64,000 nucleotides of DNA from Oceanibaculum indicum P24. Lineage in GTDB: Bacteria > Pseudomonadota > Alphaproteobacteria > Oceanibaculales > Oceanibaculaceae. The position numbers were made by a program, and so were the translations under genes. The notes below the pieces were generated by a model that worked only from the letters and a program-made list of their open reading frames with translations, searched no databases and was not told the DNA's origin. Shown in pieces: positions 1 to 64,000 of this stretch (position 1 is its first letter; each line of letters begins with the position of its first letter). Location: contig NZ_AMRL01000002.1 of the NCBI RefSeq assembly GCF_000299935.1, positions 1 to 64,000 on the forward strand, in the 5' to 3' direction.

Positions 1-1480
1 CCAGCACCGGCAGGCCGGTCTCCGCTTCGAGGTCCGCCGCATCGGCAAAGCGCGTCCGGCGCCGGCCGGCAAGCCCGGCGGCCAGCAGGCCCGAAAGCAG
101 GGCCACCGCCGCCGCCAGCAACCAGCTGCCCCAACCGGCCGCCTGCGCTGCCTGGCGCGGCACGGCAGCCGCCGACACAAGCCGCGCATCGAAGCCTTGC
201 TGGGCGCGCTGCGCCAGCTCGCTCTCATTGGCGCGGGTCAGCACCGCCTCATAGAGCTGGGTGCGGGTGCGCAGCTCCTCCTCTAGGGCACGGATCGCCG
301 CCTCCGCCTCATTTTGGCCTTCGACCAGCGCGGTCAGACGCTCGACCTCAAGCTGCAAGGCGCGTTCGCGCACCCGCGCCACCTCGGCCTCATTCTCCAG
401 GCTGGCAACCAGCTTGCGCACTTCCTGCGCGATGGTGCCGCGCAGCTCCTCCAGCTCCGCCTGCGCCTCGATGAGGCGCGGATGTTCCTCGCGGTACTGG
501 GTGCGCAGCTCGGCCATGCGGCGCTGGATGGCGGCTTCCTGCAGGCGCAGTTCGCGCACCAGCTCGGTATTCAGCACGATGCTCGCACTGTCGATGGCGC
601 CGGGCCGGTCCAGCAGGCGGCGCACCTGCTGCGCGCGCGCCTCGGCCTCGGTGCGCTGTGCCACGGCAGCGACAAGCTGGGTGCTGACCTGGGACAGCTG
701 GTCGCGCTGCAGGGAATTGCCGCCGACCTCCACCACGCCGGAGCGGCGGCGATATTCCTCAAGCCGGCGCGCGCTTTCCAGCACGTCGGCGCGCAGGCTG
801 TCCAGCTTCTGGCTGAGCCAGCGCCCGGCGCGTTCGGCGGCGCTGTCGCGGCGGGTCGTCCTGCCTTCGAGATAGAGCTGCGCCGTCAGGTTGGCCGCCC
901 GCGCCGCCAGCGCCGGATCGGCAGCGGTGAAGCCCACCGTCAGCAGGCGGGCACCATCGGCGGGCGTGACGCTCAGCCGGTCGAGATAGGCGTCGGTCCC
1001 GCGCTCCAGCGGATCGGAGGTGGGGCTGGCCAGCATCGGTTCGCTCATCAGATCTGCCAAGGCGCGCCGGGCGGCGTCCATGGTCAGACCCGTCCAGTAC
1101 AGCAGTGGATTGCCGTCCGCCGCCAGAGTGTCGGGATTGCCGGCCAGTCCCAGCTCTTGCACCGCCTGGCTGGCGAGATCGCGGGATCGCAGCAACCCCG
1201 CTTCGGTCAGCAGCGCGGTGCGGTCCACCGTCCCGGCGGCGAACTGATTACCCTCGCGTGGCTCCAGCACCAGTACCGCCTCGGCGCGATAGCGCGGCGG
1301 CTGGGCCAGGATCAGGCCGGCGCCCAGCGCGAAGACGACAAGGGTCACGCCGATGAGCAACCCCTTGCGCCGGCCAATGGCCGCGCCGAGCCCGCCTTGC
1401 GCAGGCCTCGCCCAGGCCGGTCCATCCTGCATACCGGACACAGGGCCATGCCCCGCCCGGTAGGGGGTCAGTTCCGTCAT
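1..1480 (-). CDS. Exopolysaccharide chain-length determinant / GumC-Wzc type protein (partial)
   Basis: Inner-membrane polysaccharide co-polymerase that sets chain length and helps export of an exopolysaccharide. The frame reads from an ATG at 1480, preceded by a strong GGGGGGAGAG ribosome site, and runs off the window at base 1, so the C-terminus is missing. Visible parts are a short cytoplasmic N-terminus, a first membrane helix at about residues 40-59, a Wzz-type periplasmic domain, a long charged coiled coil (about 240-400), and a second membrane helix at about 455-475. The last visible residues (ADLEAETGLPVL) resemble the linker into a Wzc/BceF tyrosine-kinase domain, so a kinase domain or a separate kinase gene may follow outside. 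It lies 40 bp after the Wza-like gene and is probably cotranscribed with it. Family is confident; the specific polymer is unknown. Confidence 0.85.
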   Translation of the reverse strand, partial: MTELTPYRAGHGPVSGMQDGPAWARPAQGGLGAAIGRRKGLLIGVTLVVFALGAGLILAQPPRYRAEAVLVLEPREGNQFAAGTVDRTALLTEAGLLRSRDLASQAVQELGLAGNPDTLAADGNPLLYWTGLTMDAARRALADLMSEPMLASPTSDPLERGTDAYLDRLSVTPADGARLLTVGFTAADPALAARAANLTAQLYLEGRTTRRDSAAERAGRWLSQKLDSLRADVLESARRLEEYRRRSGVVEVGGNSLQRDQLSQVSTQLVAAVAQRTEAEARAQQVRRLLDRPGAIDSASIVLNTELVRELRLQEAAIQRRMAELRTQYREEHPRLIEAQAELEELRGTIAQEVRKLVASLENEAEVARVRERALQLEVERLTALVEGQNEAEAAIRALEEELRTRTQLYEAVLTRANESELAQRAQQGFDARLVSAAAVPRQAAQAAGWGSWLLAAAVALLSGLLAAGLAGRRRTRFADAADLEAETGLPVL

Positions 1481-1520
1481 GCCCGCTCTCCCCCCTGTCT
1501 CATGATTGACTGTCCCATGA

Positions 1521-2120
1521 CTATCGCCGGGACCGGCCGATTTCGATCACATCACCCGGCAGCACCACCATATCCGGGTGCCCGGCGATCTCCCGCCGTC
1601 CCTCGGTCTCCCCGCGCAGGATCGTGACCGCCGGAACTGCTGTATCCGCGCTGTAGCCACCCGCCAGGGCCACTGCGCGGCGCACATCGAGTGCCGGCTG
1701 ATAATTGTAGCTGCCTGGCCTTTCGACACCGCCCAGCACGAAGACGGGCCGGTAGCGCGCGACCTCGACCGCCACCTTGGGGTTGACCAGATAGCGCGCG
1801 TCCAGCCGTTCGGCGATGGCGTCGCGCAAAGCCCCCGCCGTGCGCCCGCCAGCCTGTACCGCGCCCAGCAGCGGCATGGCGATCTGCCCCCCGGCGTCCA
1901 GCTCCGCCTCGGTCGTCAGGTCGGGCTGACCCCAGACCGTCACCCGCACCCTGTCGCCCGGCGCCAGCGCATAATCGGCGAGGCTGACCGCCTCGTCCGG
2001 TGTCGGTTCCGGGGTGCTTTCCGGTGTCACGGCGCAGCCAACCAGGGCGACCGCAAGCAGGGGCACAACCGCCCACGCCCGCAGGACGGCCGCTGCACCT
2101 TCAAACATATTGCGTTTCAT
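1521..2120 (-). CDS. Wza/GumB-type polysaccharide export lipoprotein
   Basis: Outer-membrane polysaccharide export protein of 199 residues. I chose the ATG at 2120 because it gives a proper lipoprotein signal: basic start, hydrophobic stretch and lipobox VGCA with Cys29. A longer frame to 2261 would bury that signal. A Poly_export domain follows (about 45-130, beginning LAPGDRVRVTVWG), then a SLBB-like domain (PVFVLGGVERPG, about 130-195). It is short compared with E. coli Wza (about 380 residues) and matches the compact GumB-like form. The GumC-type gene starts 40 bp downstream, so the two form a periplasm-spanning export pair. The promoter should lie in the AT-rich gap 2121-2534. Confidence 0.88.
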   Translation of the reverse strand: MKRNMFEGAAAVLRAWAVVPLLAVALVGCAVTPESTPEPTPDEAVSLADYALAPGDRVRVTVWGQPDLTTEAELDAGGQIAMPLLGAVQAGGRTAGALRDAIAERLDARYLVNPKVAVEVARYRPVFVLGGVERPGSYNYQPALDVRRAVALAGGYSADTAVPAVTILRGETEGRREIAGHPDMVVLPGDVIEIGRSRR

Positions 2121-2534
2121 CGGACGCCCACCCCAACCAATGCCCGGAATCACGGCATCATATCGCATTCGGGCGGTCAAGATGGAGGTTAGATGCGAAA
2201 TCGCGAGAGCGGTACCTCTATCCGCCTGAAATACCGGGAGTAATGGCCGCACTAGCGCCATATAGGATCATGTTTTGTCTGGATATAATTAAAATTATAT
2301 GTAATTATCTTGCCTCTGATCGCAACGGCTTGCGAGAGAAACACTGATTTAATGACCGAACTTTGATAAAAGACCTGGATACCTGTAGAAGTTCCGCCGC
2401 GACAGGTCGCGCAAGGAACCCGGTGTCCCACGGCCACGCGAACACGCCGTCTCGCGAGGGTTTCGACGGCAAGCAAACCACAAGGGCGCAACAGCGTCTG
2501 ACGGCACAATGATCCGCAAGTTGGGGAGCGGTAG
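2121..2534. other. Divergent intergenic region with AT-rich core
   Basis: A 414-bp gap between the export operon (minus) and the EAL-like gene (plus). No supported gene is seen. The stretch 2281-2312 is strikingly AT-rich for this genome and contains the palindrome ATAATTAAAATTAT, a plausible promoter or regulator-binding core. A GGGGAG ribosome site at 2523-2528 belongs to the plus-strand gene. No repeat or RNA gene was recognised. Confidence 0.5.
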
Positions 2535-3785
2535 ATGGCAATATTGACGCAAGCAGCACAGGGCGGGCAAACCGCCCGCGGTCCCAGCCAGGAATATATG
2601 CTGCTGGACTATCTGCAGCGCCTCAGCCGGAACAATCTGGAAGACCGCACGGCCGTGCATCTGCACCTGTCGCGGCTGCGCCCCAACAACCGGCGCGACC
2701 ACCATATCCGTATCGCCGCCGCGACCTTCGAGGGCATCGTCCAGAATTACGAAGGCCAGACCTTCATCCTGTCCAATTCCGACATCTTCTTCATCTGCAA
2801 GGGCGCCACGCTGCAGGACATCGACACCGCCGTCATGAAGGTGCGGTTCCTGTTCAGCGAAGACCCGCTCGCCCAGGGCGACGAGGAAGAGGACATTCAC
2901 AAATTCTGCACCTGGTACAACATGGAGAGCCAGTACGACGACGTGCTGGAAGTCGCCAAGAAGATGCACCGGGAGCGCGAACGCCAGGCCCGCATGAACG
3001 CGACCGCCGACCCCAAGGCGGGCGCCAAGCGCAGCGGCCGCCGGCCGATCGAGCCGGAGCAGCTGGGCAAGCTGGAGCAGTTCCTGGCGCGCGCCGACAT
3101 GTCGAACCTGATGCGCCGCCAGTCGATCTGCGCGATCACGCCGGGCATGCCGCCGCAGCCGGTGTTTCAGGAGCTGTATATCTCCATCCCCGACCTGCAG
3201 AACACGATGCTGCCGGAGTACGATATCGGGGCCAATCCGTGGCTGTTCCAGCATCTGACCCAGACGCTGGACAGCCGCATGCTGTCGCTGCTGATGCGCA
3301 ATGACGACAGTTCGATCGCCAGCTCCTTCTCGATCAACATGAATGTCTCGACGGTGCTGTCGCCGCAGTTCCTGAACTTCGATTCCAGCCTGAAAGCCGT
3401 GGCGCGCGGCACCGTTGTCGTGGAATTCCAGAAGATCGACATCTTCGGCGACATGGGCGCCTATGTCTTCGCCCGCGACTTCCTGCGCGAGCGCGGCTAC
3501 CGCATCTGCCTGGACGGGCTGAACCACCTGACCATCCAGTTCATCGACCGTGAACGGCTGGGCCTCGACCTGCTGAAGGTGATCTGGACGCCGGACATGG
3601 CGGAAGACAATTCGGGCAACCGCCTGGCCGAGCTGAAACAGCATGTGGATCGCTGCGGCCGCGCCCGCATCATCCTGTGCCGCTGCGACAATGACGAGGC
3701 GGTGCGCTTCGGCCAGTCGCTCGGCCTGACCATGTTCCAGGGCCGCCACGTCGACAAGATGCTGGCCGAGGGGCGGCGTATCTGA
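2535..3785 (+). CDS. Degenerate GGDEF/EAL-like signalling protein
   Basis: A 416-residue soluble protein with no signal peptide or membrane helix. The C-terminal part (about 205-405) follows the EAL phosphodiesterase fold in order: a QPVFQELYIS start, FSINMNVS with the conserved Asn268, VVVEF (Glu296), a LDG in place of the catalytic Asp-Asp pair (Asp327-Gly328), LLKVIW with Lys348, and a terminal LGLTMFQG. The EAL Glu, the second Asp and the late Glu are not recognisable, so hydrolysis of c-di-GMP is doubtful. The N-terminal part (about 55-110, SNSDIFFI in the GGDEF position) looks like a decayed GGDEF domain. Start chosen by the GGGGAG site. It faces the exopolysaccharide export genes, which fits a c-di-GMP effector role (inference). 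Confidence 0.72.
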   Translation: MAILTQAAQGGQTARGPSQEYMLLDYLQRLSRNNLEDRTAVHLHLSRLRPNNRRDHHIRIAAATFEGIVQNYEGQTFILSNSDIFFICKGATLQDIDTAVMKVRFLFSEDPLAQGDEEEDIHKFCTWYNMESQYDDVLEVAKKMHRERERQARMNATADPKAGAKRSGRRPIEPEQLGKLEQFLARADMSNLMRRQSICAITPGMPPQPVFQELYISIPDLQNTMLPEYDIGANPWLFQHLTQTLDSRMLSLLMRNDDSSIASSFSINMNVSTVLSPQFLNFDSSLKAVARGTVVVEFQKIDIFGDMGAYVFARDFLRERGYRICLDGLNHLTIQFIDRERLGLDLLKVIWTPDMAEDNSGNRLAELKQHVDRCGRARIILCRCDNDEAVRFGQSLGLTMFQGRHVDKMLAEGRRI

Positions 3786-3807
3786 CACCGTCCCATCGCC
3801 GCGCTTT

Positions 3808-4782
3808 CTAGGCGATATCGATCAGCAGCGAACCCTGAATTTCGCCGGCTTCCAGCGCGGCATGCGCGGCCGGCACCTGCTCCAGCGGGAAGCGCCGGTC
3901 GATCCGGTGCTTCAGCCCGCCTTCCGTCAGGCAGCGCGTGATGTCGGCGAAGGCCTGGCGCTTTGCAGCCTCGGGCATGTCGAAGATCGCGACCATGCGG
4001 ATGTTGGTGTTCTTGTACATTAGCAGGTGGAAGGGCAGCACCGGGGCTGGCATCGAGTCGGAGGCATAGGTTGCGATGGTGCCGTTCGGGCGCATTAGTA
4101 CCGTGACCGCCTCGATATTCGTGCCGAACGCCACCTCCACCACATGATCGACACCCTTGGGCGCGGCCTGCTTCGCCGCCTCCAGCAACTCCTTGCCGTG
4201 CGGGATCGCGACATCGGCGCCCAGCGCCTCAGCCTCGGCGCGCTTCTCCGGCGTGGAGGCGGTGGCGATGACCCGTGCACCCGCCCACTTCGCCAGCTGC
4301 ACGGCATAGCGCCCGACCCGGCCGGTCGCCCCGGTCACCAGCACGGTCTTGCCGCTGATATCGCCATCGGCGAACAGGCTGCGATGTGCGGTGACCGCCG
4401 GCACGCCAAGACAGGCACCGTCATCGAAGCCGATCCCGTCCGGCAACGCGATGGCATAGTCCGCCGGCACGCAGGTGAAATGCGCCGCCGTTCCGAAGGG
4501 GCGCTTGGCCTGCGCGGCGAACACCCAGACCCGCTGGCCGATGCGGGACGGATCGACGCCCTCGCCCACCTTGTCGATGGCGCCCGCCCCGTCCTGATGC
4601 GGGATGATCCGCGCGAACCGGTCCAGCTCCCGCCCGTTCGAGCGGCGCTTGCTGTCGGTCGGATTCACCCCGGAGACGGCGAGCCGCACCCTGACCTCGC
4701 CGGCGGCGGGGATCGGATCGGGCATCTCGCCGATTGTCAGAACCTCGGGCGTACCTTTTGCCTCGTACCAGACCGCGCGCAT
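3808..4782 (-). CDS. NADPH:quinone reductase-like zinc-free alcohol dehydrogenase family protein
   Basis: A 324-residue medium-chain dehydrogenase/reductase of the quinone oxidoreductase (zeta-crystallin) branch. A GroES-like domain occupies the first 130 residues (PHQDGAGAI around 61-69) and a Rossmann fold follows, with the nucleotide-binding GATGRVG at 151-157. The structural and catalytic zinc cysteines of alcohol dehydrogenases are absent. It probably reduces a quinone or an alpha,beta-unsaturated carbonyl with NADPH; the substrate cannot be read from the sequence. Its ATG overlaps the stop of the upstream MFS gene by one base (TGATG), so the two are translationally coupled in the dehydratase operon. 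Confidence 0.85.
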   Translation of the reverse strand: MRAVWYEAKGTPEVLTIGEMPDPIPAAGEVRVRLAVSGVNPTDSKRRSNGRELDRFARIIPHQDGAGAIDKVGEGVDPSRIGQRVWVFAAQAKRPFGTAAHFTCVPADYAIALPDGIGFDDGACLGVPAVTAHRSLFADGDISGKTVLVTGATGRVGRYAVQLAKWAGARVIATASTPEKRAEAEALGADVAIPHGKELLEAAKQAAPKGVDHVVEVAFGTNIEAVTVLMRPNGTIATYASDSMPAPVLPFHLLMYKNTNIRMVAIFDMPEAAKRQAFADITRCLTEGGLKHRIDRRFPLEQVPAAHAALEAGEIQGSLLIDIA

Positions 4783-6059
4783 CAGTTTCTCCCTTGCGAT
4801 AGAGGCTGAGGAACCCGGTCCTCCGCCCGTGCGTAATAGGCCAGCGCCAGCAGCGTCACCACTGCCAGCGCCGCGAACAGGAACCGGTAGGGCAGATCGG
4901 CCGCCCCCGGCACGGACGCCGCCACGAAGCCGATCAGCACGCCGCTGGCCATCTGCAGGGCGGCGGCACCGGTCTGCACCGCAATGTTCACCGTGGTGAT
5001 GCCGCGCCCCACCAGATGGTCGGGGAACAGCGTGCGGCCATGGGCGACGACGATGACGTTATAGGTATTGAACAGGGTGAAGCCGATCAACAGCGCGGCC
5101 ACCAGCCACAGGCTGGACTCGGCGAACATCGCAAGGCCGGCAAGGCAGGCCATGCTGCCGCCGCCACCCGCCAGCACCAGCTTGCGGCGGCTCTGGATGC
5201 GGCGGTCCAGCGGGCTGTAGATCAGCGTGCCGGCAATGATGGCGAGGCTCATCCCCAGCAGGATATTGCCCCGCTCCACCCCTTCCAGCCCGTGCACATC
5301 GTGCAGGAAGGGGGCCGCCCACAGCCCCAGCACGGTGATGGTGCAGGCATAGGTAACGAAGCCGGGCGCCAGGATGTAGGGCAGCTGCGGGTTGCGGAAC
5401 ACCGCCTTCAGCCCGGCCCAGATATCCGCGCCGCTCTCGCGCTTGCGGGCGAGGAACTGATGGCCGGGCGGCGCATCGCGTACCCCGGCCAGCACGGCCA
5501 GAACCACGGCCAGCGTCACCAGCCCCATGACCAGGAAGGTGCCGCGCCAGCCCAGCCATTCGGTCGCCAGCGCCATCGGCGTGGTGGCCAGCAGGTTGCC
5601 GGCATTGGACAGGGCAATCATCCAGCCCATCGTCATGGTGAAGGAGCGCGCATCGAACCAGCGCGCCAGCACCACGAACCCGCCCATCATCACGCCGGCG
5701 CAGCCAATGCCGATCAGCACCCGGGCCAGCACCACATGCCAGTAGGTCTCCGCCAGGAAAAACACGATGGAGCCCGCCACCGCGAACAGCATGGTGCCGG
5801 CGATGGTGAGGCGCGAGCCATAACGGTCGAGCAGGATGCCGGTCGGGATCTGGGTCAGCGCGAAAGTCAGGAAGAAGGCCGCCGTCAGCATGCCCATCTC
5901 GCTGGCCGACAGCGCCAGGTCGCGCATCAGCTCCGGCGCGATGACGCCGGTGGCCGAGCGGAAGAACTGGCTGAGAATCGCCGCCAGGCCGAGGCAGAGA
6001 AAGATGCGGATGACGGTGGCGCGCCAGCCTTCCGGCCGCCTCTCTCCTGCCTCGTCCAT
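4782..6059 (-). CDS. MFS transporter
   Basis: A 425-residue major facilitator superfamily permease with about 12 hydrophobic helices and the loop 2-3 motif GILLDRYGSR near residue 75. It resembles the sugar-acid/metabolite:proton symporter or NNP-like branches, but the substrate is not determinable. It starts 7 bases after the dehydratase stop and overlaps the oxidoreductase start, so the three genes form one minus-strand operon. By position it probably imports the compound dehydrated by the neighbouring IlvD/Edd enzyme (inference). Confidence 0.88.
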   Translation of the reverse strand: MDEAGERRPEGWRATVIRIFLCLGLAAILSQFFRSATGVIAPELMRDLALSASEMGMLTAAFFLTFALTQIPTGILLDRYGSRLTIAGTMLFAVAGSIVFFLAETYWHVVLARVLIGIGCAGVMMGGFVVLARWFDARSFTMTMGWMIALSNAGNLLATTPMALATEWLGWRGTFLVMGLVTLAVVLAVLAGVRDAPPGHQFLARKRESGADIWAGLKAVFRNPQLPYILAPGFVTYACTITVLGLWAAPFLHDVHGLEGVERGNILLGMSLAIIAGTLIYSPLDRRIQSRRKLVLAGGGGSMACLAGLAMFAESSLWLVAALLIGFTLFNTYNVIVVAHGRTLFPDHLVGRGITTVNIAVQTGAAALQMASGVLIGFVAASVPGAADLPYRFLFAALAVVTLLALAYYARAEDRVPQPLSQGRN

Positions 6060-6066
6060 GAATGGC

Positions 6067-7800
6067 TCAGCCCTTCGCCAGCGGGGTCTTCGCCTTGACC
6101 GGCGGGACCAGGAAGTCGAAATCGACGCCCTTGTCGGCCTGCGTGACCGTATCCATCAGCAGCTTGCGGTAGCCGCGGTCATCCTCCGGCCGCAGCGGGC
6201 GCGGCGGCAAGGAGGCGCGGCGGCGTTCGATCTCCGCCTCGTCCACCAGCATGTCGAGCCGCCGGCCGGCAACGTCGAGGCGGATGCGGTCGCCGGTGCG
6301 GACCAGCGCCAGCGGCCCGCCATCGGCGGATTCCGGCGTCACATGCAGCACGATGGTGCCCGCCGCCGTGCCGCTCATGCGGCCGTCGGAAATCCGCACG
6401 ATATCCTTCACACCCTGGCGCGCCAGCTTGCGCGGGATCGGCAGATAGCCGGCCTCCGGCATGCCGGGATGGCCCTTGGGGCCAATATTCTGCAACACCA
6501 GAATATCATCCGCCGTCACCTCCAGATCGTCGGAATCGATGCGCGCGGCAAGGTCCGCGGCATCGGCGAAAACGACGGCGCGGCCCTCATGCTGCATCAG
6601 CTTCGGATTGGCGGCGGACTGCTTGATGATCGCCCCGCCGGGACACAGATTGCCGCGCAGCACAGCGATGCCGCCCTCGGCATAAATCGGATCCTTGGCG
6701 GTGCGCACCACATTCTGCGGCCAGGGCTTGGGCGCGGCCTCAATCTCCTCGCCCAGGGTGCGGCCGGAAACGGTCAGGCAGTCGAGATTCAGCAGATGCT
6801 TCAGTTCGCGCAGGATCATCACCAGCCCGCCGGCCTTGTGCAGGTCTTCCATGTAGTAGCTGCCCGACGGCTTCAGATCGACCAGCACCGGCGTATCGGC
6901 CCCCAGCCGGTCCACCGCCTCCAGATCGACCTCGATGCCCATGCGCCCGGCCATCGCCGTCAGATGGACCAGGCCGTTGGTCGAACCGCCGATAGCCAGC
7001 AGAACGCGCAGCGCATTCTCGAACGCCTTCGGCGTCATGATCTTGTCTGGGGTCAGCCGGTCGGCAGCGATACGCACAGCGGCAGCGCCGGTTTCCTCGG
7101 CATGGCGCTGGCGCGCGGCGGAGACGGCGGGCGGACAAGCGCCGCCCGGCAGCATCATGCCCAGCGCCTCGGTCACCAGCGCCATGGTGCTGGCCGTGCC
7201 CATGACCGAGCAGGTACCGGCAGTCGGCACCAGTTGGTCGTTCACCTCGGCAATTTCCTGATCGTCGATCTCCTCGGCGCGGTAGCGGCCCCAGAAGCGG
7301 CGGCAGTCTGTGCAGGCACCCACCCGCTCGCCACGATGGCTGCCGGTCAGCATGGCGCCGGTGACCAGCTGGATCGCCGGGACATTGGCGGAGGCCGCGC
7401 CCATCAGCTGCGCCGGCACGGTCTTGTCGCAGCCGCCGATCAGCACCACCGCATCCATCGGCTGGGCGCGGATCATCTCCTCCGTGTCGATCGCCATGAG
7501 GTTGCGCAGATACATGCTGGTCGGATGCGCGAAGCTCTCATGCAGCGAGATGGTGGGGAATTCGATGGGCAGCGCGCCCTGCAGCATGGCGCCGCGCTTC
7601 ACCGCCTCCACCAGGTCGGGCACGTTGCGGTGGCAGGCATTGTAGCCGCTGAAGGTGTTCACGATGCCGATGATCGGCCGGCCCAGTGCATCATCCGTAT
7701 AGCCCATCGCCTTGATGAAGGCCTTGCGCAGGAACAGCGAGAACCCGTCATCGCCGTAGCTGGTCAGTCCCCGCGACATGCCGCGCTTTTCGCTGCTCAT
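6067..7800 (-). CDS. IlvD/Edd family dehydratase (sugar-acid or dihydroxy-acid dehydratase)
   Basis: Iron-sulfur dehydratase of 577 residues that removes water from a 2,3-dihydroxy acid. The three cluster cysteines of the family are present: Cys56 (GYNAC), Cys124 (GGCDKT) and Cys197 (GTCSVMG). The start at 7800 follows a GGGGAGGA site; an upstream ATG at 7824 has none. A biosynthetic ilvD is usually constitutive and stands alone. Here the gene leads an operon with an MFS permease and a reductase and has a divergent GntR regulator, which points to catabolism of a sugar acid such as an aldonate (inference). The family is secure, the substrate is not. Confidence 0.87.
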   Translation of the reverse strand: MSSEKRGMSRGLTSYGDDGFSLFLRKAFIKAMGYTDDALGRPIIGIVNTFSGYNACHRNVPDLVEAVKRGAMLQGALPIEFPTISLHESFAHPTSMYLRNLMAIDTEEMIRAQPMDAVVLIGGCDKTVPAQLMGAASANVPAIQLVTGAMLTGSHRGERVGACTDCRRFWGRYRAEEIDDQEIAEVNDQLVPTAGTCSVMGTASTMALVTEALGMMLPGGACPPAVSAARQRHAEETGAAAVRIAADRLTPDKIMTPKAFENALRVLLAIGGSTNGLVHLTAMAGRMGIEVDLEAVDRLGADTPVLVDLKPSGSYYMEDLHKAGGLVMILRELKHLLNLDCLTVSGRTLGEEIEAAPKPWPQNVVRTAKDPIYAEGGIAVLRGNLCPGGAIIKQSAANPKLMQHEGRAVVFADAADLAARIDSDDLEVTADDILVLQNIGPKGHPGMPEAGYLPIPRKLARQGVKDIVRISDGRMSGTAAGTIVLHVTPESADGGPLALVRTGDRIRLDVAGRRLDMLVDEAEIERRRASLPPRPLRPEDDRGYRKLLMDTVTQADKGVDFDFLVPPVKAKTPLAKG

Positions 7801-7829
7801 CCTTGTCCTCCCCGTTTTCTTCACGTGCC

Positions 7830-7862
7830 TGACAATAGACCGTCCTTGAAATTGTCAACAAT
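7830..7862. promoter_or_regulatory. Putative GntR operator between the divergent dehydratase operon and regulator
   Basis: The 139-bp divergent gap holds ATTGTCAACAAT at 7851-7862, an inverted repeat ATTGT-NN-ACAAT of the type bound by FadR-subfamily GntR proteins. TGACAAT at 7830-7836 and ATTGTCA at 7851-7857 also form a pair of inverted arms separated by 14 bases. The site is 30-50 bp upstream of the dehydratase start, well placed to repress it and the regulator gene together. Confidence 0.55.
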
Positions 7863-7939
7863 CCTGTTCTACGCATGGCTTGCCTATGGTTAGCTTGAGG
7901 CTGCAAACCGCAGGCGGTTTTCACCAGGCGGACGGAAGC

Positions 7940-8617
7940 ATGAGCGAAGCACTGGCACTCGACGGGGAGACCCCGCAGGACCGCATCGTGCAGCGGATCG
8001 AGGAGGATATCGTCTTCGGCCGGCTGCATCCGCGCGAGCGGCTGGTCGAGGAAGCGCTGGCCGAACGCTTCGGCGTGAAGCGCCATATCGTGCGCGAGGC
8101 GCTGGCCGATCTGGAGCGGCGCGGGCTGATCGAACGCTTCCGCAACCGCGGCGCCATGGTGAAGGCCTATACGCCCGAGGAAGTGGAGCAGCTCTATGCC
8201 GTGCGCGCGCTGCTGGAAACAAGCTGCGCCGAGATGCTGCCGCTGCCGATGGACCCGGCCCGCCTCGCCGAGCTGGAAGCGCTGCAGGACGAGCATGACG
8301 CGGCGGTGGCGGCGCAGGACCTGCCGCGCATCTTCCGCCTGAACGTGCAGTTCCACCGCGTGCTCTATGCCGGCTGCGGCAATCCCTATCTCGCCGGCGT
8401 CATCGACGAATTCGCGCAGAAGACCCACGCCATCCGCTTCTATTCGGTGGTGCAGCCGGAGACCATCGCCTATGCCCGCGACGACCACCGCGATATCCTG
8501 AAAGCCATCCGCGAGGGTGACCGGCAGCGCCTGATGGAAATCTGCCGGCGTCACCTGATGCCCTCGAAGGAGGCCTATATCGATGCCTACCGCCGCCGCT
8601 TCGGCCTGATCGAGTAG
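7940..8617 (+). CDS. GntR family transcriptional regulator (FadR/FCD subfamily)
   Basis: A 225-residue regulator. The N-terminal winged helix (about 12-75) contains LVEEALAERFGVKRHIVREAL-type GntR sequence. A helical FCD ligand-binding domain follows (about 85-215), with candidate metal/ligand residues in FHRVLYAGCGN and DDHRDIL. The ATG at 7940 follows GGACGGAAG and is preferred to a TTG at 7880. It is divergent from the dehydratase operon and probably represses it until the sugar acid or a product binds. It is followed by a copy of the convergent-gap repeat. Confidence 0.88.
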   Translation: MSEALALDGETPQDRIVQRIEEDIVFGRLHPRERLVEEALAERFGVKRHIVREALADLERRGLIERFRNRGAMVKAYTPEEVEQLYAVRALLETSCAEMLPLPMDPARLAELEALQDEHDAAVAAQDLPRIFRLNVQFHRVLYAGCGNPYLAGVIDEFAQKTHAIRFYSVVQPETIAYARDDHRDILKAIREGDRQRLMEICRRHLMPSKEAYIDAYRRRFGLIE

Positions 8618-8670
8618 GGCGCCTTCCGAGCTCAGGGAAAGTCGCTGGAGCCCAGACAAACCTCCAAACC

Positions 8671-8790
8671 GTCACCCCCGCACTTGTTGCGGGGGTCCAG
8701 GCCTCGGCTCACTGGATCGTGTACTGAGCAGGCTGAAGCCTGGATTCCCGGCCCCTCTGGTTAAGCCAGAGGATGGCCCGGGAATGACAG
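8671..8790. repeat. Convergent-gap palindromic repeat, copy A (expanded right hairpin)
   Basis: First of five related elements (others at 27175, 38653, 47781, 61812). The left hairpin is CCCCCGCA-CTTGT-TGCGGGGG. The right arm keeps ATTCCCGG...CCGGGAAT, but the usual five-base loop is replaced by a second stem, CCTCTGG-TTAAG-CCAGAGG. The element begins with GTCA and ends with TGAC. It sits between gntR (plus) and the multicopper oxidase gene (minus), which converge on it. Confidence 0.85.
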
Positions 8791-8837
8791 TCTGAGAAAA
8801 CCCGAAGATTGAGTATCACGCCGTCCAGAGAGCGCCC

Positions 8838-10280
8838 CTAACCCACCTCGAACAGGCCCATCATACCGCCTTCCTGATGCTCCAGCACATGGCAGTGCAG
8901 CATCCACATCCCCGGATTATCGGCCAGGAAGGCGATCTCCGCCGTCTCGCGCGGAGCCAGCAGCACGGTGTCGAGGAAGGCGTCGTCCGCGACCGGCTGG
9001 CCATTGCGGGCGATCACCCGAAAGGCGTGACCGTGCAGGTGGATCGGGTGGAACCAGGCGGTGTCGTTCTCCAGCACCATGCGGCAGCTCTGCCCCTGCT
9101 TCAGGCGGAACAGCGGATCGTGCAGATGGCCGCTGACCGCCTCGCCATTCACCGTCCAGGCAAGGCCGTGCTGGAACATCTCGCGCAGGCCTACGGTACG
9201 CCCGTCCATGCGGGCGCTGGCCATCTGGCTCATCATGCCGCCGCCGAAATGCACGCGGTGGATGACCGCATTGGCCAGATCGGGCGCCGGGACGGTATTG
9301 GCCGGCAGCCGGATCGACGCATTGAGCGGGCTGTCGCGCAGCGGCGCCTCGTCGGAATAGGCGAGATCGACGAAACGGTAGTGCATTTGCCGGTAGAACC
9401 GGTCCACCACCTGGAACTGCTCGCCCGGCCTGCCCTGCATATCGAGGATGATGTCGGCGCGCATCCCCGGCCCCAGCACGATCTGCCCGTCCTTCGGCGC
9501 GTGCGGCGTGACCGGATGACCGTCCAGCGCCACCACCTGCGGCTGGTGCCCCTGGAACTCCAGCGCGAACAGCCGCGCATTGGCGACATTGACGAGCCGC
9601 AGCCGCAGACGCTCGCCCGCCCGCACCGGCAGCTGCTCGGTCAGCCTTCCATTCAGCGTGACGGTGTTGCCGATGCGCCCGTCATGGGTGCGGTCATGCA
9701 TGTCGCCGAAGCCGCCGACGATCTGCGCGTCGCGGCCCAGCCGCCAGTCATCCAGCAGCCACACCATCTCTCGGTCCACCCGGACCGGTTCGCGCTCCTC
9801 CACGATCAGCGCGCCGGACAGGCCGCGCCCGAGCTGTTCGGAGCTGCCGAGATGCGGGTGATACCAGTAGGTGCCGGCGTCGGGCAGGGCGAAGCGGTAG
9901 GTGAAGCGCCCGCCCGGCGCGATCGGGTCCTGCGTCACATGCGGCACGCCGTCCATAGCGTTGGGCAGGCGAATGCCATGCCAGTGCACGGTGGTCGCCT
10001 GCTCCAGCCCGTTCTCGACCGCGATCTCGATGGTCTCGCCCTGCAGCGCGCGGATTTCCGGGCCGGGGACGCTGCCATTATAGCCCCAGACCGACGTGTC
10101 GGGATGGCCGTTGCCCACCAGCGGGACGGTCGCCGGCATCGGCTTCAGCGCGAAGCGCCGGACGCCATCGGCCGCAGGGGTCGCCGCCAGAGAGGGCCGG
10201 GGCAGAAACGCCGCCGCCGCTCCAAGAGCCCCTCCGGCGATCAGCACATCACGGCGGGAAAGCGGCGGCAGGCGGTGCAT
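8838..10280 (-). CDS. Tat-exported multicopper oxidase
   Basis: Periplasmic copper oxidase of 480 residues. A twin-arginine signal (SRRDVLIAGG, Arg9-Arg10) is followed by three cupredoxin domains. All copper-binding motifs are present: HWHG (99-102), HPH (141-143), HPIHLHGH, and C-terminal HCHVLEH (462-468) with axial Met473. It is therefore predicted active, oxidising Cu(I), Mn(II) or phenolic substrates while reducing oxygen to water. No methionine-rich CueO-type insert is evident. The ATG at 10280 lies 4 bases past the glpK stop and its ribosome site GAGGAG lies within the end of glpK, so it is coupled to glpK. That partnership is unusual. Confidence 0.9.
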   Translation of the reverse strand: MHRLPPLSRRDVLIAGGALGAAAAFLPRPSLAATPAADGVRRFALKPMPATVPLVGNGHPDTSVWGYNGSVPGPEIRALQGETIEIAVENGLEQATTVHWHGIRLPNAMDGVPHVTQDPIAPGGRFTYRFALPDAGTYWYHPHLGSSEQLGRGLSGALIVEEREPVRVDREMVWLLDDWRLGRDAQIVGGFGDMHDRTHDGRIGNTVTLNGRLTEQLPVRAGERLRLRLVNVANARLFALEFQGHQPQVVALDGHPVTPHAPKDGQIVLGPGMRADIILDMQGRPGEQFQVVDRFYRQMHYRFVDLAYSDEAPLRDSPLNASIRLPANTVPAPDLANAVIHRVHFGGGMMSQMASARMDGRTVGLREMFQHGLAWTVNGEAVSGHLHDPLFRLKQGQSCRMVLENDTAWFHPIHLHGHAFRVIARNGQPVADDAFLDTVLLAPRETAEIAFLADNPGMWMLHCHVLEHQEGGMMGLFEVG

Positions 10281-10284
10281 GACC

Positions 10285-11784
10285 CTACTCCTCGGCAGCA
10301 AGCAGCGTGGCTTTGACGGCGCGTTTCCAGCCCGCGAATTTGCGGGCGCGGGTGGCCTCCTCCATGTCGGGCTCGAAGCGGCGGTCAAGCTTCCAGCGCT
10401 CGGCGAACTTCGCCGGCTCCGGATAGAACCCGGCCTTCAGCCCGGCCAGATAGGCGGCGCCCAGCGCCGTCGTCTCCAAGACAACTGGTCTGTCCACCGG
10501 CGCATTCAAGATGTCGGCCAGGAACTGCATGGTCCAGTCGCTGGCGACCATGCCGCCATCGACGCGCAGCACCGTGTCGCCGCTCGCTTTGCCCCAGTCG
10601 CCCTGCATTGCCTGCACGAGGTCCCGGGTCTGGTAGCACACGGATTCCAGCGCCGCGCGCGCCAGCTCCCTTGGCGTCGTGCCGCGCGTCAGGCCGAACA
10701 GCGCGCCGCGCGCATTGGCGTTCCAGTAGGGCGCGCCAAGGCCGGTGAAGGCCGGCACCAGATAGACATCCTGATTGTCGTCGGCGGCATCGGCCAGAGC
10801 CGCCGTCTCCGACGCCTTTTCGATCACGCCCAGCCCATCGCGCAGCCATTGCACGGCGGCCCCGGCGACGAAGATCGAGCCTTCCAGCGCGTAGGTCCGC
10901 TTGCCGTCCAGCTGATAGGCGATGGTGGTGAGCAGCCGGTTGCGCGAGATCACCGACTGGCTGCCGGTGTTCATCACCGCGAAACAGCCGGTGCCATAGG
11001 TCGATTTCAGCATGCCCGGCTGGAAGCAGGCCTGGCCGACCGTTGCCGCCTGCTGGTCGCCGGCCACGCCAAGGATGCGGATGGAGCCGCCCAGAATCTC
11101 CGGCGCGGTATCGCCGAAATCGGCGGCGCTGTCCTTCACCGCCGGCAGCAGCGATGCCGGCACCTGGAAAAGCGCCAGCATCTCCTCGTCCCACTGCCCG
11201 CGATGGATGTCGAACAGCAGGGTGCGCGCGGCGTTGGTGGCGTCGGTCACATGCGCGCGGCCCTGCGTCAGCCGCCAGATCAGGAAACTGTCGATGGTGC
11301 CGAAGGCGAGGTCGCCGGCCTCGGCGGCGGCGCGGGCACCGTCCACATGGTCCAGCGTCCAGGCGATCTTGCTGGCCGAGAAATAGGGGTCGAGCAGCAG
11401 GCCGGTCTTCGCCGTTACCTCCGCCTCATGGCCCTTCTGCTTCAGCGCGGCGCAGAAATCGGCGGTGCGCCGGTCCTGCCAGACGATGGCCTTGTGGATC
11501 GGCTTGCCGGTGCGGCGGTCCCAGATCACCACCGTCTCGCGCTGGTTGGTAATGCCGATGCCGGCAATGTCGGCGGCCGAAACGCCGGCCTTCTCCATCG
11601 CCTCGCGGCAGGTTGCGACCACGCTGTCCCAGATTTCCTCGGCATCGTGCTCGACCCAGCCGGAACGCGGGAAATGCTGCGTGAACTCGCGCTGGGCGGT
11701 GCCGCGCACCTCGTAATCCTTGCCGAACAGGATGGCGCGGCTGGAGGTGGTTCCCTGGTCGATGGCCAGGATGCAGGACGGCAT
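10285..11784 (-). CDS. glpK: Glycerol kinase
   Basis: Cytosolic ATP:glycerol 3-phosphotransferase of the FGGY family, 499 residues, the usual length. The N-terminal phosphate-binding [10 protein letters not shown] begins at Asp9. GYGTGCF-type core sequence ([14 protein letters not shown]) and the late FGGY-type [10 protein letters not shown] are present. The start at 11784 follows AGGGAGGA; longer readings add an unrelated leader. It lies 38 bp downstream of glpD, forming a glycerol catabolic operon in the order glpD-glpK, and runs directly into the multicopper oxidase gene. Confidence 0.96.
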
Positions 11785-11822
11785 GATGGTCCTCCCTATT
11801 TTCTTTTCTTGGTCTGACAGCC

Positions 11823-13319
11823 TCAGCTTGGACGGTTCCGCATCCAGCCGTCCAGTGCCTCGGCCTGTTCTTTCGTAAGCCTGAGACCGAGCTTGGAGCG
11901 CCGCCACAGCACATCGGCGGCACTCACCGCCCATTCACGGTCCATCAGATAGGCAACTTCGCGCTCATAGAGATCGGCACCGAAATGCTGGCCAAGCCCA
12001 GCCGTGTCGGTGACACCCTCCAGCAGCTCCGCCGCCTTGGTGCCATAGGCGCGGACCAGACGCCTTGCGTGGGCTTCCGCCAGATAGGGGTGGGCCGCGC
12101 GCAGCGCCGCGACCTGATCGGCAAAGCCCAGAACCGGGAAATCACCGCCGGGCAGCGTCGCCCCCTCGGTCCAGGGCTTGCCCATGCCCGGCAGATGCGG
12201 CTTCAGCAGCGCCAGTGCGGATTCCGCCAGCTTGCGATAGGTGGTGATCTTGCCGCCGAAGATGTTCAGCAGCGGCGCGGCCCCCTCCGGCGCGTCCAGC
12301 TTCAGCACATAGTCGCGCGTGGCGGCCTGCGCCTTCGACGCGCCATCGTCATAGAGCGGCCGCACCCCGGCATAGGTCCACACCACCATGTCCGGCGTGA
12401 CCGGCTGTTTCAGATAGCCGCTGACCGCATCGCACAGATAGCGGGTCTCCTCCTCCGAGATCGCGACATGCGCCGGGTCGTCCCGGAAATCCTGGTCGGT
12501 GGTGCCGATCAGCGTGAAGTCGCGCTCATAGGGGATGGCGAAGACGATGCGCCCGTCGCTGTTCTGGAAGATGTAGGCCTTGTCATGGTCGAACAGGCGC
12601 GGCACCACGATGTGGCTGCCCTTCACCATGCGGATGCGCGCCGCGGCGTTCTGGCCCACACCTTCGGTCAGGAAGCGCGACACCCAGGGACCGGCGGCAT
12701 TCACCAGCGATTTCGCGCGGACCGTCTCGCGGCTGCCGGCGGCATCCTCCACCGTCACCTCCCACACGCCATCGATGCGGCGCGCCCCTGTGCAGCGGGT
12801 GCGGGTACGGATTTCCGTGCCGCGCGCCGCCGCATCCATCGCGTTCAGCACGACGAGGCGGGAATCCTCGACCCAGCAATCGGAATATTCGAAGGCCTTC
12901 ACGAAATCGCCGGCCAGCGGCGCGCCAGCGGCATCGCGGCTTAGATCGAGCGTCCGCGTGCCCGGCAATATCTTGCGGCCGCCCAGATGATCGTAGAGGA
13001 ACAACCCCAGCCGGATCAGCCAGGCCGGGCGCAGCCCCTTGTGATGCGGCAGCACGAAGCGCAGCGGCCAGGCGATGTGCGGGGCCATGCCCAGCAGCAC
13101 CTCACGCTCGATCAGCGCCTCGCGCACCAGCCGGAACTCGTAATATTCCAGATAGCGCAACCCGCCATGGATCAGCTTGGTGCTGGCCGAGGAGGTGGCG
13201 CCGGCAAGGTCCTGCTGCTCGCACAGGAAGACGGAGAGGCCCCGGCCGGCGGCATCGCGGGCAATGCCGCATCCGTTCACGCCGCCGCCAACGATGGCGA
13301 TGTCGAAAATCTTGCTCAT
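11823..13319 (-). CDS. glpD: Aerobic glycerol-3-phosphate dehydrogenase
   Basis: Membrane-associated FAD enzyme of 498 residues that oxidises glycerol 3-phosphate to dihydroxyacetone phosphate and passes electrons to quinone. The FAD-binding [17 protein letters not shown] begins at residue 11. [19 protein letters not shown] and the C-terminal DAO_C helical domain (about 380-498) are typical of GlpD. The start at 13319 was chosen by homology to the usual [13 protein letters not shown] opening; its ribosome site is weak. No glpF or glpR is seen nearby. Confidence 0.95.
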
Positions 13320-13435
13320 GGAAGGTGATAGCATCTGCGCGCGTTGGAGAAACGCATGATCTAGACCATCCGCCGGCACTTCGCCATGGGGTTATTGTGC
13401 CGCACCCCTGTCAGAAGCGCCCCAGAAACGGCCCA

Positions 13436-16057
13436 TCAAAAGCGACGGAGCAGCCGGTCGATATAGTCCAGCTCGTATTCCGGGCGGCTGGTATCGCCGG
13501 AGCGGCGGCGCAGTTCGTCGAAAATCTCGCGGGCACGCTTCAGGTCGGACTGCTCGGGCACCTCGACATCGCCGGTCGCGAACTGGCCGTCATTATTGTA
13601 GGGCCGGCCGAACGGATCGCGCTCGCCCTGGCGGCGGCCCTGCTGGCCCGGCCGGTCCTGCCCCTGCTGGCCCGGCTGCTGGCCGGCCATCATCTGCTGG
13701 GCCATCTGTTCGGCCATCTGCTGCGCGCCGGAGCGCAGCTGGTCCAGCGCCTCCGTCTCGGCGGGGATCGCATCGCCCGGCTGGTTGCCGCGCAGCGCAT
13801 CGCTGGAATCGCGCATGGCGCGTTCCGCCTGGCCCAGCTGGCGGGGAATCTCGCCAGCCTCGCCCATGCGCCGCATCAGGTCGCCCAGCGCACGGCGCAG
13901 CGCTTCCTGCAGTGCGGCCCCGCGTTCCGGCGTCATGCGCGAACGGCCATCGGCCTGGCCGCTGCGGCCCTCCTGCCCCATCTGCTGATTCTGGTCGCCC
14001 TGCTGCGGCCCCTGCTGGCCCTGCATGCCGGGCTGCTGGCCGCGCTGCGAGGGGCGGTCGGCATTGCCCTGCATCTGCTGCTGCATGCGGAAGGTCTCGT
14101 CCAGCAGCTGCTGCTGCCGGCGGGTCAGATCCTGCAATTCCTGCAGCGCCTGCATCTGCTGCTGCATCTGCTGGTTCTGCTGCTGCGGCATCATGCCGGC
14201 GCGCATATTCTCCATCATCTGCTGCAGCTGGGAGAGCATCTGCTGCGCCTTGTCGCGCGCGCCGGAGCGCATCATCTCGCGCATCTGGTCCATCATGCGC
14301 TGCAGATCCTGTCGGTCGATCTGCTGCATCTGCGACGGGTCGAAGGTCGGCGGCTGGATGCCCTGCTCGGCCATCTGCTGCATCTGCTCCATCATCGCTT
14401 CCATGAAGCGGTCCATGGCGCGCTCCAGCTCGTCCATCAGCCGTTCAAGCTCTTCCTCCGGCGCGTTGCGGGCCAGCGCCTCCTGCAGCCGGCGCTGAAT
14501 GTCGCGCAGGTCGCGTTCGGCCAGCGACACGCCGCCATCCTCCAGCCTGAGCGCGGTATCCCAGAGCAGATCCTGCACGGCTTCGATGTCCTCAGCGCCG
14601 GCGTACAGCCGCGCGATGGCCGATTTCAGCGCGAGAAACACCACCTTGTCCTCGTTATAGGCCTGCGGCGCCGCGGCGACATCTGTCAGCTTTTCGGCGA
14701 TATCCTCACGCGCCGCCGGGTCCAGCGTCAGCCGCTTGCGCTGCTCGATAATGGCGCGGGCGACCGGATGGGTGAATTCACGCTCTGGCAGGACCATGAG
14801 GAAGGGCGCGCTCAGCCCCTCCTGACCGATGGCGTCCTCCGCCTTCAGCTCAATCTGAACCGGCGTGCCGGCCCAGGGATGCGGGGTGAGGTCATGATAG
14901 GAAACGGCGCGCGCCTGCTTCGGTGACAGCGCCGGCAATACCAGCGCCAGTTCCAGGGTCGCCGTGCCGATGATGGCCGCCCCCGGCTCGATGGAGGCGG
15001 TCCGGCGGATGATCGCGGTCACCTTTTCCAGCCCGTAATCGTCGCTGGCCTCATAATCCAGCTTCAGCGCCGCGCGCTCGCCGGCGGCGGGATCGCTGTG
15101 AAAGGCGGCGATGGGCGCCTGGTCGGGCACCACAGCGATACGCCATTCCTGCAGGAGCGTGCCTTCCTGCTCGATGCGCAGCGTGCTGCCGGCAGTCAGC
15201 TCCGCCTCCAGCCGGTGATTGCTGGAATCGAGGCTCTCAAACGGCGTCTGGCTCTGGTCGATGCGCAGCACCGGCTGGCCCGTGCCGCCATGCACCTGCG
15301 CCAGCAGCTTGCTGCCGGTCGGGATGGAGAGTGTCGGCTGATCGCTCTGCGCAACGGCCGGATCGGCGGATACCGTATCGGTCTTCTTGCGCAGATAGAG
15401 CGGCGGCAGGCCGGTATAGGCCGGCGGGTTGATCCAGGCATCGACGGTCGGCGGACCGGCGGGAACCGCGCCGGCGAAGCTGGGCGTCACCGCGCGTAGC
15501 AGCCGGTCATCGGCATCGCGCCAGCCGGTGGCAACGGCAATCACCAGCAGCAGGCCCAGCGCCGCGCGCAAGCCCCAGACATCCAGCCGGGCAAGGCCGG
15601 GCGAAGGCAGGCCAACGCGCAGGCTGCGCACCAACCGGGCGAGCCGGGCCTGATGCGCCTGCCACAGCGCCTGCGCCATCGGGTCCTTTGGGTTGGAGCC
15701 CAGCGTATCCTGCAGGCCGGACAGCGGACGGTGGCCAAGGCCGCTGGCGGTTTCCAGCCGGCGCAGCGCGGCGCGGCCCTCGGGCAGGCGCAGCCGGCGC
15801 AGATTGCGCACCGTCAGGAACAGGAAGACACCGAGGAACAGGACAAGGGCCGACAGGTGCAGCGCGAAGCCGAGCGACGGCAGGACATCGAGCAGGGCCA
15901 GCGACAGGAACAGGCCGGCGACACCGACGCTGGGCCAGAGGGCGGGCCATGCCGCCTCCCAGAACAGGGCGAGCCAGGCCAGGCGCGGCTTCAGGCCGCC
16001 AGCCACATTTCCGGCAAAGGCCGGCTGTCTATCCTGTTCCAGAGGGCTCCGATCCAT
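13436..16057 (-). CDS. TIGR02302/DUF4175 family large membrane protein
   Basis: An 873-residue protein of the alphaproteobacterial TIGR02302 (DUF4175) family; its function is not established. Two hydrophobic helices lie at about 42-82 and another near 165-180, followed by an extracytoplasmic beta-rich part. Residues of roughly 560-690 are extremely rich in methionine and glutamine (MMEQMQQMAEQG and similar), then a Gly/Gln-rich linker and a charged C-terminus. The start at 16057 follows AAGGAG. It is the last gene of argH-lptM-lysA-TIGR02302, an order I recall as common in alphaproteobacteria. A cell-envelope role is a guess from context. Confidence 0.85.
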   Translation of the reverse strand: MDRSPLEQDRQPAFAGNVAGGLKPRLAWLALFWEAAWPALWPSVGVAGLFLSLALLDVLPSLGFALHLSALVLFLGVFLFLTVRNLRRLRLPEGRAALRRLETASGLGHRPLSGLQDTLGSNPKDPMAQALWQAHQARLARLVRSLRVGLPSPGLARLDVWGLRAALGLLLVIAVATGWRDADDRLLRAVTPSFAGAVPAGPPTVDAWINPPAYTGLPPLYLRKKTDTVSADPAVAQSDQPTLSIPTGSKLLAQVHGGTGQPVLRIDQSQTPFESLDSSNHRLEAELTAGSTLRIEQEGTLLQEWRIAVVPDQAPIAAFHSDPAAGERAALKLDYEASDDYGLEKVTAIIRRTASIEPGAAIIGTATLELALVLPALSPKQARAVSYHDLTPHPWAGTPVQIELKAEDAIGQEGLSAPFLMVLPEREFTHPVARAIIEQRKRLTLDPAAREDIAEKLTDVAAAPQAYNEDKVVFLALKSAIARLYAGAEDIEAVQDLLWDTALRLEDGGVSLAERDLRDIQRRLQEALARNAPEEELERLMDELERAMDRFMEAMMEQMQQMAEQGIQPPTFDPSQMQQIDRQDLQRMMDQMREMMRSGARDKAQQMLSQLQQMMENMRAGMMPQQQNQQMQQQMQALQELQDLTRRQQQLLDETFRMQQQMQGNADRPSQRGQQPGMQGQQGPQQGDQNQQMGQEGRSGQADGRSRMTPERGAALQEALRRALGDLMRRMGEAGEIPRQLGQAERAMRDSSDALRGNQPGDAIPAETEALDQLRSGAQQMAEQMAQQMMAGQQPGQQGQDRPGQQGRRQGERDPFGRPYNNDGQFATGDVEVPEQSDLKRAREIFDELRRRSGDTSRPEYELDYIDRLLRRF

Positions 16058-16147
16058 GTCCGCTCCTTCCAACCCCATATCAGCGAGATGGGGGCGCCAT
16101 ACCGGATCGGAAAGACCGTTACCCGAAACTGGGTTCCCGAAACCGGG

Positions 16148-17446
16148 CTAATCTTCTCCGGCTGCTGCCCGCCGGACCGGCTGCGTCGGCGAGAGCCAGT
16201 CGGGCAGGCGGTCCTGACCAATCAGCGTCTCGTAGCTGGGCCGGGGCCGCACCACTGCGAAGTCCCCGCCGCGCACCAGCACTTCGGGCGCCAGCAGGCG
16301 GGTATTGTAGCTTGATCCCATCACCGCGCCATAGGCACCGGCGGACTTCACCGCCAGCAAATCGCCCGGCGCCAGCTCCGGCAGCACCCGATCCTTGGCC
16401 AGATAATCGCCGCTCTCGCATATCGGACCGACGATATCGGCAGGATGCGGCGATTCTGGGGCGCCCGCGCGCTCCATGACGATATCATGATGTGCCTCGT
16501 ACAGGGTCGGCCGGATCAGATCGTTCATCGCAGCATCGACGATGACAAAGCGCTTCGCCGTGCCCTGCTTCACATAAATCACGCTGGTCAGCAGCACGCC
16601 GGCATTGCCAACCAGCAGGCGTCCCGGCTCGCAGATCATCTCCGCCCCCAGCGGCGCTATCTCCTCGCGCACGATGGCGGCATAGCCTGCCAGATCGACA
16701 GTATGATCGCCGCGATAATCGATGCCGATGCCGCCGCCCAGATCGACGCGGCGGATGTCATGCCCCTCGGCGCGCAGGGCCTTCACCAGATCGGCCATGC
16801 GGCGGTAGGCGGCGCGGTAGGGTGCCAGATCCGTCAGCTGCGAGCCGATATGCATCGCCACGCCGACCGGATCGATATGCGGCAGGGCGGCGGCACGGGC
16901 ATAGACGGACTTTGCCTGCTCGATCTCGATGCCGAACTTGTTTTCCTTCTTGCCGGTGGTGATCTTGGCGTGGGTCTTGGCATCCACATCCGGATTCACA
17001 CGGATGGCGACCGGCGCCACCAGCCCCAGCCGGCCGGCGACCTCGTTCAGCAGCTCCAGCTCCGGCCCGGATTCCAGGTTGAACTGGTGGATGCCGGCCT
17101 TCAGCGCGAATGCCATCTCCTCCGCCGTCTTGCCGACCCCGGCGAAGACGATCTTCGAGGGGTGCACGCCGGCGGCCAGTGCCCGGCGCAGCTCGCCCTC
17201 CGACACCACATCGGCGCCGGCACCGCGCGCCGCCAGCGTGGCGATCACGGCCTGGTTGGAATTGGCCTTCAGCGCGTAGCAGATGCCGACCTTCATGTCG
17301 GCCAGCGCGGAGGCGAGCGCATCGTACTGCGCCTCGATGGATGTGGCCGAATAGACGAAGACCGGCGTGCCGACCTGCTCCGCGATACGCGCCAGCGGCA
17401 CATCCTCGGCATACAGCCGGCCATCGCGATGGGTGAATGCGTCCAT
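16148..17446 (-). CDS. lysA: Diaminopimelate decarboxylase
   Basis: PLP enzyme of 432 residues making L-lysine from meso-diaminopimelate, the last step of lysine synthesis. The PLP lysine is Lys60 in CYALKANSN. HIGSQL, GGGIGIDYRG (phosphate binding) and PICESGDYL (substrate-contacting Cys-Glu-Ser) are all present. The ATG at 17446 gives the normal alphaproteobacterial length; an extended frame to 17680 overlaps lptM and argH and is rejected. It lies 20 bp after lptM in one operon. Confidence 0.96.
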   Translation of the reverse strand: MDAFTHRDGRLYAEDVPLARIAEQVGTPVFVYSATSIEAQYDALASALADMKVGICYALKANSNQAVIATLAARGAGADVVSEGELRRALAAGVHPSKIVFAGVGKTAEEMAFALKAGIHQFNLESGPELELLNEVAGRLGLVAPVAIRVNPDVDAKTHAKITTGKKENKFGIEIEQAKSVYARAAALPHIDPVGVAMHIGSQLTDLAPYRAAYRRMADLVKALRAEGHDIRRVDLGGGIGIDYRGDHTVDLAGYAAIVREEIAPLGAEMICEPGRLLVGNAGVLLTSVIYVKQGTAKRFVIVDAAMNDLIRPTLYEAHHDIVMERAGAPESPHPADIVGPICESGDYLAKDRVLPELAPGDLLAVKSAGAYGAVMGSSYNTRLLAPEVLVRGGDFAVVRPRPSYETLIGQDRLPDWLSPTQPVRRAAAGED

Positions 17447-17466
17447 GATCCTGATTCCCGAACCGG

Positions 17467-17619
17467 TCAGCGCGCCGGATAGGTGCGCGGGTACTTGTTT
17501 TCCTTCTGGCCCTCGCCGGAAGGCGGCGGTTCCAGCCCGCCCTTCTTGCCGCAGGCCGACAGGCCGCCAGCCAGCAGCAGCGCAACGAGCAGAGTAATGC
17601 AGAACGAGCGTGCCTTCAT
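17467..17619 (-). CDS. lptM: Small LptM/YifL-like lipoprotein
   Basis: A 50-residue lipoprotein. It has a basic start (MKAR), a hydrophobic core, and a lipobox LSAC with Cys23, followed directly by [10 protein letters not shown], the hallmark of the LptM (YifL) family. In E. coli, LptM assists assembly of the LPS translocon LptDE at the outer membrane. Its ATG overlaps the argH stop (ATGA), and lysA starts 20 bp downstream; this position between argH and lysA is common in proteobacteria. The symbol rests on motif and context, as the protein is too short for firm homology by eye. Confidence 0.8.
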
Positions 17620-19043
17620 CCCAGCCGCTCCTTCCACAGCTTCGCCTGCTCCAGCACGCGCGCCGGCGCGGTGCCGCCATAGCTGACCCGGCTCCTCACC
17701 GAATTGTCGATGCCCAGCACCTCGAACACCTCCTGGGTGATGCGCGGCTCGACCTCATGCATCTGTTCCAGGCTCAGCTCCGACAGATCGACGCCATTGT
17801 CCTCGGCCAGCTTCACCATATGGCCGGTGATGTGGTGCGCCTCGCGGAACGGAATGTTCAGATTCTGCACCAGCCAGTCGGCAAGGTCGGTGGCGGTGGC
17901 GAAGCCGGGCAAGGTGGCGTCGCGCATTGCCTGCCGGTTGGCGGTCAGGTCGCGAACCATGCCGGTCATGGCGGAGATGCACAGGTCCAGCGTGTCGCGG
18001 ACCATGAACACCGGCTCCTTGTCCTCCTGCATATCCTTGCCATAGGTCATCGGCAGGCCCTTCATGACGATCAGCAGCGTGTTCAGCGCGCCAATCACCC
18101 GGCCGGCCTTGCCGCGCACCAGCTCCGCCGCGTCGGGATTGCGCTTCTGTGGCATGATCGAGGAGCCGGTGGAGAAGGCGTCCGTCAAGCGGATGAAGCG
18201 GAACTGCGCGCTGCACCAGATCACGATCTCCTCGGCCAGGCGCGACAGATGGGTCGCCAGGATCGACGCGGCAGCCAGATATTCCAGCGCGAAATCGCGG
18301 TCGGCCACGGCATCCATCGAATTGCCCATCGGCCGGTCGAAGCCCAGATCCTTCGCCGTCATGTGCCGATCGATCGGGAAGGAGGTGCCGGCGAGCGCAG
18401 CACCGCCCAGCGGCGATTCGTTCATCCGCCGCCGCGCATCCTGGAAGCGGCCCCGGTCGCGCCCGAACATTTCGACATAGGCCATCAGATGATGGCCGAA
18501 GGTGACCGGCTGCGCGGTCTGCAGGTGGGTGAAGCCCGGCATCACCGCATCGGCATATTCCTCGGCCCGCGACACCAGGGCCGACTGCAGGTCGGCGATC
18601 TGTATATCGGCGCGGTCGGCGGCATCGCGCACCCACAGGCGCACATCCAGGGCCACCTGGTCGTTGCGCGAGCGCGCGGTGTGCAGGCGGCCCGCCGCCG
18701 GGCCGATGATCTCGGTCAGCCGTGCCTCCACATTCATGTGGATGTCTTCCAGCGAGCGCCTGAAGGTGAATTGACCGGCTTCGATCTCGGCCAATATCTG
18801 GTCGAGGCCGGTCAAAATCTTGCCGCCATCCTCTGCGGTAATGACGCCGGTGGCGACCAGCATGCGGCAATGCGCCTTGGAGCCTTCGATGTCCTGGGCG
18901 TACATGCGCTTGTCGAAATCGATGGAGGCGTTGATCTTCTCCATGATTTCGGCAGGGCCGGTGGTGTAGCGTCCACCCCACATGCTATTGCCGGCATCGG
19001 CGCCAGTGTTGTTGGTATCGGCGTTCTTGGTTTCAGCGGTCAT
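17616..19043 (-). CDS. argH: Argininosuccinate lyase
   Basis: Cytosolic enzyme of 475 residues that splits argininosuccinate to arginine and fumarate, the last step of arginine synthesis. The fumarase/aspartase signature [11 protein letters not shown] with the mobile serine loop is intact, and TARSRNDQ and [10 protein letters not shown] are present. The ATG at 19043 opens a slightly long, Asn/Thr-rich leader before [10 protein letters not shown]. It is the first gene of the argH-lptM-lysA-TIGR02302 operon and is divergent from tlpA with a 39-bp gap that must hold both promoters. Confidence 0.97.
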
Positions 19044-19082
19044 CTTGGCTCGCAACTCGGACAGGCTACCGGGATTGATGGA

Positions 19083-19673
19083 ATGTTCAGCGTAACGACA
19101 AAGCACACGGCCTTCGCAGCCGCCTTGTTCTGCCTCGGCCTTCTCGCCGGTCCTGCGCAGGCGCAGCCGCCGCTGGGGCCGGAAATGGCGGACTTTACCC
19201 CCATCCAGCCGCCGCGACCAGCGCCGGAAACGGGCTTCACGGACGAATCCGGAAAAAGCCTGGCGCTGGCCGACCTGCGCGGCACGGTACTGCTGGTGAA
19301 TCTCTGGGCGACCTGGTGCGCGCCCTGTGTCGAGGAGATGCCGGCGCTGGATGCGCTGCAGGCAAAGCTCGGCGGCCGAGGCTTCCAGGTGCTGGCGGTG
19401 TCTACCGACCGCGGCGGGGCGAAGCAGGTGCGCCCCTTCTACGAGAAGCACGGGCTGAAGAAGCTCGCCATCTATCTCGACCCGAAGACGGCGCTGACCC
19501 GCGCGCTGGGCGCCAAGGGCCTGCCGACTAGCATCCTGATCGACCGCGACGGGAACATGGTCGGGCAGCTGGTGGGCGCGGCGGCCTGGGATTCGCCGGA
19601 CGCCATCGCCCTCATCCGCTACTACATGGACAAGCCTGTCCCCGCCAGCCTGCAACGTGCGGCGGCGGATTGA
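19083..19673 (+). CDS. tlpA: TlpA-like thiol:disulfide interchange protein
   Basis: A 196-residue periplasmic thioredoxin-like reductase. A signal sequence/anchor covers residues 8-27 (cleavage likely after AQA), then a thioredoxin fold with the active site WCAPC (Cys79, Cys82) and the cis-proline region LPTS. Such proteins reduce apocytochrome c cysteines or copper-chaperone targets for cytochrome oxidase assembly. The start at 19083 gives the shortest protein with a full signal peptide; a much longer in-frame reading runs antisense to argH and is a shadow. Divergent argH/tlpA is a known alphaproteobacterial arrangement. Its stop abuts the hbd stop with no spacer. Confidence 0.88.
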
Positions 19674-20543
19674 TCAGCGCGTGGGGACGGGCTTCTCGCC
19701 GCTATAGTCGTAGAAGCCGCGGTTGGTCTTGCGGCCGAGCCAGCCGGCCTCGACATATTTCACCAGCAGCGGGCAGGGGCGGTATTTGCTGTCGGCCAGC
19801 CCGTCATACAGCACATGCATGACCGCGAGGCAGGTATCCAGCCCGATGAAGTCGGCCAGCTCCAGCGGGCCCATCGGATGGTTGGCGCCCAGCTTCAGCG
19901 CGGTGTCGATGGCCTCGACCGAGCCCACGCCCTCATAGAGCGTATAGACCGCCTCGTTGATCATCGGCAGCAGGATGCGGTTCACGATGAAGGCTGGGAA
20001 ATCCTCCGACACGGCGACCGTCTTGCCAAGATCGAGCGCCAGCTTGCGCACCGCCTCGAAGGTCTGCTCCCCGGTCGCGATGCCGCGGATCAGCTCGACC
20101 AGCTGCATGACCGGCACCGGGTTCATGAAATGCATCCCGATGAACTTCTCCGGCCGGTCGGTGGTGGCGGCCAGCCGTGTGATCGAGATGGAAGAGGTGT
20201 TGGAGGCGATGATCGCATCGGCCTTCAGCGCCGGGACCAGCGTGCGGAAGATCGACCGCTTGATCTCCTCATTCTCGGTCGCCGCCTCGATGACCATGTC
20301 GCAATCGCCGAAGATGGCGTAGTCGGTGCCGGTCGAAATCCGCTTCATCGCGGCCTCGGCGGTGGCGGCCTCGATCTTGTCGCGCGCCACCATGCGCTTC
20401 AGGTTCTGGTCGATCTTCTCGACCGCCGCGTCGAGGCGTGACTGTTCGATGTCGGACAGCTTCACGTCATAGCCGGCCGTGGCACAGATCTGGGCGATAC
20501 CGCTGCCCATCTGCCCGGCGCCGATGATGCCGATGATCTTCAT
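19674..20543 (-). CDS. hbd: 3-hydroxybutyryl-CoA dehydrogenase
   Basis: NAD(P)-dependent oxidoreductase of 289 residues interconverting 3-hydroxybutyryl-CoA and acetoacetyl-CoA. The N-terminal Rossmann motif GAGQMGSGIAQ is at 8-18. SNTSSISITRLA and GMHFMNPVPVM carry the family's catalytic Ser/His region, and the C-terminal dimerisation domain is complete. The start at 20543 opens with the canonical MKIIGIIG. It lies downstream of etfBA on the same strand, separated by a structured gap (20544-20678), so it may have its own promoter. Confidence 0.94.
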   Translation of the reverse strand: MKIIGIIGAGQMGSGIAQICATAGYDVKLSDIEQSRLDAAVEKIDQNLKRMVARDKIEAATAEAAMKRISTGTDYAIFGDCDMVIEAATENEEIKRSIFRTLVPALKADAIIASNTSSISITRLAATTDRPEKFIGMHFMNPVPVMQLVELIRGIATGEQTFEAVRKLALDLGKTVAVSEDFPAFIVNRILLPMINEAVYTLYEGVGSVEAIDTALKLGANHPMGPLELADFIGLDTCLAVMHVLYDGLADSKYRPCPLLVKYVEAGWLGRKTNRGFYDYSGEKPVPTR

Positions 20544-20610
20544 ATTGCCCACCCTTGCGCCTGTGTTGCCCGGCATCCGCGTAAAATCGCGGCCCGGCCA
20601 TCCCTCACCG

Positions 20611-20674
20611 GCCCCGTTCGACGGGGCGTTCGGCGCACCGCTCCCGAGGGTTTCCCCCGGAGGGTGCGCCTTTT
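20611..20674. terminator. Paired hairpins downstream of etfA
   Basis: Two stem-loops fill the gap between etfA and hbd. GCCCCGT-TCG-ACGGGGC is at 20611-20627. A long stem opening with GGCGCACC (20632-20639) closes with GGTGCGCC (20663-20670). The second is followed by TTTT on the plus strand only. In the direction of etfA it has no U-tract, so it is either a weak factor-assisted terminator for etfBA or an intrinsic terminator against antisense transcripts. Confidence 0.5.
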
Positions 20675-20678
20675 CTTG

Positions 20679-21629
20679 TTATTTGCCGAGTTCGGCTTCC
20701 AGTTCCGGCACGATCTTGAACAGGTCGCCCACCAGGCCGTAATCGGCTACCTGGAAGATCGGCGCCTCCTCGTCCTTGTTGATGGCGACGATCACCTTGG
20801 AATCCTTCATGCCCGCCAGATGCTGGATGGCACCCGAGATGCCGACGGCGATGTAGAGTTCCGGCGCCACGATCTTGCCGGTCTGGCCGACCTGGTAGTC
20901 GTTCGGAACGAAGCCGGCATCGACCGCCGCGCGGCTGGCGCCAACGGCGGCACCCAGCTTGTCGGCGATCTTGTCGAGCATGTGGAAATTGTCGCCCGAC
21001 TGCATGCCGCGACCGCCCGAGACGATGACGCGGGCGCTGGTCAGCTCCGGCCGCTCCGACTTGGAGAGTTCCTGGCCGACGAAGCTGGAGGTGCCGGCAT
21101 CGCCGGTCGAGTCCACCTTCTCCACGCTGGCCGAACCGCCCTCGGCAGCAGCCGCGTCGAAGCCGGTCGCGCGCACGGTGATGATCTTCAGCGCATCGCT
21201 GGACTTCACGGTGGCCAGCGCATTGCCGGCATAGATCGGGCGCACGAAGGTGTCGGCGCCCTCGACCGCGACGATCTCGGATATCTGCTGTACGTCCAGC
21301 AGCGCTGCGACGCGCGGCATGACGTTCTTGCCCGAGGTCGTGGCCGGCGCCAGCACATGGCTGTAGCCGCTGGCCAGCTTCACCACCAGCGGGGCCAGAT
21401 TTTCAGCCAGCGCATTGGCGAATTCAGCCCCGTCGGCGACCAGCACCTTGGCAATGCCGGCGATCTTGGCGGCGGCCTGCGCGGCGGCATCGCAGCCGGA
21501 GCCAGCCACCAGCACATGGATATCCCCGCCCCCGTTGTACTGGGCAATCTGCTGGGCGGCCGCAATGGTGTTCAGAGTCGCCGGCTTCAGCGACGCGTTG
21601 TCATGTTCTGCAACGACAAGAATGCTCAT
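20679..21629 (-). CDS. etfA: Electron transfer flavoprotein alpha subunit
   Basis: A 316-residue FAD-binding subunit of ETF, which takes electrons from acyl-CoA dehydrogenases and passes them to ETF:quinone oxidoreductase. An N-terminal ETF-like domain is followed by the conserved FAD domain with [24 protein letters not shown], and [12 protein letters not shown]. It lies 25 bp after etfB. The clustered Mcd-like acyl-CoA dehydrogenase upstream is a likely electron donor. Confidence 0.97.
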
Positions 21630-21654
21630 GTTCTTTTCCTCGCGTCCTGCGGCC

Positions 21655-22404
21655 TTAGATGACCTTGGCTTCGTTGCGCAGCTTGTCCACCAGCTCGGCG
21701 ACGCTGCCCACCTTCACACCTGCCGAACGCTTCGGCGGCTCGCTGACCTTCAGCGTGGTCAGGCGGGGCGCGGTATCGACGCCGAGATCGGCCGGGGTCA
21801 TCTGGTCGATCGGCTTCTTCTTCGCCTTCATGATGTTCGGCAGCGACGCATAGCGCGGCTCGTTCAGGCGCAGGTCGGTGGTGACGATGGCCGGCAGCTT
21901 CAGCGAGACGGTCTCAAGGCCGCCATCGATTTCGCGCGTGACCTGCACCTTGTCGCCTTCCGGCGCGACCTTGGAGGCGAAGGTGCCCTGCGGCCAGCCC
22001 AGCAGCGCGGCCAGCATCTGGCCGGTCTGGTTGCAATCATCGTCAATCGCCTGCTTGCCGAGGATGACCAGCTGCGGCTGCTCCTTCTCGACGACGGCCT
22101 TCAGCATCTTGGCGACCGCCAGCGGCTGCAGCTCGTCATCGGTCTGCACATGGATGCCGCGGTCGGCCCCCATGGCGAGCGCGGTACGGATCGTCTCCTG
22201 CGCCTGCTGGACACCCAGCGACACAGCGACAATCTCTTCGGCCTTGCCGGCCTCCTTCAGACGGACGGCCTCCTCGACGGCGATTTCGTCGAAGGGGTTC
22301 ATGGACATCTTCACATTGGCCGTCTCAACGCCCGAACCGTCCGCCTTCACACGGACCTTGACGTTGTAATCGACGACACGCTTAACGGCGACGAGAACCT
22401 TCAT
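21655..22404 (-). CDS. etfB: Electron transfer flavoprotein beta subunit
   Basis: A 249-residue AMP-binding subunit of ETF. It opens with [19 protein letters not shown] and contains [26 protein letters not shown] and the recognition-loop region [20 protein letters not shown] that docks acyl-CoA dehydrogenases. Normal family length. It heads the etfBA pair; the 5' leader holds the hairpin at 22440-22469. Confidence 0.97.
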
Positions 22405-22439
22405 GATGACTCGGTTCCTTCAGGAAATTCCTCCGATAG

Positions 22440-22469
22440 AGCCGCCTGTGTTAGGGGAGGCGGCTTTTT
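22440..22469 (+). terminator. Plus-oriented terminator-like hairpin upstream of etfB
   Basis: AGCCGCCT (22440-22447), a ten-base loop and AGGCGGCT (22458-22465), followed by TTTTT, form a textbook intrinsic terminator reading on the plus strand. The genes on both sides are on the minus strand. For those transcripts it is a hairpin without a U-tract in the gap between the adenosyltransferase and etfB. Confidence 0.5.
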
Positions 22470-22545
22470 GTGTCAAGCGACCCTAGCCGATTCCTTCGGC
22501 AATGCACAATAAACCCTGCCATGCGGAAACATCCTTTCCGCCGGC

Positions 22546-23127
22546 CTATTGCGCCTCGCGCGTCGCGCCCGGAATCCACAGCACGTCCCCGGCTCCCTTG
22601 TCATTCAGGAACCGCCCCAGGACGAACAGATGGTCGGACAGCCGGTTCACATATTGCAGCGCAGCAGGACTGACCGGCTCACGCCGTGACAGGCGGGTGA
22701 TGGCGCGCTCGGCGCGGCGGGCCAGCGTGCGCGCCAGATGCAGATGCGCGGAGGCCGGCGTGCCGCCCGGCAGCACGAAGGAGGAGAGCGGCGCCAGCTC
22801 GACGTTCATCGCGTCGATCTCCCGCTCCAGCCGCTGTACCTGGCTGTCGAGAATGCGCAGCGGCTCGTAGCCCAGATCCTTCCCATCGTCGGGCGTGCAG
22901 AGATCGGCGCCAAGGTCGAACAGATCGTTCTGGATGCGCCCCAGCATGGCATCGGCGTCGGGCAGGCTGGCCGTCTGTAGCCGGGCGATGCCGATGGCGG
23001 CATTCGCCTCGTCCACCGCGCCATAGGCGGCGACACGCAGCGCGTGCTTGTCCACCCGCTTGCCATTGCCCAGCGAGGTTTTGCCCTTGTCGCCGCCACG
23101 CGTGTAGATGCGGGTCAGCTTCACCAT
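22546..23127 (-). CDS. Cob(I)alamin adenosyltransferase, PduO type
   Basis: A 193-residue enzyme that transfers adenosyl from ATP to cob(I)alamin, giving coenzyme B12. It has the N-terminal ATP motif YTRGGDKGKTSLGNG (about 8-22) and the late RLSDHLFVLGRFLN helix with the PduO-type Arg/Asn residues. The CobA (CobO) type has a different Walker motif and is excluded. Ten bp separate it from the small membrane protein gene upstream. AdoCbl-dependent ethylmalonyl-CoA or methylmalonyl-CoA mutases are probable users, consistent with the Mcd-like gene two genes away. Confidence 0.92.
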   Translation of the reverse strand: MVKLTRIYTRGGDKGKTSLGNGKRVDKHALRVAAYGAVDEANAAIGIARLQTASLPDADAMLGRIQNDLFDLGADLCTPDDGKDLGYEPLRILDSQVQRLEREIDAMNVELAPLSSFVLPGGTPASAHLHLARTLARRAERAITRLSRREPVSPAALQYVNRLSDHLFVLGRFLNDKGAGDVLWIPGATREAQ

Positions 23128-23137
23128 GCGGGATGCC

Positions 23138-23338
23138 TCAGCGCATCAGCATGGCGATGGCGAACAGCGCCAGCGCCACGGCCTGCGCGATGATGCGCAG
23201 GCGCATCAGCTTGTTGGAATTGCGCCGGTTGAAGTCGCCGCCGCGCGCCATCGCGAACAGGCCGGTTCCCAGCACCGCCAGCGTGATCAGCATGGCGATG
23301 ACGGTCAGGATGAAGAAAATATCGCTCATGCCATCCAT
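23138..23338 (-). CDS. Small twin-transmembrane protein
   Basis: A 66-residue inner-membrane protein with two hydrophobic helices (about 6-29 and 47-65) joined by a short basic loop (RGGDFNRRNSNKLMRLR). This is the HIG1-like 'twin transmembrane' pattern of alphaproteobacteria. An alternative start at 23329 would remove three residues. It lies 10 bp from the adenosyltransferase gene. A role is not established; mitochondrial HIG1 proteins help respiratory complexes, which gives only a hint. Confidence 0.78.
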   Translation of the reverse strand: MDGMSDIFFILTVIAMLITLAVLGTGLFAMARGGDFNRRNSNKLMRLRIIAQAVALALFAIAMLMR

Positions 23339-23379
23339 ATAAGCCGCCCCGATGGGAAGTCACAACGCCGGGAGTGCGC

Positions 23380-25086
23380 TCAGTTGCGTCCTTCCATGCG
23401 CCGCGACAACAGGCCGCGCCCCACGACATGGGCCTGAATCTCGGCCGCACCCTCGAAGATGTTCAGGATGCGGGCATCGCACAGCACCCGGCTGACCGGA
23501 TATTCATGGGCATAGCCATTGCCGCCATGCACCTGCAGCGCATTGTCGGCGTTCGACCAGGCGACACGGGCGGCCAGCAGCTTGGCCATGCCGGCCTCGA
23601 TGTCGCAGCGCCGGTCGCTGTCCTTCTCGCGCGCCGCGAAATAGGTCAGCTGCCGGGCGATCATGGTCTCCACCGCCATCCAGGCCAGCTTGCCGAACAC
23701 GCGCGGGAAGTCGTAGATCGGCCGCCCGAACTGGATGCGCTCGCGGGCATAGGCGAGGCCCAGCTCCAGCGCGTTCTGCGCCACGCCAACGGCGCGCGCG
23801 GCGGTCTGGATGCGGGCACTCTCGAAGGTCGCCATCAGCTGCTTGAAGCCCTGGCCCTCGATGCCACCCAGCAGATTCTCCGCCTTTACCTGGAAGCCAT
23901 CGAAGCCCAGCTCGTATTCCTTCATGCCGCGATAGCCAAGCACATGGATTTCGCCGCCGGTCATGCCCTCGGCCGGGAACGGATTCTCATCCGTGCCGCG
24001 CGGCTTTTCCGCCAGGAACATGGACAGGCCCTTATAGCCGCTGTCCGGCGAGCCGGTGCGCGCCAGGATGGTCATCATGTCAGTGCGTGCGGCATGGGTG
24101 ATCCAGGTCTTGTTGCCATGGATCGCGTAGTGATCGCCCTCGCGCACGGCGCGGGTGCGCAGGTTTGCGAGGTCGGAACCGGTATTGGGTTCAGTGAACA
24201 CGGCGGTCGGCAGGATCTCGCCGCTGGCCAGCTTCGGCAGCCAGTGTTCCTTTTGCTGCGGCGTGCCGCCCAGGCGGATCAGCTCGCCGGCGATCTCCGA
24301 ACGGGTGCCCAGCGAGCCAACGCCGATATAGGCGCGGGACAGTTCCTCCGTCACCACGCACATCGCCATCTTGCCGAGGCCGAGGCCGCCATTCTCCTCC
24401 GGGATGGTCAGGCCGAACACGCCCAGCTCCGCCATCTGCTCGACCACGGCGATGGGGATCAGTTCGTCCTTCAGATGCCAGTCATTGCAGAAGGGCGCGA
24501 CTTTCTCCGCGCCGAAGCGGCGGAACTGGTCGCGCATCATCTCCAGCATCTCGTCATCAAGGCCCGGCGCGCCGAAATCGCCGCTGGTCAGCCCGTCCGC
24601 CATCAGCTCGGCAAGCCGCAGCCGCACCGCATTGGTGTAACCGCCGGCGATCAGTCTTTCGACCGCCGGTATGCGGAAGGAAGCGACATCCGCCGCCTCC
24701 AGCCCGAAATCGCGCGGCCGCACCATCTCCACCTGCGAGATCGCGATTCCGCCCGCGATCTGCGCCAGATATTCGCCGAACGCGGCCTGCAGGATCAGCG
24801 CCTCGAACTCGCGCAACGCGCCCTGTGCCTCCAGCCGTTCCGCCCAGCCCAGCATCTGGCGCAGCGATTCGGTGTAGGTGGCGAGCCAGGAAACGCCATG
24901 CACCGCCAGCTGTTCGCGGTCGAGCAGGGCGCTGCTGATCTTGCCGTCCGGCGCCACCAGCGCGCCGACATTGCGCAGCGCCGAATCGGTCAGCCGGTCG
25001 GCGGCCTCGACCGCGTCGCGGCAGGCCGGCAGCAGATCGGCAATCACGATATCGGCGGGGTCGGTCTTCAGGGCTGCGCTGGACAT
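23380..25086 (-). CDS. mcd: Acyl-CoA dehydrogenase, probable (2S)-methylsuccinyl-CoA dehydrogenase
   Basis: A 568-residue flavoprotein, well above the roughly 380 residues of ordinary acyl-CoA dehydrogenases. The extra N-terminal 170 residues contain LLDREQLAVHGVSWLATY and AFGEYLAQIAGGIAISQVE. This pattern is shared with (2S)-methylsuccinyl-CoA dehydrogenase of the ethylmalonyl-CoA pathway. The dehydrogenase core follows, with TEPNTGSDLANLRTRA, the active-site-side DARILNIFEGAAEIQ and FAD contacts. The ATG at 25086 follows GAGGAAC. Electrons would go to the nearby ETF, and the pathway needs coenzyme B12, supplied by the nearby PduO. The assignment is from remembered family pattern and context; a different long-form acyl-CoA dehydrogenase is the alternative. 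Confidence 0.78.
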   Translation of the reverse strand: MSSAALKTDPADIVIADLLPACRDAVEAADRLTDSALRNVGALVAPDGKISSALLDREQLAVHGVSWLATYTESLRQMLGWAERLEAQGALREFEALILQAAFGEYLAQIAGGIAISQVEMVRPRDFGLEAADVASFRIPAVERLIAGGYTNAVRLRLAELMADGLTSGDFGAPGLDDEMLEMMRDQFRRFGAEKVAPFCNDWHLKDELIPIAVVEQMAELGVFGLTIPEENGGLGLGKMAMCVVTEELSRAYIGVGSLGTRSEIAGELIRLGGTPQQKEHWLPKLASGEILPTAVFTEPNTGSDLANLRTRAVREGDHYAIHGNKTWITHAARTDMMTILARTGSPDSGYKGLSMFLAEKPRGTDENPFPAEGMTGGEIHVLGYRGMKEYELGFDGFQVKAENLLGGIEGQGFKQLMATFESARIQTAARAVGVAQNALELGLAYARERIQFGRPIYDFPRVFGKLAWMAVETMIARQLTYFAAREKDSDRRCDIEAGMAKLLAARVAWSNADNALQVHGGNGYAHEYPVSRVLCDARILNIFEGAAEIQAHVVGRGLLSRRMEGRN

Positions 25087-25185
25087 GGCGGTTCCTCGAT
25101 ATCTCGGTTCTTGGCGTTGTCGGTTACTAATTTGCACAAATCGGGCGCTTTGCCACCCGCGCCCGGCGCAAGGCACCCCCTCGCG

Positions 25186-26100
25186 TCAGTTCGGCTTCAC
25201 CCCGGTGGAGACTTCCACCCCGCCCAGCGCCTCAGCCAGGCGGGCGGCAGCACTGCCCGGTTTCAGCGGCTTCTGCTGGGTCGCCGCATCCGGTACCCAG
25301 CCGGTCAGATAGAGTACCTGGAAGGTTGCCGGGATGCGCCCATCCGGGCCGGCGAACCGTTCCTGATACAGTTCTGCTGCGCGCAGCAGGGTAGCCCGCT
25401 TGGTGAATCCCTTGCGGCGCTCCAGATGCGCGTTGGTCTCGCCCATGCCGCGCAGATCGCGCATCAGCGCCAGCGCATTGTCGTAGGTCACTTCCAGCCA
25501 GTCGCTGTCCACTACCGGCAGTGCGAAACCGGCGCGCTGCAGCAGCCCGCCGGCATCGCGCACATCGGCGAAGGGGGAGAGGCGCGGCGACAGCCCGCCT
25601 TCCACATCGATCTCCGCCTGCGCCATCACCTCGCGCAGCTCGACCAGCGTGGTGCCGCCCAGCATGGCGGCGAGGAACAGCCCGTCCGGCTTCAGCGCCT
25701 GGCGGATCTGCAGGAAGGTGCCCGGCAGATCATTCACCCAGTGCAGCGACAGGCAGGAGGCGACGAGGTCGAGCGACCCGGCGGCGAAGGGCAGCGCCTC
25801 CTCATCCAGCGCCAGCGCCGGATGGCCCGCCGCGCGCGCCGCAGCGGCCATGCCGGGCGACAGATCGGCGGCGATCACCCGCTCGATGCCGTTGCGGCCG
25901 GCCAGTTCCGCCGCCAGTTCGCCATGATGGCTGCCGAGGTCGAGCGCCAGCGGGAAGCGCCGGTTGATGCCGTCCAGCCGGTCGGCAAGCCGTGCCGCCA
26001 CCTCCCGCTTCAGGAAGGAAAAGCCGGAAAAGCCGGCAGCCGCGCGGTCGCGGCGGGCACGGACGGAGGGGCGATCAAAGACGAGCATGCTATCGGACAT
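25186..26100 (-). CDS. SAM-dependent methyltransferase-fold protein (NDUFAF5/BioC-like)
   Basis: A 304-residue class I methyltransferase fold. The SAM-binding loop is ALDLGSHHGELAAEL (about 48-62), with an acidic VIAADLSPGM and LVASCLSLHWVNDLP following. The N-terminal MLVFDRPSVRARRDRAAAG is the hallmark of the NDUFAF5 (C20orf7) group, which in mitochondria hydroxylates an arginine of a complex I subunit. The motif GSHHG in place of GxGxG suits that group. BioC is the other candidate, but no biotin genes are nearby. The start at 26100 was taken as the first Met before that hallmark. Confidence 0.8.
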   Translation of the reverse strand: MSDSMLVFDRPSVRARRDRAAAGFSGFSFLKREVAARLADRLDGINRRFPLALDLGSHHGELAAELAGRNGIERVIAADLSPGMAAAARAAGHPALALDEEALPFAAGSLDLVASCLSLHWVNDLPGTFLQIRQALKPDGLFLAAMLGGTTLVELREVMAQAEIDVEGGLSPRLSPFADVRDAGGLLQRAGFALPVVDSDWLEVTYDNALALMRDLRGMGETNAHLERRKGFTKRATLLRAAELYQERFAGPDGRIPATFQVLYLTGWVPDAATQQKPLKPGSAAARLAEALGGVEVSTGVKPN

Positions 26101-26206
26101 GCCGGGAATATGGCGCGCCGCCCCGGCCCTGCCAATGACGCATGTGAAACAGGCATGCATGCGAAGTCTCGACCCCTGCGCGCCGGGCTTGTAAGGTCGC
26201 GACGCC

Positions 26207-27145
26207 ATGCAAGCCGTCTTCAACGTCGCCCTGCCCGTTTTCGGGATCATGTTCGCCGGATACATGTCCGGGCGGCTGGGCCTGCTGGGCGAAAGCGCCT
26301 CGCAGGCGCTGAACAATTTCGTCTATTACTTCGCCCTGCCGCCGCTGCTGTTCCTGTCGATGGCGCAGGTGCCGCTGGAGCAGATTTTCAACTGGCCCTA
26401 TCTCGCGGCCTATACGGGCGGCGTGCTGGCGGTGTTCGCCATGGCGATGATCGCCGGGCTGATGCTGTTCCCCGGCCGTCCGGCGCTGCACTGCATGCAG
26501 GGCATGGCGGCGACCTTCTCCAACACCGGCTATATGGGCGTGCCGCTGTTCATCGCCGCCTTCGGCGAGCAGATGCTGCTGCCGGCGCTGATCGCCACCG
26601 TCTATAACGGCGCGCTGGTGGTCGGCGTTATGGTGGTGTTGATCGAACTGGACATGAAGGCCGGCAGCCGGCCGCTGCTGATCCTGCGCGGCGTGGCCGT
26701 GGCCATCGCGAAGAACCCGCTGGTGATGTCCACCGCCATCGGCATCCTGTTCTCCGCCTGGCAGATCGCGGTGCCGGTGCCGATCGAGAATTTCTCCAAG
26801 ATACTGGGCGCCGCCGCCGGGCCGGCGGCCTTGTTCTCGATGGGGCTGTTCCTCTATGGCAAGCCGATGACGGCGGGCCTTGGCGAGGTCGGCATCATGA
26901 CCTTCCTGAAGCTGATCGTGCAGCCGCTGATCACCTGGTGGCTGGCCGTGCCGGTGATGAATCTCGACCCGTTCTGGGCCGCCTCGGCGGTCATCATGGC
27001 GGCGCTGCCGACCGGCGGCCTCGCCTTCGTGCTGTCGCTGCGCTATGGCATCTACACCCAGCGCATGAGCGGCACGATCCTGATGTCCACCGTGCTGTCG
27101 GTGGTCACCGTCTCCTTCGTGCTGGTGTATTTCGGCATCGAGTAG
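26207..27145 (+). CDS. AEC family transporter (auxin efflux carrier-like permease)
   Basis: A 312-residue inner-membrane permease with about ten helices in two repeats, typical of bacterial AEC proteins such as malonate or other organic acid carriers. The N-terminal half has NNFVYYFALPPLLFLSMA and a SNTGYMGVPLF motif; the second half has AALPTGGLAFVLSLRYG. Substrate unknown. It stands alone between a minus-strand methyltransferase and a minus-strand helicase, and is followed by repeat copy B. Confidence 0.88.
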   Translation: MQAVFNVALPVFGIMFAGYMSGRLGLLGESASQALNNFVYYFALPPLLFLSMAQVPLEQIFNWPYLAAYTGGVLAVFAMAMIAGLMLFPGRPALHCMQGMAATFSNTGYMGVPLFIAAFGEQMLLPALIATVYNGALVVGVMVVLIELDMKAGSRPLLILRGVAVAIAKNPLVMSTAIGILFSAWQIAVPVPIENFSKILGAAAGPAALFSMGLFLYGKPMTAGLGEVGIMTFLKLIVQPLITWWLAVPVMNLDPFWAASAVIMAALPTGGLAFVLSLRYGIYTQRMSGTILMSTVLSVVTVSFVLVYFGIE

Positions 27146-27174
27146 GGGATTTCGAGCGTGCCGCCCCCCTCAGA

Positions 27175-27275
27175 CGCCACACCCGGCCTTGTGCCGGGGG
27201 TCCATGCCTCCGCTTACTGGATGCCTATCGAGTAGGCTGAACCCTGGATTCCCGGGACAAGCCCGGGAATGACGG
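27175..27275. repeat. Convergent-gap palindromic repeat, copy B
   Basis: The left hairpin is ACCCGGC-CTTGT-GCCGGGG. A roughly 50-base middle follows, then the right hairpin ATTCCCGGG-ACAAG-CCCGGGAAT and TGACGG. It closely matches copy C, including the CCCTGGATT boundary. The leftmost bases are degraded compared with copy C (GCCACA instead of GTCACC). It lies between the AEC gene (plus) and the helicase gene (minus), which converge. Confidence 0.85.
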
Positions 27276-27291
27276 TTCGTATTATGGCCCC

Positions 27292-30099
27292 TCACCCCCG
27301 GGCCTGGCCCGCCTGTTCGGCCGCCTCGTCCGCCGTCCCGAAGAATTCCCTGACACCGGCTACCGCCTCGGCGAGGCCGACGCGCTGCACCGCCACCCCT
27401 TCCGGGAAGGCGCCGGCAAGCCGGGAGGGCATCATCGGGTCGAGCAGCACGAACACGCCGTGATCGTCGCCGCGCCGCACCAGCCGCCCGAAGGCCTGCT
27501 TCAGGCGCAGCCGCGTGATCATGTCGTCATAGGCGCGCTTGCCGAAATGCTCCCGCCTTGCGCGGTGCAGGATATCCGGGCGCGGCCAGGGCACCCGGTC
27601 GAACACCAGCAGCCTGAGCGAGCGGCCCGGCACATCGACGCCGTCGCGCACTGCATCGGTGCCCAGCAGGCAGGCCGCCTCCTCCGCCCGGAAAATGTCG
27701 ATCAGGGTGGAAGTGTCCAGCCCATCGACGTGCTGGGCATAGAGCGGGATGCCGGCCTGATCCAGCGGGGCGGCGATGCGGCCATGCACGGCGCGCAGCC
27801 GGCTGATCGCGGTGAACAGGCCAAGCCCGCCGCCGCCCGAGGCCTGGAACAGCGACCGATAGGCGGCGGCCACCTGGCCGAGATCGTCCTTGCGCACATC
27901 GGTGACGACATAGACCCGGGTCTGGTTCGGATAATCGAAGGGCGAGGGCACGGCGACGCGCACGGCGGGGGCCGGCAGATGGCGGCTACCGGTGCGCGCC
28001 TCGGCAGCGGCCCAGTCGCGTTCCACCTCGCCGGAGCCGTCGCGCAGCGTGGCCGAGGTCACCAGCACGCCCTGCGCCGGCTCCACGACGGAGCGGATGA
28101 AGGGCAGCGTCGGATCGACCCAGTGCCGGTGCATGCCGTAATCCATGTCGCGCCCGTCGAACCGGTCCACCGCGAACCAGTCCACGAATTCGTCAGGCGT
28201 GCCCTCGGGCAGCGCCTTCAGCATGCCGCGCCAGCCGCCAATCTGCACCTCGCCGCGCCGGGTCAGGCTGCGCAGCACCGCCTCCATGCGCTGGCGGGCG
28301 GCGGTATCGAGCTGATCCGCCTCGGTCTCCAGCTTGGCCGATATCCGTTTCTTCAATTCCTGAATCGGCTGCAGCAACGCGCCCAGCGCGCCCTCCAGCG
28401 TTGCTGCCGCGTCGAGCAGCCCGTCGAGCGGCGGGTGCGCGTCGGTCTCCATGCCATAGGGGCTGGAGCGGTCAGGCTGGCGGGCGTAGGTCTGCTTGCG
28501 CACCAGCGCCAGCAGCGCCTCCGCCGGCCCGTCCGGCTGGCCCTCGCCGATGCGGCTGTTCCAGCCCTCGCCGGGCAAGCAACGCGCGGCATGCAGCACC
28601 CGGCGCAGCGCCTCCTCCGCCCGGTCTTCACCGGCGATCATGTCCTCGACGCGGGTCTTCAGCCCGCGCGCCCGGCTGGTGCCGCGCCCTTCCGCGCCGA
28701 GCAGCCAGCGCCGCAGCTCCACCATCTCCAGCGCCGTCAGATGGCCGGAGAAGGCGCCGTCGGCGGCATCGAACACATGATGCCCCTCATCGAACACATA
28801 GCGGGTCGGCAGGCTGGCGGCATTCTCCCCGCCGCCATCGCCGCCGCCCAGCGCGGCCTGGATCATCACCAGCGCGTGGTTGGCGATAACGATCTCGGCG
28901 CGCCGCGCGCGGCGGATCGACTTTTCGACGAAGCATTTGTGGTAGTGCTGGCAGGCGGCGTAGATGCACTCCCCGCGCCGGTCGGACAGGCCGCTGGTCC
29001 GGGGCCGCCCCAGCAGATGGGCAAGCCAGGCCGGGAAATCGCCGCCGACCAGATCCCCGGCACGGGTCGCCGCCGCCCAGCGCGCCATCAGGCCCAGCGC
29101 CACGCCATCCTGCGGACGCATCGGCAGGGCGCGCACCGCCTCTTCCAGATTCAGCAGGCAGAGGTAGTTCTCGCGCCCCTTGCGCACCACCACCTTCTGC
29201 GCCTTCAGCGCGGGGTCGGGAAAAAGCCGGTCCAGCTCGCCATCAATCTGGTGCTGCAGATTGCGGGTGTAGGTCGATATCCAGACCGTGCCCTTGTTCT
29301 TCTCCGCCCAGACGCTGGCCGGCGCAACATAGCCCAGCGTCTTACCCACGCCGGTACCGGCCTCGGCGAGCACCAGGGCCGGCGCATCCTCCTCCTCGCG
29401 CGGGGCGAAAGCGGCGCTGGCGGCAGACGCATAATCGGCCTGGCTGGGCCGGGCTTCGGCAGACCCGCCCAGAAGTTCCGCCAGCCGGGCGCGCGCCTCG
29501 GCGGGATCGACCGGGAAATGGCTGGGGTTCGGCGGCGGCGCATCCTCCGACCATTCCGGCAGGTCGCGCCAGATATCCATGCCGACCGGGCGCACCGGGC
29601 CGGACTGCTCCGGCACCGCCTCGCCCAGCGCCGTCAGCGCGTAGGGCGCCCAGCGCCAGCCACAGGCATGCATGGCGCGCGCAACCGGCCGGGCATATCG
29701 GTCATAGTCGATGCCACCGGGACCGCGCGCCGGATCGGCAAGGTCGGCCAGCAGACGCTGCGCCGCCGCGATCAGTCCGGCGGCCTGCCCGGCAAGATCA
29801 CCCGGCGCCGGCAGCTCCAGCGCCGCGATCAACCCGCGCGGTGTCGGCAGGCAGAAGCGCGCCGGATGCACGAAGGCGAACAGCTCCAGAAGGTCATAGG
29901 CGGCGAAGCCCTGCTGGCCCAGCCGCTCCGCCGTAGCGCGGGCATGGCAAAGGATCGGCGGTTCCAGCACGACACGCTTTGCCGCCTCGGCGAGGCTCAG
30001 CGTCTCGATCTCGCCGTCGGAATCGATCCAGGCGGCCTCGGTACGTCCGGCGACCAGCACCGGTGCTTTCGGCAGAAGAAGGGTAGGGGCGGCATTCAT
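27292..30099 (-). CDS. XPD/DinG-like ATP-dependent DNA helicase with iron-sulfur cysteines
   Basis: A 935-residue superfamily 2 helicase. Walker A is EAGTGVGKT (246-254) and the Walker B box is DEGH (437-440). Between them lie four cysteines, Cys313, Cys378, Cys383 and Cys389, spaced like the 4Fe-4S ligands of XPD/DinG. The C-terminal motifs DGVDVPGRSLR and QAFGRLVRR (arginine finger) are intact. About 240 extra residues precede the motor; part of them (CHARATAE...AAYDLLELFAFVHPA) recalls the DnaQ-like exonuclease of Gram-positive DinG, but catalytic acids are not obvious. Probable role: unwinding damaged or R-loop DNA in repair. It is convergent with the AEC gene. Confidence 0.9.
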   Translation of the reverse strand: MNAAPTLLLPKAPVLVAGRTEAAWIDSDGEIETLSLAEAAKRVVLEPPILCHARATAERLGQQGFAAYDLLELFAFVHPARFCLPTPRGLIAALELPAPGDLAGQAAGLIAAAQRLLADLADPARGPGGIDYDRYARPVARAMHACGWRWAPYALTALGEAVPEQSGPVRPVGMDIWRDLPEWSEDAPPPNPSHFPVDPAEARARLAELLGGSAEARPSQADYASAASAAFAPREEEDAPALVLAEAGTGVGKTLGYVAPASVWAEKNKGTVWISTYTRNLQHQIDGELDRLFPDPALKAQKVVVRKGRENYLCLLNLEEAVRALPMRPQDGVALGLMARWAAATRAGDLVGGDFPAWLAHLLGRPRTSGLSDRRGECIYAACQHYHKCFVEKSIRRARRAEIVIANHALVMIQAALGGGDGGGENAASLPTRYVFDEGHHVFDAADGAFSGHLTALEMVELRRWLLGAEGRGTSRARGLKTRVEDMIAGEDRAEEALRRVLHAARCLPGEGWNSRIGEGQPDGPAEALLALVRKQTYARQPDRSSPYGMETDAHPPLDGLLDAAATLEGALGALLQPIQELKKRISAKLETEADQLDTAARQRMEAVLRSLTRRGEVQIGGWRGMLKALPEGTPDEFVDWFAVDRFDGRDMDYGMHRHWVDPTLPFIRSVVEPAQGVLVTSATLRDGSGEVERDWAAAEARTGSRHLPAPAVRVAVPSPFDYPNQTRVYVVTDVRKDDLGQVAAAYRSLFQASGGGGLGLFTAISRLRAVHGRIAAPLDQAGIPLYAQHVDGLDTSTLIDIFRAEEAACLLGTDAVRDGVDVPGRSLRLLVFDRVPWPRPDILHRARREHFGKRAYDDMITRLRLKQAFGRLVRRGDDHGVFVLLDPMMPSRLAGAFPEGVAVQRVGLAEAVAGVREFFGTADEAAEQAGQARG

Positions 30100-30120
30100 C
30101 CGCCGGACTATAAACGCGGC

Positions 30121-30903
30121 TCAGCGCCGCGCGGTCAGGAAAATCCGCCGGAACGGAAACAACGTCCTGCCATCCGGCTGTTTCGGGTAGGCGATGCGCA
30201 GCGCGGCCCCGTATTCGGCGACGAAATCGGCGCGCTCCTGCCCGTCGATCAGGGCGAAGACGGGGGTCAGCGCCGTGCCCTTCACCCATTCCAGCACCGG
30301 GTCGTCGCCTTCCAGCACATGCAGATATTCGGTCTCCCAGATGTCGATATGGGAAAAGCCGAGATCGCCCAACAGCCGGTAATAGACATCGGGATCGGCC
30401 ACCGGGTCGCGCAGCAGCGCGCTGCCGATCCTGTCCTTCCAGCGCGGGCCGGCCGCCGTCTCGCGCGCCAGTACATGGGACGGGGCATTGAAATTGCGCG
30501 GCATCTGGATGGCAAGGCCGCCGGTCGCACTCACCATGCCGGCGACATGGCGCAGCACGGTCGGATGGTCGGGAACCCATTGCAGCACGGCGTTGGAATA
30601 GACCAGATCGGCGGGAGTCTTCGGCGTCCAGCGCATCAGGTCGGCCTCGACCCAGTCGATGTCGGCACCATGCTTGCGCGCCTTCGCCAGCATGTCCGGC
30701 GAATTATCCATGCCGGTGATGCGCGCCTTCAGGAAGCGCGCCTGGATGGCCAGCGTCAGGTCGCCGGTGCCGCAGCCCAGATCGACGATGCTAGCCGGGT
30801 CGGCGACCGGCGCCTGGGCCAGCAGGTCGAGGCCGGGCCGGAAGCGCGGGCCGGAGAATTTCAGATACTGGTCGGCATTCCAGCGATCCCCGTCACGCGC
30901 CAT
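30121..30903 (-). CDS. tam: Trans-aconitate 2-methyltransferase
   Basis: A 260-residue cytosolic SAM-dependent methyltransferase that methylates trans-aconitate, detoxifying this inhibitor of aconitase. The SAM motif is VDLGCGTGDLT (about 40-50), followed by ITGMDNSPDMLAKAR and the family-typical YSNAVLQWVPDH and AIQMPRNFNAPSH. Length matches E. coli Tam (252). It follows the histidine kinase by 12 bp and precedes the helicase by 21 bp, so all may be cotranscribed without a shared function. Confidence 0.9.
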   Translation of the reverse strand: MARDGDRWNADQYLKFSGPRFRPGLDLLAQAPVADPASIVDLGCGTGDLTLAIQARFLKARITGMDNSPDMLAKARKHGADIDWVEADLMRWTPKTPADLVYSNAVLQWVPDHPTVLRHVAGMVSATGGLAIQMPRNFNAPSHVLARETAAGPRWKDRIGSALLRDPVADPDVYYRLLGDLGFSHIDIWETEYLHVLEGDDPVLEWVKGTALTPVFALIDGQERADFVAEYGAALRIAYPKQPDGRTLFPFRRIFLTARR

Positions 30904-30915
30904 CGCCCTATCCCC

Positions 30916-32307
30916 CTATCGCTTTCGCTTTTCCGCCGGCAGCAGGATGCGGAAGCAGCTGCCCTCCGGCCCGGTATGCGCCAGTTCTACCGTGCCGCCA
31001 TGGGCCAGCACCAGATCCTTCACGATGGCGAGGCCGAGACCCGTTCCCGCCGCCTTGGTGGAGCCGGCGAAGGGCCGGAACAGCGTCACCCGCACCGTCT
31101 CCGGCATGCCCGGCCCGTCATCCTCCACCAGTATTTCCGTGCCCATGTCATCGCGCCGGGCCGAGATGCGAATCCGTTCCGCCCCCGCCTCGGCGGCATT
31201 GCGCGCCAGATTGGCGATAACCCGGTGGAACTGGTGGCGGTCGATCTCCACCGTCAGCGCCTCCGGGATGTCGGGCACCAGCTCGGCCTGGCGCTCGGCG
31301 GGGAAGAAGCCGGTATCGATCTCCTCCGCGATCTCGGCGACGAACTCCCGCAGCCGCACCGGCGCCTTGCTGACCGGCGGATGTTCCTGGGTGAAGTTCA
31401 GCGTCTGGGTACAGATGTTGATGGCCCGGTCGATGGTGCGGTACAGCGTCGGCACCACCCGCTTCACATGCGGGTCCTCGCTGCGCGACAGCGTGTCATA
31501 GACCAGCGAGGCAGTGGCCAGCATGTTGCGCAGATCGTGATTCACCTTGGACACCGTGGCGCCCAGCGTCGCCAGCCGCGTCTTCTGGCGCAGCGCCGCC
31601 TTCAGGTCGCTCTGCATCGAGGCCAGCTCGCGCGCCGCCGTGCCGATCTCGTCGCGCCGGCTGCTGGCGGGGAAGACCGGCGTTTCCTCCGGGTCGCGGC
31701 GGAATTCGGTCATGCTCTGGGTGAGGCGCTGCATCGGCCGCACCAGCATGCTGCGCAGGCTGAAGAAGACCAGCGCCGCGGTGATGAAGGAGATGATGAG
31801 CGACAGCGCCAGGATGCGCTCGGAGAAGGCCAGCATCTCGGCGCGCATCGGCTTTTCGTCGAAGATCACGGAGACCACGACCTCGGCATCCTTGGGCGAG
31901 GTTCCGGTCGCCTGGATGAGGCGGTCCTCGGTGCGCAGCAGCACGGCGAAGGCATCCATGATGAGGTCGCTCGCCATCGCTGTCCGGAGGTCGAAGGCTT
32001 CCGCCGGCCGCAGCGAATCCTCGCTGCCCAGCATGTGCGTCATCTGCCCGTCCTTGAACAGGTCGATGGCATGCGCGCCGACATGGGCCAGCAGCGCCTG
32101 TTCCAGATCCTGCGTCACCATGCGGTCGGGGGCGGCATCGATGGTCAGCGCCGCCAGATGGGCCGAGGCCAGCTTCTCCTCCATGTAGGTCTCGCGGTAG
32201 CGCGCGATGGAGGGGGTGTAGATCAGCACCTCGGCCAGCATGACGAAGCCGATGGTCAGCACCAGCAGCCGGGCGGACAGCGAACGGGTAAAGGCGTCGA
32301 AGGGCAT
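30916..32307 (-). CDS. Membrane sensor histidine kinase (orphan)
   Basis: A 463-residue two-component sensor. Membrane helices at about 12-32 and 165-187 flank a periplasmic domain of about 130 residues. A HAMP segment (188-240) follows. The H-box is atypical, SKVNHDLRNMLA, with the phosphorylatable His257. HATPase motifs are complete: NLARNAAEAG (N-box), DDGPGMP (G1), GTGLGLAIVKDL (G2). No response regulator gene lies in the window, so the partner is elsewhere. It starts 9 bp after the flavoprotein gene and may belong to that transcript. Confidence 0.9.
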   Translation of the reverse strand: MPFDAFTRSLSARLLVLTIGFVMLAEVLIYTPSIARYRETYMEEKLASAHLAALTIDAAPDRMVTQDLEQALLAHVGAHAIDLFKDGQMTHMLGSEDSLRPAEAFDLRTAMASDLIMDAFAVLLRTEDRLIQATGTSPKDAEVVVSVIFDEKPMRAEMLAFSERILALSLIISFITAALVFFSLRSMLVRPMQRLTQSMTEFRRDPEETPVFPASSRRDEIGTAARELASMQSDLKAALRQKTRLATLGATVSKVNHDLRNMLATASLVYDTLSRSEDPHVKRVVPTLYRTIDRAINICTQTLNFTQEHPPVSKAPVRLREFVAEIAEEIDTGFFPAERQAELVPDIPEALTVEIDRHQFHRVIANLARNAAEAGAERIRISARRDDMGTEILVEDDGPGMPETVRVTLFRPFAGSTKAAGTGLGLAIVKDLVLAHGGTVELAHTGPEGSCFRILLPAEKRKR

Positions 32308-32316
32308 GAACCGGTT

Positions 32317-33738
32317 TTAGCCGAACTTCAGCAGGAAGCGCACGATCTTCCGTGTGCGCTCGCCGAACAGCTTCGGCGTGTAGAAGCTGCCGGCGGCGCG
32401 CTTGCCGACCTCGCCCAGCGTCGGATAGGGCAGGATCAGCGAGGCGATGGCGCCGATCTTCATCTTGCTAGAGACCGCCAGCGCCCACAGCGCGATCAAC
32501 TCACCCGCCTGCGGGCCCAGGATCGTTGCCCCCAGGATACGGCCATTCGGCAGGGTAACGATCTTGGCATAACCTTCCGTCTCGCGCTCGGCCTGCGCCC
32601 GGTCATTCTCGTGGAAGCCCCAGCGCAGGATGCGGATATCGCCATGCTGCTGCCGCGCCGCCTCCTCATTCAGGCCGACCTGCGCCAGTTCCGGATCGGT
32701 ATAGGTGACCCAGGGCACGGCCGAATAATCGACCTTGGCCGGCAGGCGGAACAGCGCGTTGCGGATGACGATGCCGGCGTGATAACCGGCCATGTGGGTG
32801 AACTGATACGGCCCGGCGACATCGCCGATGGCGAAGATGTGCCTGTTGCTGGTGCGCAGGCGGGCATCGACCTCGATGCCCTTCTTGCCGTAGCGGACGC
32901 CGGCAGCCTCCAGCCCCAGCCCCTCGACAGACGGTGCGCGGCCGGTCGCCACCAGCAGATGGCTGCCCGAAACCTCCTCGGCGATGCCATCCTTCTCCAC
33001 CATCACAGACACACCGCCCTGCTTCGCGGCGACGCCCAGCGCCTTGGTGCGCTCCAGCAGCCGGATACCATCGGCGCACAGCCGCTTGCGCAGCTGCTCG
33101 ACCAGCTCCGGATCGTCCTTGCCGGCGACAGTGGCCATCTCGATCACCGTCACCTCGCAGCCGAGGTAGCGGTGCGCCTGCGCCATCTCCAGCCCGATCG
33201 GCCCGCCGCCGAGGATCAGCAGATGCGCGGGCTTTTCCGGCATCCCGAAGATCGTCTCGTTGGTGAGGTACGACACGCTCTCCAGCCCCGGTACCGGCGG
33301 AATGGCGGCGCGCGACCCGGTGGCGATGACGAAGCGCTTCGCGCGGATGAGTGTATCGCCGGCAACCAGCTCTGCCGGGCCGGTGAAACGGGCATCGGCC
33401 TGGATCACCGTGACACCCAGCCCTTCGAACCGCTCCACCGAATCATGCGGCGCGATGGCGGCGATCACGCCAGCGACATGCGCCTGCACCCGGGCGAAAT
33501 CTATGCTCGCCTGGCCGTCGATGCCGAATTCGGCGCTGTGATTGGCGATGCGGGCGCGGCGGCCGGCGGCCAGCAGCGCCTTCGACGGCACGCAGCCATA
33601 GTTCAGGCAGTCGCCGCCCATCTTCGCGCGCTCCACCAGCACGGTGCGGGCGCCCATCTGCGACGCCCCGGCGGCCACCGACAGCCCGGCCGAACCGCCG
33701 CCGATGACGCAGATATCGGTCTCGATACGCTGGCTCAT
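32317..33738 (-). CDS. MerA-like FAD/NAD pyridine nucleotide-disulfide oxidoreductase
   Basis: A 473-residue flavoprotein of the class I disulfide reductase family. FAD motif GGGSAGLSVAAG at 13-24; redox-active pair Cys44 and Cys49 (GGDCLNYGC); NAD motif GGGPIGLEMA; second FAD motif FAIGDVAGP. The HPTLSE-type catalytic His of dihydrolipoamide dehydrogenase is replaced (LPYPTLGE), and there is neither an N-terminal metal-binding domain nor the C-terminal Cys-Cys of true mercuric reductase. It is therefore neither a standard Lpd nor MerA. Its start overlaps the TVP38 gene stop by ATGA; the pairing with a TVP38/DedA-like membrane protein is recurrent in bacteria, suggesting a joint redox/transport role. 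Confidence 0.88.
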   Translation of the reverse strand: MSQRIETDICVIGGGSAGLSVAAGASQMGARTVLVERAKMGGDCLNYGCVPSKALLAAGRRARIANHSAEFGIDGQASIDFARVQAHVAGVIAAIAPHDSVERFEGLGVTVIQADARFTGPAELVAGDTLIRAKRFVIATGSRAAIPPVPGLESVSYLTNETIFGMPEKPAHLLILGGGPIGLEMAQAHRYLGCEVTVIEMATVAGKDDPELVEQLRKRLCADGIRLLERTKALGVAAKQGGVSVMVEKDGIAEEVSGSHLLVATGRAPSVEGLGLEAAGVRYGKKGIEVDARLRTSNRHIFAIGDVAGPYQFTHMAGYHAGIVIRNALFRLPAKVDYSAVPWVTYTDPELAQVGLNEEAARQQHGDIRILRWGFHENDRAQAERETEGYAKIVTLPNGRILGATILGPQAGELIALWALAVSSKMKIGAIASLILPYPTLGEVGKRAAGSFYTPKLFGERTRKIVRFLLKFG

Positions 33739-34493
33739 CGGTGCGCCCGCTTCCAGGCCTTGTAGCCCACCGGCAGCAGCGACAGCGCCGCGAGGCCCAG
33801 CAGCGGCAGCAGGATTTCCATATCGAAAATGAGGCCGAGATCCGGCGTGCCGCCGCGCTCGAACAGCGCGCCCAGCCCGTTGCCGACACTGACATAGACC
33901 AGGCTGCCGGGAATGATGCCGACCAGCGTGGTCAGGGCAAAGACACGCAAGGAAACACCCAGCAGGGCCGGGACGATGTTCACCACGAAGAAGGGGAAGA
34001 GCGGCACCAGACGCAGCACCAGCATGTAGGAGACGGCATTCTCGTTGAAGCCGCCCTGCATCCTGCCCAGCCAAGGTCCGGCGCGGCGGCGCAGCGCATC
34101 CTGGCACATGTGCCGGGCGGCGAGGAACACCGCGACCGCGCCTGTCGTCGCCCCGGCCACCACGATCAGCGTACCCGACGCCGTGCCGAACAGGAAACCG
34201 GCCAGCAGGGTCAGCACCGTCGCCGCCGGCAGCGAAAAGGCGACGAACAGCGCATAAAGGACGGCATAGGCCAGCGCCGCGAGCAGACCATATTCCGCGA
34301 CCAGCGCCATCAGCGCATCGCGGTTGTCGCGCACCGCATCGATGGTGCAGTACCGGTTGAGGTCGAGCGCGAAGAACAGGGTCAGCGCGACAGCCAGGAC
34401 GAGCAGCGGCCAGAATCGGCGCAGCAAAAGCCCCGCGCCAGCCTCCCTGCCGTCCTGTCCGTGCGTCTGCGCCACCTGATCGCTCCATGCCAT
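33735..34493 (-). CDS. TVP38/TMEM64 family inner-membrane protein
   Basis: A 252-residue protein with about six hydrophobic segments and a SNARE-associated (DedA-like) core: LLAGFLFGTASGTLIVVAG-type sequence near 95-115 and RLVPLFPFFVVN near 160. A Cys-containing loop, RHMCQDALRR, lies in between. Start taken at the ATG at 34493; an upstream GTG at 34517 is an alternative. Function of the family is unsettled; DedA/TVP38 proteins are linked to lipid scrambling and membrane homeostasis. It is coupled to the flavoprotein gene. Confidence 0.85.
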   Translation of the reverse strand: MAWSDQVAQTHGQDGREAGAGLLLRRFWPLLVLAVALTLFFALDLNRYCTIDAVRDNRDALMALVAEYGLLAALAYAVLYALFVAFSLPAATVLTLLAGFLFGTASGTLIVVAGATTGAVAVFLAARHMCQDALRRRAGPWLGRMQGGFNENAVSYMLVLRLVPLFPFFVVNIVPALLGVSLRVFALTTLVGIIPGSLVYVSVGNGLGALFERGGTPDLGLIFDMEILLPLLGLAALSLLPVGYKAWKRAHR

Positions 34494-34544
34494 ATCGTTC
34501 GAGCCGTATATAAACACATGGCCGGGACACGGCCACTCACCATG

Positions 34545-34574
34545 CCGTGAACCGGGCCGTGAACCGGGCCATGA
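34545..34574. repeat. Short tandem repeat upstream of lysK
   Basis: Two exact 12-bp units, CCGTGAACCGGG at 34545-34556 and 34557-34568, followed by a third partial unit CCATGA. They lie in the divergent gap between the TVP38 gene and lysK. No function is apparent. Confidence 0.7.
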
Positions 34575-34677
34575 AGGGCGCCGTGAGCTACCGCGCGGGG
34601 CGGATACGCTGCATGGTTGACCCGAACCAGACTCCGGCCTAGCTTCCGGCGCTCAAATTAGCGGAAAGTTACGCGCC

Positions 34678-36273
34678 ATGACCTCCATCCAGCCCTTCGA
34701 GCGAGAACTCGCCCCCGCCGCCCGCGCCTGGCCCTTCGAGGAGGCGCGCAAACTGCTGGACCGCATCGGGGGAAAAGTCCCGGAGAAGGGGTATGTGCTG
34801 CTGGAGACCGGCTATGGCCCGTCCGGCCTGCCGCATATCGGCACCTTCGGCGAGGTGGCGCGCACCACGATGGTGCGCCAGGCCTTCCAGCGCCTGTCCG
34901 ACATCCCGACCAAGCTGTTCTGCTTCTCCGACGATATGGACGGCTTCCGCAAGGTGCCGGACAATGTGCCGAACAAGGACATGCTGGCCGCCCATCTGGG
35001 CAAGCCGCTGACCTCCGTGCCGGACCCGTTCTCGAACGAATATCCGAGCTTTGGCGCGGCCAACAATGCGCGGCTGCGCGCCTTCCTCGATTCCTTCGGC
35101 TTCGAGTACGAGTTCCAGTCGGCGACCGACTGGTACAAGTCCGGCCGGTTCGACCCGATGCTGCTGGCGATGCTGCGGCATTACGAGGAAATCCAGGCGG
35201 TCATGCTGCCGACGCTGGGCGAGGAGCGGCAGCAGACCTATTCCATCTTCCTGCCGATCTGCCAGAAGACCGGCCGCGTACTGCAGGTGCCGGTGGTCGA
35301 GACCAAGCCGGACGACGGCACCATCGTCTATCGCGGCGAGGATGGCGCGCTGGTCGAGACGCCGGTGACCGGCGGCAATGTGAAGCTGCAATGGAAGGCC
35401 GACTGGGCCGGCCGCTGGTTCGCGCTGGGCGTCGATTACGAGATGTACGGCAAGGATCTGATTCCGTCGGCGGAGCTGTCGGCGAAGATCGTCCGCATCC
35501 TGGCCGGCAAGGCGCCGGAAGGCTTCGCCTACGAGCTGTTCCTGGACGAGAAGGGGCAGAAGATTTCCAAGTCCAAGGGCAATGGCCTGTCGGTCGAGGA
35601 ATGGCTGACCTATGCCCCGCCGGAGAGCCTGGCACTGTACATGTTCCAGTCGCCGCGCAAGGCGAAAAGGCTGTATTTCGACGTCATCCCGCGCGCCGTG
35701 GACGATTACCGCACCTTCGTCGGCAAGTTCGCCGAGGAGGAGGAGGCGAAGAAGCTGGAGAACCCGGCCTGGCACATCCATGGCGGCAAGCCGCCGGCGC
35801 CGGACAGCACCGGCCTGACCTTCGGCATCCTGCTGAACCTCGCCAGCGCCTGCCATGCCGAGAGCAAGGAGGTGCTGTGGGGCTTCATCCGGTCCTACGC
35901 GCCGGGGGCAACGCCGGAGGGCGACCCGCAGCTCGACCGGCTGGTCGGCTATGCGCTGAACTACTACCGGGACTTCGTCGCCGCCAATAAGGCCTACCGT
36001 GCGCCGACCGAGGCGGAGCGCGGCGCCTTCGAAGCGCTGGCTGCCCAGCTGGAAGCCGCCCCTGCGGACGCCAGCGCGGAGGATATCCAGAACCTCTTCT
36101 ACGAGGTCGGCAAGACCATCATGGCCGAGGATCTGCGCGGCTGGTTCAAGACCGTCTATGAGGTGCTGCTGGGGCAGGAGCAGGGGCCGCGCATGGGCTC
36201 CTTCGTGCAGCTCTATGGCCGCGACAACATGGTGGCGCTGATCCGCAAGGCGCTGGACGGCAAGCTCGCCTGA
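34678..36273 (+). CDS. lysK: Lysyl-tRNA synthetase, class I
   Basis: A 531-residue class I enzyme that charges tRNA-Lys, the archaeal-type LysRS that replaces the class II enzyme in most alphaproteobacteria. The HIGH motif is [10 protein letters not shown] (about 51-60) and the KMSKS motif is ISKSKGNG (about 299-306); both lie in a Rossmann fold. Length is as expected. The start at 34678 is the first Met before [20 protein letters not shown]. It is followed 92 bp later by dnaX. Confidence 0.95.
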
Positions 36274-36365
36274 GCAGGCCGGAGCGGCGGGCGCAAGGCA
36301 TTGTTCCCGCCGTCCCGCTGTCGTAGCTTAACGGCGTTTCTCCCGCACCGTCGCCGAACAGGACG

Positions 36366-38261
36366 ATGACAGAGCAGACGACGCCAACCGCCGAGGCAAC
36401 ACCGGCCCCGCAAGCGCCCTACCGGGTGCTGGCGCGCAAATACCGGCCGCAGACCTTCGCCGAGATGATCGGCCAGGAGGCGCTGGTGCGCACGCTGCGC
36501 AACGCCATCGCGTCGGGCCGGCTGGCGCATGCCTTCATGCTGACCGGCGTGCGCGGCGTCGGCAAGACGACCACGGCGCGCATCCTGGCCCGCGCGCTGA
36601 ACTGCACCGGCCAGGACGGGCAGGGCGGCCCCACCGTCAGCCCCTGCGGCGTGTGCGAGGCCTGCCGCGGCATCGCCGAGGACCGCCACCCCGACGTGCT
36701 GGAGATGGACGCCGCCAGCCGCACCGGCGTGAACGATATCCGCGAGCTGATCGAAGGCGTGCGTTACCGCCCGGTCTCGGCGCGCTACAAGATCTACATC
36801 ATCGACGAAGTGCACATGCTCTCCACCGCCGCCTTCAACGCGCTGTTGAAGACGCTGGAGGAGCCGCCCTCGGACGTGAAATTCATCTTCGCCACCACGG
36901 AAATCCGCAAGGTGCCGGTGACCGTGCTATCGCGCTGCCAGCGCTTCGACCTGCGCCGGGTCGATCTCGACGTGCTGTCCGGCCATTTCGCCGCCATCGC
37001 GCAGAAGGAAGGCATCGGCATCGAGGAGGGCGCGCTGCGCCTGGTGGCCCGCGCCGCCGACGGATCGGTGCGCGACGGGCTGTCGATCCTCGACCAGGCC
37101 ATCGCGCTCGCCGGCAACGACGCCGAAAGTGCGACGGTCACGGAAGAGTCGGTGAAGGGCATGCTGGGCCTCGCCGACCGCGACCAGGCGCTCGACCTGT
37201 TCGACGCGGTGATGCGCGGCGACCCGACGGCAGCGCTGGAACGGCTGGCCGGCCTGCATGGCGTCGGCGCCGACCCGGTGGTGATCGTCCAGGATTTGCT
37301 GGAGCTGACGCATTTCCTGACCCGGCTGAAGGTCGCCCCCGCGGCGGTCGCGGCCAGTGGCCTGTCCGACGCCGAGCTGGCGCGCGGCAGGGATATCTCC
37401 TCGCGGCTGGGCGTGGCCGCGCTGGCCCGTGCCTGGCAGGGGCTGCTGAAGGGGCTGCAGGAAGTACAGACCGCGCCGCAGCCGCTGCAGGCCGCCGAGA
37501 TGGTGCTGATCCGCCTCGCCCACATGGCGGAGCTGCCGCCGCCGGCCGAGCTGATCCGGCAGGCAAAGGAGGGCGGCGGGAGTGTTGCCCCGGCGGGTGC
37601 CCCGATGCCCGCGCCACATTCGCCACCCTCTGGATCAGCATCGCGGCCTTCGGCAGCGCCACAAGCCGCCCCGCCCGCCGATGCGGTTGGGACCAGCGCG
37701 GGCGGCACCGACGACATGCCGCCCTGGGTAACTGGTGAAAGTGGTGGCGGGCCGCAGGCGATGCGCCAGCCCGCGCCGCAGCCAGCGGTTCAGGTGGAAC
37801 CGGCCCTGCCCGACCCGCGCAGCTTCGCCGAGGTGGTAGCGCTGTTCCGCGATAATCGCGAGGTGCTGCTGCAGAGCGAGCTGGAAATGAAGGTGCACCT
37901 TGTGCATTTCGAGCCTGGCCGCATCGAGTTCCATCCCGGCCCCGGCACACGGCCGGACCTCGCCAGCCAGATCGGGCGCTATCTGGGCGAATGGACCGGG
38001 CGGCGCTGGCTCGTCTCGGTCTCGCGCGAGCCGGGCCAGCCGACCATCGCCGAACAGCGCCACGCGGCGGAGAACGAACAGCGCGACCGCGCCAGCCGCC
38101 ACCCGCTGGTGCTGGCCGTGCAGGACCATTTCCCCGGCGCCGCCATCGCCGATGTGCGAGCGCTACAGCCGGCCGAGACGCCGGTTGCCGGGGTATCAGA
38201 CACGCTCGACGGCACGATGGACGATGGCATCGCCGGCGAGGACCAGAGCGAAGAGGATTGA
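36366..38261 (+). CDS. dnaX: DNA polymerase III subunit tau/gamma
   Basis: A 631-residue clamp-loader ATPase organising the replisome. Walker A is GVRGVGKT (61-68), then a four-cysteine zinc module (CTGQ...CGVCEAC), Walker B DEVHML and the sensor SRC of the family. Domain III continues to about 385. A Pro/Ala-rich linker (about 400-470) precedes a tau-specific C-terminal domain (about 480-630) that contacts the polymerase. No A-rich slippery site for a gamma frameshift was seen. ybaB follows 4 bp downstream. Confidence 0.95.
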
Positions 38262-38265
38262 TGCG

Positions 38266-38589
38266 ATGAAGAATCTGGCAAGCATGATGAAGCAGGCGCA
38301 GCAGATGCAGGCCCGCATGACCGAGATGCAGGCCGAGCTGGAGCGCCACGAGATGACCGGCCAGTCCGGCGGCGGCATGGTGACCGTCACGCTGAACGGC
38401 AAGGGCGAGATGCGGGCGATCAAGATCGACCCGACGCTGGCCACGCCCGAGGATGTCGAGGTGCTGGAAGACCTGATCGTTGCCGCCACCAACGACGCCA
38501 AGGCCAAGGTCGAGGCGCACATGGCCGAGCAGATGCAGAAGCTGACCGGGGGCATGAAACTGCCCGAAGGCATGAAGCTGCCGTTCTGA
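38266..38589 (+). CDS. ybaB: YbaB/EbfC family nucleoid-associated protein
   Basis: A 107-residue DNA-binding nucleoid protein. It opens with [18 protein letters not shown], continues with the beta-hairpin [18 protein letters not shown], and ends with a Met/Gly-rich [16 protein letters not shown] tail. The start at 38266 is 4 bp past the dnaX stop, the standard dnaX-ybaB pairing. recR, which often follows, is absent here; repeat copy C comes next. Confidence 0.95.
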
Positions 38590-38652
38590 GGATGGCCGGC
38601 GCCGGCACTGCTCTTTTCCCCGGCGGCCTTCCAGTTCCCGCTTTTACGACGA

Positions 38653-38755
38653 CCGTCACCCCCGGCCTTGTGCCGGGGGTCCAGGCTTCCGCTTGCTGGA
38701 TGCCCGCTCGAGTAAACTGAACCCTGGATTCCCGGGACAAGCCCGGGAATGACGG
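38653..38755. repeat. Convergent-gap palindromic repeat, copy C (best preserved)
   Basis: The left end is CCGTCAC followed by the hairpin CCCCGGC-CTTGT-GCCGGGG and TCCAGG. The right end is CCTGGATT and CCCGGG-ACAAG-CCCGGG, closing with AATGACGG. The two 33-base halves are inverted copies of one another, differing where each hairpin has its own compensated stem bases. It lies between ybaB (plus) and the dCTP deaminase gene (minus), which converge. Confidence 0.9.
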
Positions 38756-38816
38756 CTGGAGGAAGCGAAAGCGAGGTTAGGTGGAGCTGGGTGAGGGGGA
38801 GCCCCCCGAAGCCCCC

Positions 38817-39992
38817 CTATCGGCGGAACTGCTTGCCCAGCGTCAGCCCCTGGCGCTGGTAGGAGGAGCCGATGCCCTGCCCGTACAGCTTGTCAGGCGC
38901 GGCCGACAGCTTCTCGTAGATCAGCCGGCCGACGCGCTGGCCATCCTCGATCAGGAAGGGCACGTCGTGCGAGCGCACTTCCAGAACGCCGCGCGAGCCG
39001 ATGCCGTCGCCGTCGCGCCCGCCGGCCGCACCATGGCCGAAGCCGGGATCGAAGAAGCCGGCATAATGCACGCGGAACTCACCGACCGAGGTATCGTAGG
39101 CCACCATCTCGGCGGCATGGTCGGGCGGCACCGCCACGCTTTCCTTGGACGCCAGGATGTAGAAATCGTCCGGGTCGAGCACCAGCCCGTCCTTGGCGGC
39201 GCGCAGCGGCTCCCAGAAGTCTTCAATGGCATAAGCACCGATATTGTCGAAATCGATGAGGCCGGCATTGCGCCGGGCGCGATAGCCGATGACGCCGCCG
39301 GCAAAGCCGGGGGCCGCCGTCTCGCCCGACAGATCGACGCTGAACGGCACGCCGCCGCGCAGATCGGCGCGTTCCAGCGCCCGGTCGGTCAGCTGCTGGG
39401 CCGCGTGCAGCGCATGCAACTCGGAGGCGCTGAGGCCGGGCTGCCCCTTGCGCAGGCGCAGCTGGTTCAGCCGCGTGCCCTGACGCACCAGCACCGAAAA
39501 GGTGCGCGGCGCGATCTCGGCATAGAGCGGCCCTTCATAGCCGGCGGGGATCGCCTCGAACGCCTCGCCGCCATCGGTGATGACGCGGGTGAAGATGTCG
39601 AGCCGCCCGGCCGAGCTTTTCGGATTGGCGAGCCCGGCGATGCCGGCGCGCAGCCGCAGCCGTTCCATCAGCGGCACGATATAGACACAGCCACGCTCCA
39701 GCACCGCGCCGCGCGACAGATCGATCTCGTGCATGCCGAACTGCTCGATCTTCTGCCGCACCGCCACACCCTGCCCCGGCAGGAAGCTGGCGCGCACGCG
39801 GTAGGCGATGGCCCCCAGCCGCAGGTCGAGGCTGGCCGGCTGCACCTGATCCTCCCCAATCGGCACATCGGCCAGGATATCGCCCTGCTCGATCAGATAG
39901 CGCAGCATCTGGGAGGGCAGGATGCCGGTGCCGCGCACCGGCTGGGCCGGAGCACCTGAGGCGGAGGCGGTCTGCGGGGCGCTGTCGGCCAT
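38817..39992 (-). CDS. dcd: dCTP deaminase (long alphaproteobacterial form)
   Basis: A 391-residue 2'-deoxycytidine 5'-triphosphate deaminase that makes dUTP for thymidylate synthesis. It is about twice the length of E. coli Dcd (193) and seems to contain two dUTPase-like halves. The first has NPKSSAGRLDIFTRVITD with the substrate-binding SSAGR; the second has GFFDPGFGHG. The start at 39992 precedes an Ala/Ser-rich leader; a longer frame to 40094 would overlap the rpmH promoter region. The double-length form is typical of Rhodospirillales and Rhizobiales in my recollection. Confidence 0.85.
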   Translation of the reverse strand: MADSAPQTASASGAPAQPVRGTGILPSQMLRYLIEQGDILADVPIGEDQVQPASLDLRLGAIAYRVRASFLPGQGVAVRQKIEQFGMHEIDLSRGAVLERGCVYIVPLMERLRLRAGIAGLANPKSSAGRLDIFTRVITDGGEAFEAIPAGYEGPLYAEIAPRTFSVLVRQGTRLNQLRLRKGQPGLSASELHALHAAQQLTDRALERADLRGGVPFSVDLSGETAAPGFAGGVIGYRARRNAGLIDFDNIGAYAIEDFWEPLRAAKDGLVLDPDDFYILASKESVAVPPDHAAEMVAYDTSVGEFRVHYAGFFDPGFGHGAAGGRDGDGIGSRGVLEVRSHDVPFLIEDGQRVGRLIYEKLSAAPDKLYGQGIGSSYQRQGLTLGKQFRR

Positions 39993-40102
39993 GGGCTGTC
40001 GCGGTCCTTCGTTCGCGGCTAATGCAGCCGTCATACCGTCGCAATGGTTTCCGTGGCAAGATGCCAGCATGTGCCGATTAGTGCTTTGCCGCACGGCTCA
40101 CA

Positions 40103-40131
40103 TTGACTCCGGCGGGCGTTGCGCTTATACA
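40103..40131 (+). promoter_or_regulatory. Sigma-70 type promoter of rpmH-rnpA
   Basis: TTGACT at 40103-40108 and TATACA at 40126-40131, separated by 17 bases, form a near-consensus housekeeping promoter. It lies 50 bp upstream of the rpmH GTG start, in an otherwise empty 189-bp gap after the divergent dCTP deaminase gene. Confidence 0.75.
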
Positions 40132-40181
40132 CCGGCGCTCGATTTTCAGAAATTCTCGACGTTGGCCAACGGAGAAAACCC

Positions 40182-40316
40182 GTGAAGCGTACTTTTCAGC
40201 CCAGCAAGATCGTTCGTGCCCGCCGGCACGGTTTCCGCGCCCGCATGGCGACTGTCGGCGGCCGCAAGGTGATCGCCAACCGCCGGTCGCGCGGCCGCAA
40301 GCGCCTGTCGGCCTAA
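40182..40316 (+). CDS. rpmH: Ribosomal protein bL34
   Basis: A 44-residue, highly basic large-subunit protein reading [19 protein letters not shown] and ending GRKRLSA, a universal bL34 sequence. The start is GTG at 40182, 7-8 bases after the ribosome site GGAGAAAA. It is the first gene of the rpmH-rnpA-yidD-yidC-engB run and has its own strong promoter. Confidence 0.98.
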
Positions 40317-40365
40317 GACCATTTCCTATCACGCTGCCGCCCCAGTCGAACGGCCGGCGGCAGCG

Positions 40366-40833
40366 ATGGCCGAGGTGGCGATGGCCGAGCCCCAGCGGAC
40401 CAGTCCCGAGCGGGCCGAACCACAGCGGAAAGACGGGTCTTCGCTCGCCCGCCTGAAGCGCCGTGCCGACTTCCTGCGCGTCGCCGGGGTGCGCCGCAAA
40501 TGGGTCACGCCCGGCGTGATGCTGCAGGTCGCCAACGCGCAACCGGACGCCCAGCAGGCTGGGCCTGATGGAACCACGATCCAGATCGGCTTCACCGCCA
40601 GCCGCAAGGTCGGCAACGCCGTGGTGCGCAACCGGGCCATACGCCGCCTGAAAGCCGTTGTGGACGAGGTCATGCCGCTCTACGCCAAGCCCGGTCTCGA
40701 CTATGTGCTGATCGCGCGCCGCGACACCGCGACGCGCCCCTATGCGCTGCTGGTCGAGGATCTGAAGCTGGCCCTGCGCAAGACCGGTGCCCTCAGGGCC
40801 GATGCCCCGCGCACCGAAGGGGAGGCGTCATGA
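40366..40833 (+). CDS. rnpA: Ribonuclease P protein component
   Basis: Protein subunit of RNase P, which with the catalytic RNA matures tRNA 5' ends. 155 residues. The RNR signature is present as [19 protein letters not shown], and [14 protein letters not shown] is the typical opening of the fold. The ATG at 40366 gives a slightly long, charged N-terminus; an internal ATG at 40381 is equally possible. It follows rpmH by 49 bp and its stop overlaps the yidD start. Confidence 0.95.
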
Positions 40834-41147
40834 GTCCCCTCGTCCATATTCTGCGCTTGCCGATCCATCTCTATCGCTACGGTATCTCGCCCCTGCTGGG
40901 CGTGAATTGCCGTTTTGCGCCAAGCTGTTCGGAGTATGCGCTGGAAGCGCTGGCGACGCATGGCGCGCTGAAGGGCGGCTATCTTGCCGCACGCCGCATT
41001 CTGCGCTGCCATCCCTGGGGCGGATCGGGCTATGATCCCGTGCCCTCCGCCGGGGCAGCCGGACAGGACGGCAAGACGGCCACCAATTCCTGCACACATC
41101 CTTCCCACACGCGCGCCCATGGCGGGCATGAAACGGTTACGGGCTGA
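40830..41147 (+). CDS. yidD: Membrane protein insertion efficiency factor YidD
   Basis: A 105-residue peripheral inner-membrane protein that helps YidC-dependent insertion. The conserved core is intact: [28 protein letters not shown], and [18 protein letters not shown] with the family cysteines. A Ser/Thr/His-rich tail of about 25 residues follows. Start and rnpA stop overlap by ATGA, and yidC follows within 7 bp, the classic order. Confidence 0.96.
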
Positions 41148-41153
41148 TTTGCG

Positions 41154-43004
41154 ATGACCGATCAGAAGAACCTCATCCTCGCCATTGGCGTCTCGCTGGC
41201 GATCCTGCTGGGCTTCCAGTACTTCTTCGAATTCCCGAAGATGCAGGAGCAGCAGCAGGCGCAGACGAGCGAGCAGATCGCCCAGCAGGCGCGCGAGCTG
41301 GATGCCTCGCGCCCCAGCCCGGCGGCGCCCGGCGCCGATGTGACGGCGGGTACGGTGACCGCGGCCAACCAGCCGCAGACCCGCGAGCAGGTGATCGCCG
41401 CCAGCCCGCGCATCCGCATCGATTCGCCCCGGCTGCGCGGCAGCCTGTCGCTGACCGGCGGGCGGCTCGACGACATCACCCTGCGCGACTACCACGTCAA
41501 CCCGGACAAGAGCAGCCCGAACATCACGCTGCTGACCCCGCGCGGCCTGCCGCAGCCCTATTATGCCGAACTGGGCTGGGTCGCCGGCGCCGGCAGCAGT
41601 GGCATCGCCGTGCCCGGCCCGGACACGGTCTGGCAGGCCGACCGCGACGTGCTGTCGCCCGGCCAGCCGGTGACGCTGACCTGGGACAATGGCCAGGGGC
41701 TGCGCTTCGAAAAGCGCGTGGCGCTGGACAGCGACTACATGTTCACGGTCACCCAGCGCGTCACGAACGAAAGCGGCCAGCCGGTGAACCTGCACAGCTA
41801 CGCGCTGGCCTCGCGCGGCGGCACGCCGCAGACCTCTGGCTTCTTCATCCTGCATGAAGGCCTGCTGGGCGTGTTCGACGGCACGCTGAAGGAAGTCGAT
41901 TACGACGACATCCAGGAAGACAAGCAGGTCGAGATGCCCTCGACCGGCGGCTGGATCGGCATTACCGACAAATACTGGCTGGTGGCCCTGGTCCCCGACC
42001 AGCAGGAGCAGGTGAAGGCGCGCTTCCTGCACACCACGCGCAACAATGACGACCGCTACCAGGTGGATTATCTGGATGCGGGCCGCGAGATCGCCGCCGG
42101 TGCCACGCTGGAAAGCGTGAACCGGCTGTTCGTCGGCGCGAAGGAAGTGCGCACCCTCGACCGCTACGAGGAACAGTACGGCATTGCCAATTTCGACCTC
42201 GCCATCGATTTCGGCTGGTTCTACTTCCTGACCAAGCCGATCTTCTACGCCATCGACTGGCTATACCATTTCCTGGGCAATTTCGGCCTCGCCATCCTGG
42301 CGCTGACCGTCGTCATCAAGCTGCTGTTCTTCCCGCTCGCCAACAAGTCCTACAAGGCGATGAGCAAGCTGAAGGAGCTGCAGCCCAAGATGATGGAGCT
42401 GCGCGAGCGGATCGGCGATGACCGCCAGCGCCTGAACCAGGAAATGATGACGCTGTACAAGAAGGAGAAGGTCAATCCGGCCGCCGGCTGCCTGCCGATC
42501 CTGGTCCAGATTCCGGTGTTCTTCGCGCTCTACAAGGTGCTGTTCGTCACCATCGAGATGCGCCATGCCCCGTTCTATGGCTGGATCAAGGACCTGTCGG
42601 CGCCCGACCCGACGACGATCTTCAACCTGTTCGGCCTGATCCCGTGGGACCCGCCGCAGATGCTGATGATCGGCGTGTGGCCCATCATCATGGGCGTCAG
42701 CATGTTCCTGCAGCAGAAGCTGAACCCGCAGCCGGCCGACCCGCTGCAGGCGAAGATCTTCATGTTCCTGCCGATCGTGTTCACAGTCATGCTGGCCAGC
42801 TTCCCGGCCGGCCTGGTGATCTACTGGGCGTGGAACAACACGCTGTCCATGGCGCAGCAGTACGTCATCATGCGCCGCATGGGCGTGAAGATCGGCGGCG
42901 GCAAGGACAAGAGCGTCACCGCGCCGGCCGCCAAGCCCAAGGCCGAGGACAAGAAGCCGGCCGAGTCCGCTGGCAAGACCAAGCCGGCCAAGAAGAAGTC
43001 CTGA
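41154..43004 (+). CDS. yidC: Membrane protein insertase YidC
   Basis: A 616-residue inner-membrane insertase. The first helix is at about 6-22, followed by a large periplasmic domain (to about 345) as in Gram-negative YidC. The conserved insertase core has five helices (about 355-585), containing GNFGLAILALTVVIKLLFFPL, the cytoplasmic coiled hairpin KLKELQPKMMELRERIGDD with the substrate-groove Arg nearby, and NPAAGCLPILVQIPVFFALYK-type sequence. The C-terminus is Lys-rich, fitting ribosome contact. Confidence 0.97.
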   Translation: MTDQKNLILAIGVSLAILLGFQYFFEFPKMQEQQQAQTSEQIAQQARELDASRPSPAAPGADVTAGTVTAANQPQTREQVIAASPRIRIDSPRLRGSLSLTGGRLDDITLRDYHVNPDKSSPNITLLTPRGLPQPYYAELGWVAGAGSSGIAVPGPDTVWQADRDVLSPGQPVTLTWDNGQGLRFEKRVALDSDYMFTVTQRVTNESGQPVNLHSYALASRGGTPQTSGFFILHEGLLGVFDGTLKEVDYDDIQEDKQVEMPSTGGWIGITDKYWLVALVPDQQEQVKARFLHTTRNNDDRYQVDYLDAGREIAAGATLESVNRLFVGAKEVRTLDRYEEQYGIANFDLAIDFGWFYFLTKPIFYAIDWLYHFLGNFGLAILALTVVIKLLFFPLANKSYKAMSKLKELQPKMMELRERIGDDRQRLNQEMMTLYKKEKVNPAAGCLPILVQIPVFFALYKVLFVTIEMRHAPFYGWIKDLSAPDPTTIFNLFGLIPWDPPQMLMIGVWPIIMGVSMFLQQKLNPQPADPLQAKIFMFLPIVFTVMLASFPAGLVIYWAWNNTLSMAQQYVIMRRMGVKIGGGKDKSVTAPAAKPKAEDKKPAESAGKTKPAKKKS

Positions 43005-43011
43005 CGGCGGG

Positions 43012-43668
43012 ATGGACAGCACCCTGCAGGACGAGGCCGAACGGAAAGCCGCGCTTGAGGCCGGCCGCCTGCTGTTCGCGCAGGAATGCGGCTTCGTGGC
43101 GGCAACGACGACGCTGGACCGGTTGCCGCCCGACAGCCTGCCGGAGATCGCCTTCGCCGGCCGCTCCAACGTCGGCAAGTCCAGCCTGATCAACGCGCTG
43201 ACCGGCCGCAAGACGCTGGCCCGCACCTCCAACACGCCGGGCCGCACCCAGCAGCTGAACTTCTTCGATCTCGGCCACCGGCTGCTGCTGGTCGATCTGC
43301 CAGGCCATGGCTTCGCCAAGGTCTCCAAGACCCAGGTGCGGGACTGGACGAGGCTGGTGAAGGATTACCTGCGCGGCCGGGTCTCGCTGCGCCGGGTCTG
43401 CCTGCTGGTCGATGCGCGGCACGGGCTGAAGGATAATGACCGCGAGGTGATGGCCCTGATGGACCAGGCCGCCGTGGTCTATCAGGTGGTGCTGACCAAG
43501 ACCGACAAGACCAAGCCGGCCGAGCTGCAGGCCACGCTGGACAAGCTGTCCGCCGAGCTGTCGAAGCGGGTTGCGGCCTATCCCGTGCTGTTCCCGACCA
43601 GCGCGGTCAACGGAGAGGGTATTCCCGAACTGCGCGCGGAACTGGCCACGCTCGCCTTGCAGCCGTAA
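43012..43668 (+). CDS. engB: Ribosome biogenesis GTPase EngB (YihA/YsxC)
   Basis: A 218-residue GTPase needed for large ribosomal subunit assembly. GTPase motifs in order: G1 GRSNVGKSS, G2 TPGRTQ region, G3 DLPGHG, G4 TKTDK, and a late SAVNG (G5). Length and position after yidC match the alphaproteobacterial order. Starts 7 bp after the yidC stop, so probably in the same transcript. argB follows 57 bp later. Confidence 0.95.
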   Translation: MDSTLQDEAERKAALEAGRLLFAQECGFVAATTTLDRLPPDSLPEIAFAGRSNVGKSSLINALTGRKTLARTSNTPGRTQQLNFFDLGHRLLLVDLPGHGFAKVSKTQVRDWTRLVKDYLRGRVSLRRVCLLVDARHGLKDNDREVMALMDQAAVVYQVVLTKTDKTKPAELQATLDKLSAELSKRVAAYPVLFPTSAVNGEGIPELRAELATLALQP

Positions 43669-43725
43669 CCGAGCGCTGGTAGCCATTTATCGAAGCGAAA
43701 ACGCCACCAGAGGGATCGCAGCGCC

Positions 43726-44643
43726 ATGACCAGCAAGACTCCGTCCACCCCCAGCATCAGCCCGCGCGACTGGCTGTCCACGGCCAAGGTGTTGTCGGAG
43801 GCGCTGCCCTATATGCGCCGCTATGCCGGCCGCACCGTGGTCGTGAAGTATGGCGGCCATGCCATGGGCGACGAAAGGCTGGCCGCGCTGTTCGCCGCCG
43901 ACATGGTGCTGCTGAAGCAGGTCGGCATCCACCCGGTGGTGGTGCATGGCGGCGGTCCGCAGATCGGCGAGATGCTGAAGAAGCTGCAGATCCAGAGCGA
44001 ATTCATCGACGGGCTGCGCGTCACCGACAAGGCCACCGTCGAGGTGGTGGAGATGGTGCTGGCCGGCGCCATCAACAAGCAGATCGTCAGCGCCATCCAG
44101 GCTGCCGGCGGTCAGGCCGTGGGCCTGTGCGGCAAGGACGGCAACCTCATTCAGGCGCGCAAGCTGGAACACCGGCAGAAGACCGATTCCAACATCGAGA
44201 AGGTGCTGGATCTGGGCTTCGTCGGCGAGCCGATGAAGGTGAATACCGAGGTGCTGCGCGTCTTCAACGACACCAAGTTCATCCCGGTCATCGCCCCGGT
44301 CGGCATCGGCGAGGACGGCCAGACCTACAACATCAACGCCGACACCGCCGCCGGCGCCATCGCCGGCGCGCTGAACGCCAGCCGCCTGCTGATGCTGACC
44401 GACGTGTCCGGCGTGCTGGACAAGGACAAGAAGCTGATCGACGAGCTGACGCTGGCCGATGTGGACCGGCTGATCCGCGAGGGCACCATTTCCGGCGGCA
44501 TGATCCCGAAGGTGGAGACCTGCGTGCAGGCAGTCGAGGGCGGGGTGGACGCCGCCGTCATCCTGGACGGGCGCGGCGAGCATGCGGTGCTGCTGGAAAT
44601 CTTCACCGAACACGGCGCCGGCACGCTGATCCGCAGGGGATAA
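43726..44643 (+). CDS. argB: Acetylglutamate kinase
   Basis: A 305-residue amino-acid kinase that phosphorylates N-acetylglutamate, the committed second step of arginine synthesis. The glycine-rich [10 protein letters not shown] (about 43-52), [11 protein letters not shown], and [14 protein letters not shown] nucleotide region are present. An N-terminal helix before residue 35 ([19 protein letters not shown]) is the hallmark of the hexameric, arginine-inhibited form. Start chosen at the first Met. It is convergent with the ffs RNA gene. Confidence 0.96.
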
Positions 44644-44703
44644 GCCGCACAGGCCGCCGGTTTTCGGCAGCCGGTTTGGGGCCGCTGGTTTTCTTTCCTG
44701 AAA

Positions 44704-44798
44704 AGGAGACTGGCAACGACCCGAAGCGAAACTCGTTACGGCTGCTTCCTTCCGGACCTGACCGGGTTGGCGAGGACTCCGTCCGCGCCAGCCTCCCG
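44704..44798 (-). ncRNA. ffs: Signal recognition particle RNA (small bacterial type, 4.5S)
   Basis: On the minus strand the apical domain GGTCAGGTCCGGAAGGAAGC, the Ffh-binding GGAA-tetraloop region, is exact. The arms pair as expected: GAGGCTGGC (44795-44787) with GCCAGTCTC (44714-44706), a nine-base-pair helix with one G-U. The length of about 95 bases is that of alphaproteobacterial small SRP RNA. A T-tract (CTCCTTTTC) follows the 3' end as terminator. With Ffh it targets nascent membrane proteins to the Sec/YidC machinery. End points are estimated to within a few bases. Confidence 0.93.
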
Positions 44799-44803
44799 GC
44801 CCC

Positions 44804-44832
44804 TATATCGCGCCAAAATAAACAGAATGCAA
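44804..44832 (-). promoter_or_regulatory. Promoter of ffs
   Basis: On the minus strand TTGCAT (44832-44827), a 17-base spacer and GATATA (44809-44804) place transcription start near 44798, exactly at the predicted 5' end of the RNA. The rloB-like stop codon is only 10 bp upstream of the -35 box. Confidence 0.7.
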
Positions 44833-44841
44833 GAGGACATA

Positions 44842-45474
44842 TCAAGAACTAGAGTCAGAAGCTGCCCTGATTTCAGAAGTTAGAAGGTGGACAGTTGTTG
44901 AAACAACGCCATAAGGACAGCGCTCATTCTCTCTTCTTCTTATTAACTCTGCAGATCTTTTTTCTGCAACAATTACATTCTTTACTATGTTGTCACAATT
45001 CAACGTCTTTCTTCCACTAACTTTATAATCTTTGTCAATTTTTTCCAAGTGTCTTTGAATTTCATGTCGATTCCCAGGTTTATCAAAATCACAAAAATGC
45101 AGTAAAAGCCAAACTTCAAAACAGGGATTAGAGCGGGCAATTTTAATTTTTTTACGCTCACATAATCTTATTGCCTCATCAAAATTTGGGTGTTCATCGC
45201 GATCAAAAACAACCCAAATTTGATCTGCTGCCTCATATGAATCTTTCTTTCGTCGGTTTCTAATGTCCGCAGAACTCTCAATTGCTGACTCTGCCATAGT
45301 CATTGGAACCCCGGCCGCCTTAATTATACGAAATTCAATTAAGGAACCCGTGTATAATCTCTTTATTGCTTCAAAATACTCTGGCTCTGTAAGCGCCCCT
45401 TCACAAAATATAATAAACCTTGCCCTTGGCTCTCTTTTGAATTTATCGCGCCGTAAATCGAATTTGCGAGTCAT
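44842..45474 (-). CDS. RloB-like TOPRIM-type protein (AbiLii-like)
   Basis: A 210-residue soluble protein of the RloB family. The N-terminal FIIFCEGALTEPEYF (Glu25, Glu30) and WVVFDRDEH (Asp91, Asp93) match the Glu...Asp-x-Asp pattern of TOPRIM nuclease folds, and SNPCFEVWLLLHF (about 115-127) is an RloB hallmark. With the AAA ATPase gene 14 bp upstream it forms a two-gene unit resembling RloAB/AbiL, known or predicted phage-defence modules in which the ATPase senses and the TOPRIM-like partner acts. The DNA is conspicuously AT-rich with AT-rich codon choice, unlike all neighbours, so it was acquired by transfer. Function is by homology only. Confidence 0.82.
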   Translation of the reverse strand: MTRKFDLRRDKFKREPRARFIIFCEGALTEPEYFEAIKRLYTGSLIEFRIIKAAGVPMTMAESAIESSADIRNRRKKDSYEAADQIWVVFDRDEHPNFDEAIRLCERKKIKIARSNPCFEVWLLLHFCDFDKPGNRHEIQRHLEKIDKDYKVSGRKTLNCDNIVKNVIVAEKRSAELIRRRENERCPYGVVSTTVHLLTSEIRAASDSSS

Positions 45475-45488
45475 AATCAGACAGTTTC

Positions 45489-46715
45489 CTAGATATAAGG
45501 CACTGCTCCATATCTTCCCTGCAGATATCCTCGCTCAAGATTATCTCCTTTTCGAGTCCTGAAATCTGTCAACGGATATATATGTGCGCTGCCGTCGTAG
45601 GCCTTCTGAACAAACCATAGTTGGTCTCTCCTGAAGAACTTTGATTTTAGAATATTAGTGTCGTGTGTGGTGGCAATTAGCTGAGAATTATTCTTATTAA
45701 TCGTATTATTAGAAAATAAATTAACTATAGATTCAACAATCTGCGTATGAAGACTCGCATCCAATTCATCTATAATTAAGACGCCGCCTTTATCCAATAC
45801 GGAGTATATGCGTCCCAATAGTACCAATAGCCTTCTGGTTCCAGAGCTCTCCTTAACAAGATCAAAGAACACTTCTTCACCTGATTCATGCAAGTGAGCT
45901 AGCCTAATTTCGTTAGATGGAAGTAAGTTAGCTTTTATTTCCACTTCGTTCGTGGAGAGTTTGGTAACAGCGTCATAAATTACCTTCTCCAAACTCTTCA
46001 CTTCTTCAGGAAATTCGGCAGGTACTCGCATATACCCCACGACGCCTGTTCCAATTTCCTTCAAAAACTCAATAATGCGAGGATCCAGCTCATCCGAATC
46101 AAAGGCGCGCACAGATACAGCAGAAACTGTTCTGATTCCTTCAAAAAATCTCGCGATTTCTGACAACAAGCCATGACCCGCCTGAGCTGCAGCAGAAATA
46201 TACAAAGAGTTTTTTCTAGTGATTTCTGAGATAGTTTTATTTTTTCCCTTTAAATTTCTTCCAAAAGAAAATTTACCTTCGCTTCTATGGTATAATTTTC
46301 TTTTCCTATTCTTTGGATAATCATACAGCTCTTCGAAAATAACCTCTTTGTCAGAGACGGCAAATGAAAAATGATATCTATTTTTATTTAAAATAAAATC
46401 GATGGAAAATTTTGATGGAAGAATCAAGCAATCATTGCAAAGAGCAAAGACCTCCCTACCAATTTCTTCGTCAGCTTTTTTCTTGTTATATGACGAAATA
46501 ACCATGTATTTCATAAAATTAATAGAATTAATTATTGCTGTTTTGCCAGATGCGTTGGCGCCATATATCATTATAGAAGGGAGGATTTTCACATCCTCTC
46601 TGCCTGGGTAATCTAACAACCCTGCTTTGGCATCACTCAGATCTGAAGCGACGAGCGACACGCTTTGTGAGTTTTTTATTGCAAGAAAATTTGAGACGCT
46701 GAATTGCAAGAGCAT
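45489..46715 (-). CDS. RloA/AbiLi-like AAA ATPase
   Basis: A 408-residue ABC/SMC-like ATPase of the AAA_15/AAA_21 (OLD-related) type. The N-terminus MLLQFSVSNFLAIKNSQSVSL is typical; Walker A GANASGKT at 52-59; signature ESSGTRRL at 289-296; Walker B LIIDELDASLH at 313-323; and TTHDTNIL at 349-356. It lacks its own TOPRIM domain, which is supplied by the separate RloB-like partner. The ATG at 46715 follows AGAGG. AT-rich composition marks it as foreign. Together the pair is a candidate abortive-infection system. Confidence 0.85.
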   Translation of the reverse strand: MLLQFSVSNFLAIKNSQSVSLVASDLSDAKAGLLDYPGREDVKILPSIMIYGANASGKTAIINSINFMKYMVISSYNKKKADEEIGREVFALCNDCLILPSKFSIDFILNKNRYHFSFAVSDKEVIFEELYDYPKNRKRKLYHRSEGKFSFGRNLKGKNKTISEITRKNSLYISAAAQAGHGLLSEIARFFEGIRTVSAVSVRAFDSDELDPRIIEFLKEIGTGVVGYMRVPAEFPEEVKSLEKVIYDAVTKLSTNEVEIKANLLPSNEIRLAHLHESGEEVFFDLVKESSGTRRLLVLLGRIYSVLDKGGVLIIDELDASLHTQIVESIVNLFSNNTINKNNSQLIATTHDTNILKSKFFRRDQLWFVQKAYDGSAHIYPLTDFRTRKGDNLERGYLQGRYGAVPYI

Positions 46716-46805
46716 AGATGCCTCTAGATAACACTTTAAGTGGCCATCCTAACAAAATCTTGCGATATTCACACGTAAAATACACAAAGGAATCATACTG
46801 CCCCC

Positions 46806-47729
46806 ATGCCGCGAATGAACTATTACGCCTATGGCGGGCTGGACCGCGCCGCCGCCCTGCGCCAGCGCGAGGAATGGCTGGAACACACGCTGATGGAGCC
46901 GGAGACGCGGCTGGTGCCGGTCTGGCGCAGCCGCAATCTGGTGGCCGAGGGCGACGAGCCGAAGCCGGTGCTGCTGGAACCGGAGGCCGCGCGCGACCTG
47001 ATGGATGGCAAGCGGCACACCGCCCTGCTGGGCGTGCGCGATGGCGTCACCTATGTCGCACTCGACGTCTCCGACCTGGATGAGGAGGAGGCGCAACGCC
47101 GCATCGCCAGTGCCGGTCCGCGCGCCAACTTCGTCGATCTGCGCGCGGTGGGGCCGCTGATGGTGCGCGAGGAGGGCTCGCTGCTGGCCTATGCGCGCGG
47201 CCTGATGTACTGGCATCTGCGCCACCGCTTCTGCGGGCTGTGCGGCCACCCGACCCTCGCGAAGAAGGCCGGGCATGTGCTGAAATGCAGCAATCCCGAT
47301 TGCGCCACCGAGCATTTCCCGCGCACCGACCCCGCCGTCATCATGCTGGTGGAGCAGGGTGACCGTGCGCTGCTCGGCCGCTCCCCGCGTTTTGCCGAGG
47401 GCATGTATTCGACGCTGGCCGGCTTCGTGGAGCCCGGCGAAAGCCTGGAGGAGGCCGTCGCCCGCGAGGTCGAGGAGGAGACCGGCGTGAAGGTCTCCGA
47501 CGTGCGCTATCACTCCTCCCAGCCATGGCCGTTCCCCTCCTCGATCATGTTGGGCTTCTATGCCACGGCGGAGAGTACGGAGATCACCATCGATACGGAG
47601 GAACTGGCCGACGCGCGCTGGTTCACCCGCACCGAGATGAAGGCGTTCGACGGGGTGAGCCGACGCCTGCCGCGCACGGATTCCATCGCCCGCCGGCTGA
47701 TCGACGACTGGCTGGCCGAAAAGGCGTAG
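46806..47729 (+). CDS. nudC: NADH pyrophosphatase
   Basis: A 307-residue Nudix hydrolase splitting NADH to NMNH and AMP, and a candidate RNA NAD-decapping enzyme. It has an N-terminal domain, a zinc ribbon with CGLCG and CSNPDC, the Nudix box GFVEPGESLEEAVAREVEEE, and the NudC-specific SQPWPFPSSIM after it. Start at 46806; an internal ATG at 46815 (MNYYAYGG) is also plausible as neither has a clear ribosome site. GC-rich, so it marks the end of the AT-rich island. Confidence 0.93.
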   Translation: MPRMNYYAYGGLDRAAALRQREEWLEHTLMEPETRLVPVWRSRNLVAEGDEPKPVLLEPEAARDLMDGKRHTALLGVRDGVTYVALDVSDLDEEEAQRRIASAGPRANFVDLRAVGPLMVREEGSLLAYARGLMYWHLRHRFCGLCGHPTLAKKAGHVLKCSNPDCATEHFPRTDPAVIMLVEQGDRALLGRSPRFAEGMYSTLAGFVEPGESLEEAVAREVEEETGVKVSDVRYHSSQPWPFPSSIMLGFYATAESTEITIDTEELADARWFTRTEMKAFDGVSRRLPRTDSIARRLIDDWLAEKA

Positions 47730-47780
47730 GCGTCAACGCGGCGGATTCAGATGTTCTGTCAATACCGACCTACCCTAAAT

Positions 47781-47880
47781 CGTCACCCTCGGGCTTGACC
47801 CGAGGGCCCAGGGGCGGCGCCTTGCCTGGGACGCCATGCCCTGCGTCCCTGGATTGCCGGGTCAAGCCCGGCAATGACAA
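47781..47880. repeat. Convergent-gap palindromic repeat, copy D (divergent subtype)
   Basis: Left hairpin CCCTCGGG-CTTGA-CCCGAGGG; right hairpin ATTGCCGGG-TCAAG-CCCGGCAAT; ends CGTCA and TGAC. Stem bases differ from the other copies on both sides of each stem. The middle contains its own inverted pair around CAGGG...CCCTG. It lies between nudC (plus) and pheA (minus), which converge. Confidence 0.8.
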
Positions 47881-47892
47881 GGAGTAATTAGT

Positions 47893-48762
47893 CTAGCGCC
47901 CGTTCTGCTTGGCGATCTGCCGGTAGGGGTTGGCTGGATAGGTTCCGAGGATCTTCACGGCCCCTTTGGGACAGAAGAATTTCAGCTCCTCCAGCGCGTG
48001 CTGCATCGACTGGCTTTCCGGGTGCCCCTCGGCATCGACATAGAATTGGGCCGCCTCGAACGAGCCGCCGACCATGTAGCTTTCCAGCTTGGTCAGGTTC
48101 ACGCCGTTGGTGGCGAAGCCGCCCAGCGCCTTGTACAGCGCCGCCGGCACGCTGCGCACGGCGAACACGATGGTGGTGACCACCGGCTGGTCATCCAGCG
48201 GCGGGACGATGCCCTGCCGCGCCATGATGAGGAAGCGCGTGGTATTGTGCGCGGCATCCTCGACATTGGCGCGCAGCACCTTCAGCCCATAGATCTCGGC
48301 GGCCAGCGGCGAGGCCAGGGCGGCGATCTCCGGATCGTTCAGCTCCGCGATCTCGGCGGCAGCACCCGCCGTGTCGGGATGGACGACGGGCTTCAGCTTC
48401 AGCTCGCGGATCAGCTTGCGGCACTGCGCCAGCGCCATGGCATGGCTGCGCACCTGGCTCAGGCCCTCGATGCTGGCATCCTTCGCGGCCAGCAGCGTCA
48501 GTTCGACGCGCTGGAAATGCTCGCCGATGATATGCAGGCCGGATTCCGGCAGCAGATGGTGGATGTCGGCGACCCGGCCGGCGACGGAATTCTCCACCGG
48601 CACCATGGCCAGCTCCGCGGCACCGCTGGAGACCGCTTCCAGCATGTCCTCAAAGCTGGCACAGGGCATCACTTCCATATCCGGACGGGCAGCGCGGCAG
48701 GCCATGTGCGAGAAGGCGCCGGGCAGGCCCTGGAAGGCGATGATGTTCTTCGGATCGGTCAT
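47893..48762 (-). CDS. pheA: Prephenate dehydratase
   Basis: A 289-residue monofunctional enzyme converting prephenate to phenylpyruvate for phenylalanine synthesis. The PDT domain has the catalytic motif NTTRFLIM (around residue 170) and VPVENSVAGRVADIH. A C-terminal ACT domain (about 195-275), with GVNLTKLESYMV in place of the textbook ESRP, gives feedback control by phenylalanine. It starts 26 bp after kdsB and is probably cotranscribed with it. Confidence 0.94.
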   Translation of the reverse strand: MTDPKNIIAFQGLPGAFSHMACRAARPDMEVMPCASFEDMLEAVSSGAAELAMVPVENSVAGRVADIHHLLPESGLHIIGEHFQRVELTLLAAKDASIEGLSQVRSHAMALAQCRKLIRELKLKPVVHPDTAGAAAEIAELNDPEIAALASPLAAEIYGLKVLRANVEDAAHNTTRFLIMARQGIVPPLDDQPVVTTIVFAVRSVPAALYKALGGFATNGVNLTKLESYMVGGSFEAAQFYVDAEGHPESQSMQHALEELKFFCPKGAVKILGTYPANPYRQIAKQNGR

Positions 48763-48788
48763 GAGAGGCCCCTGGAGATGCCCCCGAT

Positions 48789-49556
48789 TTAGCGGCCAGA
48801 GGCAAGGAGTTGCCGGGCCCGGTCGAGGTCGGCGGGAGTATCGACGCCGAGCGGAACCGTGTCAACGCGCGCCACCTCGATGCGCATGCCGGCTTCCAGC
48901 GCGCGCAGCTGCTCCAGCTTCTCGCGCAGCTCCAGCGGGCTCGGTGGCAATGAGACGAAGCGGCGCAGCGCGTCCCGGCGATAGGCGTAGAGGCCGATAT
49001 GGTGGAACAGCTCGCCCTCGCCCCAGGGCGCCGTGGCGCGGGTGAAGTAGAGCGCATGGCCGACATCGCCCGTCTCACGCCAGGCCACCACCGGCTTCAC
49101 CACCTGGCTGGCAGTGCGCTCCTCCGCAATCGTGATCGACGCGGCCAGCGTGCCGATATCGACCGCCGGGTCGGCCAGCAGATCGAAGGCCTTGGCGACA
49201 ATGGCCGGGTCCAGCGTCGGCAGGTCGCCCTGCACATTCACCACCGCATCATAGGCGCCCTCCGGGTCGATGCGTTCCAGCGCCTGCCAGATGCGGTCGG
49301 AACCCGAGGGTAAATCCGGGTCGGTCAGCACCGCCTGACCACCCGCTGCCGCCACCGCCGCCACGATCTCCGGCTCGGCGGCCGCGACCCAGACCGGGCC
49401 GATGCGGGCCTCCATCGCGCGGCGCCAGACTTGCACGATCATCGGCGCGCCGCCGATATCGGCCAGCGGCTTGCCGGGCAGCCGGGTCGAGGCCATGCGC
49501 GCCGGGATGATGATCACGGGCCGGGTTGCAGCGGGGGAAACGGGGGCGTGAGCCAT
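48789..49556 (-). CDS. kdsB: 3-deoxy-manno-octulosonate cytidylyltransferase
   Basis: A 255-residue enzyme that makes CMP-Kdo for the LPS inner core. The nucleotide-binding [19 protein letters not shown] opens the fold after a short leader; [11 protein letters not shown] and the late [13 protein letters not shown] are conserved KdsB sequence. The ATG at 49556 was chosen since the longer frame to 49817 covers the divergent promoter region and overlaps the cytochrome gene start. It is divergent from the cytochrome c gene across a 251-bp gap. Confidence 0.94.
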
Positions 49557-49807
49557 GATTCCGAACAGCTTTCTGTAACGAATGACTGACAGTGCGCGAC
49601 AGAATGCCGCACCGAAATCGCCGATGCGAGGACGCTTTTGCGTCGCGCCGGCGGCGAAAGACGATATATCGGTGCCTTCAGGGACAGCACGACGCCGGAT
49701 TTCCCTCGGATTACCCGGCGCCGCGCCTTTCCTTTGGACACGCGCGCCGGGAATCACTAATCTCCCGCGCTCTGGAAAAGCAATACGGGACGTGACGAGG
49801 TCTCTCC

Positions 49808-50347
49808 ATGTCGACATTTGAACTGAACAAGGTTGCTGCCGGTGTCCTCATTGGCGCCCTGCTGTTCATGGTGACCGGTTTCCTGGGGCACATGCTGGTG
49901 GCGCCCAAGCCGCTGCAGGAAAATGCCTACAAGGTCGAGGTCGCCGAGGAAGCCACCGCCACGGCCGCCGCTCCGCAGGAATTCCAGTGGCCGGAGCCGA
50001 TCGCGCCGCTGCTGGCCTCCGCCGACGCCTCGGCTGGCGAGGCGCTGGTGAAGCGCTGCACCGCCTGCCACACCTTCGAGAAGGGCGGCCCGAACCGCGT
50101 TGGCCCGAACCTCTACAACATCGTGAATGCCGACAAGGCGCATCTCGGCGATTTCGCCTATTCCGACGCGATGGCCTCGGCCGAGGGCGAGTGGGGCTAC
50201 GAGAATCTCAGCCGCTTCATCTTCAATCCGAAGGAATATATCCCGGGCACGAAGATGAATTTTGCCGGGCTGAAGAAGGATACGGACCGCGCCAACCTGA
50301 TCGCCTATCTTCGCTCGCTGTCCGACAATCCGGCTCCGCTGCCGTAA
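49808..50347 (+). CDS. Membrane-anchored class I cytochrome c (CycM-like)
   Basis: A 179-residue cytochrome with an uncleaved N-terminal helix (about 9-30), an Ala/Glu-rich linker, and a cytochrome c domain (about 72-177). The haem motif is CTACH (Cys84, Cys87, His88) and the distal ligand is Met150 in GTKMNFAG. This matches alphaproteobacterial CycM-type cytochromes, which shuttle electrons from the bc1 complex to terminal oxidase at the membrane. Divergent from kdsB-pheA, an arrangement found in other alphaproteobacteria by my recollection. hisN follows within 10 bp. Confidence 0.92.
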
Positions 50348-50357
50348 GCAGCTCTCC

Positions 50358-51143
50358 GTGACCGAGACTTGCCCCGACTCGCTCGTCCGCTTCGCCGGCC
50401 ATCTGGCCGACGCGGCGGGCGAAGTCGCGCAACGCTACTTCCGCAGTGGCGTGCAGGCGGAGGACAAGGCCGACGAAAGCCCGGTCACCATCGCCGACCG
50501 CACCGCCGAGGCGGCGATGCGCGCCCTGATCGAGAAGGAATTTCCCGACCACGGCATCATCGGCGAGGAACATGGCAGCGTGCGCCGCGACGCCGAATGG
50601 GTCTGGGTCCTGGACCCGATCGACGGCACCAAGGCCTTCCTTACCGGCAAGCCGCTGTTCGGCACGCTGATCGGGCTGCTGCACAAGGGCGAGCCGGTGC
50701 TGGGCGTCATCAACCAGCCGATCATCAATGACCGCTGGATCGGCGGCGCCGGCCACCCTACCACGCTGAACGGCATTCCGGCCCGTACCCGCCCCGCCGA
50801 GAAGGGCCTGGGCGGTGCTGTGCTGCAGACCACCTCCCCCGACATGTTCAAGGACGGCAAGTTCGCCGCCTTCGAGCGAGTCGGCAAGGCCTGCAAATTC
50901 ATCCACTGGGGCGGCGACTGCTACGGCTTCGGCCTGCTGGCCAGCGGCTTCATCGATATCGCCATCGAATCCTCGCTGCAGCTCTATGACTGGGCGGCGC
51001 TGGCCCCCATCATCGAACAGGCCGGCGGCAGCCTGACCGACTGGCAGGGCAAGAAGCTGGAAATCCGCGATGGCAGCTTCGACGTGGTGGCCTGCGGCGA
51101 CCGCCGGATGCTGCCTGCTGTCCTCGACCTGCTGAACGCCTGA
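50358..51143 (+). CDS. hisN: Histidinol-phosphatase, inositol monophosphatase family
   Basis: A 261-residue Mg-dependent phosphatase. Family motifs are GEEHGS (metal Glu), LDPIDGTKAFLTGKP (metal Asp-x-Ile-Asp) and LQLYDWAALAPIIEQAGG (late metal Asp). FLTGKP and the overall sequence suit the HisN branch, which dephosphorylates histidinol phosphate in actinobacteria and alphaproteobacteria. General inositol monophosphatase activity is the alternative. Start is GTG at 50358, 10 bp after the cytochrome stop. A strong terminator follows. Confidence 0.87.
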   Translation: MTETCPDSLVRFAGHLADAAGEVAQRYFRSGVQAEDKADESPVTIADRTAEAAMRALIEKEFPDHGIIGEEHGSVRRDAEWVWVLDPIDGTKAFLTGKPLFGTLIGLLHKGEPVLGVINQPIINDRWIGGAGHPTTLNGIPARTRPAEKGLGGAVLQTTSPDMFKDGKFAAFERVGKACKFIHWGGDCYGFGLLASGFIDIAIESSLQLYDWAALAPIIEQAGGSLTDWQGKKLEIRDGSFDVVACGDRRMLPAVLDLLNA

Positions 51144-51156
51144 ATTTGCACGGCTG

Positions 51157-51192
51157 AGCCGGCGCCTCCAGCGGCGCCTGGCGGCTTTTTTT
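51157..51192 (+). terminator. Intrinsic terminator of the cytochrome c-hisN unit
   Basis: AGCCG-GCGCC and GGCGC-(CTGG)-CGGCT form a GC-rich stem with one bulge, followed by seven T residues (51186-51192). It lies 13 bp after the hisN stop on the coding strand. Confidence 0.8.
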
Positions 51193-51325
51193 GCGCGAAG
51201 TAAGTACGCGCCTCTCCTTTATCCCGCGCGATCTGCCATTATATCGCCGTTAAGCACGGTTACCCGGATACCCGTTCCGGCCCCGAATTTTCGGCCCGCC
51301 TTCGGAGAGGAGACACGAAAAGCCC

Positions 51326-53176
51326 ATGCGACAGACGCTCGCCCGCTTCCTGCTCCTGCTGCTGTCCTTTCTTGCGCTGCCCGCCCTGACGGTACCGGCC
51401 ACGGCGCAGGAGGTGACGACCAGCCACGCGCTGATCCTGCACGGCACGCCGAAATACCCGGCGGACTTCAAACATTTCGAGTATGTGAACCCGGACGCGC
51501 CGAAGGGCGGCGAGGTCATTCAGGCCGCCATCGGCACCTTCGACAGCCTGAACCCCTTCATCCTGCGCGGCGTCTCGGCGGCGGCGCTCGGGCTGACCTT
51601 CGACACGCTGCTTCAGAGCAGCTCGGACGAGGCCTTCACCGAATACGGCCTGCTGGCGGAAAGTATCGAGCTGCCGGCCGACCGCAAATGGGTCGCCTTC
51701 ACGCTGCGACCGGAAGCCCGCTTCCACGACGGCAAGCCGGTCACGGCAGAGGATGTGGTGTGGAGCTTCGAGACGCTGAAGGCCAAGGGCGCCCCATTCT
51801 ACCGGGCCTATTACGCCGATGTGCTGAAGGCCGAAGCGCTGGGCGAGCGCAAGGTGCGGTTCAGCTTCGGCGACACGGTGAATATGGAGCTGCCGCTGAT
51901 CATCGGGCAGATGCCGGTGCTGCCGAAGCACTACTTCGCCGATAAGGAATTCGACCGCACCTCGCTGGAGCCGATCACCGGCAGCGGCCCCTACAAGGTG
52001 GCCAGCTTCGAGCCCGGGCGCACCATCACCTATGAGCGGGTAGCGGACTACTGGGCCAAGGATCTGCCGATCATGCGCGGCCGCTATAATTACGACCGCA
52101 TCCGCTACGATTATTACCGGGACGCCACCGTCGCCATCGAGGCCTTCAAGGCTGGCGCCTACGATTTCCGGCTGGAGAACAGCGCCAAGGAATGGGCGAC
52201 CGCCTATGATTTCCCGGCCCAGCGCCAGGGGCTGGCGGTGCAGCGCGAAATCCCCCACGAGCTGCCGACCGGCATGCAGGGCTTCGCAATGAACACCCGC
52301 CGCGCGATCTTCAGCGATCCGCGCGTGCGTCTGGCGATGAACTATGCCTTCGACTTCGAATGGTCGAACAAGGCGCTGTTCTACGGCGCCTATACGCGGA
52401 CCGAGAGCTATTTCTCCAATTCGGAGTTGGCCTCGCGCGGCCTGCCGGAAGGGGAGGAGCTGAAGATCCTGGAACAGTTCCGCGGCAAGATTCCAGACGA
52501 GGTCTTCACCACCGAATACAAGAACCCCACCACCGACGGGTCGGGCAACAACCGCGCCAATCTGCGCAAGGCGCTGGAGCTGCTGCAATCCGCCGGCTGG
52601 CAGGTGAAGGGCGGCAAGCTGGTGAATGCGGCGGGCGAGCCCTTCGCCTTCGAAATTCTGCTCTCCAGCCCGACCTTCGAGCGGATTGCCCTGCCCTATG
52701 CGAAGAATCTGGAGCGGCTGGGCATCGAGGCCAGCGTGCGCACGGTGGACACCGCGCAGTACCAGAACCGCATCGATGGCTTCGATTTCGACATGACCGT
52801 CGATGTCTGGGGCCAGTCGCTGTCGCCCGGTAACGAGCAGCGCGATTTCTGGGGCTCCAGCCGCCGCGACGAGCAAGGCAGCCGCAACACTGCCGGCATC
52901 GCCGACCCGGTGATCGACCAGCTAATCGACATGGTGATCCAGGCGCCGGACCGCGACAGCCTGATCGCCCGCACCCGCGCGCTGGACCGGGTGCTGCTGT
53001 GGGGCCATTACGTGGTGCCGCACTGGCATATCCGCGCCTTCCGCACGGTCTATTGGGACAAGTTCGCGCAGCCCGACATCACGCCGAAATACGCGCTGGG
53101 CTTCAGCGATACCTGGTGGATCGACCCGGCCAAGGCGGAGAAGGTGAACGCCTTCCGCCGTCGGTCCAGCAACTGA
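51326..53176 (+). CDS. yejA: ABC transporter substrate-binding protein (YejA-like)
   Basis: A 616-residue periplasmic SBP_bac_5 protein with a Sec signal (1-28, cleavage near ATAQ). Conserved family pieces include HALILHGTPKYPADFKHFEYVNP, TFDSLNPFILRG, FTLRPEARFHDGKPVTAEDV and a C-terminal VVPHWHIRAFR typical of YejA. It binds oligopeptides; in E. coli the Yej system carries microcin C-type peptides. It heads a complete yejABEF operon. The ribosome site GAGAGGAG is somewhat distant from the ATG. Confidence 0.9.
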   Translation: MRQTLARFLLLLLSFLALPALTVPATAQEVTTSHALILHGTPKYPADFKHFEYVNPDAPKGGEVIQAAIGTFDSLNPFILRGVSAAALGLTFDTLLQSSSDEAFTEYGLLAESIELPADRKWVAFTLRPEARFHDGKPVTAEDVVWSFETLKAKGAPFYRAYYADVLKAEALGERKVRFSFGDTVNMELPLIIGQMPVLPKHYFADKEFDRTSLEPITGSGPYKVASFEPGRTITYERVADYWAKDLPIMRGRYNYDRIRYDYYRDATVAIEAFKAGAYDFRLENSAKEWATAYDFPAQRQGLAVQREIPHELPTGMQGFAMNTRRAIFSDPRVRLAMNYAFDFEWSNKALFYGAYTRTESYFSNSELASRGLPEGEELKILEQFRGKIPDEVFTTEYKNPTTDGSGNNRANLRKALELLQSAGWQVKGGKLVNAAGEPFAFEILLSSPTFERIALPYAKNLERLGIEASVRTVDTAQYQNRIDGFDFDMTVDVWGQSLSPGNEQRDFWGSSRRDEQGSRNTAGIADPVIDQLIDMVIQAPDRDSLIARTRALDRVLLWGHYVVPHWHIRAFRTVYWDKFAQPDITPKYALGFSDTWWIDPAKAEKVNAFRRRSSN

Positions 53177-53196
53177 CCGGAAACCGGTAGCGCCCC

Positions 53197-54318
53197 GTGC
53201 TGGCCTATATCGTCCGCCGCCTGCTGCTGATCGTCCCGACCCTGTTCGGGATCATGGTGCTGAACTTCGTCATCGTGCAGGCCGCCCCCGGCGGGCCGGT
53301 CGAACGCATGATCGCGGAGATCCGGGGCACGGCGGTGGATGCCACGGCGCGCATCACCGGCGGTGGCGGCGAGCAGGCACCTGGCGGCGGCACCGAGTCG
53401 CGGTCCTCCAGCCGCAGCGGCGACGAGTCCGCCAGCCAGTATCGCGGCGCGCGCGGCCTGCCGCCCGAGCTCATCAAGGATCTGGAGCGCCAGTTCGGCT
53501 TCGACAAACCGCCGCTGGAACGCTTCACGCTGATGATCGGCAATTATCTCGCCTTCGATTTCGGCGAGAGCTTCTTCCGCAACCAGCGCGTCGTCGATCT
53601 GGTGCTGGACAAGATGCCGGTGTCGATCTCGCTGGGGCTGTGGACCACGCTGCTGGTCTATCTGATCTCCATCCCGCTCGGCGTGCGCAAGGCGGTGCGC
53701 GACGGCAGCGCCTTCGATGTCTGGACCTCCGCCGTTGTCATTGTCGGCTACGCCATACCGGGCTTCCTGTTCGCCATTCTGCTGGTGGTGCTGTTCGCCG
53801 GCGGCAGCTTCCTCGACTGGTTCCCCTTGCGCGGCCTGACCAGCGCCAACTGGGAGCAGCTGTCCTGGCCGGCCCGCATCGTCGATTATTTCTGGCATCT
53901 GGTGCTGCCGATCACCGCCATGGTCATCGGCGGCTTCGCCGGCCTGACCATGCTGACCAAGAACTCCTTCCTGGAGGAGATCAACAAGCAGTACGTCATG
54001 ACCGCGCGAGCCAAGGGGCTGACCGAGAACCGCGTGCTGTACGGCCATGTGTTCCGCAACGCCATGCTGATCGTGGTCGCCGGCTTTCCCAGCGCCTTCA
54101 TCGGCATCCTGTTCACCGGCGCGCTGCTGATCGAGGTGATCTTCTCGCTGGACGGGCTGGGGCTGCTGGGCTTCGAGGCGGCGATCAACCGTGACTATCC
54201 GATCATGTTCGGCACGCTGTATTTCTTCACCCTGCTGGGGCTGCTGCTGAACCTGGTGGGCGACCTGATGTATGTCGCCATCGACCCGCGCATCGATTTC
54301 GAGAGCCGGGAGGTCTAG
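53197..54318 (+). CDS. yejB: ABC transporter permease (YejB-like)
   Basis: A 373-residue inner-membrane permease of the BPD_transp_1 (DppB-like) family. After the first helix (about 8-30) comes a periplasmic loop with a Gly/Ser-rich low-complexity stretch (about 53-85). The remaining helices hold the EAA loop, [21 protein letters not shown]-type sequence around 268-290, that contacts YejF. Start is GTG at 53197, 20 bp after yejA. Confidence 0.9.
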
Positions 54319-54322
54319 GGCG

Positions 54323-55450
54323 ATGACCGATACCCCCAGCACTCCTGGCAGCACTCCTGGCAGCGCCCCTGGCGGCACCGGCTTCGCGCCCGTCATCGCC
54401 ACCCCCCAGGACCGTTTCCTGGGGCTGCGCATCACCCCGCTGACGCGGCGGCGGCTGCAGAATTTCCGGGCCAACCGGCGCGGTTTCTGGTCTTTGTGGA
54501 TATTCCTCTTCCTGTTCTTCGTCAGCCTGTTCGCCGAGTTCATCGCCAACGACCGGCCGATCCTGGTCTATTACGATGGCGGCCTTTACGCGCCAGTGGT
54601 GAAGGCCTATCCGGAAACCACCTTTGGCGGCTTCTTCCCGACCGAGGCGGACTACACCGACCCCGAGGTGATGGCGTTGATCGAGGAGAAGGGCTGGGCG
54701 ATCTGGCCGCTGATCCCCTACAGCTATGACACGGTGGCGACCGACCTGCCCGGCCCCGCGCCCTCGCCGCCGGACGCCAGGCACTGGCTCGGTACCGACG
54801 ATCAGGCGCGCGACGTCGCTGCCCGGCTGATCTATGGCTTCCGCCTTTCCGTGCTGTTCGGCCTGACGCTGACCCTGTTCAGCTCCCTGATCGGTATTGC
54901 CGCCGGCGCGGTGCAGGGCTTCTTCGGCGGCTGGCTGGACCTGATCTTCCAGCGCTTCATCGAAATCTGGTCGGGCCTGCCGGTGCTCTATCTGCTGATC
55001 ATCCTGGCCAGCGTGGTGGAGCCGAACTTCTGGTGGCTGCTGATCCTGATGCTGGCCTTTTCCTGGATGGCGCTGGTTGGTGTAGTGCGCGCCGAATTCC
55101 TGCGCGCGCGCAATTTCGACTATATCCGCGCTGCCCGCGCGCTGGGCGTGTCCAACGCCGTCATCATGATCCGCCACATGCTGCCCAACGCAATGGTGGC
55201 GACGCTGACCTTCATGCCCTTCATCTTGAATGGCTCGATCACCACGCTGACCTCGCTGGACTTCCTGGGCTTCGGCCTGCCGCCGGGATCGGCCTCGCTG
55301 GGCGAGCTGCTGGCGCAGGGCAAGGCGAATTTGCAGGCGCCCTGGCTCGGCATCACCGGCTTCATGGTGCTGGCGGTGATGCTGAGCCTGCTGATCTTCG
55401 TCGGCGAGGCGGTGCGCGATGCCTTCGACCCGCGGAAGACTCTCCGATGA
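54323..55450 (+). CDS. yejE: ABC transporter permease (YejE-like)
   Basis: A 375-residue permease of the DppC-like family. An N-terminal Pro/Gly/Thr-rich cytoplasmic leader (TPSTPGSTPGSAPGG) is followed by LGLRITPLTRRRLQNFRANRRG, the first helix (about 58-75), a periplasmic segment with HWLGTDDQARDV, and four to five helices with the EAA loop (IRAARALGVSNAVIMIRHMLPN). The ATG at 54323 lies 4 bp past the yejB stop. Its end overlaps yejF by ATGA. Confidence 0.9.
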   Translation: MTDTPSTPGSTPGSAPGGTGFAPVIATPQDRFLGLRITPLTRRRLQNFRANRRGFWSLWIFLFLFFVSLFAEFIANDRPILVYYDGGLYAPVVKAYPETTFGGFFPTEADYTDPEVMALIEEKGWAIWPLIPYSYDTVATDLPGPAPSPPDARHWLGTDDQARDVAARLIYGFRLSVLFGLTLTLFSSLIGIAAGAVQGFFGGWLDLIFQRFIEIWSGLPVLYLLIILASVVEPNFWWLLILMLAFSWMALVGVVRAEFLRARNFDYIRAARALGVSNAVIMIRHMLPNAMVATLTFMPFILNGSITTLTSLDFLGFGLPPGSASLGELLAQGKANLQAPWLGITGFMVLAVMLSLLIFVGEAVRDAFDPRKTLR

Positions 55451-57090
55451 CCGGGCCGATGACCGATAAGCCGCTGCTCCAGGTACATAACCTGTCGGTC
55501 GATTTCGCCGTGCAGGGCCGCCGGGTACAGGCGGTAAAGCACATCGCCTTCGAGATCGGCCAGGGCGAGACGGTGGCGCTGGTCGGCGAATCCGGTTCCG
55601 GCAAGTCGGTCTCCGCCCTGTCGATCCTGCAGCTGCTGCCCTATCCCACCGCGCAGCATCCCGGCGGCAGCATCCGCTTCGACGGGGTGGAGCTGCTGGG
55701 CCAGGACCAGGCGGCGCTGCGCCGGGTGCGCGGCAACGACATTTCGATCATCTTCCAGGAGCCGATGACCTCGCTCAATCCGCTGCACACGGTGGAAAAG
55801 CAGATCGGCGAAATCCTGTTCGTGCATCGCGGCCTGACGCGCGACGCCGCCCGGCTGCGCACGCTGGAACTGCTGCGCCAGGTCGGCCTCGACCGCGCGG
55901 AGGAGCGGCTGGCCAGCTACACGCCCCAGCTGTCCGGCGGGCAGCGCCAGCGCGGGATGATCGCCATGGCGCTGGCGAACGAGCCGAAGCTCCTGATCGC
56001 CGACGAGCCGACGACTGCGCTGGATGTCACCATCCAGGCCCAGATTCTGGCGCTGCTGAAGAAGCTGCAGCGCGAGACCGGCATGTCGATGCTGTTTATC
56101 ACCCATGACCTTGGCGTGGTGCGCAAGATCGCCGACCGGGTCTATGTGATGACGCAAGGCGAGGTGGTCGAGGAAGGGCCGGTCGCCAGCGTGTTCGACG
56201 ATCCACAACACGCCTACACAAGGAAGCTGATGGGTGCCGTGCCGAAGGGCGCGCCGCCGCCGGTGCCCGACGGCGCGCCGCTGGTGCTGGAAGGGCGGGA
56301 TATCCGCGTCTGGTTCCCGGTGAAGCGCGGGCTGCTGCGCCGGACCGTCGGCCATGTGAAGGCGGTGGACGGCGTCGATCTCGATATCCGGCAGGGCGAG
56401 ACGCTGGGGCTGGTCGGCGAATCCGGCTCCGGCAAGACCACGCTGGGGCTGGCGCTGCTGCGGCTGGAGCGCAGCCAGGGCGCCATCCGCTTCAAGGGGC
56501 AGGATATCGCCGGACAGGGCAATGCCGGGATGCGCCCGCTGCGGCGGGAGATGCAGATCGTCTTCCAGGACCCGTTCTCCGCACTCAGCCCGCGCCTGTC
56601 GGTCGCCGAGATCGTCGGCGAGGGGTTGTCGGTGCACCGGCTGGCCGATAACGCGGCCGAGCGCGAACGGATGATCTGCCAGGCGCTGGAGGAGGTTGGC
56701 CTCGACCCGGCCTGGCGGCACCGCTATCCGCACGAATTTTCCGGTGGGCAGCGCCAGCGCATCGCCATCGCCCGCGCCATGGTGCTGAAGCCGCGCCTGG
56801 TGGTGCTGGACGAGCCGACCAGCGCGCTGGACATGAGCGTGCAGGGCCAGATCGTCGATCTGCTGCGCGGGCTGCAGGAACGCCACCGGCTGGCCTATCT
56901 GTTCATCAGCCACGATCTGCGCGTGGTGCGCGCCATGGCGCACCGGGTCATCGTGCTGCGCAACGGCAAGGCGGTGGAAACCGGACCGGCGGAGGCGATT
57001 TTCGAGACACCGCGCGAAGCCTATACGAAAGCGCTGCTGAAAGCCGCCTTCGATCTGGAAGCGGTAGAGGGGGACGTGTTAAAGACCTGA
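55447..57090 (+). CDS. yejF: ABC transporter ATP-binding protein, tandem (YejF-like)
   Basis: A 547-residue ATPase with two fused ABC domains. First: Walker A GESGSGKS, signature LSGGQRQRG, Walker B LLIADEPT. Second: [29 protein letters not shown]. Each ends with an oligopeptide-transporter C-terminal motif. Both sites look catalytically complete. Such a fused ATPase powers the YejB-YejE pore. ATG at 55447 overlaps the yejE stop; a second Met five codons on is possible. Confidence 0.92.
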
Positions 57091-57121
57091 ACAACTTCTT
57101 ACGGATCGGGGGCTTTAGATC

Positions 57122-58051
57122 ATGGCGCTGTTGTTCAAGTCGAATTCGGATTCCGCGGCACGCTGGGAAAAGGAGCTGCGGGCCCATATCCCCGATCTCG
57201 ACTTCAGGGTCTGGCCGGATTACGGCGATCCCGCCGATATCGACTTCGCGCTGGTCTGGGGCATGCCCGCCGGCGAGTTCCACAAATTCCCGAATCTGCG
57301 CTGCATCGCCTCGCTGGGCGCCGGTGTCGATCACATCTTCCGCGATCCCGACCTGCCGGAGGGAGTGGCGATCACCCGCCTGGTCGATCCCTGGATGGCG
57401 CAGGCGATGAGCGAGTATGTGCTGCTGCAGGTGCTGCGCTTCCACCGCCAGGGCGACATCTATGCCCGTCAGCAGGCAGAGAAGAAGTGGGACACGCTGC
57501 CCTTCCCGGATACCGCCAAGCGCCGCGTCGGCATTCTGGGTCTCGGCTCGCTGGGCGAGGATGCGGCGAAGAAGATCGCCGCGCTGGGCTTCCCGACCGC
57601 CGGCTGGAGCCGCACGCCGAAGCAGATTGCGGGTGTGGAATGCCATAGCGGCCAGGACGGGCTGGAGCCGTTCCTGAAGCGCACCGACATTCTGTGCTGC
57701 CTGCTGCCGCTGACGCCGCAGACCGAGAACATCATCGATGCGAAACTGCTGGCGACCCTGCCGGAAGGCGCCTTCATCGTGAATTCCGCGCGCGGCAAGC
57801 ATGTGGTGGATGAGGACCTGATCGCCGCCCTCGATTCCGGCCATATCGCCGGGGCGGCGCTGGATGTGTTCCGCGAGGAGCCGCTGCCTTCCAGCCACCC
57901 CTACTGGACGCATCCGAAGGTGCTGGTCACGCCGCACGCGGCGGCGCTGACCAATCCGCGCACCGGCGCCAAGCAGGTTGCCGACAATATCCTGCGCACC
58001 CGCGCCGGCCAGCCGCCGGCCTATGTGGTGGACCGCAGCGCCGGCTACTGA
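57122..58051 (+). CDS. ghrA: Glyoxylate/hydroxypyruvate reductase A-like 2-hydroxyacid dehydrogenase
   Basis: A 309-residue NAD(P)H-dependent reductase of the D-2-hydroxyacid dehydrogenase family. The nucleotide motif GILGLGSLGEDAAKKIAALG is near 136-155. The active-site triad is visible: Arg in NSARGKHVVDE, Glu in FREEPLP and His in TPHAAALTNP. It resembles GhrA, which reduces glyoxylate and hydroxypyruvate. It starts 31 bp after yejF and may share its transcript. Its end overlaps the convergent yihY gene by 7 bp. Confidence 0.85.
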   Translation: MALLFKSNSDSAARWEKELRAHIPDLDFRVWPDYGDPADIDFALVWGMPAGEFHKFPNLRCIASLGAGVDHIFRDPDLPEGVAITRLVDPWMAQAMSEYVLLQVLRFHRQGDIYARQQAEKKWDTLPFPDTAKRRVGILGLGSLGEDAAKKIAALGFPTAGWSRTPKQIAGVECHSGQDGLEPFLKRTDILCCLLPLTPQTENIIDAKLLATLPEGAFIVNSARGKHVVDEDLIAALDSGHIAGAALDVFREEPLPSSHPYWTHPKVLVTPHAAALTNPRTGAKQVADNILRTRAGQPPAYVVDRSAGY

Positions 58052-58974
58052 TCCTCTTCTTCCTCCCGCGCCGCCGCCGCCAGTGCGCTCTGCCGCGCCA
58101 GGCGGCGGATGCGGATCGCGGCATTCAGTTCCGCGCCAAGGATCAGCGTCGCCGCCGACAGATAGAAGAACAGCAGGGTGATGACGATTCCGCCCAGGCT
58201 GCCATAGACCACGGCGAAACGCCCGAAGCTGGACAGGTACCAGGAAAAGCCGAACAGCAGGGCGAACCACAAGAGCCCCGCCAGCAGCATGCCCGGCACC
58301 ACATCGGCCAGACGCTGCGGCACGTTGGGCAGGAAGCGGTACAGCAGCGTCACGCCGGTCAGCACCAGCAGGATGGCGACAACACCCTGCACCGTGCCGA
58401 CGGCGAACAGGCTGACATCACGCAGGTCGAGCCAGCTGGTCAGCGGCTCCCACAGCAGCGGCAGGAAGACCACGCCGCTCATGGTGAACAGGATGACCAG
58501 CGCCGCCGCGATCACGATAATCGCCCCCTGCAACCGCCGCAGCAGGAAGGAGCGCGGCGCCTCCACGTCATAGGCGCTGTTCAGCGCGTCACGCAGCGCC
58601 TCGACGCCCGACCCTGCCGTCCACAGCGTTGCCAGCATGGACAGCGTCAGGATGCCGCCCTTGTTGCCCCCCACCACCTCGGTGATCACCGGGCGCAGCG
58701 TATCGGCCACCTCGGATGGCAAATTGGCGAGGCTCAGCGAGACGAAATTTAGCGCCTCGGCATTGTTGCCCAGCGCACCGGCTACGGCGGTCAGGAAGAT
58801 CAGGAAGGGAAACAGGGCGAACAGGCTGCTGAAGGAGATGGCGCTCGCGCGGACCATGCCATCATGCTGCAGGAAGCGGCGCGCGGTATCGATCGGCAGG
58901 GCGGAGATAGACTGAAGGCGCCGGAACAGGGGACGGTCGCGCCAGGTTTTGGGCTGGGCGGACTGCTCTTTCAC
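58045..58974 (-). CDS. YihY/BrkB family inner-membrane protein
   Basis: A 309-residue membrane protein with about six helices. The family core DGMVRASAISFSSLFALFPFLIFL is near 38-62, and GGNKGGILTLSMLATLWTAGSGVEAL at about 108-133 is characteristic. An Arg/Ala/Glu-rich C-terminal tail (LARQSALAAAAREEEEDQ) is cytoplasmic. Older 'RNase BN' labels for this family are wrong; its role is unsettled. It lies 3 bp after the MarR gene, so both are probably cotranscribed and regulated by that MarR protein. Confidence 0.88.
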   Translation of the reverse strand: MKEQSAQPKTWRDRPLFRRLQSISALPIDTARRFLQHDGMVRASAISFSSLFALFPFLIFLTAVAGALGNNAEALNFVSLSLANLPSEVADTLRPVITEVVGGNKGGILTLSMLATLWTAGSGVEALRDALNSAYDVEAPRSFLLRRLQGAIIVIAAALVILFTMSGVVFLPLLWEPLTSWLDLRDVSLFAVGTVQGVVAILLVLTGVTLLYRFLPNVPQRLADVVPGMLLAGLLWFALLFGFSWYLSSFGRFAVVYGSLGGIVITLLFFYLSAATLILGAELNAAIRIRRLARQSALAAAAREEEEDQ

Positions 58975-58977
58975 GCG

Positions 58978-59385
58978 CTAATGCGGCAGGCTCGCCGCTG
59001 CCTGGCCCAGGCCGGCCGCGGTGACGGGCGGCTCCATGCCGCCGCTGGCGGCCTGCTGGGCCGCCTCCATCACCTGCCCGGCGAAGTCCGACAGGAAGAC
59101 CGAGCCCTTCACCGTGCGCTGCACCAGCACGCTGCGCCGGTCGGTCTCGTCGGGCCGCCGCTTCAGCAGGCCAAGCTCGCCCAGCCGGTCCAGCGCGCGC
59201 GTCACCGCCGGCTTGGAGATGTTCAGGGTCTGGGCAAGGCCGCGCACCGTGTGCGGCGGCGGCGTCAGATAGACGGTCAGCAGGATGGCCATCTGGCGCG
59301 ACGACAGGTCAGGCGCGTCCGCCCGCACGCTCTCCAGGAGAGCGCGGCGCCAGAGGTCGAGAGCCTGTGTCTGCGTGATCGTCAT
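58978..59385 (-). CDS. MarR family transcriptional regulator
   Basis: A 135-residue winged-helix regulator. The recognition helix region is VRGLAQTLNISKPAVTRALDRLGELGLLKRRPDETDRRS, with the MarR wing Asp-x-Arg residues (DETDRR). The N-terminal dimer helix is short and the C-terminus Ala/Gln-rich. It precedes yihY in a two-gene operon, with a palindromic site 20-35 bp upstream of its start, so autoregulation is likely. Ligand unknown. Confidence 0.87.
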   Translation of the reverse strand: MTITQTQALDLWRRALLESVRADAPDLSSRQMAILLTVYLTPPPHTVRGLAQTLNISKPAVTRALDRLGELGLLKRRPDETDRRSVLVQRTVKGSVFLSDFAGQVMEAAQQAASGGMEPPVTAAGLGQAAASLPH

Positions 59386-59404
59386 GTCGGCGCGGAGACC
59401 GTCC

Positions 59405-59420
59405 TATCGTTACGATAACG
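59405..59420. promoter_or_regulatory. Putative MarR operator upstream of marR-yihY
   Basis: Two overlapping palindromes: TATCGT-T-ACGATA (59405-59417) and CGTTA-CGA-TAACG (59408-59420). They lie 20 bp upstream of the marR start codon, in the 91-bp divergence-free gap before the peptidase gene, where a repressor would cover the promoter. Confidence 0.6.
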
Positions 59421-59476
59421 TACCGAAGGATAGCCTCTCTTGGCCGAACCGCAAAATGAAATCTTGGCGATATACC

Positions 59477-60883
59477 CTATGCCGCGCCGTACCTGCCGGC
59501 CAGATAGGCGAAAACTGCCCGGATCGTCTGCGCTTCGCCGCCTTCAGGCCGGCCCGGCCTGTCGGACGGGTTCCAGGCATAGACGTCGAAATGCACCCAG
59601 GGGGTCGTGTCGGATACGAAATGCTGAAGGAACAGCGCCGCCGTGATCGAGCCGGCGAAACCGCCGCTGCCGGTCGAGGACAGGTCGGCGATCTTGTTCT
59701 TCAGCATGCGCTTGTAGGGCTGGTACAGCGGCAGGCGCCAGAACGGATCGGCCTCCTCCTCCGACGCTTCCAGCAATCCCTTCGCCGTCGCCTCGTCATT
59801 GCAATAGAAGGCCGGCAGGTCCGGTCCCAGCGCCACCCGGGCGGCGCCGGTCAGGGTGGCGAAGTCGATCAGCAGTTCGGGCTTCTCCGAATCCGCCTCG
59901 GCCAGCGCGTCGGCCAGGATCAGACGGCCTTCCGCATCGGTGTTGCCAACCTCGACGCTGAGACCGTTGCGCATCCGGATTATATCCATCGGATGAAAGG
60001 CGTTACCGGAGACCGCGTTCTCCACCGCCGGGATCAGCACGCGTAGCCGCACCTTCAGTCCGGCCGCCATGATCATGCGTGCCAGCCCCAGCGCCTGCGC
60101 CGCACCGCCCATATCCTTCTTCATCATCAGCATGCCGCTGGACGGCTTCAGGTCGAGCCCGCCGGTATCGAAGCAGACGCCCTTGCCGACCAGCGTGATC
60201 TTCGGGTCGCCCTTGGCGCCCCAGCTGAAATCGATCAGCCTTGGCTCCTGCGCGGCGGCCCGCCCCACGGTGTGGATGGCCGGGTAATTATGCTTCAGCA
60301 GGGCCTCGCCAACCGTCACCTTCGCCTTGGCCTTGAAGCTGCCGGCGAGAGCAAGCGCCGCCTCGGCCAGCTGCTCCGGCCCCAGATCGCCGGCCGGCGT
60401 GTTCACCAGATCGCGCACTTCCGATATGGCGGCGGCCGCGCTCTCGACCCGCTTGCGGTCGGCCCCCGCCGGCCAGACCAGCTCCGGCACCGCGCGGTCA
60501 TTCTTGCGGTAGCGCGCAAAACGATAGCAGCCGAGCGCCCAGCCGAGCGCCAGGCGGGTCGCCTCGTCCGGCGCCAAGTCGGCCTCCAGCCGGTAGCGCC
60601 CGGCGGGTAGGCTGGAGGGCAGCCCCGCCAGTGACCAGACCGTCCAGGGCGCCTCGACGGCGATCACGACTTGCGCCGCGCGGCCTTCTTGCCCATTTAT
60701 GGCGTGCCCATCAATGGGGGGGAGGAAACCGACCTCGCCGGCTTCGCCCTTGAAGCCGGTTGCCGCCAGCCAGTCCTGCCACCCGGCGGGCTGCTTCTTG
60801 AGCCACGCCTTGTAGTCCTTGGTGAAGACCGGCAGCAGGATGCGGGTATCGGCATTGGCACGGTTGGCAAAACAGCTCGGCAC
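59477..60883 (-). CDS. M17 family leucyl aminopeptidase
   Basis: A 468-residue cytosolic metallopeptidase. The catalytic domain has the family signature NTDAEGRLILAD, metal ligands in GKGVCFDTGGLDLKP and KKDMGG, and FATLTGAARVALG. The N-terminal macro-like domain is short and divergent compared with PepA. It trims N-terminal residues from peptides, which fits downstream use of peptides imported by the Yej system (inference). Start at 60883 is the first Met of the frame. Confidence 0.9.
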   Translation of the reverse strand: MPSCFANRANADTRILLPVFTKDYKAWLKKQPAGWQDWLAATGFKGEAGEVGFLPPIDGHAINGQEGRAAQVVIAVEAPWTVWSLAGLPSSLPAGRYRLEADLAPDEATRLALGWALGCYRFARYRKNDRAVPELVWPAGADRKRVESAAAAISEVRDLVNTPAGDLGPEQLAEAALALAGSFKAKAKVTVGEALLKHNYPAIHTVGRAAAQEPRLIDFSWGAKGDPKITLVGKGVCFDTGGLDLKPSSGMLMMKKDMGGAAQALGLARMIMAAGLKVRLRVLIPAVENAVSGNAFHPMDIIRMRNGLSVEVGNTDAEGRLILADALAEADSEKPELLIDFATLTGAARVALGPDLPAFYCNDEATAKGLLEASEEEADPFWRLPLYQPYKRMLKNKIADLSSTGSGGFAGSITAALFLQHFVSDTTPWVHFDVYAWNPSDRPGRPEGGEAQTIRAVFAYLAGRYGAA

Positions 60884-61078
60884 GTCGGTTCTCCCGGCTT
60901 GAGAAAAATCGGCCGCAAGGATGGCGCGAACCGCGCCGCCTGCAAAGCGTTAAGGATGCGGCGGCGCCATGCCCGGCGCAGGGCCGTGCGGGATGAAGAT
61001 TGCCTTGGCCGCCATATGACGGCACGGTTAGTGGAAAAGCCTGGCCGCAAGGCCGGGGAGCGAGAGGGGAGCAGAGGA

Positions 61079-61753
61079 ATGAGCAACAGCACGGAGCTTG
61101 GCGGCGATATCACGCTCGTCATCGGCAACAAGAATTATTCCTCCTGGTCGCTGCGCGCCTGGCTGGCGCTGAAAATGACCGGTGAGGATTTCACCGAGGA
61201 GCTGATTCCCCTCGACCAGGCGAACAGCAAGGAACAGATCCTGCGCCATTCGCCCTCCGGCCAGGTGCCGGTGCTGAAGCGCGGCGATCTCGCCATCTGG
61301 GACAGCCTGGCGATCTGCGAATATCTGGCGGAAACCTATCCTGACGCGAAGCTGTGGCCGACCGATCCGGCGGCCCGCGCGGTGGCGCGCGCTGTCTCGA
61401 CGGAAATGCATTCCGGCTTTGCGGCGCTGCGCCGGAACATGCCGATGGATGCGCGCGAAACCATGCCGGACCGCGGCATGGCGCCGGGCGTGCGGGAGGA
61501 TATCAACCGCATCAGCGCAATCTGGCGCGATTGCCGCCGTCGTTTCGGAAGCGATACCGGCTTTCTTTTCAGCCATTTCACGATTGCCGATGCGATGTAC
61601 GCGCCGGTCGTGCTGCGTTTCAATACCTACCGGCCGGAAATCGGCGAGGATGCCCAGGCCTATTGCCAGACCATTCTGGACATGCCGGAGATGCAGGCCT
61701 GGATCGCAGCCGCGAAGAAAGAACCCTGGATGATCGAGCAGGAAGTCGCCTGA
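61079..61753 (+). CDS. Glutathione S-transferase family protein
   Basis: A 224-residue GST. The N-terminal thioredoxin-like domain opens with LVIGNKNYSSWSLRAWLAL (Ser/Tyr of the glutathione site) and has the cis-Pro/GSH motif SGQVPVLKRGDLAIWDSLAICEYL. The C-terminal helical domain contains FSHFTIADAMYAPVVLRF with the capping Asp. The NKNYSSWSLR opening resembles the YfcF/zeta-like branch. ATG at 61079 follows GAGGGGAGCAGAGGA; an upstream frame has no support. It is followed by repeat copy E. Confidence 0.9.
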   Translation: MSNSTELGGDITLVIGNKNYSSWSLRAWLALKMTGEDFTEELIPLDQANSKEQILRHSPSGQVPVLKRGDLAIWDSLAICEYLAETYPDAKLWPTDPAARAVARAVSTEMHSGFAALRRNMPMDARETMPDRGMAPGVREDINRISAIWRDCRRRFGSDTGFLFSHFTIADAMYAPVVLRFNTYRPEIGEDAQAYCQTILDMPEMQAWIAAAKKEPWMIEQEVA

Positions 61754-61811
61754 CGGGGACTGAGGCCGCTCGGTTTGATGGAACGATTTGCTGACGGTGC
61801 ATCACATCCAT

Positions 61812-61914
61812 CCGTCACCCCCGGTCTTGTACCGGGGGTCCATGGTTCAGCCTTCTCAGGCCGGGCCATTGCAAGCCGAAGCCTGGATTCCCGCAACAAG
61901 TGCGGGAATGACGG
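61812..61914. repeat. Convergent-gap palindromic repeat, copy E
   Basis: Left hairpin CCCCGGT-CTTGT-ACCGGGG; right hairpin ATTCCCGCA-ACAAG-TGCGGGAAT; ends CCGTCA and TGACGG. The right stem carries CGCA/TGCG where copies B and C have CGGG/CCCG, a compensated change. It lies between the GST gene (plus) and the TAXI gene (minus), which converge. Confidence 0.87.
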
Positions 61915-62002
61915 ACGGGGAAATCCGAAAGGCTGCACTCAAACCGAAATAGTGCCGAATTTCACGATCAGAGTGCGCTGAACAGGAGATATCTTCGGCC
62001 GC

Positions 62003-63142
62003 TTACTGGGTGCGGGGGGCGGCTTCCGCATCCGCCGGCAGGCGGCCCGCCTCGCGGTAGAAGCGCTCCGCACCCGGATGCAAAGGCACCGGCACGCCCT
62101 CCAGCGCGCTTTCAAGCCGGATGAGTTTCCCGGCCGCATGGCCGCGATCCAGCGTGGCCCGCGAATTCTCGTGCCACAGCGCGCGGGTGATCTGATAGAC
62201 GAGGTCCGCCTCGACCTCCGCCGAGACCAGCCACAGCGCGGCAACGGTCAGCGTCTCCGTGGCCGGCAGCCCCTCATAGGCCTCCGCCGGGATCGTGCCG
62301 GCCTTGAAGAACGGGTAGTCCTTCAGCACCTTCTCCACCGCCGGGCCGGCCAGCGGCACGAGGCGCACCGGAATCCGGCCCGCCAGCTCGGCAATCGCCG
62401 CGGCAGGGGCCCCGGCAATCAGGAACAGCGCATCGATCTCGCCCTCGACCAGCCGGTCAACCGAGGCACCCGGCTGCAGATAGACCGGTTTCACGCTCTT
62501 TTCGGTCAGCCCATGCGCCTTCAGCAGGATCAGGCTGTCCACCAGCGTGCCCGAGCCTTTCTCGCCCAGCGAGACGCGCTTGCCGCGCAGATCCTTGATC
62601 GTTTCGATACCGGAATCGGCGCGCACCACCAGATGCACCGTCTCGTGATACAGGCTGGCGATGGCGCGCAGCTTGTCGCCGCCCTTCTCGCCCTTGAAGA
62701 TGCCGGTGCCGTTCAGCGCGGCATAGGCGATATCGGCCTGGCTGAGGCCGGATTCGACCTCGCCCCTGGCGATCTGCCGGACATTCTCCACCGAGCCGCC
62801 GGTCGTCTTGGCCAGCGCGATCAGGCCGGGCACGCCACAGCTGCCGCCCCGGTCGCAGGGCCGCGCGCCGGGTGGGCTGCTGATCACATTGGCGATCGAG
62901 GTCCCGATCGGGAAATAGGAGCCGCCGGTCGAGCCAGTGGCGATGCGGAAGAACTTGGCCTCCTGCGCCCGCACGGAATCGCCGGCACCGAACAGGAAGG
63001 CGCTGACCGCCAGTGTCACCAGACCGACGGCGAGCAGGCCGAGCAGTCCGAACCCGGTCAGCCGGAACACACGCGTCGAGACCCACCCGCGCGCGCTGCG
63101 GGGGCTGGCAATCGTCCGGTCGGTCTCTGGCATGCGGTCCAT
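62003..63142 (-). CDS. TAXI family TRAP transporter solute-binding protein
   Basis: A 379-residue periplasmic binding protein. A hydrophobic segment at about 29-53 is preceded by about 28 hydrophilic residues, suggesting a membrane anchor or long signal. The mature part opens FRIATGSTGGSYFPIG, the TAXI hallmark, and has SGLSQADIAYAALNG and RGKRVSLGEKGSGT further on. Typical ligands are glutamate-like or dicarboxylates. No TRAP membrane subunits are adjacent. The start at 63142 follows GGAGAACC; an upstream Met at 63196 is less likely. Confidence 0.9.
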   Translation of the reverse strand: MDRMPETDRTIASPRSARGWVSTRVFRLTGFGLLGLLAVGLVTLAVSAFLFGAGDSVRAQEAKFFRIATGSTGGSYFPIGTSIANVISSPPGARPCDRGGSCGVPGLIALAKTTGGSVENVRQIARGEVESGLSQADIAYAALNGTGIFKGEKGGDKLRAIASLYHETVHLVVRADSGIETIKDLRGKRVSLGEKGSGTLVDSLILLKAHGLTEKSVKPVYLQPGASVDRLVEGEIDALFLIAGAPAAAIAELAGRIPVRLVPLAGPAVEKVLKDYPFFKAGTIPAEAYEGLPATETLTVAALWLVSAEVEADLVYQITRALWHENSRATLDRGHAAGKLIRLESALEGVPVPLHPGAERFYREAGRLPADAEAAPRTQ

Positions 63143-63273
63143 AACGGGGGTTCTCCGTATCCTCGCCCCGGTGAAATGCCTCAACTGGCACAGCACGGGC
63201 TATGCCATTACACTTCCACTCCTTGACGAGGATATGGCGGGCTTCGATAAAAAAGGCTTAACAGAGAGACCAA

Positions 63274-63292
63274 TTGTCAGGAATGCTGACAA
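63274..63292. promoter_or_regulatory. Perfect inverted repeat upstream of the TAXI gene
   Basis: TTGTCAG-GAATG-CTGACAA, two perfect seven-base arms around a five-base spacer, in the 189-bp gap between the MATE stop and the TAXI start. It is not followed by a T-tract on either strand, so it is more like an operator than a terminator. Confidence 0.4.
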
Positions 63293-63331
63293 AAGCCAGC
63301 CCGCTATCCGCGACAAAACGCCGCATCTTCT

Positions 63332-64000
63332 CTAAGCCTGTGTAATCGCTCGTTCGACGCGCGGGTAATAGAGCGCCATCGTCACCCCCCGCGCCACCTG
63401 GAAGCCCATGAAGGCGACCCACAGGCCGGTATTGCCCCAGAGCGGGATCAGCGCCTCCCCCAGCGCCACACACAGCGCCAGACAGGCGATCATCGCATTG
63501 CGCACTTCCACGGTGCGCGTGGCGCCCAGGAAGATACCGTCGAAGGTATAGCCCCAGACCGACAGCAGCGGCGCCGCAATGGCCCAGGGCAGCAGGGCAT
63601 AGGCGGCCAGCCGGACCGCCTCGATACCGGTCAGCACACGCACCAGCGCCGGCCCCACGGCCAGCCAGGCCAGCGCGAACAGCACGGCGAAGATCAGCGC
63701 CCACAGGAAACAGGTGCGCACCGCGCGGCGCACCTCCGCCCGGTCGCGGCTGCCGACGGCGCGACCGACCAGCACTTCGGCGGCATGGGCGAAGGCATCC
63801 AGCGCATAGGCCATGATCGACTGGAACTGCAGCATGATGGCGTTGGCGGCGAGCGTGATGTCGCCCATCGACGCGCCCTTGGCGGTGAAATAGCCGAAGG
63901 CGGTCAGCAGGCACAGCGTGCGGATGAAAATATCACGGTTCACCTTCACCATCTGCCTGAGCCGCACGGCATCGAGGATGAGGGCGCGGCGGAAACTGCC
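63332..64000 (-). CDS. MATE family efflux transporter (DinF-like), partial
   Basis: C-terminal 222 residues of a MATE multidrug/sodium antiporter; the gene begins beyond base 64000. About six hydrophobic helices are visible. Conserved sequence includes LAANAIMLQFQSIMAYALDAFAHAAEVLVGRAVGSRD, the loop of the second half of DinF-like MATE proteins, and YTFDGIFLGATRT. The stop is at 63332. Exact substrate unknown. Confidence 0.9.
   Translation of the reverse strand, partial: GSFRRALILDAVRLRQMVKVNRDIFIRTLCLLTAFGYFTAKGASMGDITLAANAIMLQFQSIMAYALDAFAHAAEVLVGRAVGSRDRAEVRRAVRTCFLWALIFAVLFALAWLAVGPALVRVLTGIEAVRLAAYALLPWAIAAPLLSVWGYTFDGIFLGATRTVEVRNAMIACLALCVALGEALIPLWGNTGLWVAFMGFQVARGVTMALYYPRVERAITQA

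Follow-up and report, generated by a model that had tools for sequence, protein, structure and literature searches.

The segment at 38653-38755 of the window (the whole 64,000-nucleotide stretch of Oceanibaculum DNA analysed here) carries two hairpins in inverted orientation, and four relatives lie in the same window. A sequence-only reading had taken the paired changes among the five copies (A to E) as a sign of selection on a folded molecule, possibly with kissing loops. This raises two questions. First, what kind of element is it? Second, does the constraint act on the single hairpins or on the pair, as RNA or as DNA, and how would such an element have spread?

Architecture of copy C and its family

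Both hairpins are present, and so are the reverse-complementary loops CTTGT and ACAAG of copy C and all the stems that had been quoted, namely CGCA/TGCG on the left of copy A, CGGC/GCCG and CCCGGG in copies B and C, TCGGG/CCCGA and GCCGGG/CCCGGC in copy D, and CGGT/ACCG and CCGCA/TGCGG in copy E. By direct reading, copy C (103 bp, + strand, ACCCCC-type hairpin first) is CCGTCACCCCCGGC-CTTGT-GCCGGGGGTCCAGG ... CCTGGATTCCCGGG-ACAAG-CCCGGGAATGACGG, with the consensus unit CCGTCA-YYCCCGNN-CTTGT-NNCGGGRR-TCCAGG present once on each strand. The left REP unit, nearer position 1 (38654..38683, + strand), consists of a CGTC tag (38654-38657), a stem (38658-38666/38672-38680), the loop CTTGT (38667-38671) and a CCA tail (38681-38683). 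A conserved, asymmetric spacer (38684..38724) separates it from the inverted right unit (38725..38754, − strand), in which the CCA tail is at 38725-38727, the stem at 38728-38736/38742-38750, the loop (CTTGT on the − strand, ACAAG on the + strand) at 38737-38741 and the CGTC tag at 38751-38754. Each unit, like the consensus of the alignment described below, thus has a 9 bp stem, a 5 nt loop and a CCA tail, with the CGTC motif unpaired at one end. The first two stem pairs are A-T and T-A in the right hairpin, and A-T followed by C-G in the left one.

In the portion of the 2013 report by Di Nocera, De Gregorio and Rocco cited here, CGTC REPs are described as a CGTC tag, an 8-9 bp stem, a 4-5 nt loop and a CCA tail, forming mostly head-to-head dimers with complementary stem variants, mostly in alphaproteobacteria (PMC3733652). 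Judged from its sequence, copy C is a head-to-head CGTC-REP dimer, CGTC-3-like, in Oceanibaculum, and belongs to a known kind of repeat.

Copies A (8669..8789, end approximate), B (27174..27275), D (47780..47880) and E (61812..61914) all lie on the + strand. The right hairpin of copy A contains an apical insertion, CCCGG CCCCTCTGGTTAAGCCAGAGGATGG CCCGGG, which the sequence-only reading had missed. Apical extensions of another sequence, of the ACCCCATGG..TTGGG type, are found in other dimers of 112-115 bp, at C8:17030 of the source genome and at C4:34655 and C4:122983 of the sister species G001. Given this recurrence, a second loop class may exist. Copy D belongs to a divergent subfamily. Related to it is a second unit subfamily with the loop CTTGA (GTCACCCCCGGGCTTGACCCGGGGGTCCA), found in the source genome at C14:58788, C14:66192, C3:213338 and C5:184889, for example, and often lacking an exact partner.

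The source genome (G000) is a 3.95 Mb draft. About 2.8 Mb was sampled in stretches from three species; the main counts come from 2.03 Mb of this, and the other 0.8 Mb served as held-out regions. The strict unit pattern has 182 matches in the source genome, against 0 for a reversed control pattern, and a sequence search finds at least 40 full dimers there; copy C belongs to a set of at least 40 near-identical dispersed copies. With fold z-scores against shuffles of −5.5 (as DNA) and −7.3 (as RNA), together with the strict matches and the dimer count, the pattern lies far beyond chance. Plasmid records contain no match to the element.

The pairing of units is strict. All adjacent units less than 100 bp apart are head-to-head (73/73), and the unit spacing of these close pairs is 40 or 41 nt in 73/73. 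An autonomous version, sought as a head-to-head unit pair 100-4000 bp apart, does not occur in the sampled 2.03 Mb. A CTC box lies exactly 8 nt outside GTCA at 52 of 79 left ends and 29 of 79 right ends; copy C has it only on the right (38759..38761, − strand, GAG on the + strand, 8 nt outside the right unit's GTCA). The box is not seen in the family of the CGTC-rich genome G227, where conservation ends at the C of CGTC, and was therefore rejected as a general CGTC feature.

Covariation within and between the hairpins

To judge the paired stem changes, 72 dimers from three species were aligned (alignment A1), with shuffles and slid partners as controls. In the hairpin stems 99.2% of cells are paired, compared with 89.8% in shuffles, and there are 99 two-sided changes, the signal being lost when partners are slid. 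All of these changes are confined, in each hairpin, to the two pairs next to the loop; the covarying positions carry few recurrent tip alleles, and G-U pairs occupy only a handful of stem cells. The covariation predicted for a larger alignment is accordingly found inside single hairpins and is absent arm-to-arm and loop-to-loop, pairing of the left with the right arm being 83.9% against 83.5% in shuffles. For 40 of the 72 dimers, the best fold as RNA is a single long hairpin in which arm pairs with arm. This is not the structure that covaries, and it was rejected because arm pairing equals that of shuffles.

That the loops of the two hairpins kiss, or that both hairpins build some other long-range RNA structure, had been suggested by the complementarity of CTTGT and ACAAG, which copy C shares with 56 of about 80 dimers. 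However, the loops are complementary because the two units are inverted copies of one unit, so that the complementarity is no independent observation. None of the loop changes in the 72 dimers is compensated (0); in 13 dimers the left loop reads TTTAT, and the right loop is an unchanged CTTGT throughout those. Kissing loops are refuted at the level of covariation, and as an explanation of the element we regard them, or another long-range RNA structure, as hardly credible, although the loops of a transcript may still touch without being selected to do so.

Since the hairpins covary while arms and loops do not, each hairpin is maintained separately. The constraint acts on single hairpins and is as compatible with DNA as with RNA, if not more so. 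As the stems are intact, hairpins must be either favoured or repaired.

At ten sites occupied both in the source species and in G001, hairpin similarity does not exceed that between unrelated sites (mean identity 0.88 and 0.87, against 0.89 and 0.84), whereas the spacers and flanks are more alike at these orthologous sites than at unrelated ones. At C8:25764 and C8:60712 of the source genome the spacers are conserved relative to the ortholog, and the right hairpin's tip shows a complete set of compensated base differences. Hairpin tips probably move as blocks between copies, and such exchange explains the tip patterns as well as stepwise compensation does. Whole-tip exchange would yield the same counts, and therefore selection on RNA folding is not demonstrated: that the stems are paired and covary holds for 72 dimers of three species, and the step from there to selection on the fold does not follow. 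Covariation in dispersed repeats should in general be read with caution, as it may reflect the copying of whole tips and not necessarily RNA-structure selection.

Placement and orientation in the genome

Copy C begins 64 bp after the stop of a gene at 38267..38589 (+ strand) which, from its sequence and open reading frames and with dnaX upstream, we presume to be ybaB/ebfC-like after the known dnaX-ybaB gene pair. On its other side lies a dCTP deaminase-like (dcd) gene (38817..40094, − strand), named from sequence resemblance. The ends of the two genes face each other, so copy C sits in a convergent gap. Such gaps hold 45 of 87 dimers, compared with 234 of all 1321 gaps (18%), although these context counts carry some error, the bulk gene caller having missed the ybaB-like gene beside copy C. 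The median distance from dimer to stop codon is 48 bp. Elsewhere in the window, a bacterial small SRP RNA is found at 44704-44794 (− strand, 56.5 bits).

Could the dimer be an RNA element, transcribed at both convergent gene ends, whose hairpins protect or terminate mRNA 3′ ends on both sides, in either direction, and are selected for their fold? The strong enrichment in convergent gaps, the short distance to stop codons and the very stable RNA fold would all suit it, and in the part of their report cited here Di Nocera et al. lean towards transcription in the case of many REPs (PMC3733652). However, an intrinsic terminator (GC hairpin followed by a U-tract) was found at 0 sites on either strand, and at Rfam gathering scores the only match in the window is the SRP RNA, with none for the element. 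G-U pairs are nearly absent, and the long arm-to-arm fold preferred by 40 of the 72 dimers is the very one whose arms lack covariation. Moreover, the preference for convergent gaps would arise just as well if selection removed those insertions that hit promoters and operons. We consider an RNA element rather unlikely, the more so as it does not predict the orientation bias inside convergent gaps that is described next.

The dimers are asymmetric (ACCCCC-type hairpin first), which allows their orientation to be scored; the counts for the source genome, G001 and G002 use dimers of at least 60 bits. In the source genome, plus-oriented dimers lie where GC skew is negative and minus-oriented ones where it is positive in 46 cases against 11 (p = 3e-6), and 14 contigs against 3 agree with the rule; skew serves here only as a proxy for the direction of replication, and dimers common to several species are not independent. 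The rule is followed 10:2 in G001 and, in the held-out regions fetched afterwards (at least 60 bits), 12:3 in the source genome and 10:5 in G001. Inside convergent gaps, where gene direction is neutral, the ratio is 34:11 over three species. The bias is absent in G002 (12:12 dimers), for which one possibility is that rearranged segments have a lagging skew. In G227 heterodimers occur in both orientations along a 2.45-Mb contig, as seen by eye with no skew computed. On contigs C2 and C3 of G002 and C15 of the source genome, all or nearly all dimers agree with one another and oppose the rule, and one dimer site is common to C15 of the source genome and C2 of G002.

Presence, absence and decay among species

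Contig C2 of the source genome and G001 are collinear, with 87-92% identity. Four of the five copies (A, B, C and E) have no counterpart in the orthologous gaps of G001, and the site of D is occupied in both. The empty alleles of G001 also lack some 50 bp to either side of the element, and a clean insertion junction was not obtained; with flanking DNA missing as well, a deletion in G001 is possible. Other dimers are common to two or three species, and some copies are, on this distribution, old.

No flank offset or length gives a target-site duplication beyond single chance cases, and a DDE-type MITE was rejected for want of one. No mobilising enzyme, excision product or recent clean insertion was found, which counts against a mobile element. 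Are the dimers, then, ancient repeats without present mobility, homogenised by gene conversion, with losses accounting for presence and absence? Several findings favour this: orthologous sites do not have hairpins more similar than those of unrelated sites, flanking DNA is gone from the empty alleles, and the source genome holds an internal-deletion remnant and one copy seemingly replaced by another. Yet gene conversion alone creates neither the family nor an orientation linked to skew, and we think it unlikely as the whole explanation.

The remnant, with both ends kept and the middle deleted, lies at about 8644-8675 within the stretch G000:C3:62001-82000 and is orthologous to the G001 dimer C4:122983, so that it illustrates decay by internal deletion. 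At about 5320-5460 within G000:C8:60001-80000 a dimer apparently lies within the left end of an older dimer; the site is occupied in both species, a possible same-site replacement. In O. pacificum (G003) many contigs end within or beside dimers (C1, C42, C79, C91, C134, C161, C175). Draft assemblies are broken by the repeat, and comparisons of synteny can be misled by it.

Which enzyme could move the dimer?

How CGTC REPs spread has been a standing question since the 2013 report, which in its cited part found no dedicated transposase and no association with RAYTs (PMC3733652). The asymmetric Oceanibaculum dimers make the question testable, since their orientation can be scored and follows a proxy of the replication strand in two species.

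A classic REPIN moved by a RAYT (TnpA-REP, a Y1 HUH transposase), acting in trans or recently lost, would have the doublet architecture and the compensatory stem changes (PMC3116915), and the single-strand, strand-specific chemistry of that family (PMC8266576) would suit the orientation bias. The tag, however, is CGTC instead of GTAG, and Y1_Tnp/RAYT (PF01797) is found neither in the source genome nor in three other Oceanibaculum genomes (G000-G003), while control genomes are positive. Among 289 alphaproteobacteria, 35 are CGTC-rich with at least 10 unit matches; at E 0.001 Y1_Tnp is absent from 29 of these 35, and a further genome has only a match below the curated cut-off. As the domain is likewise lacking in 79% of the remaining 254 genomes, there is no association, and in this class-wide survey CGTC REPs are not linked to RAYTs. 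A RAYT-moved REPIN, already disfavoured, is very improbable. The IS110-type transposase PF02371 is also absent from the source genome.

The orientation bias combined with the lack of a RAYT points to some other enzyme working on single-stranded DNA. We propose that the CGTC-REP heterodimer is probably a mobile DNA element of the non-autonomous kind, which spreads or once spread as one unit of 103 bp. In favour of this are the size and strict architecture of the family, covariation limited to single hairpins with scarcely any G-U, the four copies missing from G001, the lack of a target-site duplication and of Y1_Tnp, the preference for convergent gaps and the orientation bias; the even orientation in G002, the two-way heterodimers of G227 and the old copies common to several species speak against it. 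A putative enzyme would recognise each hairpin as single-stranded, folded (or extruded) DNA and act on just one of the replication strands, probably the template of the lagging strand; tips would be exchanged between copies, and any effect on mRNA 3′ ends could be a by-product. More specifically, CGTC-REP heterodimers in general might be single-strand mobile elements that insert one way relative to the fork through a non-RAYT enzyme, the CTC box forming part of its recognition or cleavage site, a proposal that is possible rather than probable.

Comparison with known repeats

The element shares with REPINs and BIMEs an inverted REP doublet as the unit, hairpins, compensatory changes and an intergenic location (PMC3116915, PMC8266576), but lacks their GTAG tag, having CGTC, and its genome lacks a RAYT gene. 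In the cited part of the 2013 report, dRS3 of Neisseria and RPE-4 and RPE-6 of Rickettsia are listed as CGTC-1, CGTC-4 and CGTC-1, respectively (PMC3733652). These belong to the same CGTC superfamily and to other subfamilies; dRS3 is largely clustered and the RPEs are often within genes, unlike the Oceanibaculum dimers. The RIME elements of Rhizobium, intergenic repeats of about 109 bp with two palindromes, resemble the dimer as far as this general description goes.

The closest likeness is to the CGTC REPs themselves, as described in the portion of the report cited here (PMC3733652): the tag, the 9-bp stem, the 5-nt loop (families 3 and 4), the CCA tail, heterodimers, convergent or unidirectional intergenic sites, an alphaproteobacterial host and the lack of a dedicated transposase. 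That portion does not name Oceanibaculum as a host genus, and in its families the first two pairs of the stem are almost invariably A-T, whereas the left stem in Oceanibaculum has C-G as its second pair. To the features described there, Oceanibaculum adds the outer CTC box, the fixed spacing of 40/41 nt and an orientation linked to GC skew.
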